Below are positions 1 to 64,000 of a DNA stretch of 64,000 nt, piece after piece. Within the stretch, counting starts at the first letter, position 1. Every line of letters begins with the position of its first letter. Under the pieces are notes generated by a model. The model saw only the letters and a program-made list of their open reading frames with translations, was not told where the DNA came from and did no database searches. A program made the translations under genes and the position numbers. This DNA is from Salinibacterium sp. SWN167. GTDB lineage: Bacteria; Actinomycetota; Actinomycetes; Actinomycetales; Microbacteriaceae. The stretch is taken from positions 310,001 through 374,000 of the forward strand of contig NZ_JADYWU010000002.1 of the NCBI RefSeq assembly GCF_015864665.1, read 5' to 3'.

Positions 1-516
1 GAGGCGATCGCTGCCTTCCCCAAGCCGACAGTGGCCGCGATCGAGGGGATTTGTTTTGGCGGTGGTTGGGAAGTTGCGGCGGCCTGTGACCTACGTGTGG
101 CGGCCACGAGTTCAAGTTTGGCCATAACGCCGGCAAAAATTGGCATCATCTACCCGTTGTCGGGCATCACGAGGCTAGTGAATATCGTCGGCCCGGCCCG
201 GGCCAAGTACTTGCTCTTTACTGGCAATAGCGTCTCGGCTACCGAGGCTTACGAAATGGGATTGATCACTTCGGTCGTCGCGGATGAACATTTCCCATCG
301 AGCCTTGAGTCGCTCTGTGCCGATCTGGTGGCTAGATCTCAGCTCTCGATTCATTCTACTAAGCAGCTCATCGGCGCTCTCGTGTCAGGCGATGGCGATG
401 TCGAGCAGCTCTACGCGCGCTGGTGGGAAGAGCTGAAGGTGAGCGAGGACCCCTCGATCGGGGCCGCAGCTTTCGCCGCACGGGAGAAACCTAGGTTCGT
501 GTGGGGGCGCGACTAG
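1..516 (+). CDS. Crotonase-superfamily protein (enoyl-CoA hydratase/isomerase-like), 3' part
   Basis: The frame is open from the first base, so the gene starts upstream of the window; 171 residues are visible. The segment AAIEGICFGGGWEVAAACDL is the crotonase oxyanion-hole and CoA-binding signature, and GPARAKYLLFTGNSVSATEA is the usual following helix. The glutamate matching Glu144 of rat enoyl-CoA hydratase is present (GGGWE). The position matching the second catalytic glutamate (Glu164, normally in PE) reads alanine in TPAKIG. Crotonases lacking one glutamate act as isomerases, thioesterases, decarboxylases or dehalogenases, so I would not call it a hydratase. It stands alone on this side of the window, with a 211-bp gap before the aldehyde dehydrogenase. 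Confidence 0.85.
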   Translation, partial: EAIAAFPKPTVAAIEGICFGGGWEVAAACDLRVAATSSSLAITPAKIGIIYPLSGITRLVNIVGPARAKYLLFTGNSVSATEAYEMGLITSVVADEHFPSSLESLCADLVARSQLSIHSTKQLIGALVSGDGDVEQLYARWWEELKVSEDPSIGAAAFAAREKPRFVWGRD

Positions 517-547
517 CTGTCACGCCCTGTGTCGCAAGAATGCATGA

Positions 548-617
548 TGTATACAATCTTGCGTTTTAGGATCCCTGTGAGGATGAATACCCCACATTTT
601 CAGATTAAAAAGTATAC
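548..617. promoter_or_regulatory. Paired GTATAC-centred sites upstream of aldehyde dehydrogenase
   Basis: TGTATACA at 548-555 and AGTATACA at 611-618 share the core GTATAC (549-554 and 612-617, 63 bp apart). They lie in the 211-bp gap before the aldehyde dehydrogenase. The same core, also as a pair 62 bp apart, occurs upstream of the GntR regulator near 60.4 kb. GntR-family proteins of the FadR type often bind short palindromes with a GT...AC pattern. Regulator binding here is inferred. Confidence 0.4.
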
Positions 618-727
618 AAACAACGCACGTCGGACTATTCTGGCGAGTACGCTTTCAACGGCGTCAAAGGGTTTAGCAACACCAGGTCGTCGGAGTCGAT
701 GACCTCGGTTACGAGAGGAAGATTTCA

Positions 728-2155
728 ATGACGATTTCCGACACGCAGATGCTGAAAATTGCGGCCACCAGTGGCGGAAAGGACCTTAACGCGTCCAGTT
801 CCTTCTCTGTCATTAACCCAGCGACGGGTCGCTTTTTTGCGGAGGCACCCTCGATCACCGCAGAGCAGCTCCACGGTGTCTTCGAAGTGGCTCAGTCTGC
901 TTTTGCTACGTGGAAGAGGGACGACAACTACCGCCGCGAAGTGCTCAGAGAGATGGCGAACGCGGTTCGGAACGGAGTCAGTTCGATTGCGCCCATTCTC
1001 ACTGCCGAGCAGGGGAAGCCATTGGATGTGGCGGCGAGCGAACTGATGGCCGCGGCTGCATGGTTCGATTACTACGCAGAGTTAGAGATTCCGCGCGAGG
1101 TGATCCGCGATGATGCAGCCGGTTACGAAGAAATCTTCCGGCGCCCGCTCGGAGTCGTCAGCGCGATCACTCCCTGGAATTTCCCTATCGCACTCGCCGT
1201 CTGGAAGATCGCCCCGGCGCTTCGTGCGGGCAACACCGTGGTGGTCAAGCCATCGCAATTCACCCCTATGTCAACTCTTGCGCTGGGGCAGCTTTTCCGC
1301 GGGATCGTTCCGGACGGCGTGCTCAACGTGGTCTCGGGAACCCTGGGGTCGGCTATGGTCTCGGATCCAATTCCGCGCAAGGTGAGTTTCACGGGCTCCA
1401 CTGAGATTGGCAAGATCGTCGCCCTTAACGCAGCGGATGACCTCAAGCGCGTCACTCTGGAACTGGGCGGCAACGACCCGGCGATCATCCTTCCGGACGT
1501 AAACGTCTCCGAGGTAGCCGAGACTTTGTTCTGGAATGCCTTTTACAACAACGGTCAACTCTGCTATGCCGTCAAGAGGGTTTACGCGCACGAGAGCATT
1601 CGCGCTGAGCTCACCGAAGCACTGGGTGAGATTGCTCGCTCCGTGAAGGTCGATGACGGCACTGTGGCCGGAGCACAGCTCGGCCCGATCAACAACGAAC
1701 CCCAGTTGAGCCGCGTGGCGGAGCTGGTCGAGGATGCGACAAGCAACGGCGCACGCACCGTTGCTGGGGGCTCACGAATCGACAGGGACGGATACTTCTT
1801 CCAACCTACGATTCTCGACAATGTTTCTGACAGCACACGGGTCGTTGCTGAAGAGCAGTTCGGGCCTGTGTTGCCCGTTTTGTCATACACCGATATCGAT
1901 GACGCAATCAAGCGTGCAAACAAGAGTGAGTACGGATTGACGGCATCCGTTTGGTCGGGTGATCCGGAGCGTGCCTATAGCATCGCCGGCGAGCTCGATG
2001 CCGGTCAGGTTTCGATCAACGAGCACGGGCGTGGTGTGCGGCCGCACCTCCCGTTCGGCGGGCATAAGTGGAGCGGTGTCGGCGTTGAGAATGGTCCCTG
2101 GGGGCTTCACGGTTTCACCGAACTTCAAGTCGTCGCAGGGCCTCCGCGCGTATGA
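728..2155 (+). CDS. NAD(P)-dependent aldehyde dehydrogenase
   Basis: A 475-residue protein, the normal length for the ALDH superfamily; it would oxidise an aldehyde to a carboxylate in the cytoplasm. Visible motifs: TPWNFPI (Asn151), cofactor lysine in VVVKPSQFTP (Lys174), FTGST (221-225), general base Glu245 in LELGG, and nucleophile Cys279 in NNGQLC. The C-terminal PFGGHKWSG motif is also present. The substrate cannot be read from sequence; the upstream crotonase hints at acyl-CoA or amino-acid breakdown. The ATG is preceded by GAGAGGAAG at a suitable distance. Two GTATAC sites lie upstream and suggest control by a GntR-type regulator. Confidence 0.93.
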   Translation: MTISDTQMLKIAATSGGKDLNASSSFSVINPATGRFFAEAPSITAEQLHGVFEVAQSAFATWKRDDNYRREVLREMANAVRNGVSSIAPILTAEQGKPLDVAASELMAAAAWFDYYAELEIPREVIRDDAAGYEEIFRRPLGVVSAITPWNFPIALAVWKIAPALRAGNTVVVKPSQFTPMSTLALGQLFRGIVPDGVLNVVSGTLGSAMVSDPIPRKVSFTGSTEIGKIVALNAADDLKRVTLELGGNDPAIILPDVNVSEVAETLFWNAFYNNGQLCYAVKRVYAHESIRAELTEALGEIARSVKVDDGTVAGAQLGPINNEPQLSRVAELVEDATSNGARTVAGGSRIDRDGYFFQPTILDNVSDSTRVVAEEQFGPVLPVLSYTDIDDAIKRANKSEYGLTASVWSGDPERAYSIAGELDAGQVSINEHGRGVRPHLPFGGHKWSGVGVENGPWGLHGFTELQVVAGPPRV

Positions 2156-2248
2156 CCGTTCGATAGCGCCACGCTACGAAGCGCGGTAAAGCCTCAAGAC
2201 GATCATTTTCTTCCAACCACACTAGCGAGCGCACTTCGAACTGAAAAC

Positions 2249-2290
2249 TGAGGCGGATACCACGAGCCCTAGCTCGGGGTACCCGCCTCA
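2249..2290. terminator. Bidirectional terminator hairpin overlapping the end of the SorC gene
   Basis: TGAGGCGG (2249-2256) pairs with CCGCCTCA (2283-2290). TACC/GGTA continues the stem after one mismatch, and CGAGC/GCTCG closes it. It lies between convergent genes and includes the stop codon and last codons of the SorC-type regulator. Confidence 0.6.
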
Positions 2291-3309
2291 TCGTTGCGCT
2301 GCTCGCCTTGGAAGGCGATTTCGCCGTCGGATGCCGCGCCATCCTTGAGCTCGAGAACGTGTTCGACGAGTCTCGTCGCGGTCTGTTCATCGATTACGAG
2401 GTCAGTAATAACGCCTGCCCGCAGAGCTGCGAGTAGCGGAATGACCTTGTTGTCGCCGGCGACGCCGCAGATGCGGCGGGGGATTGACCGCAGTTCGGCG
2501 GGGGTCGGTCCGGTTGCACGTGCGTTCATCGAGAGGTCTTCGTAGGTGCCATCTTCACGCAAGAAAATGGTGCACACGTCGCCCACAATCCCTTCGCTGT
2601 CGAGGGTGGCGATGTCTCCGGCTTCGAGGTAGCCGGCGGAGTAGACGTGGCTGGGCACCTCTCCCGCAATCGCACCGATCGAGAACAGCGCAATATCGGC
2701 TCGGCGCTGATATTCGAGCACGCGCACAATTGACCGCTCTGACCACATCGCGTTGCGGGTTTCCGCGTAATCGAAGAACGCGGGCACTGGGAAAAGGTGC
2801 ACCTGGGCATCGAAGGCGTCACCGAAGTTGGCGATCAGATTACCCGCGTATTCGACTCCCGAGGTGCGCACGTTCGCCGCACCATTGAGCTGAACAACGG
2901 CGCTTCCCCGGGTGGGTTTTTTGCCTAAATACTTGGAGATCGCGGCCAAAGTGGTACCCCAAGCAACCCCCATAATCATGTCGGAGTCGAACCAGCTGGT
3001 CACCATTCTGGCGGTGGCACGGGCCACTTGATCGAGCCGTTCTGCCTCATCCGCCAGGTCAGCAACCGGGACAACGTGGGTCTCGACGCCGAAGCAACCC
3101 TCGATCTTTTTCGCGAGACCGGGACCGCGCGTGGGGGTGGGGCGCAGAGTGATCTCAACGAGCCCACTTTCGCGAGCATCTCGAAGCAGCCGAGACACGC
3201 TCGAGCGCGACATATGTAGGTGGTTGGCGATGGTGTCCATCTTGATGTCTTGCAAGTAATACATCGATGATGCCGACAGCATTGCCTCTTCGCGTTCCAT
3301 GCCTTCCAT
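2269..3309 (-). CDS. SorC/DeoR-type sugar-binding transcriptional regulator
   Basis: 346 residues. The N-terminal helix-turn-helix is at about residues 20-55 (MDTIANHLHMSRSSVSRLLR). The rest matches the SorC-type effector domain, whose family binds phosphorylated sugars, including the GxAWGTT-like stretch MGVAWGTTLAAI. It is divergent from glpD, so control of the glycerol genes is the simplest role, with glycerol-3-phosphate or a related phosphosugar as possible effector. The start is uncertain: ATG at 3309 or ATG at 3300 nine bases inside; both sit in purine-rich sequence without a well-spaced ribosome site. A perfect inverted repeat at 3313-3326 immediately upstream is a likely operator. 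Confidence 0.88.
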   Translation of the reverse strand: MEGMEREEAMLSASSMYYLQDIKMDTIANHLHMSRSSVSRLLRDARESGLVEITLRPTPTRGPGLAKKIEGCFGVETHVVPVADLADEAERLDQVARATARMVTSWFDSDMIMGVAWGTTLAAISKYLGKKPTRGSAVVQLNGAANVRTSGVEYAGNLIANFGDAFDAQVHLFPVPAFFDYAETRNAMWSERSIVRVLEYQRRADIALFSIGAIAGEVPSHVYSAGYLEAGDIATLDSEGIVGDVCTIFLREDGTYEDLSMNARATGPTPAELRSIPRRICGVAGDNKVIPLLAALRAGVITDLVIDEQTATRLVEHVLELKDGAASDGEIAFQGEQRNDEAGTPS

Positions 3310-3312
3310 CCT

Positions 3313-3326
3313 TGCACGTTCGTGCA
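3313..3326. promoter_or_regulatory. Inverted repeat TGCACG-TT-CGTGCA, probable operator
   Basis: A perfect 6-bp-arm palindrome lies four bases upstream of the SorC-type gene start and about 125 bp upstream of glpD. Its position fits autoregulation, or control of the divergent glycerol genes, by that regulator. Confidence 0.45.
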
Positions 3327-3331
3327 GATGT

Positions 3332-3377
3332 GCTGCTCAGTTTGTCATTGGGTATAGCTACCGTAATACGCTGCTCA
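3332..3377 (+). promoter_or_regulatory. Putative glpD promoter flanked by direct repeats
   Basis: TTGTCA (3342-3347) and TAATAC (3364-3369) are separated by 16 bp and resemble a sigma-70-type promoter reading toward glpD. The octamer GCTGCTCA occurs on both sides, at 3332-3339 and 3370-3377. These could be regulator sites bracketing the promoter. Confidence 0.35.
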
Positions 3378-3449
3378 ACGTGACTCATCTCAGAGGATTC
3401 ACAGCCGCCCTCGGCGGTACCACCACCACACGTTAGAAGAGCATTGTTC

Positions 3450-5225
3450 ATGGCTGATCAGTCCCTCACTCGAGAAACCCGCGACAGCGCTATCCAGCGC
3501 CTCGTTGATAGTGCACAGCCGGGTCGTGAGCTTGACGTGCTCGTTATTGGTGGAGGAATCACCGGTGCGGGAATCGCACTGGATGCCGCAACTCGGGGTC
3601 TCGACACCGTCGTTGTCGAAGCCCAAGACTGGGCCGCGGGTTCCTCCAGCCGCGCCAGCAAGCTCATCCACGGTGGACTGCGCTACCTGCAGATGCTCGA
3701 CTTCAAGCTCGTGCACGAAGCACTCACCGAGCGCGATCTGCTGCTGAACAATGTGGCACCGCACCTCGTGCGTCCGCTGCCCTTCCTTTACCCGCTGCGC
3801 CACCACGTGTGGGAGCGCGCTTTCGTCGGTGCCGGTATCGCCCTCTACGACTTCCTCGCGTCCGTCACGGTCAAGAACTCTCGCGGCAAGCGCAGCGTGC
3901 CGTGGCACCGCCACCTGTCGCGCAAGCAACTCGCGGCTCGATTCCCCGGCCTCGCTCACGACGCTGCCGTTGGCGCGATCGAATACTGGGATGCCAACGT
4001 CGATGATGCTCGCTATGTCGTGAGCGTCATCCGCACCGCTTCCGCCCACGGCGCGGCAGCAGCCAGCCGCACCCAGGTCATTGAAATCACTCACAACGAG
4101 GATGGCGCCGTCAACGGTGCCGTCATGGTCGACCTCGAAACCGGAAAGACCTTCCCCGTTCGCGCCAAGGCCGTCATTAACTCCACCGGCGTCTGGACGG
4201 GCGAGACTCAAGAGCTTGCCCACGAAAGCGGCGGACTCAAGGTCCTGGCCTCCAAGGGCATCCACATTGTTGTTCCGCGCGAGCGTATCAAGGGTGAAGC
4301 CGGCCTGATCTTGCAGACGTCCAAGAGCGTGCTCTTCGTTATCCCGTGGTCGCGCTACTGGGTCATCGGCACCACTGATACCCCGTGGAAAGAGAACCTG
4401 CTCAACCCCGCGGCTACCGCCGACGACATCGACTACGTCATTGCCGAAGCGAACGCCGTTCTCGCCCACCCCATCGACCGCACCGACGTGATCGGCACTT
4501 GGGCGGGTCTTCGCCCCCTGCTGCAGCCCGGCACGATGGAAGGCACCAACTCGGCCAAGGTGTCGCGCGAGCACACCGTGGCATCGCCCATCCCCGGCCT
4601 CACCGTGATTGCCGGTGGAAAGTTCACCACCTACCGCGTCATGGCCAAGGATGCCGTCGACTTTGCCATCGGCAAAGAGGCTGCCAAAGCTAATCCGTCG
4701 ACCACCGCCCGCGTTGCGCTTCTCGGTGCTGACGGTCTCGCGGAGGCCCGCGCTAGTGCCGCCGAGCTCAGCACCAAGTACGGCTGGAGCGATCAGATGA
4801 TCGATCACCTGCTGCACCGCTATGGCGCAAACATTAGCGAAATCGCTGCGATGGCGGATGCCGACCCGACGATGGGCAAGCCGCTCACGCACGCGTCCGC
4901 GTACCTGCGTGCCGAGATTGCCTACGCCATCACGCACGAAGGCGCCCTGCACCTCGAAGACCTCATGACGCGACGCACTCGGATGAACTACGAGTACCTC
5001 AACGAGGGAATGGCCGCCGTTCCTGAGGTCGCCGAAATCGCAGCGAGCTTGCTCGGTTGGGACGAGCAGACCACCGCTCACGAAGTTGCCGTTTACCACC
5101 AGATGGCGGATGCCGTGGCTGCTGCCGCGCTCACCCGCGATGACGAAGCCGCATCCACCGTGCGCGAAGCAGCACCGCAGATCGTGCCGCTCGTTACCCC
5201 GCCCGCAGCACTCGAATCGAAGTAA
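3450..5225 (+). CDS. glpD: Glycerol-3-phosphate dehydrogenase
   Basis: 591 residues, matching aerobic FAD-dependent GlpD. It oxidises glycerol-3-phosphate to dihydroxyacetone phosphate at the membrane and passes electrons to quinone. The FAD-binding dinucleotide fold is at the N-terminus (DVLVIGGGITGAGIALDAA), followed by the GlpD signature SSSRASKLIHGGLRYLQ. The start is ATG 3450, with AGAAGA nine bases upstream; TTG 3444 is in frame but poorly placed. glpK follows 69 bp downstream. The divergent SorC-type regulator suggests a locally controlled glycerol regulon. I saw no glycerol facilitator gene nearby. Confidence 0.96.
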   Translation: MADQSLTRETRDSAIQRLVDSAQPGRELDVLVIGGGITGAGIALDAATRGLDTVVVEAQDWAAGSSSRASKLIHGGLRYLQMLDFKLVHEALTERDLLLNNVAPHLVRPLPFLYPLRHHVWERAFVGAGIALYDFLASVTVKNSRGKRSVPWHRHLSRKQLAARFPGLAHDAAVGAIEYWDANVDDARYVVSVIRTASAHGAAAASRTQVIEITHNEDGAVNGAVMVDLETGKTFPVRAKAVINSTGVWTGETQELAHESGGLKVLASKGIHIVVPRERIKGEAGLILQTSKSVLFVIPWSRYWVIGTTDTPWKENLLNPAATADDIDYVIAEANAVLAHPIDRTDVIGTWAGLRPLLQPGTMEGTNSAKVSREHTVASPIPGLTVIAGGKFTTYRVMAKDAVDFAIGKEAAKANPSTTARVALLGADGLAEARASAAELSTKYGWSDQMIDHLLHRYGANISEIAAMADADPTMGKPLTHASAYLRAEIAYAITHEGALHLEDLMTRRTRMNYEYLNEGMAAVPEVAEIAASLLGWDEQTTAHEVAVYHQMADAVAAAALTRDDEAASTVREAAPQIVPLVTPPAALESK

Positions 5226-5294
5226 CCGAACTACTGAAACCGGGCACGAAACTGCCCTACAGAAGTACAGACGATCAATGGAGATACGCCAAAA

Positions 5295-6812
5295 ATGACA
5301 CAGTACATTTTGTCAATTGACCAAGGGACGACGAGCTCTCGCTCGATCATCTTTGATCATGACGCGCGTATCGTCTCGAACGGGCAGCTCGAACACGAAC
5401 AGATTTTTCCGCGCGCCGGCTGGGTCGAACATGACCCGATGGAAATCTGGGACAACGTTCGAGAGACAGTAGGCCTTTCGCTGTCGCGTGCGAACCTCAC
5501 GTACCAGGACATCGCCGCCGTCGGCATTACCAACCAGCGTGAAACCACGGTGGTGTGGAACAAGCTCACGGGCAAGCCGGTCACGAACGCAATCGTCTGG
5601 CAAGACACTCGCACTCAGCACATCGTGAACGAGCTCGCGGGCGCCGAGGGACTCGAAAAGTACAAAGCCATCACTGGCCTTCCGCTCGCACCGTACTTCG
5701 CCGGACCCAAGGTCACCTGGATTCTCCGCTACATCGACGGTGCTCAAGAAGCGGCCGACCGCGGTGAACTGCTCTTCGGAACCATTGACACGTGGCTGCT
5801 CTGGAACCTCACCGGCGGTATCGACGGGGGAGTGCACGCGACCGACGTGACCAACGCATCCCGCACCATGCTGATGGACCTTGACACCCTGCAGTGGCGT
5901 GAAGATATCGCCGCCGATATGGGTATCCCGATGTCGATGCTGCCCGAGATTCGTTCATCGAGCGAGATCTTTGGCCATTGCCGCGACCACGGTTCGCTGC
6001 CGGGAGTGCCGATTGCGGGCATCCTCGGAGACCAGCAGGCTGCCACCTTCGGTCAGGCGTGCTTCAGCGAGGGCATGGCCAAGAACACCTACGGCACCGG
6101 CAACTTCTTGCTGCTCAACACCGGCAACAAGCGCGTGCACAGCAATAACGGCCTCATCACTACGGTTTGCTACAAGATCGGTGACGCCGCTCCCGTCTAC
6201 GCCCTCGAAGGGTCGATCGCTGTCACCGGATCGCTCGTACAGTGGCTGCGCGACAACCTAGGGATGTTCGCCGACGCCCCTGATATCGAACGCCTCGCTC
6301 TCGAAGTCGAAGACAACGGTGGCGCCTACTTCGTGCCGGCCTTCTCCGGCCTCTTCGCCCCCTACTGGCGACCGGATGCTCGGGGAGCCCTTCTCGGACT
6401 CACCCGTTACGTCACCAAGAACCACATCGCTCGTGCAGCGCTCGAAGCCACCGCGTACCAAACGCGCGAGGTCATGGACGCCATGAATGCGGATGCCGGA
6501 GTCGACCTCGCGGAGCTCCGCGTCGACGGCGGCATGGTGGCCAACGAACTTCTCATGCAGTTTCAGGCTGACCAGCTGGGCGTGGATGTCATCCGCCCCC
6601 GCATCACCGAAACCACCGCCCTCGGCGCCGCCTTTGCAGCCGGGATCGCGATCGGTTTCTGGGAGAGCGAGCACGATGTGCTGTCGACCTGGAACGAAGA
6701 CAAGAGGTGGAAGCCGCAAATGGCGCGCCTCGAGAGAGATCAGCTTTACCGCAACTGGAAAAAAGCGGTAACCAAGACCATGGGCTGGGTTGATGAGGAC
6801 GTGGAGACCTAA
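5295..6812 (+). CDS. glpK: Glycerol kinase
   Basis: 505 residues, the standard length for GlpK of the FGGY family. It phosphorylates glycerol with ATP to glycerol-3-phosphate, the substrate of GlpD encoded just upstream. Evidence: the start [18 protein letters not shown], the [10 protein letters not shown] segment, [14 protein letters not shown], and the FGGY second signature region around [23 protein letters not shown] stretch precedes the ATG. It is probably co-transcribed with glpD. Confidence 0.97.
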
Positions 6813-6898
6813 TCTGCCTGATTTACCCATGACGGACGTGCTGTCAGTCACGTTCATAATCACACAGCAATCGATACCCACGAAGGGGTAGGGAATCA

Positions 6899-8749
6899 AT
6901 GAAAACCTCGTTAGTAAAGAGGAACAGCTTCTGGCTCGTTCTCTCGCTAGTCATGATGGTGGTCACCTCCATTGGTGCGTCCATCGTTCAAACCGGTGCA
7001 GGCTCCATCAGCGTGAAGGACATGAACTGGGAGACCTCGTCGGGTCAGACGATGAGCGCACTGCTCTTCAAGCCCGACTCGGCAACCGTCGACAACAAGG
7101 CTCCGGTCATCGTGGTGAGCCACGGTTGGTGGAACAACCGCGAAATGCAAGACGCTAACTACGTTGAGCTTGCCCGTCGCGGTTACGTTGTCGTGTCGAT
7201 CGACATGTACGGCCACGGCAACTCTTCGCCGCTGACCACGGACGTCACGCTCGGCGGAACCGGTATGTACGACGCTGTGAAGCTCGTCGCCGACTTCCCC
7301 TACGTTGACACCGACAAGATTGGTGTGAGCGGTCACTCGAACGGTGCGCGCGCAGCAAACTTCTCGACCGTGCTCGACAACGCCGCTGACGAACAGCTCA
7401 TCTCGGCCATCCTGCTCGTCGACAACGACGCTGTCTACACGGATGCCGAAGCTGATAACGCGTACTTCAACCTCTACGGTGCCCGCGATGTCGGAATCGT
7501 TGCTGACCAGTACGACGAGTTCTTCTTCCGCAGCTACAGCCCCGAGGGCGAAGTTCTCACGCCGCCGCGCGAGTACATCGGAACCCCGAACGCTCAGTCG
7601 TTCCTCCACTTCGGTGCAAACCCGGAAGAGGTTTCCTCTGACGTTCGCGAAGCGAGCGAGTTCTACACCGACTCCGTCGATGGCACGGATGCTCTCCGTA
7701 TTGTCTACACGCCAGCACAAAACCACCCGTGGGGAACCATCTCCCAGACAACGGTTGCTAGCCAGATCGAGTTCTTCCAAGAAGCATTCGGTGCTCCCAA
7801 CGAGATCGCCTCGGGCTCACAGGTGTGGCAGGTCAAGGAGACCTTCACGCTCTTCGGTCTGATCGGCTTCGGAATCTTCCTGCTCGCGTTCACGCGTGCC
7901 ATGCTCTCGACCCGCGCCTTCGCTGGGCTCCGTACCCCTGCAGCAGCAGTGGTGCCCGCTACCCGCAAGGGACTCGCGTGGTTCTGGGGCGGACTGGTTG
8001 TTTCGGCAATCATCTCCGGTTGGAGCTGGTTGATCCTCGCTAACACCCCGTGGGTGGGCGCGATTGCGTTCAACGCTGTTCAGTTCTTCATGCCTCAGGG
8101 CGCTGTGTTCTTCGTCGCCTTCTGGGCTGCGGTCAACGCCATTGCCGCGATCATCATCATGACGATCTCGTACCTGGTCTTCGGGCGCAAGAACGGTCTC
8201 GACCTTCGTGCCTCTGGAGTGCTGCCTGGCTGGAAGAAGTTCTTCCACGGACTCGGTCTGTCGTTTGTCGTCGTTGTTTCGGCGTACGCGATCGTCTTCG
8301 TGCTTGACTACTTCCTCAAGACGGACTTCCGCTGGTGGGTTGTCGCTGTCAAGGCCTTCACGCCTGACAAGGTCGGCATTGCACTCATGTACCTGCCGCT
8401 CTTCGCGATCTACTTCGTGGCGAACTCGGTGGCGGTCAACGCCTTCAACCGCTTCTCCATCCGCGGCAAGGAGTGGATCAACACGGCACTGCTCGCGTTC
8501 TTCAACGCTCTGGCACCCATCGTTCTCGTCGTTGCTCAGTACACCAACTTCTTCACCACGGGGTACACGATCGACGGCTTCGGCGGAATCTTCAGCATCT
8601 GGCTCTACCCGGTCATCCTCATCCTGGCCGTAACCGCAGTCATCTCGCGCAAGATCTACCGTGAGACGAACAACCCGTACATCGCCGGCTTCATCAACGC
8701 GGCAATCGTTACCCTCATCTCGGTATCGAACACGCTCACCGCAGCGTAA
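6899..8749 (+). CDS. Membrane-anchored alpha/beta hydrolase with a C-terminal multi-pass domain
   Basis: 616 residues in two parts. After an N-terminal hydrophobic segment (about 10-32), residues 40-300 form an alpha/beta hydrolase: VVSHGWWN oxyanion region, nucleophile elbow GHSNGA with Ser147, and a C-terminal histidine in QNHPWG. Residues from about 310 onward carry several strongly hydrophobic segments, consistent with six or more membrane helices. The hydrolase part would face outside if the first helix is uncleaved. The gene follows glpK by 86 bp with its own strong GGGGTAGGGA ribosome site. A role releasing glycerol from esters is possible but is only inferred from context. Confidence 0.8.
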   Translation: MKTSLVKRNSFWLVLSLVMMVVTSIGASIVQTGAGSISVKDMNWETSSGQTMSALLFKPDSATVDNKAPVIVVSHGWWNNREMQDANYVELARRGYVVVSIDMYGHGNSSPLTTDVTLGGTGMYDAVKLVADFPYVDTDKIGVSGHSNGARAANFSTVLDNAADEQLISAILLVDNDAVYTDAEADNAYFNLYGARDVGIVADQYDEFFFRSYSPEGEVLTPPREYIGTPNAQSFLHFGANPEEVSSDVREASEFYTDSVDGTDALRIVYTPAQNHPWGTISQTTVASQIEFFQEAFGAPNEIASGSQVWQVKETFTLFGLIGFGIFLLAFTRAMLSTRAFAGLRTPAAAVVPATRKGLAWFWGGLVVSAIISGWSWLILANTPWVGAIAFNAVQFFMPQGAVFFVAFWAAVNAIAAIIIMTISYLVFGRKNGLDLRASGVLPGWKKFFHGLGLSFVVVVSAYAIVFVLDYFLKTDFRWWVVAVKAFTPDKVGIALMYLPLFAIYFVANSVAVNAFNRFSIRGKEWINTALLAFFNALAPIVLVVAQYTNFFTTGYTIDGFGGIFSIWLYPVILILAVTAVISRKIYRETNNPYIAGFINAAIVTLISVSNTLTAA

Positions 8750-8760
8750 GTACGCCCTCT

Positions 8761-8816
8761 CCGATCATCTGATCGGCTCCAGCAGCGCCCCGGTCACCAT
8801 CTTGACCGGGGCGCTG
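8761..8816 (+). terminator. Tandem hairpins, terminator of the glycerol block
   Basis: CCGATCA-TC-TGATCGG (8761-8776) is followed by a perfect 14-bp stem: CAGCGCCCCGGTCA (8783-8796) pairs with TGACCGGGGCGCTG (8803-8816) around a 6-base loop. No long U tract follows. It lies just after the hydrolase stop and 100 bp before the end of the convergent GH3 gene. Confidence 0.75.
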
Positions 8817-8915
8817 TTGTGCGCGGAGCCCGCGCGCCCACGGGACAAGTGCGGGCGGTGCGGCATCCGCTATTTCGGCGGGGGATGCTCAGTCGCCCGC
8901 CGAAAGCCAGACGGC

Positions 8916-11231
8916 TTAGGTGACGACAGTGATATCCACGCTTCGGCTGTCGTTCGTCGTCACGGAGTGAACGGGCCCGGTGATCGTGACCGTTCCGAGC
9001 GGTGCCGCTTCGGTCTCGCAGTCACTGCCGAGCCACAGCCGCACGTCGCCGGGCTCGACGATGCGCGTCAGGCTGCGATCGCTGAACGCGATGCGCGTGG
9101 TCGGGATGCTCATCGCGAGAGTGCGCGATTCGCCCGGCTGCAGCGTCACTCGCGTGAACGCGACCAGCTGACGCGTGGGTCGGGTAACAGAACCCACGAC
9201 ATCATTCGCGTACACCTGAACGACTTCATCTCCTTCGCGAGTGCCCGTGTTCGTCACCGTGAAGTGGATGTCGAACCTGCCGTCGGCAGCAATTGTGTCG
9301 GAGGCGACGCCCGCATCCGAATAGCCGAAGCTCGTGTAGCTGAGCCCGAAGCCGAAAGGGAAGGCGGGAGCCGTCGTGAGGTTCGATACTTCGCTCGGTT
9401 CCCCGAGACGCGGGTGAAGGTACGAGTACGGTTGCGACCCCGCTGAGCGCGGTACTGAAACGGCCAGCCGGCCTGAGGGATTGATGCGACCGGCGATCGC
9501 ACCGCTCATTGCCGCAGCCCCCTCTTCGCCGGGGAAGAATGCTTGAACGATGGCGGCGCCACGAGCAGCAGCCCAATCGATGGCATAGGGGCGTCCGGAA
9601 ATGACCACGAGTACCACCGGGGTTCCGGTGTCGAGCACCGCTTCGACGAGCTGGCGCTGCACGCCGGGAAGCTCGAGTGAGTCGCGATCGCAGCCTTCCC
9701 CCGAGGTGCCGCGCCCAAAGAGCCCGGCGTGGTCGCCGACGGCGATGACGGCAACCTCGGCAGCGGTGGCGAGCTCAACAGCCTCGGCGATGTTCGAGGT
9801 GTCGTCGTCATCCACGGCACATCCCTGCGCGTAGCCAAGCACCCCACCGAAGTCGTGCTGAAGGCTCTCGAACAGCGTCTCGACTTCAATGCCCATGGCG
9901 ACATCCGGATGCTGCCCAAGCACGTGATTGGTAAAGGAGTAGCAGCCGAAGAGGGCAGCGGTGCGGTGCGCGTTGGGGCCCACAACGGCGATGCGAGCAT
10001 CCGGAGCCAACGGCAGAATACCGCCGTCGCTCAGCAGCGTGATCGACTTCTCGGCGATGGCCGCGGCGATCGCGCGGTGGTGCGGGGGATCGAGATCGAT
10101 CTCCTCGTCAGTCGCGTCCACTGAGAAAGCGGCGGACTCGGGGTCGAGCAAGCCGAGCTGCTGCTTCTGCGCGAGCACCCGGCGCAGTGCCCGATCGACG
10201 AGCGCAATGTCGACGTCGCCGCTGCGCACCTTGTCTGCGAGCGGTGCCAAGTAGGCCTTGCCGGTGGGTAACTCGATATCCACGCCGGCGGTCAACGCTT
10301 GAGCGGCCGCGTCGCCGAGGTCACTCGCGACCTGATGCAGCGATTCGAGAAACGCGACGCCAAAGTAGTCTGCGACGACGGTTCCGTCAAAGCCCCAGCG
10401 ATCGCGCAAGAGGTCGGTCAACAGAGTGGGGTCGGATGCGACGGGCACTCCGTCAATTTCGGCGTACGAGTGCATGACCGAGCCCACGCCCGCATCCAAC
10501 ACCGCCATCTCGAAGGGAACAAGCAGCACGTCGGCCACTTCGCGCGGGCCGGCATGGACGGGAGCCAGGTTGCGCCCCGCTCGCGAGTTCGAGTACCCGA
10601 CGAAGTGCTTAAGGGTGGCGATGACGCCCGTGGATTGCAGTCCACGAACGTAGGCAGAACCGAGTTCCCCCACGACGAAAGGGTCTTCGGCAATGCACTC
10701 TTCGACCCGGCCCCAGCGCACGTCGCGGATAACATCGAGCACGGGAGCGAGGCCCTGGTGAACCCCGAGCTTCGCCATACTCTCGCCGATCGCGTGCCCC
10801 ATCTCTTCGATGAGGGCCGGATCAAACGTTGCGCCCCACGCCAAGGGAGTGGGGAACGTGGTCGCTTGCCACGCCGCCAAACCGGTCAGGCACTCTTCGT
10901 GGGCGATCGCCGGGATACCCAACCGAGTGTTGTCGCGCAACCACCGTTGGGTACGGCCCAAGGCGGAGCGACCGGCGGCAGGGCTGACCGGAACCGTACC
11001 GAACACGCGAGTGAGGTGGCCGAGGCCGTTCTTCGAGAATTCGTTGAAGTCGTCGGCCCCGTCGTCTTGCGCACTCTGCATGGGGGCAACACTTTGGCCA
11101 TCGACGCCAGCGCCTACCCAGATGCCGACGAGTTGGGCGAGTTTTTCTTCGAGAGTCATCTGTGCAATGAGGTGCTCGACCTGATCGTTGGTTTCGCTGG
11201 CGCCAGCGGGCGTGGTGATAAAGAGAGTCAT
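8916..11231 (-). CDS. Glycoside hydrolase family 3 (beta-glucosidase / beta-xylosidase type)
   Basis: 771 residues with the three-part GH3 plan. The N-terminal barrel contains HEECLTG (about 111-117), KHFVGY (208-213) and the nucleophile region VVADYFG with Asp288. The middle sandwich domain has VVGPNAH and VISGRPY. The C-terminal fibronectin-III-like domain has GDEVVQVYANDVVGSVTRP. There is no signal peptide, so it would act in the cytoplasm on glycosides brought in by the ABC transporter just upstream. It is the last gene of the operon, 49 bp after a permease. Context suggests an oligo-glucoside or xyloside; the exact sugar is not readable. Confidence 0.92.
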   Translation of the reverse strand: MTLFITTPAGASETNDQVEHLIAQMTLEEKLAQLVGIWVGAGVDGQSVAPMQSAQDDGADDFNEFSKNGLGHLTRVFGTVPVSPAAGRSALGRTQRWLRDNTRLGIPAIAHEECLTGLAAWQATTFPTPLAWGATFDPALIEEMGHAIGESMAKLGVHQGLAPVLDVIRDVRWGRVEECIAEDPFVVGELGSAYVRGLQSTGVIATLKHFVGYSNSRAGRNLAPVHAGPREVADVLLVPFEMAVLDAGVGSVMHSYAEIDGVPVASDPTLLTDLLRDRWGFDGTVVADYFGVAFLESLHQVASDLGDAAAQALTAGVDIELPTGKAYLAPLADKVRSGDVDIALVDRALRRVLAQKQQLGLLDPESAAFSVDATDEEIDLDPPHHRAIAAAIAEKSITLLSDGGILPLAPDARIAVVGPNAHRTAALFGCYSFTNHVLGQHPDVAMGIEVETLFESLQHDFGGVLGYAQGCAVDDDDTSNIAEAVELATAAEVAVIAVGDHAGLFGRGTSGEGCDRDSLELPGVQRQLVEAVLDTGTPVVLVVISGRPYAIDWAAARGAAIVQAFFPGEEGAAAMSGAIAGRINPSGRLAVSVPRSAGSQPYSYLHPRLGEPSEVSNLTTAPAFPFGFGLSYTSFGYSDAGVASDTIAADGRFDIHFTVTNTGTREGDEVVQVYANDVVGSVTRPTRQLVAFTRVTLQPGESRTLAMSIPTTRIAFSDRSLTRIVEPGDVRLWLGSDCETEAAPLGTVTITGPVHSVTTNDSRSVDITVVT

Positions 11232-11280
11232 GGTTTCTTTCTGGGGTGGAAGCGGAGCGGACGCTGGGGCAGGTCAGGGC

Positions 11281-12162
11281 TTAGCCCTTGAACGCGCCAT
11301 CCATGACGCCGGCAACCATCTTGCGGCCGACGAAGATGAAGAGAATCAGCAGCGGAATTGTCGCGAGGAATGACCCGGACATCGCGAGGCCGTAGTCGAC
11401 GAAGTACTGCCGCTGCAGAGCCTTGATGGCCAATTGCACCGTGTAGTTTTCGGGCGACTGGATGACGATCAGGGGCCAGAGGAAGTCGTTCCACGCCGTG
11501 ACGAACGCGAGCAGTCCGAGCACGAATCCAGCGGAGCGCACGAGCGGGAAGGCGATGCGCCAATAGATCTGCCAGGTGCTGCAGCCGTCGATTCTTGCCG
11601 CCTGCATGAGCTCGTTGTTGAGAACGGTCGAGAGGTGCTGGCGCATCCAGAAAATGCCGAAGGCGCTTGCCATGCCGGGCACGATCAGCGCCTGAAGGGT
11701 ATCGATCCACTCGAGGTTCGACATGATCATGTACAGGGGGATCACCGCGAGCTGGGTGGGAACCATCATCGTGATGAGCACAATGATGAAGAGCGGATCG
11801 CGCCCCCGGAACTCCAGCTTCGCGAAAGCGAAGCCGGCGAGAGTGCACAAGATCATCTGAGAAATCGCGATGCTTCCCGCCACGACGAATGAGTTCGCCA
11901 GGCTCTGCACAAACGGCACAGTCGTAAAGACCTGCTCCGCGAGAACAAAGAAGTTACCGCCCGGCACCACAGTCGGGGGAGTTTGGGAAACCGCTGCGGA
12001 GTCATTCGTCGAGACGACGAACATCCAATACAACGGAAACGCACTCACGGCGACCGAGGCGAAGAGGAACGCGTAGGTCCACCAGCGCACGCGACCGGCG
12101 AAAGCACGTTTGCGGAGGCGAGGAGCAGTGGTGACGACAGCGTCAGGGGTGGAAGTAGTCAT
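11281..12162 (-). CDS. Carbohydrate ABC transporter permease, MalG type
   Basis: 293 residues with six predicted membrane helices. The EAA loop lies around MQAARIDGCSTWQIYWRIAF, the contact point for the ATPase. N-terminal residues 25-45 form the first helix and a long periplasmic loop follows, as in MalG-like CUT1 permeases. The gene starts 10 bp after the companion permease stop. No ATPase is encoded here; CUT1 systems of actinobacteria commonly share an MsiK-type ATPase encoded elsewhere, which is probable here. Confidence 0.93.
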   Translation of the reverse strand: MTTSTPDAVVTTAPRLRKRAFAGRVRWWTYAFLFASVAVSAFPLYWMFVVSTNDSAAVSQTPPTVVPGGNFFVLAEQVFTTVPFVQSLANSFVVAGSIAISQMILCTLAGFAFAKLEFRGRDPLFIIVLITMMVPTQLAVIPLYMIMSNLEWIDTLQALIVPGMASAFGIFWMRQHLSTVLNNELMQAARIDGCSTWQIYWRIAFPLVRSAGFVLGLLAFVTAWNDFLWPLIVIQSPENYTVQLAIKALQRQYFVDYGLAMSGSFLATIPLLILFIFVGRKMVAGVMDGAFKG

Positions 12163-12172
12163 GATGGCGTCC

Positions 12173-13162
12173 TTAGTCGTCTGAGGTGATGCGACGAGAG
12201 AGCAGATAGTTGATGACAGAGAACACGACGATCAGGGCGAACAGGGTCACGCCGATGGCGGAGCCGTAGCCGAACTGGAAGTTGCCGAACCCTTGCTCGT
12301 ACATAAACAGGCTGAGGGTCTGGAACTGGCGACCGGAACCGCCCGTGAGGCCAGGGGCGGAGAGTAGTAGAGGCTCCGTAAAGACCTGAAGGCCACCAAT
12401 GGTGGAAACGATAATCGTGAAAATGATGACGGGACGAAGCGAGGGAATCGTCACATAGAAGAACTGTTTGAAACCTCCCGCACCATCGATGGCGGCAGCT
12501 TCATAGATGTCCTTGGGGATCGCTTGGAGCGCCGCCAGATAGATCAGAGTGTTGTACCCGAACCAGCGCCACAGCACCATGGTCGAAACCATGATGTGAC
12601 TGGCGAACGTGTTGGCCGCGAAGTCAATCGACTCGACTCCGAAGAAGTTGAGGAAGCTATTGATGAGGCCGTAGTCGCGACCAAAGAGCGAGGCAAAGAC
12701 GATCGTTGTCGCCACCACCGAGGTGATGTAAGGAACGAGCATCGTCATGCGGAAAAGGTTCGCGAACTTCAATCGAGCGTTGTTGAGTAGCTGAGCAAGG
12801 AAGAGGGCGAGCAGCAGCTGCGGAACAGTCGAGAGAATCCAGATGCTGAAGGTGTTGCGCATCGCGTTCCAGAAACGCTCGTCGCCGTAGAGGGTGACGA
12901 AGTTGTCCAGACCGATGAAGGTCTGGCCGCCGATCGGATTCCAGTCGAAGAGAGCGACATAGAACGTGAAGACGGTGGGGAACAGGCCGAACACGGCGAA
13001 GAGCGCGAAGAACGGCGCAATGTACATGTAGGGGGCAAAAGCATCCACTCGCGACGCCGACTTGATGCGACGGCGAGGCTTGAGGCCGGTGCTCTTGGCG
13101 CTCTTGGTGCTCTGGGGGCGCTGAGGCGCGGGGGTGGAACGGGGAGGGGCAGACAGAACCAT
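12173..13162 (-). CDS. Carbohydrate ABC transporter permease, MalF type
   Basis: 329 residues. A cytoplasmic Arg/Lys/Pro-rich N-terminus (about 40 residues) precedes six predicted helices, beginning with APYMYIAPFFALFAVFGLFP. The EAA loop is near IYEAAAIDGAGGFKQFFYVT. It forms the membrane channel with the MalG-type partner immediately downstream and receives sugar from the lipoprotein encoded upstream. The gap to the binding protein is 64 bp, to the next permease 10 bp. Confidence 0.93.
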   Translation of the reverse strand: MVLSAPPRSTPAPQRPQSTKSAKSTGLKPRRRIKSASRVDAFAPYMYIAPFFALFAVFGLFPTVFTFYVALFDWNPIGGQTFIGLDNFVTLYGDERFWNAMRNTFSIWILSTVPQLLLALFLAQLLNNARLKFANLFRMTMLVPYITSVVATTIVFASLFGRDYGLINSFLNFFGVESIDFAANTFASHIMVSTMVLWRWFGYNTLIYLAALQAIPKDIYEAAAIDGAGGFKQFFYVTIPSLRPVIIFTIIVSTIGGLQVFTEPLLLSAPGLTGGSGRQFQTLSLFMYEQGFGNFQFGYGSAIGVTLFALIVVFSVINYLLSRRITSDD

Positions 13163-13226
13163 GGCGAACTCCTTGACAGGGGATGGGAAGGGGCGGACCC
13201 ACGCGAGTGAGCCCGCCCCGGGAGCA

Positions 13227-14495
13227 CTAGCCGCCTAGGGCAGTCTTGACGTTCTTAAGTGCAGTGGACCAGGCATCAGCCGCAGGTTCTTCACCGTTCT
13301 CGACTTGCGAGAGCGAGTTTAAGATTGCGGTGTCGATGATGCGCTGCTGCGGACCTTCGAAGATCGGCTCGATGGACGCCACGCTGTTGGCGTAGATCGG
13401 TCCGACAGGGGCATCGTTGAAGAACTCACTGGTGAAGTTCTGGATGTCTTCCGTTTCGTAGAGTTCCGGGGTCGACGGGAAGTTGCCGTGGGCCTGGAAA
13501 ATCTCGAGCTGACGCTCCGGCGACATGAGCCACTCGATAAAGGCGAATGCCTCTTCGGGGTGGTCTGACTTAGCGGGGATAGCGAGCTGGCTGCCGCCCC
13601 AGTTGCCGGCGTTCTCGGGAACCGCTGCGATATCCCACTTTCCTGAGGTGTCTGGCGCCTGCTGGGAGATGTAGGTCATCATCCACGCTGGGGCGGCGAG
13701 CACGGCGAAGTCACCGTTGTTCATTCCGGCGTTCCACGCTTCACTCCACGACGGAGTGCGTGAGCTGATGCCCGCATCGATGGCGTCGAGAGCGTAGCCA
13801 AACGCCTCCTGCACGTCGGGGTTGCTGTCGTAGATGAGGTCGTCGTCGCCGTCGCCGTAGTACATTTCGCTGCCCTGGCGTACCGCAGGGTTGAAGATCG
13901 CGCTGTTAACGTTGTCGATCATTCCCTTGCCGGTAGCTGCGCGGTACTCTGCGCCGACCTCGATGAAGTCGTCCCACGTCGGCCAGAGGGCGCTTACCTC
14001 GTCGCGGTCGCTGGGGAGTCCGGCGGCTTCGAAGAGATCGGTGCGGTAGGCCATTGCCAGCCCGCCCACGTCGGTGGGGATGCCGACTACCGAGCCGTCA
14101 GCGGCGACGCCTTGAGACCAGCGCCAGTCGAGAAAGCTGCTTTCAATGTCGTCTGAACCGAGAGTGCGCAGATCAACGAAGTTTTGCGGTTGAGCCTTGA
14201 ACTGCGACATGTAGCCGACTTCGATTGCCGCTACGTCGGGCCCCTTGCCGCCAGCGAGGGCGGTGGTCAGTGCCTGAGCTTGTTCATCGGATCCGCCGGC
14301 GTTGGTGACCTTGAGGATGATGTTGGGGTTTTCTTCTTGGTACGTTGCAAATGCTTCGTCGAGGCCCATGCCACCGAAGGTCCAGACGTCGAGAGTGATC
14401 TTTCCGTCGGTGTCACCTCCGCCCGAGCATCCGGCAAGAAGCGCAAGAGCTGCGCCTCCCGCGATCACTGTTCTGGCGATTCTTTTCGCTGACAT
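13227..14495 (-). CDS. Extracellular sugar-binding lipoprotein of an ABC transporter
   Basis: 422 residues from the ATG at 14495, chosen because GGAGGA lies five bases upstream and the protein then begins with a lipoprotein signal peptide (KRIARTVIAGGAALALLAGC, lipobox LLAGC). The frame is open for 62 further codons upstream, but that region holds the operator and no signal-like sequence. The mature protein fits the type 1 solute-binding family: DVWTFGGMGLDEAFATYQEE near the start, GGSQLAIPAKSDHPEEAFAF toward the end. It is the first gene of the glycoside operon and divergent from the LacI-type regulator. Confidence 0.93.
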   Translation of the reverse strand: MSAKRIARTVIAGGAALALLAGCSGGGDTDGKITLDVWTFGGMGLDEAFATYQEENPNIILKVTNAGGSDEQAQALTTALAGGKGPDVAAIEVGYMSQFKAQPQNFVDLRTLGSDDIESSFLDWRWSQGVAADGSVVGIPTDVGGLAMAYRTDLFEAAGLPSDRDEVSALWPTWDDFIEVGAEYRAATGKGMIDNVNSAIFNPAVRQGSEMYYGDGDDDLIYDSNPDVQEAFGYALDAIDAGISSRTPSWSEAWNAGMNNGDFAVLAAPAWMMTYISQQAPDTSGKWDIAAVPENAGNWGGSQLAIPAKSDHPEEAFAFIEWLMSPERQLEIFQAHGNFPSTPELYETEDIQNFTSEFFNDAPVGPIYANSVASIEPIFEGPQQRIIDTAILNSLSQVENGEEPAADAWSTALKNVKTALGG

Positions 14496-14570
14496 TACGT
14501 CCTCCACGTTGAGGTGTGATTGGGGATTTGAGGGGGCATCCATTGGGGAAGTGCGTTCGAGGACTGTCCG

Positions 14571-14646
14571 AGGAAGCGCTTCCTTGATGAAGTAATGCCA
14601 CCGTATAGGCTTATGTCGGGAAAGACAACAAAAAGATTGCGCTTCC
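14571..14646. promoter_or_regulatory. LacI-family operator between binding protein and regulator
   Basis: AGGAAGCGCTTCCT (14571-14584) is a perfect 14-bp palindrome with the central CG typical of LacI/GalR operators. A second, imperfect copy, GATTGCGCTTCC (14635-14646), shares the right arm GCGCTTCC. Both lie in the 211-bp divergent promoter region, as expected for repression of both transcripts. Confidence 0.7.
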
Positions 14647-14706
14647 CTAAAATTCGCAACGACGAGCGGTGCGCGTTCCACGAATTACGACGAGGCAGGG
14701 GATGAT

Positions 14707-15714
14707 GTGCAGATGGTTACCCTCGACGACGTCGCGCGTGAGGCCGGCGTATCGCGCACAACGGCTTCTCGCGCAATCAACGGCAAGCTCACGGTTCACC
14801 CCGAGCGCAGTGCAGCGGTGCAGCGTGCAGCTGAAAAGCTAGGCTTTCGCCCCAACCCTGCCGCACGCTCGTTAGCCCGTGGTCGCCACGATTCGGTCGC
14901 GCTCATCGTCTCGGAAACGAACATCGAAGGCATGACCAACTCGTTCTTCGCGATGGCGCTCCACGGAGCCATTCGGGAGATCGCCAAAACGGACCAACAA
15001 CTCGTGATGCTGCTGCGTGCCAACGATGAGAGCGACGAGAAGTTTCTGCGCTTTCTCGAAGCCAGTCACGTTGACGGTGCGATGGTGATTCTCGAATCTC
15101 ACAACACGGAACTGCCGGGTCTGCTCGAAAAAACTGATCTCCCCGTTGTGTTCTTGGGTCGTCCGATTGAGTCGGTGGACTCCGCGCTGTCGTATATCGA
15201 CTCCGACAACGTCGGGGGAGGCCGGCTCGCTGCCGAGACTCTCATTGCCGCGGGCCGCCATCGCATCGGCATCATTACCGGTCCGATTGGCATGGGGGTG
15301 TCTCAAGACCGCCTTCGAGGTTTTCAAATGGCGCTCGACGCTCACGGTCTCGATAGCACCCTCGTCGCGGAGTCAGACTTCCTTACAGCCGGCGGCGCAG
15401 AAGCGATGGGGCGACTACTCGACCTGTATCCCGATCTCGATGGCGTATTCGTCATGTCTGACCTCATGGCGGCGGGCGCCGTGGGAACGCTCAAAGCGCG
15501 GGGTCGTCGAGTGCCCGAAGACATTTCGCTCGTTTCGTTCGACGACACTGTCATCGCGACAACTCTCGAACCCCGGCTGACGACCGTGCGGCAGCCGCTC
15601 GAAGAGCTCGGTGCGCGAATGGTTACGGCGCTCGCCGAACTGATTGCGGCTCCAGGGGAGGCGCCGATTCGTGACACTCTGCCGACGTCTCTTGTACGGC
15701 GCGACTCCGTCTAA
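14707..15714 (+). CDS. LacI-family transcriptional regulator
   Basis: 335 residues. The N-terminal LacI helix-turn-helix is textbook (TLDDVAREAGVSRTTASRAI), followed by the hinge helix in NPAARSLARG. A periplasmic-binding-protein-like effector domain begins at VALIVSE and includes DGVFVMSDLMAAGAVGTL. GTG 14707 is taken as start because AGGGG lies five bases upstream; ATG 14713 is the alternative. It is divergent from the glycoside operon and a perfect LacI-type operator lies between them, so it very probably represses that operon until a glycoside is present. Confidence 0.94.
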   Translation: MQMVTLDDVAREAGVSRTTASRAINGKLTVHPERSAAVQRAAEKLGFRPNPAARSLARGRHDSVALIVSETNIEGMTNSFFAMALHGAIREIAKTDQQLVMLLRANDESDEKFLRFLEASHVDGAMVILESHNTELPGLLEKTDLPVVFLGRPIESVDSALSYIDSDNVGGGRLAAETLIAAGRHRIGIITGPIGMGVSQDRLRGFQMALDAHGLDSTLVAESDFLTAGGAEAMGRLLDLYPDLDGVFVMSDLMAAGAVGTLKARGRRVPEDISLVSFDDTVIATTLEPRLTTVRQPLEELGARMVTALAELIAAPGEAPIRDTLPTSLVRRDSV

Positions 15715-15846
15715 TTCACCACGGCAGCGCGCCCGACATCCGTCGACCGCCAAGTGGCGGGTGCCTGCATCACAATCGTGGAATAGCGGATGCCCGGCTA
15801 CGGTTTTGCTTACAGACGCGATCGGCGTCTCAGCGAAAGGGAGCTC

Positions 15847-16887
15847 GTGAATCAGCAGGTTCAGTTTGGACTCGGCACATTTGGCGACGTCACGGTAGAT
15901 GAGAATGGTGCGCCGCTCAGTCAGGCGCAGGTCATCCGCAACGTCGTAGCCGAGGGAGTGCTGGCCGACAAGCTCGGCGTTGACTACTTCGGCGTGGGCG
16001 AGCACCACCGCGATGACTTCGCGATTACTGCTCCCGAGACTGTCTTGGGCGCGCTCGCTGCTGCGACCACGAACATCCAACTGGGCTCGGCCGTCACGGT
16101 CTTGAGCTCGGATGACCCCGTGCGCGTCTACGAACGCTTTGCCACCGTGGATGCTCTGTCGAACGGCCGCGCGGAGATCATTCTCGGTCGCGGCTCCTTC
16201 ACCGAGTCGTTCCCGCTCTTCGGCTACAACCTCGCCGACTACGAAACGCTCTTCTCCGAGAAGCTCGACCTCTTCTCCGAGCTCATCAAGGAAGAGCCCG
16301 TCACTTGGTCGGGCACGCTGCGCGCCGGCCTGAAGAACCAAGAGGTCTTCCCACGCACCGAATCCGGCTCTCTCAAGACCTGGATTGGCGTCGGTGGAAG
16401 CCCCGAGTCTGTCGTGCGCGCGGCCCGCTACGGGATGCCGCTCGTGCTGGCGATCATCGGCGGCCAGCCCGAACGGTTCGCGCCCTACGCGCAGCTCTTT
16501 CACAACGCGCTCGCCGAGTTGGGGCAACCCGACCTGCCGATCGCCGTTCACTCGCCCGGTTACATCACCGACTCCGACGACAAGGTCGTCGAGGAGATGT
16601 GGCCGCATTACAAGACGATGCGTGACCGTATCGGTCGCGACCGCGGCTGGCCCGAGTCGAGCGTTGACGAATTTATCGGCGAAGTGAAGCACGGCTCTAT
16701 GTACGCCGGATCGCCGGAGACCGTGGCACAGAAGATCGCGAACACGATCTCTGCCCTCGGCATCCAGCGATTCGACATGAAGTACAGCGCCGGAACCCTG
16801 CCTCACGAACGCATGATGCGCAGTATCGAGTTGTACGCCACCGAGGTCATTCCTCGGGTGCGGGAACTGCTCGCCGAGAAGGCTTAG
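15847..16887 (+). CDS. Luciferase-like (LLM class) flavin-dependent oxidoreductase
   Basis: 346 residues from GTG 15847, chosen for AAAGGGAG just upstream; an in-frame 19-codon extension lacks homology-like sequence. Family features: QFGLGTFGD at the N-terminus, FGVGEHHRDDFAI, a bacterial-luciferase barrel strand IQLGSAVTVLSSDDPVRVYE, and GRAEIILGRGSF. Such proteins use FMN or F420 for hydroxylation or reduction of unknown small molecules. It stands alone; its stop overlaps the convergent DUF4349 gene by four bases. Confidence 0.88.
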   Translation: MNQQVQFGLGTFGDVTVDENGAPLSQAQVIRNVVAEGVLADKLGVDYFGVGEHHRDDFAITAPETVLGALAAATTNIQLGSAVTVLSSDDPVRVYERFATVDALSNGRAEIILGRGSFTESFPLFGYNLADYETLFSEKLDLFSELIKEEPVTWSGTLRAGLKNQEVFPRTESGSLKTWIGVGGSPESVVRAARYGMPLVLAIIGGQPERFAPYAQLFHNALAELGQPDLPIAVHSPGYITDSDDKVVEEMWPHYKTMRDRIGRDRGWPESSVDEFIGEVKHGSMYAGSPETVAQKIANTISALGIQRFDMKYSAGTLPHERMMRSIELYATEVIPRVRELLAEKA

Positions 16888-17840
16888 TCGGCCGTCGATT
16901 CCTCGGGGGTCGTGGTCGTGGCTGCGCCGGTCTCGGCCGGAGGGGCCGCGGGGGCTGCTGAGGTGACACGGCGTGAGCGAAGAGCGAAGCGGATGATCAT
17001 CACGATGATCGCGGCGACGATCGCGAGGAAGACGATCCACGGGAGAAGAACGCCGACGAGCACGAGCAGTCCGGAGAAGAAGGCAACGAGGGCTGCCCAG
17101 CCTGCACCGAGCCCATCAAAGAAGTTGCTGGGCTCGACGCTGGGAGCCTCGGCTTCGGAGACCAAACTGAGCGTGAGAGTGGACATCGCGACCTGGTCGT
17201 CGAAGTAGCGTTTTTGGGACTTCAAACTCTCAAGTTCGCCCTGGCGGCTGGAGATTGCGGTCTCCAACTGGATGAGCGTGTCGGTGTCTTCGGCGGTGGT
17301 GAGCAGTGCCAGCAGTCGGTCGACTGATGCTTCGAGCGCGGCGATCCGTGCCTCAAGATCGCGCGATTGCATCGTGACATCGACCGCGTTGAGAGACACC
17401 TCCTGCGCTTCGCCGAGATCCTTGAACTTGTCGAGCGTGGCGGTGAGCTCTGAGGCCGGGATGCGAAGCGTCAGGGTGGAACTGCCGCCGCTTCCTTCGG
17501 ACGCCGCGTATTCGTTGCGGCCATCGACGCGCCCGCCGACCGACTCGGTGATGCGGATAGCCTCCGCGGTGGCGTCTTCGGGAGTCTCCACGATGACCGA
17601 CATGTAGCCCGTCGTGATGACTTCGCGGCTGATGTCCGACTCGTTCACGAGGGCACCATCCGTGGCCGGGGCGCTCTGCGCTTGCGCATCGTCGCTGGTG
17701 GCTGCCCGCGAGTCCTCGAAGTCGCCCTCAAGATACTCGATGGATTCGTTCGTGGAACTTTCGCCCATCCCGGCTGAGCACCCGGCGAGTGCGAGAGCGG
17801 AGAGAGCTAGTGCTGTGGTGATCGTTAGTGTGCGCCTCAT
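16884..17840 (-). CDS. DUF4349-domain lipoprotein with C-terminal membrane helix
   Basis: 318 residues. A signal peptide ends in lipobox LALAGC. Residues about 65-250 match the DUF4349 pattern: paired strand REVITTGYMSVIVETPEDA, then a long coiled-coil-like stretch (SRDLEARIAALEASVDRLLA ... SRQGELESLKSQKRYFDDQ), then VAMSTLTLSL. A strong membrane helix is near 265-295, with a basic then Ala/Pro/Thr-rich tail. The function of the family is unknown. TACATT lies exactly six bases upstream of the ATG, so the transcript may be leaderless. Confidence 0.85.
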   Translation of the reverse strand: MRRTLTITTALALSALALAGCSAGMGESSTNESIEYLEGDFEDSRAATSDDAQAQSAPATDGALVNESDISREVITTGYMSVIVETPEDATAEAIRITESVGGRVDGRNEYAASEGSGGSSTLTLRIPASELTATLDKFKDLGEAQEVSLNAVDVTMQSRDLEARIAALEASVDRLLALLTTAEDTDTLIQLETAISSRQGELESLKSQKRYFDDQVAMSTLTLSLVSEAEAPSVEPSNFFDGLGAGWAALVAFFSGLLVLVGVLLPWIVFLAIVAAIIVMIIRFALRSRRVTSAAPAAPPAETGAATTTTPEESTAD

Positions 17841-17951
17841 AGTTTCAATGTAGGTCCGCGCGACTCGAAAAAACTACCCAACGTTTGTCACGATTCGCGC
17901 GTCACGCCTCGATCGTTACCGTCCGCAGCCTAGGGCTGGGATACTAGGGCC

Positions 17952-18773
17952 ATGACCTTCTGGGGAGCACTCCGACGCAGACTACTGCCTTCGAAGGCAC
18001 CTCTCTTGAATATCGCCGCCGATGAGGGCGATGGCCCCGTGATCATCTTTCTTCACGGAATCGCTTCATCAGCCGTGACGTTCGCCCACGTCATCCCGCA
18101 GCTGTCAGACCACTATCGCTGCATCTCGTTTGATCTTTTGGGGTTCGGAGAATCACCAAGTCCGGCAGACTCAAACTTCACCATCGAAGATCACGTTGAC
18201 TCGATCCGCGCCACGATCCATTCCCTCAAGCTGGATGCCCCCTTCATCCTGGTGGGGCATTCTCTCGGCAGTCTTCTGGCAGCCCGCTATACCGCAGCCC
18301 ACCCGAGCAAGGTGAGCAGGCTCGTGCTGGTGAGTCCGCCAATTTATGTTTCGCCCAATCAAATTGGCGACCCTCTCGTGCGGGCGAGGGTAGGAGCCTA
18401 CATGCGGGCTTACGAGTTCTTGCGCACGAACAAAGAGTTCACGATCGCCTCGGTGGATACGGTGCGCCGTCTCTTCCGCACGGAAGACACTCTTGATATC
18501 TCGGAACGCAACTGGCGAGCCTTCGTGCTGAGCCTCAAGAACTGTATTGAGACGCAAACCACCGTGAGCGATATCGCCGCAGTGCGGGTGCCGATCGACA
18601 TTGTGTACGGCACTCTCGACCAATTCATTGCTCCCGGAACTCTGGGCATAGTCGAACAAATGAGGCACGTCACAATGCACCGGGTAGAGGCCAACGACCA
18701 CATGGTGCGTAAACGTCTTGCGAAACGGCTCGTCGAGGTCATCGATGCGGGCCATCAGATTGCCGAGAAATAG
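17952..18773 (+). CDS. Alpha/beta hydrolase
   Basis: 273 residues. HG oxyanion motif at IIFLHGIASS (about 32-40), nucleophile Ser104 in VGHSLGS, acid in YGTLDQF and histidine in EANDHMV complete the triad. It resembles the small hydrolase group containing esterases and C-C hydrolases; the substrate is not identifiable. GATACT lies six bases upstream of the ATG and no Shine-Dalgarno is evident, so a leaderless message is likely. A strong hairpin terminator follows the stop. Confidence 0.88.
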   Translation: MTFWGALRRRLLPSKAPLLNIAADEGDGPVIIFLHGIASSAVTFAHVIPQLSDHYRCISFDLLGFGESPSPADSNFTIEDHVDSIRATIHSLKLDAPFILVGHSLGSLLAARYTAAHPSKVSRLVLVSPPIYVSPNQIGDPLVRARVGAYMRAYEFLRTNKEFTIASVDTVRRLFRTEDTLDISERNWRAFVLSLKNCIETQTTVSDIAAVRVPIDIVYGTLDQFIAPGTLGIVEQMRHVTMHRVEANDHMVRKRLAKRLVEVIDAGHQIAEK

Positions 18774-18813
18774 CAGCAAGCGTTCCCAGTTCCGGTTGTG
18801 AGGGTTAACGTAA

Positions 18814-18853
18814 GCAGGCGGCCCCGCTCGAAGTCTCGAACGGGGCCGCCTGC
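18814..18853. terminator. Strong bidirectional terminator hairpin
   Basis: GCAGGCGGCCCCG (18814-18826) pairs perfectly with CGGGGCCGCCTGC (18841-18853) around a 14-base loop. It separates the hydrolase from the convergent APC permease. Confidence 0.8.
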
Positions 18854-18876
18854 TGTGGTGGTCGAACTAGTGGAAG

Positions 18877-20322
18877 CTAGCCGACCCCGTTCATCTGATC
18901 CGTTTCAGTCCTGCCGATTGCAGCGATCACTTCTGGGCGCTTCTTGGCAAGGTTGAGGTACCACCCGACAGCCACGACCATGGCCGCAAGGAAGATGTAA
19001 GTGATGAGGTTGAGCGGGTACGGCGGTACGGGGTAGACGTTCGCGATGAACACCCAAATCATGCTCGCGACGGCGACGGTAGCGGCGATCCAAACGAGCA
19101 CGTTGGGGATCTTCTCGCGCTGCGTGTAGATGACACAGGCGATAGCGACGAGGGAGTACGCGACCATGTAGCCGTAGGTGCCGAACGTGTCGACCCAGAC
19201 CACGATATCCATGGCGTGAACGCCGAAGGCGAGCATGACAACGTCGAGAGCGATCGCGAGCGGACCCGCGACCAAGAGCACGCGGTGCGGCGTCATGTGA
19301 CGCTCGTGGGTGCGGCCGAAGCGCTCAGGAACAACGCCTTCCTTGCCCATGACGTACAGGATGCGGCCCACGACGTTCAGCGGAGCAACGACAACAGCGA
19401 AGAATGAGGCGCCGACGCCGAGTGTCAGAACCGGACCGAACCAGGCTGGCATGCCGATGGTCGTCGAGATTTCTTCGAGTGGGTTGGCGCTCGCGCCGAG
19501 ACCATCGCCCAAGATGACAACCTGCGTGTAGGCCGCAAAAACGTAAAGGATGCCGACCGTGACCGCACTCCACATGATGGCGCGGGGGATGGCGGTGTAC
19601 GGGTTGCGAGCTTCACGGCCCAGAGCGTCAGCCGACGAGAAGCCGACGAAGCCGAGAATACCGAGCACCATTCCGGTGGCAACGCCCGAGATGGGAACAC
19701 CGGTGAGCGAGAACTGCGAGGGATCCCACGCGTTTGCTCCAGCCCAGACGAGAGCCATCACGAGCAGGATCAGAATGATCGCTACCGAGACGAGCTCCAG
19801 CACGAGCGAGATGCGAGCCGAGAGGCGGATGCCACGAATCGTGAAGAGCGTCGCGAGTCCACCGAGCAAAATGGCGAGACCGATCTGCGCGAGAACACCG
19901 CCAGCGGGAACCCCGATCGCGACGAGGAACTGACTCATGTACGAGACGGAACCTCCCAATGATCCGGCGGCGATTCCCCAGCATCCGATCAGCAGGGTGA
20001 CGCCGGCCACGTAGGCTCCGAATGGGCCGAGACCCTTGGAAACATAGGTGTAGAGCGAGCCGGCCGAGGCGTGACGCTTCGCGAAGACGGCTACGCAGTA
20101 ACCAACGCTCAGAATAACGACCGTGGCCAGGATGAAGGAATAAACAGTGCTGTTGCCGGCGCCCAAGAAGATGGCGGCGGCGGTGAACGCGATGACCGCG
20201 CTCGGGGCGATGTTGGCAATGGCTTGAGCGGCGAGTTCTGGGCCGCTCATTACTCCGCGGCGCAATCCCACATCGGTGGGGGTCGCGCTCGCGGTTGGTG
20301 GCGTGCTGGTTGGTGCTGACAT
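18877..20322 (-). CDS. APC-family amino acid / polyamine permease
   Basis: 481 residues from ATG 20322 (GGAGAG seven bases upstream; the upstream in-frame extension reads into the dehydrogenase region). About 12 hydrophobic helices are visible, starting with the APC signature region GPELAAQAIANIAPSAVIAF and ending LNLITYIFLAAMVVAVGWYL. It imports amino acids or amines. It lies 40 bp downstream of the zinc alcohol dehydrogenase and both are divergent from a PucR-family regulator, suggesting uptake plus oxidation of one substrate, perhaps an amino alcohol or amine. Confidence 0.9.
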   Translation of the reverse strand: MSAPTSTPPTASATPTDVGLRRGVMSGPELAAQAIANIAPSAVIAFTAAAIFLGAGNSTVYSFILATVVILSVGYCVAVFAKRHASAGSLYTYVSKGLGPFGAYVAGVTLLIGCWGIAAGSLGGSVSYMSQFLVAIGVPAGGVLAQIGLAILLGGLATLFTIRGIRLSARISLVLELVSVAIILILLVMALVWAGANAWDPSQFSLTGVPISGVATGMVLGILGFVGFSSADALGREARNPYTAIPRAIMWSAVTVGILYVFAAYTQVVILGDGLGASANPLEEISTTIGMPAWFGPVLTLGVGASFFAVVVAPLNVVGRILYVMGKEGVVPERFGRTHERHMTPHRVLLVAGPLAIALDVVMLAFGVHAMDIVVWVDTFGTYGYMVAYSLVAIACVIYTQREKIPNVLVWIAATVAVASMIWVFIANVYPVPPYPLNLITYIFLAAMVVAVGWYLNLAKKRPEVIAAIGRTETDQMNGVG

Positions 20323-20362
20323 GAACAAACTCTCCTCAGAGTGGGCGTAGTGACGCGAAGTG

Positions 20363-21463
20363 TCAGGGAATGAGCAGGGTGCGAAGGGCACCGCGGAATT
20401 CGAGATCATCGAACGCTTCCGCTGCCTCTGCGAGGGGACGTCGCCCAGATACGAGCGGGTCGAGTTTGAGCTGGCCGTCCATGTAGCGGTCGACGAGCGC
20501 AGGGATATCGATAGAAGGGCGAACGCTGCCGTAGTTCGAGCCGATGATGCGCTGGTCGGCTTCGGCAAGAACAAGAGGCTCGAAGGATGCACGAGCACCC
20601 GTCGGGGGGAGGCCAACGATGACCGCGGCTCCGCCCAGGCCCAGCATCGTGATGGCCTGTTCCGTGGTGGAAGTGCGGCCGATGGCGTCGAAGGCGTAGT
20701 CGACGCCATCGGGAATCAGCTCGAAGAGGGCGGCCACAGCATCCACTTGAGAGGCATCGATGGCGTCGGTCGCGCCGAACTGAGTGGCGAGGGCGGTTTT
20801 CTCGGCGCGTACGTCGATCGCAATGATGCGTTCGGCTCCGGCGAGCTTTGCGCCCTGAACGACGTTGAGGCCAACGCCTCCGCAACCGATAACGACCACG
20901 GTCGAACCGGGCTCTACTGCGGCGGTGTTGAGCACGGCCCCCACGCCCGTGGCGACGGCGCAGCCGACGAGCGCAACGACATCGAGCGGGGCATCGTCAC
21001 GAATTTTGACGGCTCCGGATGCTGGAACTACAACTTCTTCAGCAAATGACGAGACACCCAAGTAGTGGTGCATGTTCTCGTCCCCTTCGCGGCTCAAGCG
21101 CGAGGTTCCGTCGAAGAGCACTCCCTTGGGGGCAACGACCGTGGCAACCTTCTGGCAGCGAGCTTCGTGGCCCGAGCGGCAGTAGCGGCACTCGCCGCAC
21201 GGCGGAACCCACGAGAGCACAACATGGTCCCCAACGGAGAGCGAGGTAACGCCTTCGCCGAGTTCAACAACAACACCAGAGCCCTCGTGGCCCATGACGA
21301 GCGGTGCGGGAGCATCCCATTCGCCACGCTTGATGTGGAGGTCGGAGTGACAGACCCCGGCGGCGGCAATCTTGACGCGTACTTCGCCGGCCTTGGGGGC
21401 AGCGAGTTCGACGTCAGTGTATTCGAGCGGCTGGTCGGGGGAGCGGAAGACGATGGCCTTCAT
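20363..21463 (-). CDS. Zinc-dependent alcohol dehydrogenase (MDR superfamily)
   Basis: 366 residues. Catalytic zinc ligands Cys38 (GVCHSD) and His59-Glu60 (MGHEGSG) are present. The structural zinc lobe has four cysteines at 89, 92, 95 and 103 (PCGECRYCRSGHEARC). The Rossmann motif VVIGCGGVGLNVVQGAKLAG ends in an Asp (IAIDV), which favours NAD over NADP. It resembles class III-like and mycothiol/NDMA-type alcohol dehydrogenases of actinobacteria. First gene of a two-gene unit with the APC permease; divergent from PucR, with a 15-bp inverted repeat in the shared promoter region. Confidence 0.93.
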   Translation of the reverse strand: MKAIVFRSPDQPLEYTDVELAAPKAGEVRVKIAAAGVCHSDLHIKRGEWDAPAPLVMGHEGSGVVVELGEGVTSLSVGDHVVLSWVPPCGECRYCRSGHEARCQKVATVVAPKGVLFDGTSRLSREGDENMHHYLGVSSFAEEVVVPASGAVKIRDDAPLDVVALVGCAVATGVGAVLNTAAVEPGSTVVVIGCGGVGLNVVQGAKLAGAERIIAIDVRAEKTALATQFGATDAIDASQVDAVAALFELIPDGVDYAFDAIGRTSTTEQAITMLGLGGAAVIVGLPPTGARASFEPLVLAEADQRIIGSNYGSVRPSIDIPALVDRYMDGQLKLDPLVSGRRPLAEAAEAFDDLEFRGALRTLLIP

Positions 21464-21522
21464 GGGTGCCTCCTGAGTGCGTGGATGATTACGCCGATGC
21501 TAGGGCCGCAAAAATCTCACGG

Positions 21523-21537
21523 CACTATGAAATAGTG
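21523..21537. promoter_or_regulatory. Inverted repeat CACTAT-GAA-ATAGTG in the adh/pucR divergent region
   Basis: A perfect 6-bp-arm dyad with a 3-bp spacer lies in the 100-bp gap between the dehydrogenase (start 21463) and the PucR gene. It is a good candidate for the PucR operator. Confidence 0.5.
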
Positions 21538-21563
21538 TGAAATCTTGCTGGGATTCCATCACT

Positions 21564-23045
21564 ATGTACACTCAAGCAATGGCTTTCGACGTACGTACCC
21601 TGGCTAGATTGCTCGGTGGCGCGCTCAAAAATGCTGATCAACGAGCGAATGCGCCCATCGATTCGGTGATCATGGCTGATGACCTCACGGTTCATGCTCA
21701 TCCGCAATTTGTTACCGCGATTGTGGTGAGCGCTGACGAGATCGAATCATTACTCGCGCCAGACAGTCCTCGTGCAGAGGCCGTTCGTGCCGGCGTTCTG
21801 ATCGTTGAAACCGTTGCATTGGTGGCTGGACACGGTGAATCGGGGGCCGATCTAGAAGGCCTGATCGACGTCAGCGGCGTGATGGCCATCCTGTGCCCGC
21901 CACGAGCTAAGAGCGCCGTGCTGAGTGAGATCGCGGCGGCGCTCGCTGTAGATCAAGCGGCCGAAGATCGACTCGTCACAAGCGGAACCAAAGTGCTCAC
22001 CCAGATCGCCCGCCGCGGCGGGGTGAAGGCAGTGATGGCAGAACTGGCTCATCGAATCGACGGGTGGGGTGTGCTGCTCGACAGCCAAGGGCACGCCATC
22101 GCCAGTTCGGGAGCGGGAGCGCTGCACGTGCGGGATGCCGCAGCAGTGGCGCTTAACCAACCCGTGCGAGTTCGGCATCCGGGGCTTCAACTGCACTCGG
22201 TGGGGTCGAGCGAAGATCTCACGGCGTACCTCGTAGTCGCCTCGCGCGCCGGGGCCATGAGTCGCATTCGCGATCTTTCGTCGCACGGCGCTGCGCTGCT
22301 CGACCTGCTCTTGCGCAGCCACGACAACACCACGACTGACCGCCTCGGACGCGAAGTGATGATTACGAGCCTGCTGACAGGGCAATCGGCGGATGCTCGC
22401 ACCCTGCTTCGCCGCTGGGGAGTGCACGAAGACCGGCTGACGGCCTTCGTGCTCAGCTCGCGTTCGAAAGCCGTTGACCTTGAGCGCCTCGTCACTCGTT
22501 GGTTCGACGAGCTCGGCTGGGTTCACGTGATGACTCTCGACAACGGAGCCGTGCTCGGCTTCATCCGTGATGACCGAGTGGATGCCCTGGCCACGCGGGT
22601 CGAGGATTACGCGCGGGAGGTAAACGTTCCCCTGCGCTGCGGCATCGGTACGAGCGCTCCGATCGAGCACCTCGAACAGAGCGCCTCCGAGGCGCGGCAA
22701 GCCCACGAGGTTGCCGTCGCCGACGCTCAAGTTCGCGTTCGCTACGAGGCGTTGCCGACAGTGCGCTTCGTGCTCGATCAGCTCGACAGTGACGCGCAGT
22801 CCAGTCTTGCGGGAACACTCAACGGGCTGCGTGAGCGCGATGGTCAGCACGGCGAGCTCACCCGCACTCTTCGTGTATACCTCGCAGAGAATGGATCGCT
22901 CGGAGTCACTGCCACGCAGCTTGAGATCCACCGCCAGACTCTCAGTTCGCGCCTCCACCAGATAGAAGAACGCACGGGGCTGTCCATGGACAACCCGGAT
23001 GATCGCACTGCTGCCTGGCTCGCGTTGCGGGCACTCGAGCGGTAG
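21564..23045 (+). CDS. PucR-family transcriptional regulator
   Basis: About 493 residues. The C-terminal helix-turn-helix region is the PucR type: LRVYLAENGSLGVTATQLEI followed by HRQTLSSRLHQIEERTGLSM. The N-terminal domain (FDVRTLARLLGGAL, ADDLTVHAHPQ) fits the purine-catabolism-regulator-like domain, and the middle contains a GGDEF-like degenerate region. ATG 21564 is chosen, but GTG 21537 and ATG 21579 are in frame and no clear ribosome site decides. It is divergent from the alcohol dehydrogenase-permease pair and probably activates it. Confidence 0.88.
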   Translation: MYTQAMAFDVRTLARLLGGALKNADQRANAPIDSVIMADDLTVHAHPQFVTAIVVSADEIESLLAPDSPRAEAVRAGVLIVETVALVAGHGESGADLEGLIDVSGVMAILCPPRAKSAVLSEIAAALAVDQAAEDRLVTSGTKVLTQIARRGGVKAVMAELAHRIDGWGVLLDSQGHAIASSGAGALHVRDAAAVALNQPVRVRHPGLQLHSVGSSEDLTAYLVVASRAGAMSRIRDLSSHGAALLDLLLRSHDNTTTDRLGREVMITSLLTGQSADARTLLRRWGVHEDRLTAFVLSSRSKAVDLERLVTRWFDELGWVHVMTLDNGAVLGFIRDDRVDALATRVEDYAREVNVPLRCGIGTSAPIEHLEQSASEARQAHEVAVADAQVRVRYEALPTVRFVLDQLDSDAQSSLAGTLNGLRERDGQHGELTRTLRVYLAENGSLGVTATQLEIHRQTLSSRLHQIEERTGLSMDNPDDRTAAWLALRALER

Positions 23046-23093
23046 CGTTCGCGGGCGGCAGGAGTAGCGTGGGGTCAACGGAGGGAACTTCTT

Positions 23094-24341
23094 ATGGCCC
23101 AGGAACTCGACACCACCGTCTGCATCGCTGGGGGTGGCCCGGCCGGAATCGTGGCCGGCCTCATTCTGGCCCGCGCCGGCATCGATGTCGTCGTACTCGA
23201 GAAGCATGCTGACTTCTTGCGCGATTTTCGGGGCGACACCGTTCATCCGTCCACGTTGAATCTGCTTGACCAGTTAGGGCTGAGCGAGACTGCAGCGGCG
23301 ATCGTGCACAGCGAGCTTTCCGTCCTTGATGCGGTGATTGACGGCATCCGACTGCATGCCGTGGATTTCACGACGCTGCCAGGGCCGCACCGCTATGTGA
23401 CGTTGATGCCGCAGTGGGATCTGCTGACCATGCTGGTGGAAGAGGCTCAGCGCCAACCGTCGTTCCGGCTGGTGCTGGAGGCAACGGCCCATTCGGAAAT
23501 TCAGGAAAACGGGCGCGTTGTCGGAATCGAGGCGTCGACGCCGGATGGCCCGCTGCGCGTGAACGCCGTGCTCTCGGTGGCCGCCGATGGGCGTGCTTCG
23601 GCAGTGCGTGATGCCCTCGGCTTAGTGCCGGCTGACTACGGCGTTCCCATCGATGTGCTGTGGTTTCGGGTGCCGCGCCCCACGAAACCGATGCGCGATA
23701 CCCTCGCGAACATCCGGGGCGGTTCAGCTCTCGTCACCATCCCGCGCCCCGGCTACTTTCAGTGCGGGCTCCTGATTCGCAAAGGCAGTTTTCCTGAGTT
23801 TCAGAGTGCCGGTATTGAGGCGTTCCGCGACACAATCGCGAGAACGGCGCCGCGCCTGAGCGAAGTGACCCGCGAGATCGCGAGCTTCGACGATGTGAAG
23901 CTGCTGTCGGTGCAGATCAATCGCCTGCATGACTGGTCGGTGCCGGGAGCGATCTGCATCGGTGATGCCGCCCACGCGATGTCGCCCGCGTTCGGCGTGG
24001 GCATCAACTACGCCATTCAAGACGCCGTAGCCCTTGCGAACACGCTCGTTCCGGTGTTGCGAAAGCGCGGGACGGATGCCGCAGCGATCGATGCGGCATG
24101 TGCTGCGGTGCAGCGTCGCCGCACCCTGCCGACGGCACTCATGCAGCGCATGCAACGAGTGGCGCACCGGCTCATCAATCGCGCCACGAGTGGAATCGTT
24201 CTACACAACCCACCGCGCCCGCGGGAGCGCTTCGTAATCGCGGTCGTGTTGCCGCGCGTGCGCCCGATTCTGGCGCGGATTGTCGGCTACGGGTTCCGGC
24301 CGGAACGTATCGCGGCCGGCATCCTGAAACCGCGCGCGTAG
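23094..24341 (+). CDS. FAD-dependent monooxygenase (PHBH/UbiH-like fold)
   Basis: 415 residues. N-terminal FAD motif CIAGGGPAGIVAGLILARAG, then the DG-type motif in AADGRASAVRDALGL, then the second FAD motif GDAAHAMSPAFGVGINYAIQ. This set defines group A flavin hydroxylases, which use NAD(P)H and oxygen. The substrate is unknown; FGVGINYAIQD is common in hydroxylases annotated in actinobacterial secondary or aromatic metabolism. GGAGGG lies nine bases before the ATG. It follows pucR by 48 bp and could be read with it. Confidence 0.9.
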   Translation: MAQELDTTVCIAGGGPAGIVAGLILARAGIDVVVLEKHADFLRDFRGDTVHPSTLNLLDQLGLSETAAAIVHSELSVLDAVIDGIRLHAVDFTTLPGPHRYVTLMPQWDLLTMLVEEAQRQPSFRLVLEATAHSEIQENGRVVGIEASTPDGPLRVNAVLSVAADGRASAVRDALGLVPADYGVPIDVLWFRVPRPTKPMRDTLANIRGGSALVTIPRPGYFQCGLLIRKGSFPEFQSAGIEAFRDTIARTAPRLSEVTREIASFDDVKLLSVQINRLHDWSVPGAICIGDAAHAMSPAFGVGINYAIQDAVALANTLVPVLRKRGTDAAAIDAACAAVQRRRTLPTALMQRMQRVAHRLINRATSGIVLHNPPRPRERFVIAVVLPRVRPILARIVGYGFRPERIAAGILKPRA

Positions 24342-24377
24342 GGCGAGCGCAGCACACCCCAGTGGGCAGTGGGGGTA

Positions 24378-24406
24378 GCGCGGCTGCCGCGAAACGCGGA
24401 CCGCGC
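24378..24406. terminator. Hairpin between convergent monooxygenase and peptidase genes
   Basis: GCGCGG (24378-24383) pairs with CCGCGC (24401-24406), and an inner CCGCG-AAA-CGCGG stem closes the loop. GTTT follows on the plus strand. Confidence 0.45.
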
Positions 24407-24408
24407 GT

Positions 24409-25116
24409 TTAGTACGTTTCGAGCACCATCGTGACGGCCCAGACCACGCTGGCGCCGATGAGGGCGGCGAAGACGAGCAGCCAGAACACCGAGGGAACTC
24501 CGGTGCGTTTGAAGAGCAAGTACGCGTCTGAGGTGCTCAGTTGATCGCGGCGACGGGTGTGTACACCGATCACGGTGGCGAGGCCGCGCACGCTACCCAC
24601 GAGCAGGGCGATCGCGATGACGAGAAGCACGTAGCTCTGCTGTTCGGGCGTTGCCCATACCCAGAGAGCGGCGCTCGCGGCGGCAGAGACGGCCACGACA
24701 AGGAAGCCGAAGAGGTTGCGGATAACCAGTAGGGTGAGCACCAGAATGATGCCGCCAACGAATAGGGCCATCGCGGTGTAGCCCTGGGTGACGCACCAGA
24801 GTTGCACGGCGCCGACGATTGCGGGAGCCGGATAACCAAGCGATCCGCTGATCACGGAGCCGAGTGTGCCGCGACCACTGCTGACGGCTTCGCCCGAATG
24901 GTTCATGCGAATCTTCATGCCGTGAACGAAGCGGCCGGTCAGGATCGCGCCGACGGCGTGCCCGAGTTCGTGAACAAGTGTCGTAAAGAGTCCGAACCAT
25001 TTCCAGATGGGCTGCGGGATGCTCAGCACGGCTGCGGCGGCCACGATCACAATCAGCAGGGTCGGCGAAATGTCGACCGGCGTTGTGCGGGCGAGAGAGT
25101 CGAGGAGGGCATCCAT
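24409..25116 (-). CDS. M50-type membrane metallopeptidase-like protein
   Basis: 235 residues, mostly hydrophobic. The zinc-binding HELGH is at 49-53 within FTTLVHELGHAVGAIL, just after the first helix, followed by at least five more helices. This fits the short M50B-like family whose members are often called M50 family metallopeptidases. The usual second zinc ligand motif of site-2 proteases (a late Asp in an LDG context) is not obvious, so peptidase activity is not certain. It is divergent from the DUF4956-VTC pair. Confidence 0.82.
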   Translation of the reverse strand: MDALLDSLARTTPVDISPTLLIVIVAAAAVLSIPQPIWKWFGLFTTLVHELGHAVGAILTGRFVHGMKIRMNHSGEAVSSGRGTLGSVISGSLGYPAPAIVGAVQLWCVTQGYTAMALFVGGIILVLTLLVIRNLFGFLVVAVSAAASAALWVWATPEQQSYVLLVIAIALLVGSVRGLATVIGVHTRRRDQLSTSDAYLLFKRTGVPSVFWLLVFAALIGASVVWAVTMVLETY

Positions 25117-25270
25117 TGTCGAATTCTCTCACCTGCACTGGGCATTGCGAGCCATCTTCAGACTCCCACGCCGCGCGAAGTCTGTTCATAGAAACCCCAT
25201 AGGGTTCTCGGGCTCAATGGGTACCAGCGTGAAAGCGCGACTATATCTCGCACCAACCTGGAGTCCCACA

Positions 25271-25918
25271 ATGAGCCAACTCACCATGATCGCCCTCGAC
25301 CTAGTCGCTATCGGCCTTCTCACCTTTGCTCTGTACTTCCCGCGTCACCGCCGCCGCGACTTGCTCGTGGCCTACCTCATCGTGAACGTTGGCGTTATGG
25401 CAGTCACGGTCATGCTTGCCGATAGCGCCGTCGGTGTTGGCCTTGGGCTCGGTCTCTTTGGAGTGCTCTCCATCATCCGCCTCCGCTCCTCGGAGATCGC
25501 GCAGCACGAAGTTGCTTACTACTTCGCGGCCCTCGCTCTCGGCCTGATCGCAGGGCTGGGCGCCGCCGATCTCTCGGCCGACACGGCCTCTGCAACAACG
25601 CTCGCGAGTTTCGTCGCACCCGCACTCATGGCCATGCTTCTGCTGGTTATGACCTTCGGTGATCACCCAGGACTCTTCCGTGCGTACCGCCAGCAGACGG
25701 TGACATTGGATTCCGCAATTGCCGACGAGTCCACCCTGCGACTCCGTCTCGAGAACCTCCTCGGTGCTCGAGTGCACTCGGTCACGATCAACAAGCTTGA
25801 CCTTGTCAACGACACCACTGTGGTGGATGTTCGCTACCGGATCACCGGCGACGCTCACGTCACCGGCAGCACCACACCCGCCACCGCGTCAGAACTTCTG
25901 GAAGGAGCGAACCGATGA
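25271..25918 (+). CDS. DUF4956-domain membrane protein
   Basis: 215 residues from ATG 25271 (GGAG seven bases upstream); an 88-codon in-frame extension runs antisense into the peptidase gene and is rejected. Four predicted helices lie in the first 125 residues, with the DUF4956 core GLFGVLSIIRLRSSEIAQHE on the inside, followed by a soluble C-terminal domain. DUF4956 genes are commonly found next to VTC-domain genes, as here: the stop overlaps the VTC start by four bases (ATGA). The function is unknown; a membrane partner for polyphosphate synthesis or export is inferred. Confidence 0.85.
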   Translation: MSQLTMIALDLVAIGLLTFALYFPRHRRRDLLVAYLIVNVGVMAVTVMLADSAVGVGLGLGLFGVLSIIRLRSSEIAQHEVAYYFAALALGLIAGLGAADLSADTASATTLASFVAPALMAMLLLVMTFGDHPGLFRAYRQQTVTLDSAIADESTLRLRLENLLGARVHSVTINKLDLVNDTTVVDVRYRITGDAHVTGSTTPATASELLEGANR

Positions 25919-26691
25919 CTACCCCCGACACCGAGCGCTTCGCCACGATCTCGCTCGACGAGCTGGCGGAACGAGCCTCTCTTCTAACGCGTGTTGACCG
26001 CAAGTATCTGGTTCCGGCATCCGATCTGGCCGCCCTGCTCGCCGAGCTTGAGGACCAGGCTCGCGTGCTGGAGATCGACGGTCATCAGCACTTCGACTAC
26101 GAATCCGTGTACTTTGACACTCCGGATGCTGCCAGCTACCTGCTGGCAGCCCACCCGCGTCGTCGCCGCTTCAAGGCCCGCACTCGCAGCTACATGGACA
26201 CCGGCGACTGCTACCTCGAGGTCAAGACCAAGGGTTCGCGCGGAACCACCGCGAAGCAGCGACTGCCGTACAGCTTCGACGAGCGCGACCGACTTACGGC
26301 AGAAGGGCGCGAGTACATCGACGAACTGCTGCACGATGCCTCGGTGGTCGGTATCGACGCCGACAGCATGGAACCCGTGCTTACGACTCGCTACACACGC
26401 ACGACGCTGTTCTTGCCGGGAAGTGGCAGTCGTTGCACGATCGACAGCGCTCTCGCGTGGGAGTGTGACGACGATGCGCTTTGCTTCGCCGACACCGTCA
26501 TTGTCGAGACCAAGTCGTCGGGCCAGGCCAGCGAGGTCGACCGTCTTCTCTGGACGATGGGGCACCGCCCAGATCGCATCTCCAAATTTGCAACCGGTCT
26601 CGCCGCCCTTCGGCCGGAGCTGCCGCACAATCGGTGGTCACGGGTGCTTCGTGAGCACTTCACCCCGGCGCTGCGCACCGTCGCGGCGTAA
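25915..26691 (+). CDS. VTC-domain (polyphosphate polymerase-like) protein
   Basis: 258 residues. The fold is the triphosphate-tunnel type seen in yeast Vtc4, which makes polyphosphate from ATP. Tunnel-lining residues are visible: TRVDRKYLV (Lys), RRRRFKARTRSY, CYLEVKTKGSRG, VLTTRYTRTTLF, TIDSALAWE and VIVETKSSG. The family has been proposed as bacterial polyphosphate polymerase or as a phosphate-polymer-binding domain. It is translationally coupled to the DUF4956 gene. No CotH-kinase gene, a frequent third member in other genomes, is present. Confidence 0.87.
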   Translation: MTTPDTERFATISLDELAERASLLTRVDRKYLVPASDLAALLAELEDQARVLEIDGHQHFDYESVYFDTPDAASYLLAAHPRRRRFKARTRSYMDTGDCYLEVKTKGSRGTTAKQRLPYSFDERDRLTAEGREYIDELLHDASVVGIDADSMEPVLTTRYTRTTLFLPGSGSRCTIDSALAWECDDDALCFADTVIVETKSSGQASEVDRLLWTMGHRPDRISKFATGLAALRPELPHNRWSRVLREHFTPALRTVAA

Positions 26692-26709
26692 CAGGCGTAG
26701 CCTTAAGGG

Positions 26710-27708
26710 ATGGACATTCGCACTCTGGGCCGCACCGGCCGCTCTGTTTCCGCAATCGGTCTTGGCACGTGGCAGTTGGGTGCCGACTGGGGTGACGTGA
26801 GTGAGGCGGATGCCCGCAGCGTGCTCGATACCGCGGTAGACGGCGGAGTCACCTTCTTCGACACCGCCGACGTCTACGGCGACGGTCGCAGCGAAAAGTT
26901 CATCGGTAGCTACCTCGCCGATCGCCCCGAGCTCGACATCACGGTCGCGACCAAGATGGGGCGCCGCGAAGCGCAAGACCCCAGCAACTTCACCCTCGCG
27001 AAGTTCCGCGAATGGACGGATCGTTCACGTCAGAATCTTGGCGTAGACACTCTCGAACTCGTGCAGTTGCACTGCCCACCCACCGCTGTCTTCGGTATGG
27101 ACGTCGTCTTCGATGACCTTGACGTGCTCGTCGCTGACGGCGCCATCGCCGCCTACGGAGTGAGCGTCGAGACCGCGGAGGAGGCGCTCACCGCAATCGC
27201 GCGGCCGAACGTCGCCAGCGTGCAAATCATCCTCAACGCCTTCCGCCTCAAGCCGCTGGATGCCGTGCTTCCCGCCGCCATCGACGCCGGTGTCGGAATC
27301 ATCGCCCGCGTTCCGCTGGCCTCCGGTCTGCTCACGGGCAAGTACCGCGTCGACACCACCTTCGCGGAGAACGACCACCGAACCTACAACCGCAACGGCG
27401 AAGCCTTCGACGTGGGAGAGACCTTCTCGGGCGTCGACTTTGAGACCGGCGTTGCCGCGGCCCAGGAGTTCGCGGCTTTGCTTGCTGGCGAACCCGCCGT
27501 CGCTGATTTCTCGACGCCGCAGGTCGCGCTCGCGTGGGTTGCACAGCAGCCCGGTGTCAGCTCGGTGATTCCGGGAGCACGCAACGTCGCTCAGGCTCAG
27601 TCCAACGCCGGTGCTGGCGAAGTACCTGCGCTGAGCGAAGGTTTCCTGGCCGGAGTGCGCGACATTTACGACCGCCACTTCCGCGCTGCCGTGCATCCGC
27701 GCTGGTAA
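26710..27708 (+). CDS. Aldo/keto reductase
   Basis: 332 residues. The AKR catalytic set is visible: Asp and Tyr in FDTADVYGDGRSE, Lys in ITVATKMGRR and His in LVQLHCPP. The C-terminal cofactor segment is VSSVIPGARNVAQAQSNAGA. It would use NADPH to reduce an aldehyde or ketone; the substrate is unknown. TAGCCT stands six bases before the ATG with no spaced Shine-Dalgarno, a leaderless-type start. It is separated by 18 bp from the VTC gene and may have its own promoter. Confidence 0.92.
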   Translation: MDIRTLGRTGRSVSAIGLGTWQLGADWGDVSEADARSVLDTAVDGGVTFFDTADVYGDGRSEKFIGSYLADRPELDITVATKMGRREAQDPSNFTLAKFREWTDRSRQNLGVDTLELVQLHCPPTAVFGMDVVFDDLDVLVADGAIAAYGVSVETAEEALTAIARPNVASVQIILNAFRLKPLDAVLPAAIDAGVGIIARVPLASGLLTGKYRVDTTFAENDHRTYNRNGEAFDVGETFSGVDFETGVAAAQEFAALLAGEPAVADFSTPQVALAWVAQQPGVSSVIPGARNVAQAQSNAGAGEVPALSEGFLAGVRDIYDRHFRAAVHPRW

Positions 27709-27792
27709 GCGAATGCGGTGAGAGCGGCCGCGTCACATCGGTAACAGTGTGGCGTAGTGGCCGCTGATAGCCGCGCCTTTGGGCGGGCGTAA

Positions 27793-27837
27793 GTTTTGCT
27801 GGCGCAGGTTTTGCTGGCGCAGGTTTTACTGGCGCAG
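27793..27837. repeat. Three tandem 15-bp units spanning the MFS stop codon
   Basis: GTTTTGCTGGCGCAG occurs at 27793-27807 and 27808-27822, and as GTTTTACTGGCGCAG at 27823-27837. The single G-to-A difference in the third unit creates the TAA stop (minus strand) of the MFS gene. The other two units would read Leu-Arg-Gln-Gln-Asn in the same frame. Confidence 0.9.
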
Positions 27838-29034
27838 GGTGCTGATCGGCTCAGTGTCGGGGATGGGGCTCGCGTCTTTGCCGCGCAGGTCGGGGTGCCA
27901 GCCGCGCAAAACGGTGGGAACGAGCACTCCGAGAGCGGCAATGACGGTGGCAGCCCAGAATCCACCGATGGGGCCATAGGCGTCGATGAGGAAGCCGGCG
28001 ACGGCGGAACCGAGGGCTGCCCCGATCAATTGGCCGGTGCCGACCCAGCCGTACGCTTCAGCGGTATCGCTGAATTTCACGCTGGCAGACACGATCGCAA
28101 AGATGACGGCGAAGGCGGGGGCGATGCCGATGCCCGCGATGAGCAGGGTGATGGAGAGCCACCAGAAGTTGAGGCTGAACATGGCAAGCGCCATGCCGAC
28201 GAACACAATGAACATGCGGCGGGCGAGCGCCCACGGGCCGATCGGCAAGTGCCCGAGGAAGAGCCCGCCGAAGAGTGAGCCGATTGCCCAGATGCCCAGC
28301 ACGAAACCTGCTTGCGGCCCGTCGTGGCCAAACACCGAGACGACGGATGCCTCGACTGCTGCTGCGGCTCCGACGAGCAGGAAGCCGGTGATGGTCGCCA
28401 ACATCACGGGGGGACGACGCAGCACGGTTCCGAAGGAGCGCTTGCTGCGCGGGATGCGCACCTGGCCGACTTCGGGGCTTGCGATGAACCAGGCGCCTCC
28501 GCCGAGCAGGAACGCGCCAGCGACAACGATCGCTGTGGTCGTCGAAATCTGAATAGCGAGGAAGGTTGCCACTACCGGCCCGGCAACCCAAATGATCTCT
28601 TGCGCCGAGGCGTCAAGCGAGAAGAGGGGAGTGAGCTGCTTGGAGTTCACCATTTTGGGGTAGATCGTGCGCACGGCGGGTTGCACTGGCGGGTTGCTGA
28701 GGCCGGCAATGAGCCCCACGACCATGAACATGCCGACGCTGAGAGGAACCAGCGCGATGGTAAAGATGGCGGCGGCCGAGACAATGAGGGTGAGGATGAG
28801 CACTTTGCGCATTCCCCAAATGCCCATCCAGCGGCTCGTGAGCGGGCCGGCAATACCCTGCCCGATACTCGTTGCGGCAAGCACGAGGCCAGCAGCGCCG
28901 TAGGAATTGTGGATCTGTTCGACGTGAAGAAGGATCGCCAACGAGAGCATTCCGCCAGGCAGTCGCGCGGTGAGCTGCGCTGCGATGATTCTGGCGATGC
29001 CCGGAGTTTTCAACAGGTCGATGTATGCGTTCAC
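27826..29034 (-). CDS. MFS transporter
   Basis: 402 residues with about 12 predicted helices, the standard size for a major facilitator. The N-terminus AAQLTARLPGGMLSLAILLH and the loop GPLTSRWMGIWGMRKVLILT (helix 2-3 motif) fit drug/sugar-efflux-like MFS proteins. Start GTG 29034, with GGAG six bases upstream. The last codons lie in a 15-bp tandem repeat whose third unit supplies the stop codon. It is divergent from the nrd genes and convergent with the aldo/keto reductase. Confidence 0.88.
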   Translation of the reverse strand: MNAYIDLLKTPGIARIIAAQLTARLPGGMLSLAILLHVEQIHNSYGAAGLVLAATSIGQGIAGPLTSRWMGIWGMRKVLILTLIVSAAAIFTIALVPLSVGMFMVVGLIAGLSNPPVQPAVRTIYPKMVNSKQLTPLFSLDASAQEIIWVAGPVVATFLAIQISTTTAIVVAGAFLLGGGAWFIASPEVGQVRIPRSKRSFGTVLRRPPVMLATITGFLLVGAAAAVEASVVSVFGHDGPQAGFVLGIWAIGSLFGGLFLGHLPIGPWALARRMFIVFVGMALAMFSLNFWWLSITLLIAGIGIAPAFAVIFAIVSASVKFSDTAEAYGWVGTGQLIGAALGSAVAGFLIDAYGPIGGFWAATVIAALGVLVPTVLRGWHPDLRGKDASPIPDTEPISTLRQ

Positions 29035-29129
29035 AAGAACTCCAGCTTAGCCGTCGAATTGGGCCTCATCCGAGCCGCCGATTGCTGGTTTTATAAGGAA
29101 TTTTGTGGTGTCAGTGGTTATCCCTAGGC

Positions 29130-29157
29130 TGTGGAAAACCCCGCGAAGTTATCCACA
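29130..29157. promoter_or_regulatory. DnaA boxes upstream of nrd genes
   Basis: TTATCCACA at 29149-29157 is the exact consensus DnaA box. TGTGGAAAA at 29130-29138 is a one-mismatch-class box (TTTTCCACA) on the other strand. They lie 125-155 bp before nrdA. DnaA is known to control nrd transcription in Escherichia coli; a similar role here is inferred. Confidence 0.5.
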
Positions 29158-29173
29158 CCTGTGGAGGACACGC

Positions 29174-29221
29174 CCACTACATCTAGGGTTGGCGAGAGGT
29201 GGCACCCACGATATATAGTGG
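29174..29221. promoter_or_regulatory. Two NrdR-box-like dyads, 32 bp apart
   Basis: CCACGATATATAGTGG (29206-29221) closely fits the NrdR consensus (CACwATATATwGTG type). A weaker copy, CCACTACATCTAGGGT, is at 29174-29189. The 32-bp period equals three helical turns, the arrangement known for paired NrdR boxes. NrdR represses ribonucleotide reductase genes when dATP is sufficient. Confidence 0.65.
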
Positions 29222-29282
29222 TGAGACCGCTTGGCCGGGGGTCGCGGTTTTCGAGGTTTTATGGGGATTTTAGGGAGTTTTT

Positions 29283-31721
29283 GTGGCAATCACAGTCGTC
29301 AAGCGCAACGGTACGCGAGAGCCGTATGACGCCAACAAGATCAACCTCGCAATCGAAGATGCCGCCACTGGCCTCGACGACAACATCACGTGGGTCACTC
29401 AGATCGCGTCCGAGCTTGAGTTGACGCTGTTTGACGGCATCACAACGCAGCAGCTCGACGAAGCGGTCATTCAGGTCGCTCTCCAAAACGTAAAAGACGA
29501 CCCGGCCTTCGACACTGTCGCCGCCCGTCTTCTTCTCAAGACCATCTACAAGCGCGTTCTCGGTGACTACTCCGACGCTGCTGACCTCAAGCGCCTGCAC
29601 AAAGAGCACTTCGGCCCCAACGTCATCCGTGGCGTAGAAGAAGGCCTGCTCGACCCGCGCCTCACGAGCATGTTCGACTTGGATGCTCTCGCCGAGCACC
29701 TTGAGCCCGCTCACGATGAGCTGCTCAAGTACATCGGTGTTGTTACGCTCAACAACCGTTACGGCATCAAGGGTCGCAACGGCGACGCCCTCGAGGTGCC
29801 GCAGTACTTCTGGATGCGCATCGCGATGGGCCTCTCGCTCAACGAAGCGAACCCCAACGAGGCTGCCCTCAAGTTCTACGAAAAAATGTCCAGCCTCGAG
29901 TACTTGGCTGCTGGCTCCACTCTCGTGAACGCGGGAACGATCTACCCGCAGCTCGCCAACTGTTTCGTCATGGAAATGCAAGACGACATGGAGCACATCG
30001 CCAAAACGACGCGCGATGTCATGTGGCTCACCAAGGGCACCGGCGGAATTGGCCTCTCGGTCACCAAGCTTCGCGCCCAGGGCTCGCCCATCCGCTCGAA
30101 CAACACGACCTCTACCGGTCCTATCCCGTTCATGCACACGATCGACTCGATCTTGCGTGCGGTCAGCCGCGGTGGCAAGAAGTTCGGCGCCCTCTGCTTC
30201 TACATGGAGAACTGGCACATGGACTTCCCGGAGTTCCTCGAACTCCGCAGCAACTCCGGTGACCCCTACCGCCGCACCCGCACCGCCAACACGGCCGTCT
30301 GGATTAGCGACGAGTTTATGAAGCGCGTTCAAAACGACGACTCGTGGTACCTCTTCGACCCGCTCGAAGTTGCGGACCTCAACGAGCTCTACGGCAAAGC
30401 ATTCTCCGAGCGCTACAACGAATATGTTGCGATGGCTGAGGCCGGCGAAATGCACATGTTTAAGAAGATCGGTGCTCGTGAGCAGTTCAAGTCGATCCTC
30501 ATCTCCTTGCAGACCTCCAGCCACCCGTGGCTGACCTGGAAAGACACGATCAACAACCGTGCGCTCAACAACAACACGGGCACGATCCACCTCTCCAACC
30601 TGTGCACCGAAATCACCCTCCCGCAGGATGAAGACAACGTCTCCGTCTGCAACCTTGCGTCGATCAACCTGTCGCGTCACCTTCTCCCCGAAGGCGGAGT
30701 CGACTTTGTGAAGATCGCTGAGAGCGCCCGACTGGCCGTACGCCAGCTCGACAACCTCATCGACATCACACGCTCCAGCGTGAAAGAAGCAGACTTCTCC
30801 AACGAGCAGAACCGCGCAGTCGGTCTCGGCGTAATGGGCTTCACCGACATCATCGAGAAGCTCGGCTACAGCTACGAGAGCGAAGAGGCCTACGACCTCA
30901 TCGATGAAATCATGGAGCACGTCTCGTACGCTGCGATCGATGCCAGCACCGAGCTCGCGAAAGAGCGCGGCGCGTACACGAACTTCGAAGGCAGCGGATG
31001 GTCGAAGGGCCTCGTGCCACTCGACTCCATCGCGCTCACCGAGGAAGACCGTGGCATCGAGATCAAGGTCAACCGCAAGACTCGCCTCGACTGGGATGCC
31101 ATGCGCGAGAAGGTCAAGGGCGGAATGCGTAACGCAACGCTCATGGCGATCGCCCCCACCGCATCCATTGGTCTCGTTGCGGGCACCACGCCCGGCCTCG
31201 ACCCGCAGTTCTCGCAAATCTTCAGCCGCTCGACCTCGAACGGCAAGTTCCTCGAAGTGAACCGCAACCTCGTTGCGACTCTTCAAGAGCACGGACTGTG
31301 GGAAAAGAACCGCGAAGCCATCCTTCGTAGCCAGGGCGACATCCAGAACGTTGCCGGCATCCCCGACGACATCAAGGCTGTTTTCAAGACGAGCTTCCAG
31401 CTCTCGCCGTATGCCTTCCTTGAGGTTGCCGCTCGTGCCCAGAAGTGGATCGACCAGTCCATCAGCCGCAACATGTATCTCGAGACGCGTGACCTCGGCG
31501 ACATGATGGACATCTACTTTGACGCGTGGTCGCGCGGCGTCAAGACCACCTACTACCTGCACATGAAGCCCCGCCACCAGGCAGAACAGTCCACGGTGAA
31601 GGTCAACAAGTCAGAAGAAATTTCGTCGAGCAAGGCTGCAACAGCCACGGCATCCACATCAACCGCGGGCGCAGCTCCCGCACGCCGAGGTTTCGGCGGA
31701 TTCGCAAAGAAGGCAGAGTAA
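29283..31721 (+). CDS. nrdA: Ribonucleoside-diphosphate reductase large subunit, lacking C-terminal shuttle cysteines
   Basis: 812 residues. An N-terminal ATP-cone (about 3-95, VVKRNGTREPYDANKINLAI) gives allosteric control. Active-site residues are all present: Cys227 (LANCFVM), radical Cys441 with Asn439 and Glu443 (SNLCTE), Cys456 (VSVCNLAS) and the Tyr-Tyr pair in KTTYYLHMK. After that follows a roughly 50-residue Ala/Ser/Thr-rich tail ending RRGFGGFAKKAE. No cysteine occurs after residue 456, so the pair that normally passes electrons from thioredoxin or glutaredoxin to the active site is missing. A separate 26-codon frame two bases downstream supplies a CxxC tail. Start GTG 29283, with GGGAG six bases upstream. 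Confidence 0.95.
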   Translation: MAITVVKRNGTREPYDANKINLAIEDAATGLDDNITWVTQIASELELTLFDGITTQQLDEAVIQVALQNVKDDPAFDTVAARLLLKTIYKRVLGDYSDAADLKRLHKEHFGPNVIRGVEEGLLDPRLTSMFDLDALAEHLEPAHDELLKYIGVVTLNNRYGIKGRNGDALEVPQYFWMRIAMGLSLNEANPNEAALKFYEKMSSLEYLAAGSTLVNAGTIYPQLANCFVMEMQDDMEHIAKTTRDVMWLTKGTGGIGLSVTKLRAQGSPIRSNNTTSTGPIPFMHTIDSILRAVSRGGKKFGALCFYMENWHMDFPEFLELRSNSGDPYRRTRTANTAVWISDEFMKRVQNDDSWYLFDPLEVADLNELYGKAFSERYNEYVAMAEAGEMHMFKKIGAREQFKSILISLQTSSHPWLTWKDTINNRALNNNTGTIHLSNLCTEITLPQDEDNVSVCNLASINLSRHLLPEGGVDFVKIAESARLAVRQLDNLIDITRSSVKEADFSNEQNRAVGLGVMGFTDIIEKLGYSYESEEAYDLIDEIMEHVSYAAIDASTELAKERGAYTNFEGSGWSKGLVPLDSIALTEEDRGIEIKVNRKTRLDWDAMREKVKGGMRNATLMAIAPTASIGLVAGTTPGLDPQFSQIFSRSTSNGKFLEVNRNLVATLQEHGLWEKNREAILRSQGDIQNVAGIPDDIKAVFKTSFQLSPYAFLEVAARAQKWIDQSISRNMYLETRDLGDMMDIYFDAWSRGVKTTYYLHMKPRHQAEQSTVKVNKSEEISSSKAATATASTSTAGAAPARRGFGGFAKKAE

Positions 31722-31723
31722 TT

Positions 31724-31804
31724 ATGAACCGCGAAAACACCGTTGAGGACTACTTCGTACCGGTCGACCCCATGGACGACCTCCAGTGCGACAGCTGCCA
31801 GTAA
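31724..31804 (+). CDS. 26-residue CxxC peptide, detached C-terminal tail of NrdA
   Basis: The ATG lies two bases after the nrdA stop, in the -1 frame; AAGAAGG (31707-31713) ten bases upstream can act as ribosome site. The peptide ends DDLQCDSCQ: an acidic tail with Cys22 and Cys25, like the C-terminal swinging arm of class I NrdA/NrdE. The part before it (ENTVEDYFVPVDPMDD) looks like an ordinary linker. Either the tail is made as a separate peptide by translational coupling, or it is fused by a -1 frameshift, or a one-base indel (real or sequencing) has split the gene. No canonical slippery heptamer is visible in the overlap. The reading frame is certain; its expression is inferred. Confidence 0.7.
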   Translation: MNRENTVEDYFVPVDPMDDLQCDSCQ

Positions 31805-31829
31805 GCGCAGCTACTCACTAACCTCCCCC

Positions 31830-31861
31830 GGGGAACACGACACCACACCGTCGTGTTCCCC
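31830..31861 (+). terminator. 12-bp stem-loop between nrdA tail frame and nrdB
   Basis: GGGGAACACGAC (31830-31841) pairs perfectly with GTCGTGTTCCCC (31850-31861) around the 8-base loop ACCACACC. No T tract follows. It may attenuate or stabilise message between the subunit genes rather than fully terminate. Confidence 0.55.
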
Positions 31862-31905
31862 ACCACACACATCGAGTACCAATCGAGAAAGAAGAAGTCA
31901 CCGGA

Positions 31906-32904
31906 ATGGGAATTCTAGGAACGGGCCTCCAAGACGGCCTCCTGCTGAAGCCGATCAAGTACCAGTGGGCAATGGACCTGTACGACCAGGCCGTCGCCAA
32001 CACGTGGTTCCCTAACGAGATCCAGCTGGGCGAAGACATCGCCGACTTCAAGAAGATGACTGATGAAGAGCGTCACGCAGTGACGTTCCTCATGAGCTAC
32101 TTCAACCCGAATGAGCTGCTCGTCAATAAGGCACTCGCTTTCGGCGTGTACCCCTACGTTTCTGCCGCAGAATGCTCGCTGTACCTCGCGAAGCAGATGT
32201 GGGAAGAAGCTAACCACTGCATGAGCTTCGAGTACGTTCTCGAAACCTTCCCCATCGACCGTGAAGCGGCCTACAACTCTCACGTTGATGTGCCGTCGAT
32301 GGCGCGCAAGGAAGAGTTTGAGATGAAGTACATCCGTCGCATGACGGAGCAAACTCTCGACATCAACACCATCGAGGGCAAGCAGGACTTCATCCGTAAC
32401 CTCGTTGCCTACAACGTGGTACTCGAAGGCATCTGGTTCTACTCGGGCTTCATGGTTGCTTTGTCGTTCCGCCAGCGCAACCTGCTGCGCAACTTCGGTT
32501 CGCTCATGGACTGGGTTGTTCGCGACGAGAGCCTGCACCTCAAGTTTGGTATCAACCTGATTCTCACGGTGCTCGAAGAGAACCCCGAGATTCAGACCGA
32601 AGAGTTCGCTGACGAAATTCGCCAGATGATCTTGGACGCTGTGGAGATGGAAGAGGCCTACAACCACGACCTGCTCCCCGGCGGCATCCTCGGACTCAAC
32701 GCCAACTACATCAACCAGTACGTCAAGTACCTGGCTGACCGTCGTTTGGAAGAGCTCGGATTCGAGGCGCACTACAAGGTCTCGAACCCGGCCAAGTGGA
32801 TGGCGACAGCCAACGACACTCTTGAGCTCGTGAACTTCTTTGAGTCGACCAACACCTCGTACGAGGCCAACGCGTCGGCAACCACCAAAGCTAAAGTCGA
32901 GTGA
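31906..32904 (+). CDS. nrdB: Ribonucleoside-diphosphate reductase small subunit with Phe at the radical-Tyr position
   Basis: 332 residues. Metal ligands are Glu70 (NPNELL), Glu101 and His104 (EEANH), Glu174 (VLEGIWF), Glu208 and His211 (RDESLHL). Spacing is identical to Chlamydia trachomatis R2 (Glu89, 120, 193, 227). The position four after His104, normally the radical tyrosine (Tyr122 in E. coli), is Phe108, and the first ligand is Glu rather than Asp, as in class Ic enzymes that use a Mn/Fe cofactor. Trp34 and a C-terminal Tyr (NTSYEAN) for radical transfer are kept. The class Ic assignment is inferred from these residues. Its stop overlaps the acetyltransferase start by four bases. Confidence 0.95.
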   Translation: MGILGTGLQDGLLLKPIKYQWAMDLYDQAVANTWFPNEIQLGEDIADFKKMTDEERHAVTFLMSYFNPNELLVNKALAFGVYPYVSAAECSLYLAKQMWEEANHCMSFEYVLETFPIDREAAYNSHVDVPSMARKEEFEMKYIRRMTEQTLDINTIEGKQDFIRNLVAYNVVLEGIWFYSGFMVALSFRQRNLLRNFGSLMDWVVRDESLHLKFGINLILTVLEENPEIQTEEFADEIRQMILDAVEMEEAYNHDLLPGGILGLNANYINQYVKYLADRRLEELGFEAHYKVSNPAKWMATANDTLELVNFFESTNTSYEANASATTKAKVE

Positions 32905-33380
32905 GCCTGACCGTTGCGCGGGTCGGTTGGTTAGACCCGCGAGCGGTCGAGCAGCGAGCGGCGATGGATGAAGAGACGGGCGCGATCTATGCCGGCCGTC
33001 AGGCCGATCTTGACGATGCCGGACGCACCGCAGTGAGAGCTGCGTTGACGGTCTCGCCCGATGACATCAGCCACACGCTGTTGGTGCTCGACGGAGACAC
33101 AGTGATTGGGCATGCGGCCCTTCGTCCCTTTGATCAATCGCTTGAAGTGAAAAAGGTCTTCGTCGACTCTAGTCACCGTGGCAAAGGCGCAGCGCGTCTG
33201 CTGATGCTCGAGCTAGAAGCAGTTGCTCGCGAAGCGAATGCACGCTCACTGATTCTGCAGACGGGCAACTTGCAGACGCCCGCAATGGCGCTCTACGAGA
33301 GCCTTGGTTATGAACGCATCGATGTGTTCGGCGGCTACGCAGCGATCCCTTTCAGCGTCTGTTATGAGAAGTCTTTATAG
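32901..33380 (+). CDS. GNAT-family N-acetyltransferase
   Basis: 159 residues. The acetyl-CoA pyrophosphate loop is VFVDSSHRGKGAARLLMLEL (Q/RxxGxG/A type), followed by the typical ARSLILQTGNLQTPAMALYE and ESLGYERI. Start GTG 32901 overlaps the nrdB stop (GTGA), so it is translationally coupled to the reductase operon. The substrate is unknown; a link to nucleotide metabolism is only suggested by position. Confidence 0.88.
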   Translation: MSLTVARVGWLDPRAVEQRAAMDEETGAIYAGRQADLDDAGRTAVRAALTVSPDDISHTLLVLDGDTVIGHAALRPFDQSLEVKKVFVDSSHRGKGAARLLMLELEAVAREANARSLILQTGNLQTPAMALYESLGYERIDVFGGYAAIPFSVCYEKSL

Positions 33381-33455
33381 TCCGTTCAGCTTCGCCGTCT
33401 AAGCTGCACCGGATGGGGGATACCCCTCATCGACCTAACCCGGAACAATTGCACT

Positions 33456-33983
33456 GTGAGTATTTTTCGGCGGCGCCCGCGCCTTAACTTGGGCAAGTTT
33501 AAGGCGCCCGAGCCTGTCGAAGAGGCACCCATCGAACGGGTCGTCGAAGAGGGTGTGCTGATCGCGCGTAATGCCGTGCGCATGGCCGTCAAAAACCGCA
33601 TTATTGTGGATGCCGCCCGTGACCACCTCGACTACGACGACGGTGCGTTAGCTGGCTTGGTGCACGTCGAATTCGACCACCTCGCCGAGCAGACGGAACC
33701 CCTGCTTCGTGGTTCGCACACTGATCGCAACCGCGCCGTGCAGGCGGGGCTCGCTGAGGGGCTGCGCCAAGCATCCATGAATGGCGAACTCATTTCGGCC
33801 ATCATCGATGAGGCGCGCGAACTAGCGTGGAGCGAGATTGGCACGGCGATCATCGCGAAGCTGCGCGATTCGTATATTCCGACCGCTGATCCGCAGTATC
33901 TGAAAGACCGCGATACGCGACTGCGTGAGCTGCGCACCATCAACTTGGCCGAGCTCGAAGCTGCGGCGCAGGGCGAGTACTAA
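33456..33983 (+). CDS. Uncharacterised protein, 175 residues
   Basis: I do not recognise the family. The N-terminus is basic (MSIFRRRPRLNLGKFKAPEP); the rest is mostly helical and charged, with HLDYDDGALAGLVHVEFDHL and a C-terminal segment of Arg/Glu repeats (DRDTRLRELRTINLAELEAA). There is no signal peptide or membrane helix. Codon use matches its neighbours. It starts with GTG. A short hairpin with GATG/CATC and GGGG/CCCC arms (33412-33431) lies in front of it, downstream of the acetyltransferase. Confidence 0.75.
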   Translation: MSIFRRRPRLNLGKFKAPEPVEEAPIERVVEEGVLIARNAVRMAVKNRIIVDAARDHLDYDDGALAGLVHVEFDHLAEQTEPLLRGSHTDRNRAVQAGLAEGLRQASMNGELISAIIDEARELAWSEIGTAIIAKLRDSYIPTADPQYLKDRDTRLRELRTINLAELEAAAQGEY

Positions 33984-34200
33984 GCCCCGCATTCGTGCTC
34001 CGGGGTTGCCGCTGAGCCGTGTATCCGCTGAATATTCGTCACTGCTCTCTTGGCGCCGCAACTACACGGCGCAAGTGAGCGTAATATTGCGCGCACCCGG
34101 GGGTAGGCTTCCAGCGTCGATGATTCAGCGGCGCACCCGTCAGGGGCGACGCCTTATCGCCGGCACCAGCTTTCATCGGGATAAAGAAAAAGGTTGCACC

Positions 34201-35097
34201 ATGAAAATCACCTACGCGCTGCCAGCATTGGCCGTCGTCACCGTTCTCGCACTGTCGGGATGTGTTGATAACAGCACCGACACCGACACCGGTACCACCG
34301 GCGGCAGCACTGTTGAGGTCGGCATTGACGAAGCAGCTGTTGCCCTCTTGCCCGACGACATCAAAGAGGCCGGCGTTCTCGTAATCGGTATCGACCCGAC
34401 CTACGCCCCCAACGAGTACAAGGATGACGCGGGTAACCCCATCGGATGGGAAGTTGACCTCGGCGACGCCATGGCTGCCAAGCTCGGTCTCGACACCCAG
34501 TACCAGCCCTCCAGCTTCGACAAGATCATCCCCAGCGTCACCGGCGGCAGCTACGACATCGGGCTTTCCTCCTTCACCGACAACGAAGAGCGCGAGAAGG
34601 TCGTCGACTTCGTCAACTACTACGAGGCTGGAATCCAGTGGGCCCAGCTCATCGGCGTCGACGTTGACCCCGCCAACGCCTGTGGCCTGACCGTTGCAGT
34701 GCAGACCGCAACGTACGAAGAGACTGATGAGCTTCCCGCCAAGTCGCAGGAGTGCACGGATGCTGGCAACGAGCCCATCGACATCCTCAAGTTCGACACT
34801 CAAGACGAAGCGACTAACGCTCTCGCTCTGGGCCGTGCGGACGCGATGAGCGCTGACTCGCCCATCACGCAGTACGCGGTGAGCCAGGTTGACGACAAGA
34901 TCGAACTCGCGGGCGACTCGTTCGACACCGCGCCGTACGGCATCGCCGTGCAGAAGGATTCAGAGCTCTCCGCGGCCCTTCAGGCTGCACTTCAGTCGAT
35001 GATCGATGACGGAACCTACAAGACGATCCTCGAAGACTGGGGCGTCTTCAGCGGTGCTGTCTCGTCGATCTCCATCAACGCGGCGACCACCAGCTAG
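34201..35097 (+). CDS. Polar amino-acid ABC transporter, substrate-binding lipoprotein
   Basis: 298 residues from ATG 34201, where a lipoprotein signal appears (YALPALAVVTVLALSGC); a longer in-frame extension lacks any signal. The mature part is a family 3 solute-binding protein: AGVLVIGIDPTYAPNEY near the start, GWEVDLGDAMAAKLGL, and a C-terminal SMIDDGTYKTILEDWGVF. It binds amino acids outside the cell and hands them to the permease that follows. The operon is binding protein, permease, ATPase. Confidence 0.94.
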   Translation: MKITYALPALAVVTVLALSGCVDNSTDTDTGTTGGSTVEVGIDEAAVALLPDDIKEAGVLVIGIDPTYAPNEYKDDAGNPIGWEVDLGDAMAAKLGLDTQYQPSSFDKIIPSVTGGSYDIGLSSFTDNEEREKVVDFVNYYEAGIQWAQLIGVDVDPANACGLTVAVQTATYEETDELPAKSQECTDAGNEPIDILKFDTQDEATNALALGRADAMSADSPITQYAVSQVDDKIELAGDSFDTAPYGIAVQKDSELSAALQAALQSMIDDGTYKTILEDWGVFSGAVSSISINAATTS

Positions 35098-35106
35098 GTA
35101 TTGGCT

Positions 35107-36132
35107 GTGTCAGACTCTGGCCGTTCGGCGACACCGTTAAGCGTGTCGCCGAACGGCGCTGACCAAGCGGAGGCAATCAAAGCGATTCGCCTTCGCCACC
35201 CGTGGCGAAATGTTGTCGCGGTCATCCTTGTCGCGATGCTCATTCTCTTCGTCGTCGATGCGTCGCAGCGCGAGGCCTATGGCTGGGAGAACTTCGGCAA
35301 ATACATCTTCGATAAGCGCATCTCTCAGGCCGCCGGTTACACCATTCTGTTGACGGTCTACTCGATGATCATCGCGATCATCCTTGGTGTGACTCTCGCA
35401 GTGATGCGGCTTTCTGACAACCCTGTCGTCAAGGGCATTGCGTGGTTGTACCTCTGGGTTTTCCGTGGAACTCCTGTCTACGTGCAGCTCGTGTTCTGGG
35501 GTCTTTTCGCCACGATCTACTCAACGATCGACGTGGGCATCCCCTTCACGGAGCCGTGGCTCTCCCTGGAAACCAACGACCTCATCAGCGTGTTTTGGCT
35601 TGCCGTGATTGGTCTCGCGCTCAACGAGTCCGCCTACATGGCCGAGATCGTGCGCGCCGGAATCCTCTCGGTCGACAAGGGGCAAGACGAGGCGGCAACC
35701 GCCCTCGGAATGTCGTGGATGCAAACCATGACGCGGGTCGTCATCCCGCAGGCCATGCGCATCATCATTCCTCCCACCGGCAACGAAGTCATTTCGATGC
35801 TCAAAACGACCTCGCTGGTCACCGCCATTCCGTTCAGCCTGGAGCTCTACGGTCGCTCGCGCGACATCTCCGTGGTGATCTTCGACCCGATCCCGCTGCT
35901 GCTCGTTGCTTCTGCTTGGTACCTGCTGTTCACCTCGATTCTGATGGTGGGCCAGTACTTCCTCGAGAAGCGCTTCTCGCGCGGTGTTGGTCAAGCGCGC
36001 CCCGAAAAGGCGGGCACCGAGACCGGAGCGATCACGCTGAAGACTGGTGTCATTCAGACGCCGGGCGCGGCATCCAACACTGAAATCGCACCCGATGAGA
36101 GTACCGATCCGACAGGAAAGGAGCACCAATGA
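35107..36132 (+). CDS. Polar amino-acid ABC transporter permease
   Basis: About 341 residues, longer than the usual 220-250 because of extra N-terminal (about 40) and C-terminal (about 60) hydrophilic extensions. The core has the His/Glu/Gln/Arg/opine permease signature: [20 protein letters not shown] at its start and an EAA loop at [23 protein letters not shown] 35107 is preferred over TTG 35101 because AGGT lies seven bases upstream. Its 3' end overlaps the ATPase start by four bases. Confidence 0.92.
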
Positions 36133-36911
36133 CGAACGCAGCTGTAAGCAACGTCCCCATGGTGCACGCCGACCGTGTGTCGAAGAGCTTTGGCTCTAAC
36201 GAAGTGCTGAAAAGCATCTCGCTGTCGGTGCCGCAGGGCGAAGTGATGTGCCTAGTGGGGCCAAGTGGCTCAGGCAAGTCAACATTTCTGCGCTGCATCA
36301 ACCACCTTGAACGAGTGGATGCTGGGCGGCTCAGCGTCGACGGCGTCCTGGTCGGGTATGAAGAACGTGGAGACAAGCTGTATGAGCTCAAGCCGCGCGA
36401 AGCTGCTCGCCAGCGCCGCGATATCGGCATGGTGTTTCAGCGGTTCAATCTGTTCCCCCACATGACTGCTCTCGAAAACATCATTGAGGCGCCCATCCGC
36501 GTCAACAAGGTGAAGAAGGAAGCAGCCATTGCGCACGGAAGGGAACTGCTCGCGCAGGTTGGTCTCGCTGAGAAAGAGGATGCCTACCCGGCACACCTCT
36601 CCGGTGGCCAGCAGCAGCGAGTGGCAATCGCCCGCGCGCTCGCCATGGAGCCCAAACTCATGCTGTTCGATGAGCCGACCTCCGCGCTCGACCCCGAATT
36701 GGTCGGCGAAGTGCTCGACGTTATGAAGGGTCTCGCCGATTCCGGCATGACCATGATTGTTGTCACGCACGAAATGGGCTTTGCCCGCGAAGTAGCCGAT
36801 CAGCTTGTGTTCATGGATGGCGGCGTCGTGGTGGAGTCGGGCGATCCCGACGAAGTGCTCGGCAACCCGCAGCACCAACGCACGAAAGCGTTCCTCTCGA
36901 AGGTTCTCTAG
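36129..36911 (+). CDS. Polar amino-acid ABC transporter ATPase
   Basis: 260 residues. Walker [11 protein letters not shown]-loop in [10 protein letters not shown], signature LSGGQQQR, Walker [13 protein letters not shown] and the H-loop in VVTHEMGFA are all intact. It resembles GlnQ/HisP ATPases of polar amino-acid importers and is coupled by a four-base overlap to the permease. A strong terminator hairpin follows. Confidence 0.95.
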
Positions 36912-36928
36912 TTCTGTAACCGCCGGTC

Positions 36929-36969
36929 AATCCGGGTGCCTCCGCTGCTAACGCGGTTGCATCCGGATT
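36929..36969. terminator. Bidirectional terminator overlapping the end of the SDR gene
   Basis: AATCCGGGTGC (36929-36939) pairs with GCATCCGGATT (36959-36969) with one G-T wobble. An inner CCGC/GCGG stem (36942-36956) closes a 7-base loop. It lies between convergent genes and includes the stop and last codons of the short-chain dehydrogenase. Confidence 0.7.
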
Positions 36970-37703
36970 GCACCGTCGAGACGAATAACCTCGCCGTTGA
37001 GCATCGGGTTCTCGACAATGTGCTGCACGAGCGCGGCATACTCGTCGGGCCGCCCGAGCCGTGACGGATGAGGCACTTGCGCGCCGAGCGAATCCTGCGC
37101 CTCTTGCGGCAGGCCTGCCATCATCGGCGTCTCGAAGATGCCGGGTGCAATGGTCATGACGCGCACGAGCGACACCGCGAATTCGCGGGCCAGCGGCAGG
37201 GTCATTCCGGCAACGCCAGCCTTGGAGGCGGCGTAAGCGGGTTGACCAATCTGGCCGTCGAAGGCGGCGACGGATGCCGTATTCACGATCACGCCACGTT
37301 CGCCGTCAAGCGGTTCGGTTTCGACCATCGCGGCCGCCGCCAGGCGGATGACGTTGAATGTTCCCGTGAGGTTGATGCCGATCACTGTTTCAAAAGTCTC
37401 GAGCGGCAACACTCCCTTGCGGCCGAGCGTCTTGCCCGGAGTGGCGACGCCGGCGCAGTTCACGACGATGCGCAGCGGTCCCGTCGAGGAGGCGAGGCCG
37501 ACGGCAGCCTGAACATCCACCTCTGAGCGCACATCGGTCGGCGCGAACTGGAAGCCATATTCGGCGGCGATCTCGATTCCACGGGAGCTGGGGAGGTCGG
37601 CGATGGTGACCTTCGCCCCCTGCGCGGCGAGAGCGCGGGCGGTAGCAAGACCGAGTCCGCTTGCGCCACCGGTGATGAGTGCTGCGGCATCCTGAATCTT
37701 CAA
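36948..37703 (-). CDS. SDR-family 3-hydroxyacyl-CoA dehydrogenase-like enzyme
   Basis: 251 residues. Rossmann motif TGGASGLGLATARALAAQG, acidic Asp in TIADLPSS (NAD preference), NCAGVA, and the catalytic pair YAASK. The overall pattern resembles type-2 (HSD10-like) 3-hydroxyacyl-CoA dehydrogenases, with FAPTDVRSEVDVQ and the late GVIVNTASVAAFDGQIGQPA. It starts with TTG directly after the thiolase TAA, with AAAGG upstream, so it is tightly coupled. Together with the thiolase this could perform the last two steps of a beta-oxidation or isoleucine-like pathway. Confidence 0.9.
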   Translation of the reverse strand: MKIQDAAALITGGASGLGLATARALAAQGAKVTIADLPSSRGIEIAAEYGFQFAPTDVRSEVDVQAAVGLASSTGPLRIVVNCAGVATPGKTLGRKGVLPLETFETVIGINLTGTFNVIRLAAAAMVETEPLDGERGVIVNTASVAAFDGQIGQPAYAASKAGVAGMTLPLAREFAVSLVRVMTIAPGIFETPMMAGLPQEAQDSLGAQVPHPSRLGRPDEYAALVQHIVENPMLNGEVIRLDGAIRMQPR

Positions 37704-38858
37704 TTAGAGCCTTTCGATGAGGGTTGCGTTGGCCATGCCGCCGCCTTCGCACATGACCTGGAGGCCATAGCGACCGCCGGTGCTGTCGAGCTGGTTGACG
37801 AGGGTGGTGAGCAGGCGCGTACCCGAGGAACCGAGCGCGTGACCGAGGGCAATGGCACCGCCACGCGGGTTCACAATCGTGGGGTCGACGGGGAACTCTT
37901 GCAGCCAGGCGAGCGCGACCGAGGCGAACGCTTCGTTGACTTCGATGCTGTCGAGCTGATCGAGACGGATGCCGCTGCGCTCCAACACGCGGTGGGTTGC
38001 GGGGATGATCCCGGTCAGCATTTCAATCGGGTCGGAGCCGACAACCGCAAAGGAGTGGAACCGTGCGAGTGGCCGGAGCCCCAAAGCGGCAGCGCGCTCT
38101 TCGCTCATGATGAGCACCGCCGAAGCGCCGTCGGTGAGCGGTGAAGAGTTGCCCGCGGTGACCCGCCACTGAATCTCGGGAAAACGGGCGGCAATCTCGG
38201 CATCGTAGAAGGCCGGACCGAGGCCGGAGAGACCTTCTGCCGTAGTGCCGGGTCGAATCGTTTCATCGTGGTTGAACTCGCCAATGGGCAGAATTTCGTT
38301 GCTGAAATCGGCGGCGGAAGCACGCGCGTGGGAGAGCGCGGCGAAAACATCGAGGTCGTCGCGGTCAAGCCCCCAGCGTGCCGCAATGAGTTCGGCGGAG
38401 ATGCCCTGATTCACGAGGCCTGCGGGGTAACGGTCGTTGAGCAACGAACTCGTGGTGCCGTAGCCGAGAGTAGCTTGGCCGATGGGGTGGGAACTCATCA
38501 GTTCGATTCCGCACGCGATGACGACGTCATTCACGCCAGCCATAATCGACTGCGCAGCAAAGTGAGCGGCCTGCTGGCTCGAGCCACACTGACGATCGAT
38601 TGTGGTGCCCGGTACCGTCTCGGGAAGCCCCGCTGCGAGCACTGCATTGCGGGCGATGTTGACCGCCTGCATACCGGATTGGGTGACACACCCCGCCATC
38701 ACATCATCGATGGTGGTGGGGTCGAGATCATGGCGGTCGACGAGGCTGCGCAACACAACAGCGAGAAGATCCACCGGATGCTCGCCAGAGAGCGCTCCGC
38801 CCGGTTTTCCCCGGCCCGAAGGCGTACGAATTGCGTCAACAATGACTGCCGTTGTCAT
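37704..38858 (-). CDS. Thiolase (acetyl-CoA C-acyltransferase)
   Basis: 384 residues. The acyl-enzyme cysteine is Cys91 in DRQCGSSQQA. The C-terminal signatures are NPRGGAIALGHALGSSGTRL (His) and the final cysteine in CEGGGMANATL. This fits degradative thiolases that cleave 3-ketoacyl-CoA. It lies between a CitE-like lyase (38 bp upstream) and the SDR. TAGTCT stands six bases before the ATG, so transcription may start at the codon itself. Substrate chain length cannot be read. Confidence 0.93.
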   Translation of the reverse strand: MTTAVIVDAIRTPSGRGKPGGALSGEHPVDLLAVVLRSLVDRHDLDPTTIDDVMAGCVTQSGMQAVNIARNAVLAAGLPETVPGTTIDRQCGSSQQAAHFAAQSIMAGVNDVVIACGIELMSSHPIGQATLGYGTTSSLLNDRYPAGLVNQGISAELIAARWGLDRDDLDVFAALSHARASAADFSNEILPIGEFNHDETIRPGTTAEGLSGLGPAFYDAEIAARFPEIQWRVTAGNSSPLTDGASAVLIMSEERAAALGLRPLARFHSFAVVGSDPIEMLTGIIPATHRVLERSGIRLDQLDSIEVNEAFASVALAWLQEFPVDPTIVNPRGGAIALGHALGSSGTRLLTTLVNQLDSTGGRYGLQVMCEGGGMANATLIERL

Positions 38859-38896
38859 GGTTCAAGACTAACGGCGAGTGCGCTTAAGTACTACGG

Positions 38897-39751
38897 TTAG
38901 GCCGGTTCGACACCGAACGCGCGAGCGAGCTTGTCGATCTTCTGTGCGCGGCCAAGGCGGGGCAGGTCGCTGCCGTCGCGGATGACGCGGCCGCGAGCCT
39001 CGAAGTCTTCCAAGAATTCGCGAGCCCACGCGACATCCGAACGAGTAGGGCTGATGACTTCGTTGATGATCGGCAGCTGCTCGATGTCGAGACACAGCTT
39101 GCCTGTCATACCGAGGGAGACGGCCATGCTGCCCTGTTCGCGAAGAACGGGGTGGCTCGTGCCGACGGTCGGGCCGTCGATGGGGCCGGGCAGGTTGCCG
39201 ACGCGGCTGGCGATAACTAGGCGCGAGCGAGGGTAGGCCATGGCGAGGTCGTCGGCGCTGGCACCGGTGTCGCGACGGTAGTCGCCACTGCCAAAGGCAA
39301 GACGGTAGGCGCCGCGGGCGCGGGCGATCGAGACAGCTTCTTCGATGCCGAGGGCCGACTCGACGAGGGCGATCACGGGCGTGATTCCCTTGAGGCGGTC
39401 GAAGGTTTCAGAGACATGAGCCGCTGCTTCGGCCTTAGCCAGCATGACCCCGCGTAGTCCGGGAAGTCCGGCGAGGGCATCCACATCGTCTGACCAGAAA
39501 TCAGAAGTGCGGTCGTTGATGCGAACCCAGCCACTGCCACCGTTGCTCAACCATTCGACAACGGAATCGCGAGCGATGGACTTGAGGCGAGGGTCTACGG
39601 CATCCTCCACGTCGAGGATGATCTGGTCGGCGCGTGAACGCTCAGCGGCGTCGAAGTCTTCGGGGCGAGTTGCTGCCACCAGAAGCCACGAACGCGCGAT
39701 CTCGGCGGAAACATCGTGGGTGGTCGGGTGATCGGTGGTGCTTTCGGACAC
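38897..39751 (-). CDS. CoA-ester lyase, HpcH/HpaI-CitE superfamily
   Basis: 284 residues. Features of the CitE-like barrel: ERSRADQIILDVEDAVDPRL near the N-terminus (Mg2+ and CoA region), WVRINDRTSDFW (Arg), PVIALVESALGIEEAVSIAR (metal-binding Glu) and LAFGSGDYRRDTG (Asp). Related enzymes cleave malyl-, citramalyl- or similar CoA esters. It starts with GTG. It precedes the thiolase and SDR genes on the same strand, which suggests one catabolic unit acting on a branched or hydroxy acyl-CoA. Confidence 0.88.
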   Translation of the reverse strand: MSESTTDHPTTHDVSAEIARSWLLVAATRPEDFDAAERSRADQIILDVEDAVDPRLKSIARDSVVEWLSNGGSGWVRINDRTSDFWSDDVDALAGLPGLRGVMLAKAEAAAHVSETFDRLKGITPVIALVESALGIEEAVSIARARGAYRLAFGSGDYRRDTGASADDLAMAYPRSRLVIASRVGNLPGPIDGPTVGTSHPVLREQGSMAVSLGMTGKLCLDIEQLPIINEVISPTRSDVAWAREFLEDFEARGRVIRDGSDLPRLGRAQKIDKLARAFGVEPA

Positions 39752-39848
39752 GCGTGAACTGCTTTCTTTCAGAAGAGAGGCCGGTTATCGTGCTTCTCGC
39801 AGCCTCCAGAGTAACTTGTGGGGGTGATGGGCCGCTGAATAAAAGGGT

Positions 39849-42800
39849 TTAGGAAGCGAGCACTTTGGCGATGCGCTGCAGGCTCACCGATTCGGCGGTT
39901 CCCAAGTGTTGCGCAAAGAGGCTCAACCGCAGTTCTTCGAGCATCCACCGGGCACGCACGATCTGCGGTTCGGGATGCTTTTCTAACGGCAGAGTGCCGC
40001 CCGCGTCCTTGTAGCGACGGGTCGCTAATTCGACTTCGGACATCCACCCGCGGTCGCGGCCGGGGTTCTCGGTGAGTTTCGCCACCCGATGCTCGATGCC
40101 CTTGAGGTAGACCGGGAGGCGTCGCAATTGAGTGAGCCCTGTCGCCGAAACAAAGCCGGGGAAGACGAGCGCATCGAGCTGTTCGCGCGCATCCCCGAGC
40201 GGTGCAATCAGATGCATACTTGTCGCGGCACGGATCGCCTTATCGGCCAGTCGAACCCCCGACACAATGGATGCCACGAGCGAGACGGTCGTAAACAGCG
40301 AGTCGACCAGCCCTGCCGAAATTTCGTTCCGCAGCGCCTCGAATTCGCTCTGCGAGAAGATGTCGCGATCGACCATCACGGAGTCAACGCACGCGCGCAA
40401 ACAATCGTCGAAGAGCGCATTCGTGGAGCGATACGGGCTCTGGGCGAGCACCAGCTTTTCAGTGCCCGTGAGATGTTCGTTGATGTAGCCGAGGGGCGAG
40501 GGAATCGCCAACAGCAGCAGGCGACGCACACCGCCCTGGTGCGCGATGGCCTGATCGTAGGGCGTCGACATGAGGCGGAGGGAGACCGAGTCGCCGTCGT
40601 CTACGAGTGCAGGGTAAGCGCGGATGGTGTTGCCGCCGTGCTGGGTGTCGCGCGATCGATCGAGCTCTCCGAAGTCCCAGGTTGTGATTCCGGAGCGTTC
40701 GAGGGTGTCTGCCGGGCGCTCCGGAGACCGCTGAGCGGCGCCTTCCACGGCCCGGGCAACACTCTCCCGGGCGACCGGCTTGAGGCTCGCTTGCAGGCTG
40801 CGCAGCGACTTGTTGGCACCGACTTTTTTGCCACGCTCGTTGATCACCGCGAAGGTGACCTTCAAATGGGCGGGCACGCGGTCGAGTTCGAAGTCGGATG
40901 CCGCGACCTTCACATAGGTCAGTCGCGTGATTTCTTTGGCCAGATATTCGGTCACGCCTGGGCCCTCGTCGAGGGCGGCGGCGGCGGGGTCGTCTGGAGC
41001 GTTTTCGAGCAAGCGGCGAGCCCAGTCAGCGGCGGGGACGACGTTGCGGCGAATAGGCTTCGGCAGGGCCTTGATGAGCGCGGTCACGAGTTCGTCGCGC
41101 AGGCCGGGCACTTGCCAGTCGAAGCCTTCGGGGCGAAGTCCGGCGAGTAAGGGCAGCGGCACAGCGACGGTAACACCGTCATCGTCCGTGCCGGGCTCGA
41201 AGCGGTAGCTCAGGCTCAGCGTTTGATCGCCGCGCACCCAGGTGGTCGGGAAGGCGGTCTCGTCGACTTCGGCGTCATCCGCGTTCTCAAGGAGATCGTC
41301 GGTGGAGAGGGTGAGCAGGTCGGGGGAGTCGTGACGAGCTTTCTTCCACCAGCCCTCGAAGTCGCGCACCGAGGCGACGGTCGGTGGAACGCGTTTGTCG
41401 TAGAACTCGAAAATGGTTTCGTCGTCGTGCAAGATATCGCGGCGACGGCTGCGCTCTTCGAGTTGCTCAAGGTCGCGGCGGAGCGCTCGGTTCGAGGCGT
41501 CGAAGCCCCACACGCGCTTGTCGCGTTTCGTCAGGTCGTCTTCGCCCTCAACAAGGGCATGGCGAATGAAGAGTTCGCGGGCGGCGGGCAAATCTACGCG
41601 CGAGAACTGGATGCGACGGCGAGCGGCCAGGGTGACGCCATAGAGCGTCACGCGCTCGAACGCGACGGCCGCGCCCTGCTTCTTCTCCCAGTGCGGTTCT
41701 GAATAGCTGCGCTTCACGAGATCGCCGGCAAGCTTCTCAGCCCACACCGGATCGATTGACGCATTCATCCGTGCGAAAAGCCTGCTCGTTTCTACGAGCT
41801 CAGCGCTCATGATCGCGTTCGGCTGCTTCTTGGCCAGAGCCGAGCCGGGGAAGATGACAAACCGAGTCTGACGGGCGCCGATGTAGTCGCGTTTCGCGAC
41901 ATCCTTGAGCCCAATGTGGCTAAGCAAGCCAGCCAGCAGCGAGCGATGGATGCCATCGGGGTTCGAGTGTGCGTCACCGATCACGAGACCGAGCGGCTTG
42001 GCCATGCGGCTCAACTGGCGGTAGACATCGTGCCATTCGCGCACGCGCAAATAGTTGAGATATTCGTTTTTGCACATACGTCGAAACTGGTTGCCCGAGA
42101 GTTCTTTCTGTTTCTCTTCGAGGTAGTTCCAGAGGTTGAGCATGGTGAGGAAGTCACTTGTGGGGTCAATGAAGCGCGCGTGCTGCTGGTCGGCTTGCGG
42201 GCGCTTGTCCAGTGGGCGTTCTCGGGGATCTTGGATGCTGAGACCGGCAACGATCGCCATAACCTCGCGCGTGGTGCTGTGCTGCTTCGATTCGAGCACC
42301 ATGCGCGCGAGGCGAGGGTCGATGGGCAGCTGGGTGAGTTGCTTGCCGATGCGGGTGATGCGCGGGGCGGCATCTTTCGGACCGGCGGCCTTGTGCCCGG
42401 CTTTTGTCTGGCCGACCATCGCATTTTCGACAGCACCGAGCTCGGTCAGCAGCTCAAGGCCGTCTTTGATGCCGCGAGAATCTGGCGGCTGCAAGAACGG
42501 GAACTCGGCGATATTTCCGAGCCCAAGCGAGATCATCTGCAGGATGACTGCCGCGAGGTTGGTGCGCAGAATCTCGGGTTCCATGAACTCGGGCCGAGCG
42601 TTGAAGTCTTCTTCGGAGTAGAGGCGGATCGCAATTCCGTCACTCGTTCGTCCAGAACGGCCCGAGCGCTGGTTGGCGCTGGCCTGGCTGATCGCTTCGA
42701 TCGGCAGGCGCTGAATTTTGGCGCGCGTGCTGTACCGGCTGATACGCGCGGTTCCGGCATCGATGACGTAGCGGATGCCGGGCACGGTGAGGCTGGTTTC

Positions 42801-43769
42801 GGCAACGTTGGTGGCGAGCACAATGCGGCGTCGAGTGCCGGGCGTGCGGCGCGACTCGAACACGCGGTGCTGCTCGGCGGAGCTCAGCCGCCCATAGAGG
42901 GGGAGCACTTCGGTGCCCTCGGAGAGCTTGCCGGCGCTGATGCGTCCGCGGATGGATTCTTCGGCATCCCGAATCTCAGTCTCGCCGGAGAGGAAGACGA
43001 GCACGTCGCCGTCGCTCTCGCGAGAGAGCTCGTCGAGGGCGTCGTTGATGCCTTCGAGGTAATCGCGGTCGGCGCGGTTGGCGGCAGCTTCTTCGGCATC
43101 CTCGGATTCGAGGTCGTCGCCAACGTTTTCCTCGGCAACGAGCGGGCGATACCTAATCTCCACGGGGAAGGTGCGTCCCGACACCTCAATGATGGGGGCG
43201 CCATCGAAGTGCTTCGAGAAGCTCTCGGGGTCGATCGTGGCACTCGTGATGATGATGCTGAGATCGGGGCGGCGGGCCCGCAGCTGCTTGAGGTAGCCGA
43301 GCAAGAAGTCGACGGTGAGGCTGCGTTCGTGGGCCTCGTCGATGATGATCGCGTCGTACTTCTTGAGGTCGCGGTCGCGGTGAATCTCATTCAGCAAGAT
43401 GCCGTCGGTCATGAGCTTCACGCGCGTGTTTTTTCCCACACGATCGGTGAACCGCACTTGGTAACCCACGAGGTCGCCGAGTTCGCTGCCCAATTCTTCG
43501 GCGATGCGCTCCGCAACGGTGCGCGCGGCAATTCGTCGCGGCTGCGTGTGCCCAATGGATGTCTTGCCCAGTTCCAGCAAAATCTTGGGCAGCTGGGTGG
43601 TTTTTCCGCTACCCGTCGCTCCCGCGATGATCACGACCTGGTGGTCACGGATGGCGGCCAAAATGTCATTTTTGCGCTGGCTGACGGGCAGCTCGGGCGG
43701 GTACGTCACGACGACGTCAGCGGGCAGGGCAGCTGCGGTGCTGGCGGAGTGAACGTCGGAGGCAGACAT
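39849..43769 (-). CDS. hrpA: ATP-dependent RNA helicase HrpA
   Basis: 1306 residues, the length of HrpA. DEAH-box helicase motifs: Walker A GATGSGKTTQLP (50-61), PRRIAART (motif Ia), DEAHERS (motif II), SATID (motif III), TNVAETSLTVPG (motif V) and QRSGRSGRTSDG (motif VI). The helicase-associated and OB-fold domains follow, then a long HrpA-specific C-terminal DUF3418 region. In Escherichia coli HrpA resolves stalled ribosomes. It is a single gene; TAAGCT plus GAAGGG precede the ATG. Confidence 0.95.
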   Translation of the reverse strand: MSASDVHSASTAAALPADVVVTYPPELPVSQRKNDILAAIRDHQVVIIAGATGSGKTTQLPKILLELGKTSIGHTQPRRIAARTVAERIAEELGSELGDLVGYQVRFTDRVGKNTRVKLMTDGILLNEIHRDRDLKKYDAIIIDEAHERSLTVDFLLGYLKQLRARRPDLSIIITSATIDPESFSKHFDGAPIIEVSGRTFPVEIRYRPLVAEENVGDDLESEDAEEAAANRADRDYLEGINDALDELSRESDGDVLVFLSGETEIRDAEESIRGRISAGKLSEGTEVLPLYGRLSSAEQHRVFESRRTPGTRRRIVLATNVAETSLTVPGIRYVIDAGTARISRYSTRAKIQRLPIEAISQASANQRSGRSGRTSDGIAIRLYSEEDFNARPEFMEPEILRTNLAAVILQMISLGLGNIAEFPFLQPPDSRGIKDGLELLTELGAVENAMVGQTKAGHKAAGPKDAAPRITRIGKQLTQLPIDPRLARMVLESKQHSTTREVMAIVAGLSIQDPRERPLDKRPQADQQHARFIDPTSDFLTMLNLWNYLEEKQKELSGNQFRRMCKNEYLNYLRVREWHDVYRQLSRMAKPLGLVIGDAHSNPDGIHRSLLAGLLSHIGLKDVAKRDYIGARQTRFVIFPGSALAKKQPNAIMSAELVETSRLFARMNASIDPVWAEKLAGDLVKRSYSEPHWEKKQGAAVAFERVTLYGVTLAARRRIQFSRVDLPAARELFIRHALVEGEDDLTKRDKRVWGFDASNRALRRDLEQLEERSRRRDILHDDETIFEFYDKRVPPTVASVRDFEGWWKKARHDSPDLLTLSTDDLLENADDAEVDETAFPTTWVRGDQTLSLSYRFEPGTDDDGVTVAVPLPLLAGLRPEGFDWQVPGLRDELVTALIKALPKPIRRNVVPAADWARRLLENAPDDPAAAALDEGPGVTEYLAKEITRLTYVKVAASDFELDRVPAHLKVTFAVINERGKKVGANKSLRSLQASLKPVARESVARAVEGAAQRSPERPADTLERSGITTWDFGELDRSRDTQHGGNTIRAYPALVDDGDSVSLRLMSTPYDQAIAHQGGVRRLLLLAIPSPLGYINEHLTGTEKLVLAQSPYRSTNALFDDCLRACVDSVMVDRDIFSQSEFEALRNEISAGLVDSLFTTVSLVASIVSGVRLADKAIRAATSMHLIAPLGDAREQLDALVFPGFVSATGLTQLRRLPVYLKGIEHRVAKLTENPGRDRGWMSEVELATRRYKDAGGTLPLEKHPEPQIVRARWMLEELRLSLFAQHLGTAESVSLQRIAKVLAS

Positions 43770-43827
43770 AGCCCTTCAGCTTACGCGGTGTGCCTTGGGC
43801 AGCAGGAATCGGTGCAGACTTATTGCG

Positions 43828-43854
43828 TTGACAAAGTACTTTGTGTTACAAAGT
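43828..43854. promoter_or_regulatory. Overlapping dyads with TTGACA: operator/promoter of the membrane protein-regulator pair
   Basis: TTGACA at 43828-43833 is a perfect -35 element. It overlaps the palindrome ACAAAGTACTTTGT (43831-43844), which itself overlaps ACTTTGT-GTT-ACAAAGT (43838-43854). The repeated half-site ACAAAGT suits a small dimeric winged-helix repressor. It is 60 bp before the membrane-protein gene. Confidence 0.65.
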
Positions 43855-43913
43855 AGATAGCGAAACGAGACACCGAACCGGGGCTTCTTGGTCGCAACAC
43901 AAAGGAGTTCACT

Positions 43914-44591
43914 ATGGCGAACAATGACGGCGCTCCGATTTCTGTAGACGTGGCTGGTGTCGACCACGATGAGTCGGCGCTCTCACCGGAGCAGATGCTC
44001 AAGCTGGTCGACGACCAACAAAGTGTGATGGTGCGCCAACAGCTTTCGCCTATTCCGTGGATGCTGGGCGTGTGGGGAATCGCGTGGCTCATCGGTTTCG
44101 GATTGCTGTGGGCAGCGGCGCAGAGCGGCAGCTCATGGATCTCGGTGCCCTTGGTTCCCGCTAGCGTCGCGTTCGCTGTGCTCATCGGCGGCGCCATCGT
44201 GATTTCAACGATTCTCGGCATCCGGATTAGCACAGGAGTGCAGGGCAACTCCACGTTTGCGGGCACCGTTTACGGACTCTCATGGCTGGTGGCAAGCACT
44301 GGATTCAGCACCGTTGGCGCTGGGCTCATTCAGAACGGGTTATCCCCAGAGCTTGCTTCCCTCTATTTTCCCGCGGTGTTCGGAATCATGGCGGGAATGA
44401 TCTATTTCTTGGGCGCCGCCCTCTGGCAAGAAAAAAGCCAACTGGTGTTGGGTAGCATCTTGCTGGTGGCTGGGGCGATCTCTCCCTTCTTCGGCGCACC
44501 GACCAACAATGTGGTGATGGCACTCGTCGGGGGCGGAAGCATGCTGATCGCCGCCATCGTGTTCGCGCTCCACCTTCGCAGAATGGCCTAA
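43914..44591 (+). CDS. Six-helix membrane protein of unknown function
   Basis: 225 residues. About 40 acidic N-terminal residues (ending in DDQQSVMVRQQLSPIPWMLG) precede six predicted membrane helices: GVWGIAWLIGFGLLWAA, LVPASVAFAVLIGGAIV, the region around GLSWLVASTGFSTV, FPAVFGIMAGMIYFLGAAL, LVLGSILLVAGAI and ALVGGGSMLIAAIVFAL. I do not recognise a transport motif. It is followed four bases later by a small winged-helix regulator and preceded by a strong overlapping-dyad operator, so it is probably an autoregulated pair. Confidence 0.8.
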   Translation: MANNDGAPISVDVAGVDHDESALSPEQMLKLVDDQQSVMVRQQLSPIPWMLGVWGIAWLIGFGLLWAAAQSGSSWISVPLVPASVAFAVLIGGAIVISTILGIRISTGVQGNSTFAGTVYGLSWLVASTGFSTVGAGLIQNGLSPELASLYFPAVFGIMAGMIYFLGAALWQEKSQLVLGSILLVAGAISPFFGAPTNNVVMALVGGGSMLIAAIVFALHLRRMA

Positions 44592-44595
44592 GACA

Positions 44596-44883
44596 ATGGA
44601 TGAACTCGATCCCGTCATCCATGCCTCAGCCCGACTGCGCATTACTGCAGCTCTCGCCACCCTCGCCGCGGGCGATCGCCTCGCATTCCCGCGGCTGCAG
44701 CAGCTGCTCGAAATGACGCCGGGCAATCTCTCAACGCACCTGCGAAAACTCGAAGATGCGGGTTATGTCGAAGTCACGAAAGCCCACCAGGGTCGTAGCC
44801 CCGTCACCTATCTCAACTTGACGGCGCGGGGGCGTTCAGCGTTCGAGGTCTACACCGCGAGTCTCAAAAAACTGCTGGGGTAG
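44596..44883 (+). CDS. Small winged-helix transcriptional regulator
   Basis: 95 residues. The whole protein is one winged helix-turn-helix: ARLRITAALATLAAGDRLAF, recognition part MTPGNLSTHLRKLEDAGYVE and wing TKAHQGRSPVTYLNLTARGR. This fits the ArsR/MarR-like group with transcriptional-regulator HTH_27 domains. No metal-binding cysteines are present. It follows the membrane gene by four bases and probably binds the ACAAAGT dyads upstream of that gene. Confidence 0.88.
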   Translation: MDELDPVIHASARLRITAALATLAAGDRLAFPRLQQLLEMTPGNLSTHLRKLEDAGYVEVTKAHQGRSPVTYLNLTARGRSAFEVYTASLKKLLG

Positions 44884-44892
44884 GGCGCTCGC

Positions 44893-45480
44893 TTAGCTAG
44901 TCGGCGACAGCCAGCGTCGCAGCATCCGGGTCACGCCGGGCAGCAACACGTAGGTCATGACCGGGGTGAGGCACAGGGTAGTGAGGAGTACCCGCAACAC
45001 GATCGGCAGCTCGTCCCAGCCAGGAACCAGCAGTGTCACGAGCACCGTGAAAAGGAGGTTGAGGGGAAAGAAGCCCAGCCAAATAGTCACGGCCTGCTTC
45101 CAGCGCGGTGGTGCGGCAGGGGCCGCCGCAGCGAGACCCGCATGCTCAACAGTGACCTCGGTTGGTTCATCGAACCAACCTTCGATGCCGGTGCGGCGTT
45201 CGCTGCGGTGCTGGCTCATAAACCCGCTGCCGCTCTGCAGCCACCACGCACGTTCGGGGGATTGTTCCCAGTGCAAGAGTGCTGCGTCATCCGCGAATCG
45301 GTAGAGCATGTGCCACGTGGTGCTGTCGGTGCCGGCGCGTACCCAGCCGGAGCCGAGAAAGCCGGGGTAGGTCGTGGCGAGGTTGATGCCGGTTTGCATC
45401 CAGGCTGTGGCTTGCGCGATGCGGGCGGGGTCAACGGTGCGTTCGATCGAGATCGTGATTGGGGCGTTTTCGGGCGGCAT
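44893..45480 (-). CDS. Antibiotic-biosynthesis-monooxygenase (ABM)-domain membrane protein
   Basis: 195 residues from ATG 45480, with AAGGAG eight bases upstream; a 73-codon extension is rejected. Residues 1-105 match an ABM/dimeric ferredoxin-like domain: ITISIERTVDPARIAQATAW, TYPGFLGSGW, TWHMLYRFADDAALLHWEQS. Residues 130-190 form two membrane helices (VTIWLGFFPLNLLFTVLVTL and VLLTTLCLTPVMTYVLLPGV). The combination is known from conserved proteins of unknown role. It is convergent with the small regulator. Confidence 0.82.
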   Translation of the reverse strand: MPPENAPITISIERTVDPARIAQATAWMQTGINLATTYPGFLGSGWVRAGTDSTTWHMLYRFADDAALLHWEQSPERAWWLQSGSGFMSQHRSERRTGIEGWFDEPTEVTVEHAGLAAAAPAAPPRWKQAVTIWLGFFPLNLLFTVLVTLLVPGWDELPIVLRVLLTTLCLTPVMTYVLLPGVTRMLRRWLSPTS

Positions 45481-45887
45481 CAGCGCACTCCTTATCTGTT
45501 GTCCAGCGGCAACAGTGACGGCCGGTGTGGGCTTCGCTGGGTTCAAGTCTAAGTTGGATGCCGCGAGCCGACACTGCCCTGATGTGTAAATTTCTTGTGT
45601 CACAGCTTTCGATCGCCACTGCGGCGATTTCTTGCGTCGAGGTTCTGCTGCAACTTTGCGGGCACCCCCGTGGACGCCACAAATGCTGTGCCCTCTCACC
45701 CTCCGCTCATCCGCGCATCACCCCCGCTGTGGGGTAGACACATATATCCACGCAGGATTGTGTCGTTCTTGTTGCGAATTGTGCGAATCGTCAGATTCTA
45801 TTGCCCTGACGTTCAGCAATACGGTGTAATGGCCGCCATGGGATTGGTCTACACCGTCCCTTCGACCACCTTTCTACTGGAGGAAAG
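45481..45887. other. 407-bp intergenic region before the peptide transporter operon
   Basis: No convincing coding frame is present. The direct repeat TGCGAAT occurs at 45773-45779 and 45782-45788 in an AT-richer stretch. The region must hold divergent promoters for the ABM-domain gene and the binding-protein operon, but I cannot assign -10/-35 elements with confidence. GGAGG just before the ATG at 45888 is the ribosome site. Confidence 0.5.
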
Positions 45888-47657
45888 ATGAAGAAGAAGC
45901 GCGTCTCAGCTGCCATAGCTGTGCTCGCGGCTGGAGCCCTCGCCCTAACAGGGTGTACTCCGCCGTATGAATCAGAAGTTATTGCCGACACCGAAATCAC
46001 GGTGGCGTGGAATGACCTGATCGACAACTTCAACGGAAGCAGCGCAGCGGGCAACAACACCGCTAACGCCGTTGTCTTGTACATGATGAACTCGTCGTTC
46101 CTGTACTACAACAGCGAACCTGCTCTCGTGCGTAACACCGACTTCGGTTCGTTCGAGAAGACGAGCGACGACCCGCTGACGGTCAAGTACACGCTCAACG
46201 ACAACGTCACCTGGTCCGATGGAACCCCCATCGACTCCGCTGACTTGCTGCTCGCGTGGACCACCATCTTCGCCGGTGTTGAGGATGCTGAGGGCGCTCC
46301 GCTCTTCACCCACGCCAACCCGCGTGGTGACCTCGCTTCGGCTCTGCCGGAGATCGATGACAAGAGCATCACGATCGTGTACGACAAGGCCTACGTTGAC
46401 TGGGAGATCCAGTACGACCTCGGTGTTGCCGCTCACGGTGTCGTGTCGCTTGCTTACCCCGAGATCACTGATCCTGAGGAAGCAAAGGAAATGTTCGTCG
46501 AGGCAGTTCAGAACGACGACGTTGACTGGCTCACCCCGGTCGCTAAGGCCTGGAACGACGCCTACCAGGCGCCGAGCACTCCAGACAACCCCCTCGTCGC
46601 TCTCTCGAGCGGTGCTTACGTTCTCGACGAACTCGTAGAGAACGAGTACGTTGCGCTCAAGGCCAACGAGCTCTACACCTGGGGCCCGTCACCCAAGTAC
46701 GAACGCATCATTGTTCGTCAGATCGAGGACTCGACCGCTCAGGTTCAGGCCATCGAGAACGGTGACGTTCAGATCGCAGCCGGCCAGCCGACTCCCGACG
46801 TGCTTGAGCTCGTCAAGGGACTCGACAACGCCGACTACGTGACCGCGGATGAGGCTACTTACGAGCACGTTGACCTCACGTTCAACAACGGTGGTCCCTT
46901 CGACCCCGCCACCTACGGCGGAGACGAAGACACGGCAAAGGCAGTTCGCCAGGCATTCCTGAAGGTCATTCCTCGTCAGGAGATCCTCGACAAGCTGATC
47001 AGCCCGCTCAACCCGAACGCCACTCTGCGTGACTCGGTGCTCCAGATTCCTGGTGCTCCCGGCTATGACGAGATCGCTTCGACCAACGGTTCGGCTGACT
47101 ACGCCGAGGTCGACATCGAAGGCGCTAAGCAGCTGCTTGCTGACGCCGGAGTAACTACTCCCGTTGAGGTCAAGTTCTGGTACCCCGAGGGCAACGTTCG
47201 TCGTGCATCCGAATTCGAATTCATCCAGCAGTCGGCGGCTCTTGCCGGCTTCACGGTCGTTGACGACTCGGAGCCCACTTGGGCCTTCACCGACAAGGAA
47301 GCCCTGCCGATCAACCCTCACGACGCGGTCATCTTCGCATGGCAGTCGACGAGCCTCGCGCTCACCGGTTCTGACCAGTACCTCGGTACTGGCCAGCCCA
47401 GTAACTTCGGTGGATACTCCAACACCGAGGTAGACGGACTCCTCAAGGACCTCGAGACCGAGCTGGACCCCGCAGTCCAGACCGAGATCCAGGTTGAGGT
47501 TGAGAAGCGGGTCTGGGAAGACGCCTACGGCGTCACCATCTTCCAGTTCCCCGGAATCACCGTCTGGAACAACTCAGTAACGAACGTGGACCCGAGTCCG
47601 CTGTCGCCGACCTACTTCTGGAACTTCTGGGAGTGGGCACCGACCGACTCCGAGTAA
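45888..47657 (+). CDS. Peptide/oligopeptide ABC transporter substrate-binding lipoprotein
   Basis: 589 residues. Lipoprotein signal AAIAVLAAGALALTGC. The mature protein is a family 5 (DppA/OppA-like) binding protein: VKYTLNDNVTWSDGTPIDSA is the conserved segment, and FWNFWEW ends the protein. It binds a peptide or similar ligand outside the cell. First gene of an operon with two permeases and a fused double ATPase. An 18-bp stem-loop after its stop may keep it more highly expressed than the permeases. Confidence 0.93.
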   Translation: MKKKRVSAAIAVLAAGALALTGCTPPYESEVIADTEITVAWNDLIDNFNGSSAAGNNTANAVVLYMMNSSFLYYNSEPALVRNTDFGSFEKTSDDPLTVKYTLNDNVTWSDGTPIDSADLLLAWTTIFAGVEDAEGAPLFTHANPRGDLASALPEIDDKSITIVYDKAYVDWEIQYDLGVAAHGVVSLAYPEITDPEEAKEMFVEAVQNDDVDWLTPVAKAWNDAYQAPSTPDNPLVALSSGAYVLDELVENEYVALKANELYTWGPSPKYERIIVRQIEDSTAQVQAIENGDVQIAAGQPTPDVLELVKGLDNADYVTADEATYEHVDLTFNNGGPFDPATYGGDEDTAKAVRQAFLKVIPRQEILDKLISPLNPNATLRDSVLQIPGAPGYDEIASTNGSADYAEVDIEGAKQLLADAGVTTPVEVKFWYPEGNVRRASEFEFIQQSAALAGFTVVDDSEPTWAFTDKEALPINPHDAVIFAWQSTSLALTGSDQYLGTGQPSNFGGYSNTEVDGLLKDLETELDPAVQTEIQVEVEKRVWEDAYGVTIFQFPGITVWNNSVTNVDPSPLSPTYFWNFWEWAPTDSE

Positions 47658-47670
47658 TTCCTCGGTAGCG

Positions 47671-47711
47671 CTCACGAGTGGGTCGGGCTTCACGCCCGGC
47701 CCACTTGTGAG
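47671..47711 (+). terminator. 18-bp stem-loop between binding protein and permease
   Basis: 47671-47688 pairs with 47694-47711 over 18 bp with two G-T wobbles and the loop TTCAC. It lies 14 bp after the binding-protein stop. A partial terminator or 3' stabiliser is likely, because the permease genes follow on the same strand. Confidence 0.65.
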
Positions 47712-47780
47712 TCCGTCGTCATGCCGCTCGTCGGCACTGTTTTTGTTCTGTTCTGCACGCCCCCGAAATGAGGATCTCCG

Positions 47781-49325
47781 GTGCTGACCTTTGTCGCCAG
47801 GCGCCTTGTGGCCACTCTTTTAGTTCTGCTTGTGGCCTCATTCATCGTCTATGTACTAACCGCCAATTCCGGTGATCCGCTTCGAGAACTTCGGGGCAGT
47901 CGAGATCCCAGCGCTCAAGACCAAATTGCGTACTTGAGTGGGCTGCTCAATCTCGATCAGCCTCCCGTGCTTCGTTACTTCTCCTGGCTCGGAGGAGTCG
48001 GGGCCTGCTTCATCGGTCAGTGCGACCTCGGCATCTCGGTCGCCCGCGGCCAGCAGCCCGTGATCGAAGCCATCGGTGGAGCGCTCGGCTCCACGCTTCA
48101 ACTGGTGCTCGCCGCCACGATCCTCGCGATCGTCATCGGTGTCGCCATCGGAATGACCACCGCGCTTCGCCAGTACAGCGGTTACGACTACGTCGTCACG
48201 TTCCTCACCTTCGTCTTCTACTCGCTGCCCATCTTCTGGGTCGCGGTACTCCTCAAAGAGTTCGGCGCCATTCAGTTCAACTCGTTCCTCGGCGACCCCG
48301 TCATACCGTGGTGGTCGATACTCATCATTGGGCTTGTGATGGGTTTCATAGCCTCGTCCGTCGTTGGCGGCGAGCTGCGAACGCGCGTCATCTCCTTCGT
48401 CAGCGTCGGCGGCGGTATTGCTGCGTTGCTCATCCTTCTCGATGTCACGCGCTGGTTTGAAAGCCCCTCGATCGGCTTCGTCGGAATCGCGCTGATGTCC
48501 ATCGCGACAGGCGCGGTGGTGCTCTTCACCTCCACCGGCTTCCACAACCGGCGGGCCCTGCTCGCGGTCGGAATCATCGTGGTGCTGACCGTCATCCTGA
48601 GCTGGCCGTTCCAGTTCCTCTTCTACTACGTCAACAGCCCGTGGACTGTGCTGCTCGTCCTCGCCATCATGGTGGGGCTCGGCCTCCTCGTCGGCTTCTT
48701 CGTCGGGGGCGATGGCAAGGCCGTCGTAGCTCGCACCACGGCCATCGTCGGTGGCTTGGGAATCATCCCGCTCGTGCTCGACCAGATGTTCATCCGCTGG
48801 GATGAGTACGTTGCACGTATCCCGCTCAGCAACGGCGTGATCGCCACGATCGGTGCCTCGACTCCCGCCATCCGCCGCGTGGATGACACCTGGCTGAACA
48901 TGCTCGACTCGCTGACCCACATGCTGTTGCCCACGATCGCGCTCATGATCATCTCGCTGGCGGCCTACACGCGCTACGCTCGCGCCAGCCTGCTCGACGT
49001 CATGAACCAGGACTACGTGCGCACTGCTCGCGCCAAGGGACTCGGCGAACGCACCGTGGTGATGCGTCACGCCTTCCGCAACGCCATGATCCCGATCGCG
49101 ACCATCATCGCGCTCGACTTCGGGGCGGTGATCGGTGGTGCCGTGATCACGGAAAGAGTCTTCGCCTGGCAGGCGATGGGCTCCCTCTTTAACGAGGGAC
49201 TTCAGCACATCGACGTGAACCTGGTGATGGGCTTCTTCCTTGTCACGGGCATCCTCGCCGTTATCTTCAACGTTATTGCCGACCTCTTGTACTCGGCCCT
49301 TGACCCCAGAATTCGGGTGAGCTGA
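47781..49325 (+). CDS. Peptide ABC transporter permease (DppB type) with an extra membrane insert
   Basis: 514 residues, against about 310-340 for ordinary DppB. The N-terminal part (1-165) and C-terminal part (375-514) carry the family features, including MLLPTIALMI and the EAA loop DYVRTARAKGLGERTVVMRH (411-430). Between them, roughly 175-340 is an inserted block of about five hydrophobic segments (such as LLVLAIMVGLGLLVGFFVGG). The insert is in frame and shares codon use with the rest, so it is not a misassembly sign. Start GTG 47781. Confidence 0.9.
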   Translation: MLTFVARRLVATLLVLLVASFIVYVLTANSGDPLRELRGSRDPSAQDQIAYLSGLLNLDQPPVLRYFSWLGGVGACFIGQCDLGISVARGQQPVIEAIGGALGSTLQLVLAATILAIVIGVAIGMTTALRQYSGYDYVVTFLTFVFYSLPIFWVAVLLKEFGAIQFNSFLGDPVIPWWSILIIGLVMGFIASSVVGGELRTRVISFVSVGGGIAALLILLDVTRWFESPSIGFVGIALMSIATGAVVLFTSTGFHNRRALLAVGIIVVLTVILSWPFQFLFYYVNSPWTVLLVLAIMVGLGLLVGFFVGGDGKAVVARTTAIVGGLGIIPLVLDQMFIRWDEYVARIPLSNGVIATIGASTPAIRRVDDTWLNMLDSLTHMLLPTIALMIISLAAYTRYARASLLDVMNQDYVRTARAKGLGERTVVMRHAFRNAMIPIATIIALDFGAVIGGAVITERVFAWQAMGSLFNEGLQHIDVNLVMGFFLVTGILAVIFNVIADLLYSALDPRIRVS

Positions 49326-49327
49326 TC

Positions 49328-50446
49328 ATGACCGACAAGAAGCCCGTAGTCGACGAACAGTCGGTGGGCCAAGAACTCAGCATTGAACAGCGCGCCACGG
49401 TAGGTCTCAGCCAGGGCGCGATCGTGCGCCGCCGCTTCCTGCAGCACCGCGGTGCTGTTGTCTCCGTGTTCGTGTTGCTCTTCCTTGTGCTGCTCGCGTT
49501 CACCTCGGTGGGCACCGTGATCGGCGGCACCGGAAAACTCACACCAGACCCCACCGGTAGTCGCCTCATCGTCGACGGTTTCCGCATCCCCGGATGGTGG
49601 GGGTTCACGTGGTGGGAACGCTACGACATCGTGCTCCCCGGCGGTGCGCCGACCTTTACGTGGTGGCCGTTCAGCTTCGGTGAGCACCCCTTCGGGCAAG
49701 ACAACACCGGTAAGGATGTCTTCGCTCGCGTGATGCGCGGCATGCAGCAATCGCTCAACGTTGTCTTCATCGTGGGAATCATCTCGACCGTTATCGGCGT
49801 CGTTCTCGGCGCTCTCGCCGGCTACTACCGTGGCTGGGTCGACCAGCTCATCATGCGTATCACCGACGTGATCATCATCGTGCCGCTGCTGATCCTCGGT
49901 GCCGTTCTCGGCCAGACGATTGGTGGCGACGCGTTCCTGTTGGCCGTCATGATCGGGCTCATCGCGTGGACCGGAATGGCGCGACTCGTGCGCGCCGAGT
50001 TCCTCAGCCTGCGCGAGCGTGAGTTCGTGGATGCTGCCCGAGTGGCTGGTGCCAGCGACTTCCGCATCATCTTCCGCCACATCCTGCCCAACACTGTTGG
50101 AGTAATCGTCGTCAGCGCGACGTTGCTGATGAGCGCCGTCATTCTGCTCGAGACCTCGCTGAGCTTCCTCGGCTTCGGCATCACGGCTCCGGATATCTCC
50201 CTCGGCCAAATCATCAGCGAATACAACGAAGCGTTCAAGACGCGTCCGTGGCTGTTCTGGTGGCCGGGACTCTTCATCGTGATTATTGCGCTCTGCATCA
50301 ACTTCATCGGTGATGGTTTGCGCGATGCGTTCGACCCGCGCCAGAAGCGTGTGCCTCGTCAGCGCGGGCTCGGTTCCGAGATCGGCAACTTCTTCAAGGC
50401 CTACATCCCCGGCACACGTCCCGGCGACGGAACCGTAAACAAGTGA
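49328..50446 (+). CDS. Peptide ABC transporter permease (DppC type)
   Basis: 372 residues, longer than the common 280-310 by an N-terminal cytoplasmic stretch and a long outer loop after helix 1 rich in Trp and Gly. HPFGQDNTGKDVFARVMRGM is the DppC signature, and the EAA loop is REFVDAARVAGASDFRIIFR. The C-terminus has GDGLRDAFDPRQKR. Start two bases after the DppB-type stop. It pairs with that permease to form the channel. Confidence 0.94.
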   Translation: MTDKKPVVDEQSVGQELSIEQRATVGLSQGAIVRRRFLQHRGAVVSVFVLLFLVLLAFTSVGTVIGGTGKLTPDPTGSRLIVDGFRIPGWWGFTWWERYDIVLPGGAPTFTWWPFSFGEHPFGQDNTGKDVFARVMRGMQQSLNVVFIVGIISTVIGVVLGALAGYYRGWVDQLIMRITDVIIIVPLLILGAVLGQTIGGDAFLLAVMIGLIAWTGMARLVRAEFLSLREREFVDAARVAGASDFRIIFRHILPNTVGVIVVSATLLMSAVILLETSLSFLGFGITAPDISLGQIISEYNEAFKTRPWLFWWPGLFIVIIALCINFIGDGLRDAFDPRQKRVPRQRGLGSEIGNFFKAYIPGTRPGDGTVNK

Positions 50447-50457
50447 GAACGAGTGAG

Positions 50458-51066
50458 CTAGCCGAGCGTCGAGACGAAGACCAAAGCCGTCAGCGCAACG
50501 AGAGCCGCGATAGTGCGCCAGTGCCACGTGACTCGCAGCTTCGTGAACTCGCTCGTGGCGGCATCCAGATGCCCATCGTCGCGCAGTTGCTCCCAATGGG
50601 TGCGGATGACATGGGCCGCTTGACCGGAATCAGAGGTGATCAGGTCGCCGGGTCGCACCGTGCCAGCCAGGTAACTCGACTCGGGCAGGTTCGCGCCGTC
50701 TTGACGCACGGCCGAGAAGACCGAATGGCGACCAGGTGCGGGCGCAGCCCACGCTGTAACGGTGCCGTGCGGAGTCTCGAGAGTGAGCGCATATTTGGTG
50801 TCGATGCGACGGATTTCTGGCCACGCGACCTCGATAGTGCGCAAGACGTTGCGCACGCTGACGCCGGCGGCAGTCACGTAAACGTTGGGGCGCCAGAACA
50901 TTGCCCACGTGAGCAGCGAGAGGAGCCCAAAGATGGGCGCCACTTGCAGGGCATCCAGCCAGCGACCTTGAATAGCCGTGATGACAAGGCCCGCCGCGAA
51001 GGCAGCAATGACGATGATCGAAAGTACGCGCCCGAATCGCGAGTGCAGGGTGAAGTTTGGCGACAC
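50458..51066 (-). CDS. PH-like (bacterial pleckstrin) membrane protein, antiparallel inside the peptide-transporter operon
   Basis: About 202 residues from GTG 51066; GTG 51114 is an in-frame alternative with no better ribosome site. Two helices at the start (LSIIVIAAFAAGLVITAIQG and VAPIFGLLSLLTWAMFW) are followed by a PH-like beta domain: VYVTAAGVSVRNVLRTIEVA, WPEIRRIDTKYALTLETPHG, TVTAWAAPAP. A final membrane helix lies at IAALVALTALVFVSTL. Its function is unknown. It lies between the DppC-type permease and the ATPase but on the other strand, which would oppose read-through of the operon. Confidence 0.75.
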   Translation of the reverse strand: MSPNFTLHSRFGRVLSIIVIAAFAAGLVITAIQGRWLDALQVAPIFGLLSLLTWAMFWRPNVYVTAAGVSVRNVLRTIEVAWPEIRRIDTKYALTLETPHGTVTAWAAPAPGRHSVFSAVRQDGANLPESSYLAGTVRPGDLITSDSGQAAHVIRTHWEQLRDDGHLDAATSEFTKLRVTWHWRTIAALVALTALVFVSTLG

Positions 51067-51119
51067 GGAACTATGTTCCCACGAGCACACCGCATCCAGG
51101 GCGAAAGGCGACACTCCTG

Positions 51120-52793
51120 ATGACTGAGACGGCTATGACTGAGACAACAACGAAGACTCCCGCAATTGAGGTCACGAACCTCGGTGTCGACTTCTGGGTT
51201 GAAGGCGAGTGGGTTACCGCTGCAAAGAACGTGAGTTATTCGCTGCAGGGTGGCGAAGTTCTCGCCATCGTGGGCGAATCCGGATCGGGCAAGAGCACGA
51301 GCGCCATGGGGCTGCTCGGGCTGCTCCCCGAGAACGGGCGTATTTCGGGCAGCGTGAAGTTGGCTGGCGAAGAGTTGGTCGGCGCATCGCTGCACCGCCT
51401 GCGCCAGTTGCGCGGTGCCGGCATCGCGGTGATCTTCCAAGAGCCCATGACAGCGCTCAACCCGGTGTACACGATCGGGTTCCAGATCGTTGAGGCGCTT
51501 CAAGTGCACAACGCCGGCATGCTGCGGGTGGATGCTAAGAAGCGCGCGCTCGAACTGCTCGCGATGGTCGAACTGCCCGACCCGCAAAAAGCATTCGATT
51601 CTTACCCACACCAGCTGTCTGGCGGCCAACGTCAGCGGGCGATGATCGCCCAGTCCATCTCGTGCGATCCGCGCGTGCTCATAGCCGACGAGCCAACCAC
51701 GGCGCTCGATGTGACCGTGCAGGCCGAAATTCTGGAACTGTTGCACCACTTGCGCTCCAAGCTCGATAGCGCGATCATCCTCATCACTCACGACATGGGC
51801 GTTGTCGCAGACCTCGCCGACCGCGTGATGGTGATGAAAGATGGCGAAGTCGTGGAGACGGGAACAGCAGAAGCGCTGTTCGAGAAGGCGACGCATCCGT
51901 ACACCCAAGCGTTGCTCGCCGCGGTTCCTCACCTCGGCGAAGCGGGGGAGGCGTCTGCTTCGAAGGATGACCGCGAGGTTGTACTCACCATGTCAGGTGT
52001 CGCGATTGAGTATCCGAAGCGTGGGCGAGTGCCTGCCTTCCGTGCCGCCGACGACATCAACCTCACCATTCGTCAGGGCGAAGTTCTCGGTCTCGTGGGC
52101 GAATCCGGTTCGGGCAAGACCACGATTGGTCGTGCCGTTGTCGGTCTACTTCCCGCGGTCGAGGGTACCCTCGACATTGTTGGCACGAACATGGTCGGCA
52201 TCAACAAGAACGACCTGCGCGCGGTTCGCCGCGACATCGGCATTGTGTTTCAAGACCCCGGGTCGTCGCTGAACCCGCGGATGCCGATCGGCGAGAGCAT
52301 TGGGGAGCCGCTTCGCCTCGGTGGCGGTTTCAGCCGCAAAGACGAAGAAGCTCGCGTGAGTCTGCTTCTCGACCGGGTGCAACTCTCGTCCCACATGCGT
52401 AACCGCTACCCGCACGAACTGTCGGGTGGACAACGCCAACGCGTCGGCATCGCTCGCGCTCTGGCGCTGAGCCCCAAGCTGCTCGTGGCCGATGAGCCAA
52501 CGTCGGCGCTCGACGTGTCGGTGCAGGCGAAAGTGCTCGAGCTCTTCCAGGAACTGCAGAAGGAGCTCGGCTTCGCGTGCTTGTTCGTGACCCACGACCT
52601 CGCTGTGATCGACATCCTTGCCGACCGCATCGCGGTCATGCACCGCGGCAAGATTGTGGAGCAGGGCACGCGTGACCAAGTGTTGCGAAGCCCGAAGGAT
52701 CCCTACACACAGCGACTTATTGCTGCCGTGCCGTTGCCTGATCCTGAAGAACAGCGTCGCCGTCGCGCCGAGCGCGAAGGTCTTACCTTCTAG
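51120..52793 (+). CDS. Peptide ABC transporter, fused double ATPase (DppD-DppF)
   Basis: 557 residues in two complete nucleotide-binding halves. Half 1: Walker A GESGSGKST, signature LSGGQRQR, Walker B LIADEPTTALD. Half 2: Walker A GESGSGKTT, signature LSGGQRQRVG, Walker [12 protein letters not shown]. The DppF-type oligopeptide C-terminal motif appears in each half (THPYTQALLAAVPHL, KDPYTQRLIAAVPLPDP). Start ATG 51120; ATG 51135 is an alternative. It completes the importer with the lipoprotein and two permeases upstream; an antiparallel gene lies between. Confidence 0.95.
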   Translation: MTETAMTETTTKTPAIEVTNLGVDFWVEGEWVTAAKNVSYSLQGGEVLAIVGESGSGKSTSAMGLLGLLPENGRISGSVKLAGEELVGASLHRLRQLRGAGIAVIFQEPMTALNPVYTIGFQIVEALQVHNAGMLRVDAKKRALELLAMVELPDPQKAFDSYPHQLSGGQRQRAMIAQSISCDPRVLIADEPTTALDVTVQAEILELLHHLRSKLDSAIILITHDMGVVADLADRVMVMKDGEVVETGTAEALFEKATHPYTQALLAAVPHLGEAGEASASKDDREVVLTMSGVAIEYPKRGRVPAFRAADDINLTIRQGEVLGLVGESGSGKTTIGRAVVGLLPAVEGTLDIVGTNMVGINKNDLRAVRRDIGIVFQDPGSSLNPRMPIGESIGEPLRLGGGFSRKDEEARVSLLLDRVQLSSHMRNRYPHELSGGQRQRVGIARALALSPKLLVADEPTSALDVSVQAKVLELFQELQKELGFACLFVTHDLAVIDILADRIAVMHRGKIVEQGTRDQVLRSPKDPYTQRLIAAVPLPDPEEQRRRRAEREGLTF

Positions 52794-52809
52794 CTAAACG
52801 AATACTCAG

Positions 52810-52840
52810 CAGACGGCGGGAACCCGATTCCCGCCGCCTG
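52810..52840. terminator. Bidirectional terminator between ATPase and GH18 genes
   Basis: CAGACGGCGGGAA (52810-52822) pairs with TTCCCGCCGCCTG (52828-52840) with one mismatch and a 5-base loop. The flanking genes are convergent. Confidence 0.75.
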
Positions 52841-52874
52841 CCTCCCGTGACCAACCGGGCATAGAACGGGAAAC

Positions 52875-54470
52875 CTAACGTTCTGTGCTGGCTGGAGCTA
52901 GTGTCGTCGACTCGTCAGTAACGCTGCTGTCGGCGATTGCTTTGACTTCGTCGGAGGTAAGAGGAGTCCAGGGTGAGCCATCTGGATCTGACGAGAACGC
53001 GGCAGGGCTGTCGCCCTGGGTCCACCACTTGGCTTCGTAGGGGACTCCGTCGAAGAGAACGCGATCCTTTTCCTCGTACACTGACGTGCCATCCCAGTCC
53101 GGGTAGGTGCCGTCGGGCACTGTCGGAACCTCGACAGGGGTTTCTCCCTCAAGAACCGGGCCGACGAGCGTCCATGGCGTCTCCCACGAGTTGAGCACTG
53201 GGTTATCGGGAACATCTCCGCGAGTCCACCACTTGGCTTGATACACGTTGCGGTGCAGCACGACTTTGGTGCCCGCGAGGTAGCTGGCGTCTTCTTCCCA
53301 AATTGCGTAGGGGCTGGTTGCCGGGTCATCGGCGAGGTCCGCTGGATCAGACGGTTCTTGAGTAGTGATGGTCTTGGCCGAGCTGGCGAGCTGGCCTTCG
53401 AACCCGTCGGCGAGGACATCCGCGAAGAACAAGTCGCCCTGATCCACACCACTGCATGCATCGGAAACACGAGTGACATCGGCATAGTTGGGGCCACAGG
53501 TTGTGTCGCGGTTGAGCGACCACATCGACATGCGCCCAAGTCCTTGCTCTGTCGCGAAATCGTTGAGGGTCGTGGCGTCGTCCATCGTGAAGACTTCGTC
53601 TTCGTTGTCGTTCTGGCCGATCATCGGGGTCGCACCGAGCTTCGTCCAGAGAGTGGCATCCGTCAATTCGATTCCCGCTTGGTCGTAGAGGATGCCGAGC
53701 TGGCGGTGGGTTTCCTCGAGGGCGCGAATGGAGGCGTCCCCGCTGGTTTCGTCGTCGGTCAAGCTCTGACCGAAGTTCATCGTCATGATGTTGACGCCAG
53801 AGACGTCTACGCCGGCATCCAACATTTGCGTGATCGCTGTGGTGCCATCTTCGGTGAGGCCGAAGGTGGCCGCGGGCAACGTGAGCCACACGGCGAGGTC
53901 GTCGCCAGCAGCGCGGCGCGACTGCTGCAAGTCAGCAATGGCAGCGGCGCGACGTTCACCGGCAGCGGTATCGCTAAGGTTCTCGCCCTCGATGTCGAGG
54001 TCGATCGTGGTGGAGGCGTAGCGGTCAATCACCGAGCTGTAGGCCTCGACGAGACTGTCATGATCGGTGCAGGATGTCGCGAGCTCGTCGTTCAGCAGTC
54101 CACCGAACGATACCCCGACATCCCCACCCTGCTGTTGCAAGCGTGCGATGCGGCGGTCGAGGTCGAGCGAGACTGCTGCCTCATCCATTGTGTAAGCGGT
54201 GCCCCAGGTGGGAGTACAGCCGTCGTCGGTTGCGGCGACGATGAACGACAGCATGACCTCTTTGCCACTGTCTGAGGTCGCCGATTCGAACTCGTAGCTT
54301 GGCGTTGCCGTGACATCCACGTAGGCGGCGAACCACGGGTCGGGGGCTGGTGCCGCTTGGGTCGATGCCCACGCTTGGTAAGCGAACAGGCCGCCGCTAG
54401 CAACGGCAACAGCCACAATCACTGCAATAACGAGCCGCCAGAAGGAAAGACGACGGGTAGCTGAACTCAT
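52875..54470 (-). CDS. Membrane-anchored GH18 (chitinase-like) protein with two CBM5/12 modules
   Basis: 531 residues. An N-terminal membrane helix (about 13-31) has no lipobox or clear cleavage site. Residues 45-370 form a GH18-type barrel: the catalytic strand reads TTIDLDIEGEN with Asp157, Asp159 and Glu161, matching DxDxE of GH18, although the first Asp-Gly of the full motif is replaced. Two chitin-binding CBM5/12 repeats follow, each with AKWWTxGDxP (VYQAKWWTRGDVPDNPVLNS near 415 and PYEAKWWTQGDSPAAF near 480). It would act outside on a GlcNAc-type polymer. The gene overlaps the upstream GT2 synthase by four bases, so the two work together. Confidence 0.88.
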   Translation of the reverse strand: MSSATRRLSFWRLVIAVIVAVAVASGGLFAYQAWASTQAAPAPDPWFAAYVDVTATPSYEFESATSDSGKEVMLSFIVAATDDGCTPTWGTAYTMDEAAVSLDLDRRIARLQQQGGDVGVSFGGLLNDELATSCTDHDSLVEAYSSVIDRYASTTIDLDIEGENLSDTAAGERRAAAIADLQQSRRAAGDDLAVWLTLPAATFGLTEDGTTAITQMLDAGVDVSGVNIMTMNFGQSLTDDETSGDASIRALEETHRQLGILYDQAGIELTDATLWTKLGATPMIGQNDNEDEVFTMDDATTLNDFATEQGLGRMSMWSLNRDTTCGPNYADVTRVSDACSGVDQGDLFFADVLADGFEGQLASSAKTITTQEPSDPADLADDPATSPYAIWEEDASYLAGTKVVLHRNVYQAKWWTRGDVPDNPVLNSWETPWTLVGPVLEGETPVEVPTVPDGTYPDWDGTSVYEEKDRVLFDGVPYEAKWWTQGDSPAAFSSDPDGSPWTPLTSDEVKAIADSSVTDESTTLAPASTER

Positions 54471-56779
54471 GATCGAACCTCTCTGGTTTCGTCAACGGGC
54501 GGGAGCATTTCGGCGAAGACAATCGAGTCGCGCACCTTGCGGTGCGATCCGCTGTCATCCCCGTAGTAGAGGATCGCGCGCCAGTCGAGCGTGGTCGATT
54601 CTGGCTCGGTCTCCGCCTTCTGCTTCGTGGGTTTGCGTTCGACGAACAGAGGACTGGTGACGCCAATCCAGATGTCGACGATCGCATTCCAGATGCCGAT
54701 GTAGGAGACGAGAGCGAGGCCAGCGAGGATCATGTTGAACGCGGCGAAAGCGGCGTTGCCCCAGTTGCCGGCATTGAGGTCTCGCCAGAAGGTGAAGGCA
54801 GAGAACCCAATGATGATCAGCGGTGCAATCACATATAGCAGCGGGGTTGCCGTGCGGTTGCGCACCTTGGGGGTGCGGGCGAACGGAATCTTCTTGCTCG
54901 TGATGGCCTGCTCGAGCGACTTCAGCACGCCGGCCAAGTTCACCGGAAGAAGGATCAGGTTGAAGCCGTAGATGCGGAAAATATCGCTGAACTTGTAACC
55001 GCTGTAGCGCAGGTCACTTCCCATTGCCAAGAAGTACGGAACCGCCGCAAGCAGAACCACCGGGCTCAGCAGTCGGCTGTCGTAGGGGTAGGCGAGGAGG
55101 AAGACGAGGCCGAAGCTGGCCCACGTGATCGACGTCATGTAGTTCACGCGCAGGAAGAACTCGGTCCACGGCACCGTTTCGCCGCGGGCCCGACGCTCAC
55201 GCATCTGGCGCATGAGCTTCGGCATGATCAACAAGCCACCGTTGGCCCAACGACGACGCTGAACAACCAGCGATCCGAAGTCGGGTGGGGTGGCGCTGTA
55301 GCTCAAGCGCTCGGGGTAATTGACGAGCGTCCACCCATGGGTGCCGAGGTCGATGCTCGACTCGGTATCTTCGATAACAGTGCGGTCTTGAACATACCGT
55401 TTGACGGTAAAGCCGCCCTCGGTTTCGGTCTCGACAATGTCATCCAGAGCAGCCTTGCGGATGACGGCGTTAGCGCCAACCCAGAAGGTGGCGCCGTAGT
55501 ACGACTTGCCCTGGTGCAGGATGTGCTGCAGGTCGGTCGTCGCCCCAGCGAGGCGTTCGATGCGCGTGCTCGCACCGCGGAACGAGGAGTAGGGAGTCTG
55601 CGTCACCGCAACGCGCGCGTTGTCTTTTTGCTCGAGAAGGTAGACGAGACGCAGGCAATAGTCGCGCAGCAGCAGCGAGTCGGCGTCGAGCGTGAGGAGG
55701 TATTCCGAATCAGGAATAGAGAGGTCACCGGCTCCGGCGTGGGTTACGGGCCGCAGCACCGTTCCATCGGGAGTTTCTTCGGGGCGGTAGTTGCCACCCA
55801 TCAGACCGATGTAGGCGTTGAGGTTCATTGCCTTGTTTGCTTCGTGAGAAACAGACGCGTAGAGCTTGCGCTCGAAGGTAGACAGTTCAGCATCGAAGGT
55901 GCGCGCGAGGCGACGGTAGAGCTCATGCAAGCGTGTTGCTGGCGGAACCATGTTCTCGTCGAGAGCGGCGCCCAACGCATCGGCGGTCAGCTGAAGTTCT
56001 CCCGCTAAGCCCTGAAGAACCTGTGTGACGAAGAACTCGTCGACGTGGTCAATGCGCTGTTCGTTGTCGGCTTTGTTCTCCAGCCACGCGGCGGCCCACT
56101 GGTACTGACCGGCGAGGTCTGCGAGCTCGGTGATGCCCATCGGGCGTTGTTGGCGCAGTCGTGATTCGAAGACCGACAGAGCATCAGTGAAACGTGCGCG
56201 AGGCGCTGCGAGCTCGCGCTGGATCTCTTCGGTGAGCTGGCGTGACTTTGACAGCTGGGCTGCGGCATCCGGATCATCGGGAAAGGGTGGGTCATCGAGC
56301 AGGAGCACGACGCGAAGGCTCGGGTACTCCTGGAGGCATGCCGACCAGAGGGTGGCACGAACAACGTCGGGCTCTTCGCTGTAGCTCGGCACGAGCACGG
56401 TGATGGAACCCTGATTGTCGGCAAAGTGACGGTCGAGTTCAGCCCGCGGCACACGAGCGTGTGCGCGAAAGCGTTGGAAGGCGCCATGACGGGCGATCAA
56501 GTACATGAGCGCTGAGAAGGTCAGGAAGGTCACCACAATGACGTAGGAGATGGCCTCCATTGTGAAACGGAAGCTTTCGGTGCCGTTGTTGATGAACTGA
56601 CGAGCGATTGTGTAGATGACATAGGTCAGCCAAAACACAACCGTGGCGACAATAGCGAGGCGAGCGAGCGCGATTTTTCGGTCGCTCGGCGCGGGATGGA
56701 CAGTGGGCAGCGGTTCGAGGCGCGACTCAGCGCCCCACTGGCGACGCCGAGAAGGCGCAACCGTGGGATTTTTGGGCAT
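54467..56779 (-). CDS. Processive family 2 glycosyltransferase (cellulose/chitin-synthase-like)
   Basis: 770 residues from ATG 56779, with AAAGGGA upstream; a 22-codon extension runs into the promoter dyad. Two membrane helices (about 50-110) precede a GT-A domain with the processive D,D,D,QxxRW pattern: ITVLVPSYSEEPDVVRATLW, the UDP-sugar DxD in LLTLDADSLLLRD, the base in VIEDTESS and QRRRWANGG. Several C-terminal helices follow (LPYFLAMG, LILLPVNLAGVL and beyond). A long insert separates the first and second catalytic aspartates. It should build and export a beta-linked polysaccharide; the coupled GH18/CBM5-12 protein suggests a GlcNAc polymer. Confidence 0.9.
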   Translation of the reverse strand: MPKNPTVAPSRRRQWGAESRLEPLPTVHPAPSDRKIALARLAIVATVVFWLTYVIYTIARQFINNGTESFRFTMEAISYVIVVTFLTFSALMYLIARHGAFQRFRAHARVPRAELDRHFADNQGSITVLVPSYSEEPDVVRATLWSACLQEYPSLRVVLLLDDPPFPDDPDAAAQLSKSRQLTEEIQRELAAPRARFTDALSVFESRLRQQRPMGITELADLAGQYQWAAAWLENKADNEQRIDHVDEFFVTQVLQGLAGELQLTADALGAALDENMVPPATRLHELYRRLARTFDAELSTFERKLYASVSHEANKAMNLNAYIGLMGGNYRPEETPDGTVLRPVTHAGAGDLSIPDSEYLLTLDADSLLLRDYCLRLVYLLEQKDNARVAVTQTPYSSFRGASTRIERLAGATTDLQHILHQGKSYYGATFWVGANAVIRKAALDDIVETETEGGFTVKRYVQDRTVIEDTESSIDLGTHGWTLVNYPERLSYSATPPDFGSLVVQRRRWANGGLLIMPKLMRQMRERRARGETVPWTEFFLRVNYMTSITWASFGLVFLLAYPYDSRLLSPVVLLAAVPYFLAMGSDLRYSGYKFSDIFRIYGFNLILLPVNLAGVLKSLEQAITSKKIPFARTPKVRNRTATPLLYVIAPLIIIGFSAFTFWRDLNAGNWGNAAFAAFNMILAGLALVSYIGIWNAIVDIWIGVTSPLFVERKPTKQKAETEPESTTLDWRAILYYGDDSGSHRKVRDSIVFAEMLPPVDETREVRS

Positions 56780-56837
56780 AGTGGTTAGGTCCCTTTGCGC
56801 AAGATCGGCGAGTTTCGGGTATTCACCGTCGGGTATC

Positions 56838-56876
56838 TTGCACACCCAGTATTAGCACTGGGTTTAGTGTGTGCAA
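56838..56876. promoter_or_regulatory. Nested inverted repeats in the synthase/monooxygenase divergent promoter
   Basis: Outer arms TTGCACAC (56838-56845) and GTGTGCAA (56869-56876) enclose inner arms ACCCAGT (56844-56850) and ACTGGGT (56857-56863). Both pairs are perfect. The 39-bp element lies 59 bp upstream of the GT2 start and 100 bp upstream of the monooxygenase start. Confidence 0.6.
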
Positions 56877-56975
56877 CAAAAAGCGTACGCCTCGACTAAA
56901 TGGTCTACTCGCCAAAAGCCGTCTAGTAAGCTGCGGAAACGCTTTGAATATCGTTGTTCATCCCGGGAGGAACGA

Positions 56976-58280
56976 ATGCCTCGCACCATCGCCATCATCG
57001 GCGCTGGTCCTTCGGGACTCGCCGCTGCCCGGGCTCTCGATAAGGCAGGCATCCACTACGTCGGTTTCGAGTCGGCAGACGACGTCGGTGGTCTCTGGAA
57101 TATCGACAATCCGCGAAGCACGATGTACGAGTCTGCGCACCTCATTTCCTCGCGCACGACGACCGAGTTTCACGAACTACCCATGCAGACCACGGCCGAT
57201 TATCCGAGCCATCGCGAACTCAAAAAGTACTTTCGGGCCTACAGCGATCGCTTCGATCTGGGCAAGAAGTTCCTGTTCAACACCACCGTGGAACGCCTTG
57301 AACCGACCGAAGATGGTGGCTGGGACGTCACGAGCACTACCGCGGGGCACGAGCCGCGAACGCAACGCTTCGACGGTGTGGTGCTTGCGAACGGCACGCT
57401 AGCGCACCCCAGCATCCCGCAGTTTGAAGGCGAATTTGCTGGTGAGATCATTCATTCGAGCGAGTACAAAAAAGCCACGATGTTCGCAGGCAAACGTGTG
57501 CTCGTAGTGGGTGCGGGCAATAGCGGGTGTGACATCGCCGTGGATGCCGTGCATCATGCCGACAGCATCGACCTGAGTGTGCGCCGGGGCTACTACTTTG
57601 TTCCGCGCTACCTGTTCGGCAAACCAGCGGACACCCTCAATCAGGGTCGCCCGCTGCCAGCCCGCCTCAAGCAATTCATCGACAAGCGAGTGTTGCGCGC
57701 GTTCACGGGCGACCCGGTGAACTTTGGTTTCCCGAAGCCTGACTACCGAATCTACGAATCACATCCGATCGTGAACACTCTCGTGCTCGGTCACCTCGGT
57801 CAAGGCGATCTGCGTGTGGTGCCTGCTCCCGAACGTTTCGACGGCAACACCGTGCACTTTAGCGATGGCACCGAGGCAGACTACGACCTCATCGTGTTGG
57901 CTACCGGTTACACGCTCGCGTACCCCTTTGTGGGGCGGGAGCACCTTAATTGGTCTTCCGACGCGCCCGAGCTGTATTTGAATATTTTCCCGCCCAGCTT
58001 TAACGGTCTCTACGTGATGGGGATGATCGAAGCGAGCGGTATCGGCTGGCAGGGAAGATACGAACAGGCGGAGCTCTTGGCGGCGTATCTGGCAGCTCAA
58101 GACACCGCTCCGCGCGCCGCCGCCCACTTTCGAGAGACCGCCGAAGAACCGTGGCCCGACCTCACCGGTGGCTACAAATATTTGGCGCTTGAGCGCATGT
58201 CGTACTACGTCAATAAAGATGCCTACCGGCGCACCATTCGACGCTTGCTTGAGACGCTCACCCGGAAGGTCAATTCATGA
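56976..58280 (+). CDS. Flavin-containing monooxygenase
   Basis: 434 residues from ATG 56976, chosen for GGGAGGAA just upstream. FAD motif AIIGAGPSGLAAARALDKAG, the FMO/Baeyer-Villiger fingerprint FAGEIIHSSEYKK (FxGxxxHxxxYK) and the NADPH motif VLVVGAGNSGCDIAVDAVHH are all present. It oxygenates a nitrogen, sulfur or ketone centre using NADPH. It is the first of three genes joined by four-base ATGA overlaps (symporter and epimerase follow), suggesting that all act on one imported compound. Confidence 0.93.
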   Translation: MPRTIAIIGAGPSGLAAARALDKAGIHYVGFESADDVGGLWNIDNPRSTMYESAHLISSRTTTEFHELPMQTTADYPSHRELKKYFRAYSDRFDLGKKFLFNTTVERLEPTEDGGWDVTSTTAGHEPRTQRFDGVVLANGTLAHPSIPQFEGEFAGEIIHSSEYKKATMFAGKRVLVVGAGNSGCDIAVDAVHHADSIDLSVRRGYYFVPRYLFGKPADTLNQGRPLPARLKQFIDKRVLRAFTGDPVNFGFPKPDYRIYESHPIVNTLVLGHLGQGDLRVVPAPERFDGNTVHFSDGTEADYDLIVLATGYTLAYPFVGREHLNWSSDAPELYLNIFPPSFNGLYVMGMIEASGIGWQGRYEQAELLAAYLAAQDTAPRAAAHFRETAEEPWPDLTGGYKYLALERMSYYVNKDAYRRTIRRLLETLTRKVNS

Positions 58281-59236
58281 CGATCGATGATGCGCAACTC
58301 AACTTCAGCCCGGGTTCACTCATCGCGCTCAGCATTGTGCTCGGCCTCATCATGTTCGGAATCGCACTCGATACGAGCCTCGAAGACTTTCGGGCAGTTC
58401 TGAAAGCACCCCGCGCGTTCGCCATCTCGCTCGTTGCTCAACTTGTGCTGCTGCCTGCGGTCACCTTCGGCCTCACCCTGCTGTTGCAGGTCGGCCCGTC
58501 GATCGCCCTCGGGATGATTTTGGTTGCGTGTTGTCCGCCGGGAAACATTTCCCAAGTGCTCACCTATCGGGCGCGGGGCAACGTTGCTCTCTCGGTCTCG
58601 ATGACGGCGGTCACCAACGTGATCTACATCGTCATGCTTCCCGTGAACTTGTCGCTGTGGGGCGGCTGGCACCCCACCGCATCCACGATTCTGGAAAGCG
58701 TCAGCATCAATGGCTGGCAGATGCTGCTCGAAATTGTGCTCATCATCGGGCTGCCGTTCGCCGTGGGATTCGCCATCAAACACCGCTGGCCCGCCTTCGC
58801 CAAAAAGGTGCAACCCACCGTGAAGTGGATCAGTCTGCTCGCGCTTCTCGGCTTCATCATCGCGGCGCTCGCCGGAAACTTTCAGTTCTTCATCGCCTAT
58901 GTAGGGGTCGTGCTGTTGGCGGTGTTCCTGCACGATGCGGTCGCGCTCGGTCTCGGCTACGCCAGTGCGCGACTCGGTGGGCTCGCGCTCTACGAAGCCA
59001 AAGCAGTCACGTTCGAAGTCGGAATCCGCAACGCCGGTCTCGGCCTTGGTTTAGTCTTCGCCTTCTTTGGGGGACTAGGCGGAATGGCCGTTGTTGCGGG
59101 ATGGTGGGGCATCTGGGACATCATCGCCGGACTCGCACTCGCGACCTGGTGGGGACGCCGTAAGGCTCGGGGCGTTAATGACGGCTCGGGGCCGATCTCC
59201 GGCAGCCCAGCAAACGAAGCGGAGGCACACGCATGA
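58277..59236 (+). CDS. Bile acid:sodium symporter family (BASS) transporter
   Basis: 319 residues with about ten predicted helices. The BASS-type crossover signatures are present: ILVACCPPGNISQVLTYRAR with its Pro-Gly-Asn break, and EVGIRNAGLGLGLVFAF toward the end. These proteins move bile acids, keto acids or other organic anions with sodium. Translationally coupled (ATGA) to the monooxygenase before it and the epimerase after it. Confidence 0.92.
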   Translation: MTIDDAQLNFSPGSLIALSIVLGLIMFGIALDTSLEDFRAVLKAPRAFAISLVAQLVLLPAVTFGLTLLLQVGPSIALGMILVACCPPGNISQVLTYRARGNVALSVSMTAVTNVIYIVMLPVNLSLWGGWHPTASTILESVSINGWQMLLEIVLIIGLPFAVGFAIKHRWPAFAKKVQPTVKWISLLALLGFIIAALAGNFQFFIAYVGVVLLAVFLHDAVALGLGYASARLGGLALYEAKAVTFEVGIRNAGLGLGLVFAFFGGLGGMAVVAGWWGIWDIIAGLALATWWGRRKARGVNDGSGPISGSPANEAEAHA

Positions 59237-60249
59237 GTCGAGTTCTTGTGACGGGTGGCACCGGATTCTTGGGGACCTCCGTGGTGGCAGGGTTGGCTGC
59301 ATCCGACGCCATTGAGTGTGTGGTGAGCGCTGATATTCGCGCCCCCAGCCCGGGCGTGCGGTTGCCCGGTGTGCTCTACGAACGCGTCGATGTGACGGAT
59401 GCTCCTGATCTGCCTGCACTGCTGCGACGCCATGAGATCGACACGGTCGTTCATCTCGCCTCCATCGTTAACCCGGGCAAGAGCACCACGGTCACTCAAG
59501 AATTTGCGGTTGACGTCGAGGGGTCGCGCGCCGTGCTTGACGCCTGTATCGAGGCCGGGATCTCGCGCATCGTGGTCTCGTCTAGCGGGGCCGCCTATGG
59601 GTACCACCCCGAAAACGCGGAGTGGATTACCGAGGGTGATCCGATGCGAGGCAACGACGACTTTCCGTATAGCCGCCACAAGCGCCTGGTCGAAGAGATG
59701 CTGGCCGAAGCGCGCGAATCGGCACCACAACTCACTCAGACGGTGTTCCGCATTGGCACGATTTTGGGGCCTGCAGTGGAGAACCAGATCACCGCGCTCT
59801 GGGACGGGAAGCGAGTATTGAAGCTCACGGGCTCCGACAGTCCCTTTGTGTTCATCTGGGTGGATGACGTTGTAGAGGCCATGGTTCGTGCTGCGAGTGG
59901 CGGTCCGGCCGGCATCTTCAACGTTGCCGGTGACGGCAAGATGACCGTTGGGGAGATCGCAGCAGCGCTCGGCAAGAAGTTGATTGTGTTGCCGCCGTGG
60001 CTCTTCGCTGCGCTGTTGTGGGCGGCTCATGGGTTGCGCCTGACGCCTCACGGGCCTGCTCAGGTGAAGTTTTTGCGCTACCGGCCGGTGCTCGACAACG
60101 CGGCGCTCAAGAAAACGTTTGGCTTTACGCCAAGCAAAACCAGCCGTGAAGCTTTCGCCGCTTATCTCGAGACTCGCGCGCTGGCCAATAGCCCCGTCTC
60201 TACACCACGGTTTCGCTTTGCCCCACAACACGATCGCGGCGCATCTTGA
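59233..60249 (+). CDS. NAD-dependent epimerase/dehydratase (extended SDR)
   Basis: 338 residues. Rossmann motif VTGGTGFLGTSVVAGL, HLASIVNPG, active-site Ser in VVSSSGAAYGYHPE and the catalytic pair in FPYSRHKRLVEEML (Tyr-x-x-x-Lys). It resembles extended SDRs including 3beta-hydroxysteroid-dehydrogenase-like and sugar epimerases. It shares its operon with a flavin monooxygenase and a BASS carrier by ATGA overlaps, which favours oxidation of an alcohol on an imported terpenoid- or steroid-like acid over sugar epimerisation; this is inference. Confidence 0.88.
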   Translation: MSRVLVTGGTGFLGTSVVAGLAASDAIECVVSADIRAPSPGVRLPGVLYERVDVTDAPDLPALLRRHEIDTVVHLASIVNPGKSTTVTQEFAVDVEGSRAVLDACIEAGISRIVVSSSGAAYGYHPENAEWITEGDPMRGNDDFPYSRHKRLVEEMLAEARESAPQLTQTVFRIGTILGPAVENQITALWDGKRVLKLTGSDSPFVFIWVDDVVEAMVRAASGGPAGIFNVAGDGKMTVGEIAAALGKKLIVLPPWLFAALLWAAHGLRLTPHGPAQVKFLRYRPVLDNAALKKTFGFTPSKTSREAFAAYLETRALANSPVSTPRFRFAPQHDRGAS

Positions 60250-60283
60250 TGGGCGCGTGACGCCGCGGCGGAAAGCTCTTGGT

Positions 60284-60311
60284 CGCTCGGCGGGACGTCG
60301 GCAACCGAGCG
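60284..60311. terminator. Possible terminator after the epimerase gene
   Basis: CGCTCGG (60284-60290) pairs perfectly with CCGAGCG (60305-60311) around a 14-base loop containing GACGTC. There is no T tract. Confidence 0.4.
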
Positions 60312-60352
60312 ATTGGGATCGTTGCGCCGCGAGAACGGCACTAGCGCTCAAG

Positions 60353-60427
60353 TCTGTATGCAGATAGATGGATATTTACTTTGATTTCTGGAAAATACTG
60401 CTTATACTGAAGTTTCTGTATACAGAA
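60353..60427 (+). promoter_or_regulatory. Promoter and two operators of the GntR-prp operon
   Basis: -35 TTGATT (60381-60386) and -10 TATACT (60403-60408), 16 bp apart, form a good promoter. TTCTGTATACAGAA (60414-60427) is a perfect 14-bp palindrome over the likely start site. TCTGTATGCAGA (60353-60364) is a related site upstream of the -35. The cores are 62 bp apart, so the promoter is bracketed as for a repressor that may loop DNA. Confidence 0.75.
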
Positions 60428-60456
60428 CTTTGTCTAGTGCGATGGAGAGGATGCGC

Positions 60457-61128
60457 ATGTCAACACCGCTACGAGCTAGCGAGCGCGCATATCAGACCCT
60501 GCGCGACGACATCGTAGGCTGGAAGCTCTCACCCGGTGTGGTTTTGGGCGAAGTGGAGCAGTCGACTCGACTTGGGGTGTCTCGTACACCGCTGCGAGAA
60601 GCTCTTTCGCGGCTGATGGCTGACGGATTAGTGGCAAGCCAGACCGGGCGGGGACTAGTCGTCACCGATATCTCCGTCGAAAATATTCGCGAACTTTTTG
60701 CCGTGCGTGAAGCCCTCGAAGTGAAAGCTGTGAGGCTCGCCGCTGAGCGCCACAGCGGAACGATTTTCGCCGACCTTGAACGTGAGTTCGAGGCAGTGCC
60801 AGGACTTCTTTCGCTCGACAGTAACGACCGCAGCGCTTACTTCGATCTCGTGCGTCGTTTCGACGCTGCAGTCGATGAAGCAGGGGAAAACATTTATCTC
60901 ACTGGCGCACTCAGCTCTCTCCGCACTCATCTTGCACGCGTGCGTCGCCTAGCGCAGTCCAACCCGCAACGCCTAGCGGACGCTGCCCGGGAACACCTCC
61001 TTATCGTGCGCGCGATCGTGATGCGCGATGCCGAACTTGCCGCGCACGCCACTCATGTTCACCTCCATCACGCGCTCACGAGCGCGTTAGCTATGGCCGC
61101 AAATTCTCCGCTGCGCGCCGCCAATTGA
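60457..61128 (+). CDS. GntR-family transcriptional regulator (FadR/FCD type)
   Basis: 223 residues from ATG 60457, chosen because GGAGAGG lies six bases upstream; TTG 60430, ATG 60442 and ATG 60451 are in frame but overlap or precede that site. Winged helix: [20 protein letters not shown], then [20 protein letters not shown]. The C-terminal all-helical FCD domain begins at [20 protein letters not shown]. First gene before prpD, prpB and prpC, so it probably represses the 2-methylcitrate cycle and itself through the palindromes at 60353-60427, with 2-methylcitrate or propionyl-CoA as possible signal. Confidence 0.93.
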
Positions 61129-61139
61129 AAGGCTCTACC

Positions 61140-62633
61140 GTGAAAAACCATGCCCTCCGCGTCTACCGCAGCGATGAAAATTTGGCTCGCGAAGACCAAC
61201 TCGCGCACAAGATTGCCGAAATCGCGTCGGAACAACTCGAACCCACCGACGCCGTGACCGACATGGTCATCAATCGAGTCATCGACAACGCTGCCGTTGC
61301 CACCGCTTCCCTCAACCGTGCGCCGGTAGTGTCCGCTCGCGCGCAGGCTGAACGCCACCCCACGGAGCCGGGTTCCACTGTGTTCGGTTCCAACCTTCGT
61401 GTCAGCCCGGAGTGGGCAGCCTGGGCTAACGGCGTTGCCGTGCGCGAGCTCGACTACCACGACACCTTCTTGGCCGCCGAGTACTCGCACCCCGGCGACA
61501 ACATCCCGCCGATCTTGGCGGTTGCTCAGCACACGGGTCGCACCGGCGCTGACCTGCTTCGCGGCATCGTCACCGGGTACGAGATTCAGATCGACCTCGT
61601 GAAGGCGATTTGCCTGCACAAGCACAAGATTGACCACGTGGCCCACCTCGGCCCGAGCGCCGCCGCCGGCATCGGAACCCTCCTCGGGCTCGACACCGAA
61701 ACAATCTTCCAGGCCGTTGGCCAAGCTCTCCACACGACCACCGCTACGCGCCAGTCGCGCAAGGGCGAGATCTCCACGTGGAAGGCACACGCTCCCGCTT
61801 TCGCCGGCAAGATGGCCGTCGAAGCCGTCGACCGTGCCATGCGCGGCCAGACCAGCCCCACCCCGATTTATGAAGGCGAAGATGGCGTAATTGCGTGGAT
61901 GCTCGACGGTCCAGACGCACACTACGAGGTTCCGCTGCCTGAGCTGGGGGAGGCCCGCACCGCGATCCTCGACTCCTACACAAAGGAGCACTCGGCTGAG
62001 TACCAGGCACAGGCGTGGATCGACCTCGCCCGCAAGTTGGGGCGCGAGCATCCTGAACTGGTCGAAGAGAACATCAACCGCATCGTGCTGCACACGAGCC
62101 ACCACACGCACTATGTGATCGGCTCGGGCGCGAACGACCCGCAAAAGTACGACCCCAACGCGAGCCGCGAAACGCTCGACCACTCCATCCCGTATATCTT
62201 CACGGTCGCGCTGCAGGACCAGGCGTGGCACCACGTCAACAGCTACGCCCCCGAGCGTGCCAACCGCGCAGACACGGTCGCATTGTGGAAGCGTGTGACC
62301 ACCGAAGAGGACGCCGAGTGGACGCGTCGCTACCACTCGATCGACCCCGCCGAGAAGGCATTCGGCGGTCGCGTCGAGATCGAAATGACTGACGGAAGCC
62401 GCATCGTTGAAGAGATCGCCGTCGCTGACGCGCATCCGCTCGGTGCTCGACCCTTCGCCCGTGAGCAGTACATCAACAAGTTCCGCACCCTCGCGGATGG
62501 TGTGCTCGCGAGCGACGAAATCGAACGCTTCTTGGACGTCGCCCAGCGCCTGCCGCAACTCGCGGCATCCGAACTTGGTGAGTTGACCGTCCGCGGCAAC
62601 TTCCCCGCTATCACTGCCAAAGGAATCTTCTAA
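61140..62633 (+). CDS. prpD: 2-methylcitrate dehydratase (MmgE/PrpD family)
   Basis: 497 residues from GTG 61140 (AAAGG seven bases upstream; TTG 61125 is an alternative). It dehydrates 2-methylcitrate to methylaconitate in propionate breakdown. PrpD features: [20 protein letters not shown] (active-site region), [40 protein letters not shown] and [16 protein letters not shown]. It lacks an Fe-S cluster, as in the family. Its TAA overlaps the prpB ATG by one base, so the genes are translationally coupled. Confidence 0.95.
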
Positions 62634-63538
62634 TGTTGTACGCCCAAACCGATCCAGCAACCAAGCGTGCCCAGTTTCGCGAGCGCCTCGCAAGCGGCGA
62701 GCTGCTGCGGGTACCCGGCGCGTTCAACCCGCTGAGCGCTCGCCTTATCCAAGACAAGGGCTTCGACGGCGTCTACATTTCGGGCGCCGTCATCAGCGCC
62801 GACTTGGCCCTGCCCGACATTGGGCTGACGACTCTCACCGAGGTGGCCGGCCGTTCGCAACAGATCGCGCGGATGACCGACCTGCCGTCGCTCGTTGACG
62901 CCGACACCGGCTTCGGCGAGCCCATGAACGTCGCGCGCACCGTGCAGACTCTCGAAGATGCGGGCGTCTCCGGGCTCCACATCGAAGATCAGGTAAACCC
63001 GAAGCGCTGTGGACACCTCGATGGCAAAGCGGTTGTCGATACTGACACCGCCCTCAAGCGCATCCGCGCCGCAGTCTCGGCCCGTCGTGACCCGAACCTG
63101 CTCATCATGGCCCGCACCGACATCCGCGCCGTCGATGGTTTAGACGTTGCGATGGACCGCGCCAAGCAGCTCGTGGATGCCGGGGCTGACGCTATTTTCC
63201 CCGAGGCCATGAAGGACCTCAGCGAGTTTGAGGCGATGCGTAACGCCGTGGACGTTCCGATCCTCGCAAACATGACAGAGTTTGGTAAGAGCGAACTTTT
63301 CACGACAACCCAATTGGGCAATATTGGCGTAAACATTGTTATTTACCCCGTAACCCTGTTGCGTAGTGCCATGGGTGCTGCGGAGCGCACTCTCGATGCA
63401 ATCAACGCCGACGGCACTCAGCAGTCTGTTGTCGGCGAAATGCAGACGAGGGCTCGCCTGTATGAACTGCTCGATTACGAAAGCTACAACTCTTTCGATT
63501 CATCAGTGTTCAACTTCACCCTCGACAACCACTTCTGA
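62633..63538 (+). CDS. prpB: 2-methylisocitrate lyase
   Basis: 301 residues, the PrpB length. It splits 2-methylisocitrate into pyruvate and succinate. The barrel signatures are GVYISGAVISADLALPDIGL, VDADTGFGEP (metal-binding aspartates 89 and 91) and the family active-site loop HIEDQVNPKRCGH with catalytic Cys126. The KRCGH form, in place of the KKCGH of isocitrate lyase, is usual for PrpB. Its place between prpD and a citrate-synthase homologue confirms the role. Confidence 0.96.
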   Translation: MLYAQTDPATKRAQFRERLASGELLRVPGAFNPLSARLIQDKGFDGVYISGAVISADLALPDIGLTTLTEVAGRSQQIARMTDLPSLVDADTGFGEPMNVARTVQTLEDAGVSGLHIEDQVNPKRCGHLDGKAVVDTDTALKRIRAAVSARRDPNLLIMARTDIRAVDGLDVAMDRAKQLVDAGADAIFPEAMKDLSEFEAMRNAVDVPILANMTEFGKSELFTTTQLGNIGVNIVIYPVTLLRSAMGAAERTLDAINADGTQQSVVGEMQTRARLYELLDYESYNSFDSSVFNFTLDNHF

Positions 63539-63595
63539 CAAACGCGCACATCAACGCACACAATTTCGACTCGACAGACACCTCCGAGGAGCACC

Positions 63596-64000
63596 ATGAC
63601 TGAAACACCCACAGCCCCCGCAAGCGAGATCCGCAAAGGGCTAGCCGGCGTTATTGCCGATACAACCGCCATTTCGAAGGTTAACCCTGAGACTAACTCC
63701 TTGCTCTATCGCGGCTATCCCGTGCAGGAACTGGCCGAGAAGTGCACCTTTGAAGAGGTGGCTTATCTGCTGTGGCACGGTGAACTGCCCACCGGCGAGC
63801 AGCTCGAAGAGTTCCAGCGCGTCGAGCGGGCGCAGCGTCACCTCGACGCTCACACCAAGCGTGTGATTGACGAGCTGCCGCTCAGCGCGCATCCGATGGA
63901 TGTCGTACGCACCGCCGTCAGCGTGATCGGCGCGATGGATGACACCCTCACCGACCCCGCCAGCATGATCGACGCAGATCTCAACTTTGAGCGCTCGCTG
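63596..64000 (+). CDS. prpC: 2-methylcitrate synthase, 5' part
   Basis: ATG 63596 is preceded by CCGAGGAG. The frame stays open to the end of the window, giving 135 residues. They match the N-terminus of bacterial citrate-synthase-type enzymes: IRKGLAGVIADTTAISKVNP, SLLYRGYPVQELAEKCTFEE, AYLLWHGELP. The order prpD-prpB-prpC supports the 2-methylcitrate synthase assignment, which condenses propionyl-CoA with oxaloacetate. Active-site histidines lie beyond the window. Confidence 0.93.
   Translation, partial: MTETPTAPASEIRKGLAGVIADTTAISKVNPETNSLLYRGYPVQELAEKCTFEEVAYLLWHGELPTGEQLEEFQRVERAQRHLDAHTKRVIDELPLSAHPMDVVRTAVSVIGAMDDTLTDPASMIDADLNFERSL

Follow-up and report, generated by a model that had tools for sequence, protein, structure and literature searches.

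The probable C-terminal redox arm of a class I ribonucleotide reductase as a detached peptide gene in Microbacteriaceae, with further copies at unlinked loci and on phages and plasmids

The only ribonucleotide reductase (RNR) that we found in the genome of Salinibacterium sp. SWN167 belongs to class I, and its C-terminal redox arm is very probably now a gene of its own and acts in trans. In class I RNR, a C-terminal cysteine pair of the large subunit NrdA re-reduces the active-site disulfide, and this swinging arm is normally part of the chain. The DNA analyzed here (hereafter the window) is a stretch of 64,000 nucleotides, in which nrdA, the separate arm gene and nrdB follow one another on the forward strand. 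We compared this junction across the family Microbacteriaceae and its order, and the arm peptide was searched for also in the genomes of relatives outside the nrdA region, in viral contigs, and in phage and plasmid records.

The nrdA gene occupies positions 29283..31721 (forward strand), starts with GTG and encodes 812 amino acids. In a profile search, NrdA matched NF005101 with 1608.8 bits over residues 1-792 (curated cut-off, 988), and three Pfam domains, ATP-cone, Ribonuc_red_lgN, and Ribonuc_red_lgC, were found in it. The small-subunit gene nrdB (31906..32904, forward strand; 332 amino acids; NF007186, 408.8 bits; PF00268, 254.3 bits) lies downstream. By its domains, its profile score, its active-site cysteines and the presence of nrdB, the protein is a class I large subunit; the redox cysteine pair that this class has at the C-terminus is absent from its own chain. 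The full cysteine set is 227, 305, 441, and 456, among which Cys227, 441, and 456 are presumably, by homology, the active-site cysteines. This listing bears out a preliminary description of the window, according to which the 812-residue NrdA has no cysteine after Cys456. The last cysteine is likewise at 456 or 457 in 77 of 78 named NrdAs, and the remaining one has a single cysteine at 718. PF02867 found a single RNR large chain across the whole genome, so the cell seems to have no other RNR of that family than the window NrdA. Near its C-terminus there is an RRGFGG motif (31683..31700, forward strand), which is also seen at the junctions of relatives; the motif is kept there, and the Ala/Ser/Thr linker preceding it varies. 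Motifs of the form [RK]GFG, sometimes several, occur in the variable NrdA linker of both split and fused relatives.

The nrdA stop codon TAA (31719-31721) is followed by TT and then, at 31724, by an ATG. From this ATG a frame of 26 codons runs in the -1 phase relative to nrdA; it ends in DDLQCDSCQ, with a stop at 31802-31804. The preliminary description had given the distance of two bases, the phase, the length and the ending correctly. This gene for the detached arm peptide (31724..31804, forward strand; 26 amino acids, MNRENTVEDYFVPVDPMDDLQCDSCQ) is conserved in relatives, and the CxxC (CDSC) read from its sequence is located at 31787..31798 of the same strand. The frame is more than a chance ORF, because a peptide with the same ending stands behind nrdA in 156 of 161 readable family loci, because it is under purifying selection, and because the motif occurs at an unlinked site in the same genome. 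For the last 17 codons of the arm, uncorrected pN/pS was 0.060/0.519 among 24 congeneric loci and 0.128/0.533 among 156 family loci. These values speak for a coding sequence rather than an RNA element or a relic, and 0.06/0.52 indicates, at the level of sequence comparison, a selected peptide. Both cysteines and the final Gln are invariant across the 159 tails compared; these residues are imposed because the adjacent tails were selected by a CxxCQ-stop rule, whereas the upstream part, Y-x-V-P-x-D-P-M-D, was not imposed.

To define the distribution of the split, 60 relatives were searched first and then a draw of 398 family genomes, 170 of which were NrdA-positive at E <= 1e-150. The junction set consisted of 165 genomes (149 of the 170, and 16 congeners from the first search). 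Four junctions (L025, L148, L155, and L160) run off the contig before or inside the arm, and 161 readable loci were thus obtained. The CxxC arm is fused to NrdA in none of these 161 loci. A separate arm ORF past the nrdA stop is present in 155 (in frame -1, frame 0 behind the stop, and frame +1 in 134, 13, and 8 loci, respectively), and five (L065, L080, L110, L161, and L166) have no arm between nrdA and nrdB. In L027 (G035), the NrdA frame continues past the position of the relatives' stop, with the arm ORF intact in another frame; the missing stop is probably an assembly indel. Of the 155 loci, 118 have the start codon nearest to the nrdA stop at -1 or +2 (overlapping the stop) and another 21 have it at +5 or +6, and such stop/start spacing is the geometry of coupled re-initiation. 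The comparison of nrdA 3' ends in Microbacteriaceae, which had been proposed as a check, thus found the split conserved. Among 80 named loci, which overlap with the genomes above, 76 are split and four lack the arm; L250, which belongs to these four, lies at the end of a contig. The nearest named relative is Salinibacterium sp. NG253 (100%), and the named relatives include Leifsonia, Glaciihabitans, Microcella, Naasia, Amnibacterium, and Clavibacter. Judged from these loci, the detached arm is a family-wide trait of Microbacteriaceae. This, like the second and the mobile copies described below, was beyond the view of the preliminary description.

For a comparison outside the family, 347 genomes were drawn from the order, and 59 of them, including the window genome, matched at E <= 1e-100. 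The 29 best matches from other families were read, leaving out the remaining 29 (mostly 38-41% identical), and the arm is fused in frame in all 29 loci read, with endings such as CPVDPMEALQCESCQ. Since the fused outgroup tails share the ending, the detached peptide corresponds to the RNR tail. The fused tail of one outgroup (L436) has RRGFGGL shortly before the arm, a closeness that suggests the site where the split arose. Many of the fused outgroup NrdAs (L431-L457, L028) have very long low-complexity linkers, which reach about 220 residues beyond VNK, together with a third cysteine directly before PVDP.

The exact arm motif was found in 177 of the 398 family genomes, namely in all 170 genomes with NrdA versus only 7 of 228 genomes without it. 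The seven NrdA-negative genomes are assemblies of 120-320 contigs each and belong to genera with other NrdA-positive members; NrdA fragments were found in three of them and none in four. At least two motif copies are present in 153 of the 177 genomes (exactly two in 127) and one in 24, and a reversed-pattern control in the family genomes gave none among the matches listed. Because the adjacent copies are linked to nrdA, the absence of extra copies from the 221 other genomes is the more telling point.

A degenerate form of the motif has two sites in the window genome, and the second (G000:C2:156085-156126) lies about 154 kb before the window start in contig coordinates. This second copy (L172) is a 27-residue ORF, MDNENDTVGGYAIPVDPMDLLQCDSCQ, with AAGGAGG ahead of its ATG. 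Each of the five genomes without an adjacent arm also has one exact motif match elsewhere. By peptide shape and context, 38 copies were grouped, not blind, as 22 unlinked and 16 other copies; with this grouping, a FAS1-dehydratase-like neighbor is common to 20 of the 22 unlinked loci and to none of the 16 others. In L172 the neighbor matches PF13452, the FAS1-like dehydratase region. The motif itself served to find the unlinked and the viral sets, so part of the residue conservation within them is imposed by the search.

At two loci the motif stands at the end of a longer ORF. In L211 (G174:C5, a 45-kb contig), this ORF has 115 codons from stop to stop and resembles a mobile-element protein, so the arm may be fused there to another protein. 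In L175 (G352:C5:94777-94818), a 101-residue protein with its end at 1545 terminates in APVDPEDGLDCDSCQ, which is the motif with two mismatches. This protein looks as if the arm had been fused to a redoxin (an NrdH-tail fusion), on a weak match to Pfam Glutaredoxin of 16.6 bits, below the cut-off of 22.9. An opposite-strand ORF at this locus resembles, by eye, a plasmid relaxase.

Two NrdR-type boxes are located upstream of nrdA on the forward strand: box 1, CCACTACATCTAGGGT, at 29174..29189 (12 of 16 positions) and box 2, CCACGATATATAGTGG, at 29206..29221 (13 of 16), both scored against an NrdR-box consensus. They are 32 bp apart from start to start, with a 16-bp spacer. According to two reports, four NrdR proteins bind box pairs with a spacer of 14-17 bp (PMC12051234), and an NrdR-DNA structure spans three helical turns (PMC9110341). 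The spacing observed here agrees with both values and thus fits NrdR binding, and nrdR itself is present in the genome (TIGR00244, 152 bits, above cut-off). The two boxes about three helical turns apart and the nrdR gene are what an NrdR regulon has. When pairs 30-34 bp apart were scored (many boxes are weak, with 11-13 of 16), a pair was found ahead of nrdA in 124 of 125 loci, among which genomes are repeated and two outgroups are included, L028 having a pair and L029 being the sole miss. Ahead of the unlinked copies, pairs were found in 18 of 22, versus a shuffle mean of 0.125 of 22; four of the 22 have no scored pair, and one or more sites scoring 11 of 16 or better were found for all 22. 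The corresponding numbers for the other copies and the viral copies are 0 of 16 and 1 of 79, respectively. The second arm copy of the window genome has boxes similar to the nrdA pair and is, by this prediction, probably under NrdR control together with nrdAB.

In viral contigs the motif was found in at least 120 loci, and the reversed pattern gave none across these contigs. Among the 120 viral loci listed, 119 end exactly at CQ-stop and one (L316) adds two residues. An NrdA match was found in one of the 120 (L380), the DNA examined being often part of a contig. A narrower viral pattern found a single locus. A search of 50,697 phage records found the peptide, unannotated, in three phages of Microbacteriaceae, namely Pontimonas phage phiPsal1 and Clavibacter phages CMP1 and CN1A, and a similar peptide in Pseudanabaena phage Pan2 is annotated as a hypothetical protein. 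The Pan2 peptide (ON968453.1, about 21246-21323; L430, 4001-4078) ends in ACPNDPADLVSCESCQ; this phage is recorded from a cyanobacterium, and it may be worth verifying either its recorded host or how far the arm extends. Five Staphylococcus phage records and one ssRNA phage, all with E of 8 in the short-peptide search of the phage collection, were taken as chance. Gene annotation is lacking for most copies in annotated phage records, so genes of this kind can easily be overlooked. In a collection of 72,556 plasmid records, the peptide was found in 19 (15, 3, and 1 from Clavibacter, Leifsonia, and Gryllotalpicola, respectively).

The surroundings of the phage copies were also inspected. An upstream ORF is present at 72 viral loci; in ten of these, selected for inspection, it matches phage families, namely three holins, two endolysin-like proteins, a terminase, a portal protein, an exonuclease, an HNH endonuclease, and a weak tail-fiber match. 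Phage and prophage copies (L217, L218, L428, and L427) often stand behind holin or lysis genes, a position that suggests late expression of these copies, as far as gene order can tell.

The preliminary description had left three explanations of the junction, namely an arm supplied in trans, an arm made by frameshifting, and a gene split by a one-base indel. A sequencing error or a recent one-base mutation in a normal gene has a precedent in our own data, since L027 lacks the nrdA stop found in relatives and such errors do occur in the data set. As a general cause it is excluded by the separate ORF past the nrdA stop in 155 of 161 readable family loci, where the peptide is under purifying selection, and we give this explanation practically no weight. 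Programmed frameshifting would yield an NrdA with an ordinary fused arm, and the facts that -1 is the commonest phase (134 of 155 loci) and that the arm frame in the window stays open over the 66 codons before the ATG are in its favor. It should show one conserved frame relation, but 13 loci have the arm in frame 0 behind the stop and 8 have it in frame +1, and arm starts cluster at the nrdA stop; in L010, the -1 frame opens merely five codons ahead of the ATG. Because the arm stands in all three frames and is unlinked in five genomes, a conserved frameshift is excluded, and the unlinked copies are beyond the reach of any frameshifting. Frameshifting as the explanation is extremely improbable, and it may operate in a minority of species. 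With the indel and the conserved frameshift both excluded, an arm acting in trans is the explanation that stands, and it is supported by the second, unlinked copy with NrdR-type boxes and by the plasmid and phage copies.

Two other alternatives accept a separate peptide and concern what it does. The peptide may act in trans chiefly in another way, by carrying metal to NrdB, by regulating how NrdA assembles or, on phages, by inhibiting the host RNR. Metal binding is possible for CxxC peptides and phages frequently interfere with host enzymes; against this, the same ending is found in the fused tail of the outgroup, at the known position of the redox arm, NrdA has no other C-terminal cysteine pair, and the motif is present in every NrdA-positive genome of the draw. 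From the sequence comparisons, we judge such a role unlikely. It is also conceivable that the unlinked copy alone matters and the nrdA-adjacent copy is a relic, as the lack of an adjacent copy in five genomes might indicate. The adjacent copy is under purifying selection and is retained in 156 of 161 readable loci, and 24 genomes have a single motif copy, which in some of them may be the adjacent one; we thus consider a relic very unlikely.

For the arm acting in trans on NrdA, the following course of events can be proposed. The 26-residue arm would probably be translated by ribosomes that have just finished NrdA, since in most relatives its start codon overlaps the nrdA stop or lies very close to it. 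The peptide would dock on NrdA via its conserved Y-x-V-P-x-D-P-M-D part, for which RRGFGG near the NrdA end may be the docking site, unless that motif is the ancestral linker, and the CxxC of the arm would then reduce the active-site disulfide, Cys227-Cys456 by homology. The oxidized arm would leave NrdA and be re-reduced by thioredoxin or glutaredoxin; a glutaredoxin-like protein with CRDC, encoded in the genome, is one possible candidate for this reductant. The unlinked copy would supply further arm, and some species may depend on it alone. Phages and plasmids would bring the arm without the enzyme, most simply raising the dNTP supply of the host. An AlphaFold2 model of NrdA and the arm read through the TAA, with an alignment headed by L301 (42 rows), had a mean pLDDT of 57.2 and a pTM of 0.63, with a pLDDT of about 23-37 over the tail and a poorly modeled barrel.

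Several known systems resemble this arrangement in part. The NrdA of Aeromonas phage Aeh1 is also made as two chains, but it is split inside the enzyme itself by a homing-endonuclease gene. The tail of yeast Rnr1 serves the neighboring subunit in trans as the arm here would do, but it remains covalently attached. Phages are known to carry RNR genes and thus bring genes able to raise the dNTP supply; these bring an enzyme, whereas here the arm comes alone, with no NrdA match in the DNA examined at 119 of the 120 viral loci listed. Ordinary NrdA (NF005101, PRK06539) is the same enzyme with the same tail ending, CPVDPMEALQCESCQ, and the difference is that the tail is fused there and is an ORF of its own in Microbacteriaceae. 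The closest likeness is to the split class II RNR NrdJa/NrdJb of Pseudomonas aeruginosa and relatives, in which the re-reducing cysteine pair is also on a separate chain encoded beside the catalytic chain; NrdJb was shown there to carry out thiol-disulfide exchange and to be required in vivo, and by the same account no split RNR other than NrdJ had been found in a non-viral organism (PMC4520616). An affinity of 260 nM has been reported for NrdJa/NrdJb. As described, NrdJa/NrdJb differs from the present enzyme in being class II, in the size of the redox chain (229 residues in NrdJb versus 26 in the arm) and in forming one operon, whereas the Microbacteriaceae enzyme is class I with nrdB downstream and its arm is also unlinked and on phages and plasmids. 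The present system thus shares with this type the separate redox chain and does not share a class II chain without nrdB.

The preliminary description had called a detachable arm a new design for this enzyme. Because NrdJa/NrdJb works by the same principle, a detached class I arm is not categorically new; the class, the arm size, the second gene at an unlinked site and the copies on phages and plasmids are without precedent in the literature examined. This literature was open access, in which we found no description of a detached class I arm, and an earlier description is possible in subscription papers and preprints, which were outside this scope.

These findings make it somewhat probable, in our opinion, that a diffusible peptide of about 26 residues is an exchangeable redox cofactor of RNR, with one copy made together with the enzyme and one tuned by NrdR, and that phages and plasmids, with no enzyme of their own, inject more of it and thereby drive the host enzyme. 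A separate arm gene makes it possible to treat enzyme and arm as the two components of a reaction, to study docking, affinity and reduction in this form, and to vary the dose of the arm independently. For phages, a peptide of about 26 residues instead of an enzyme would be a new route to more dNTP. For Microbacteriaceae, the tethering of the arm would be dispensable in an enzyme that is probably its cell's only RNR.
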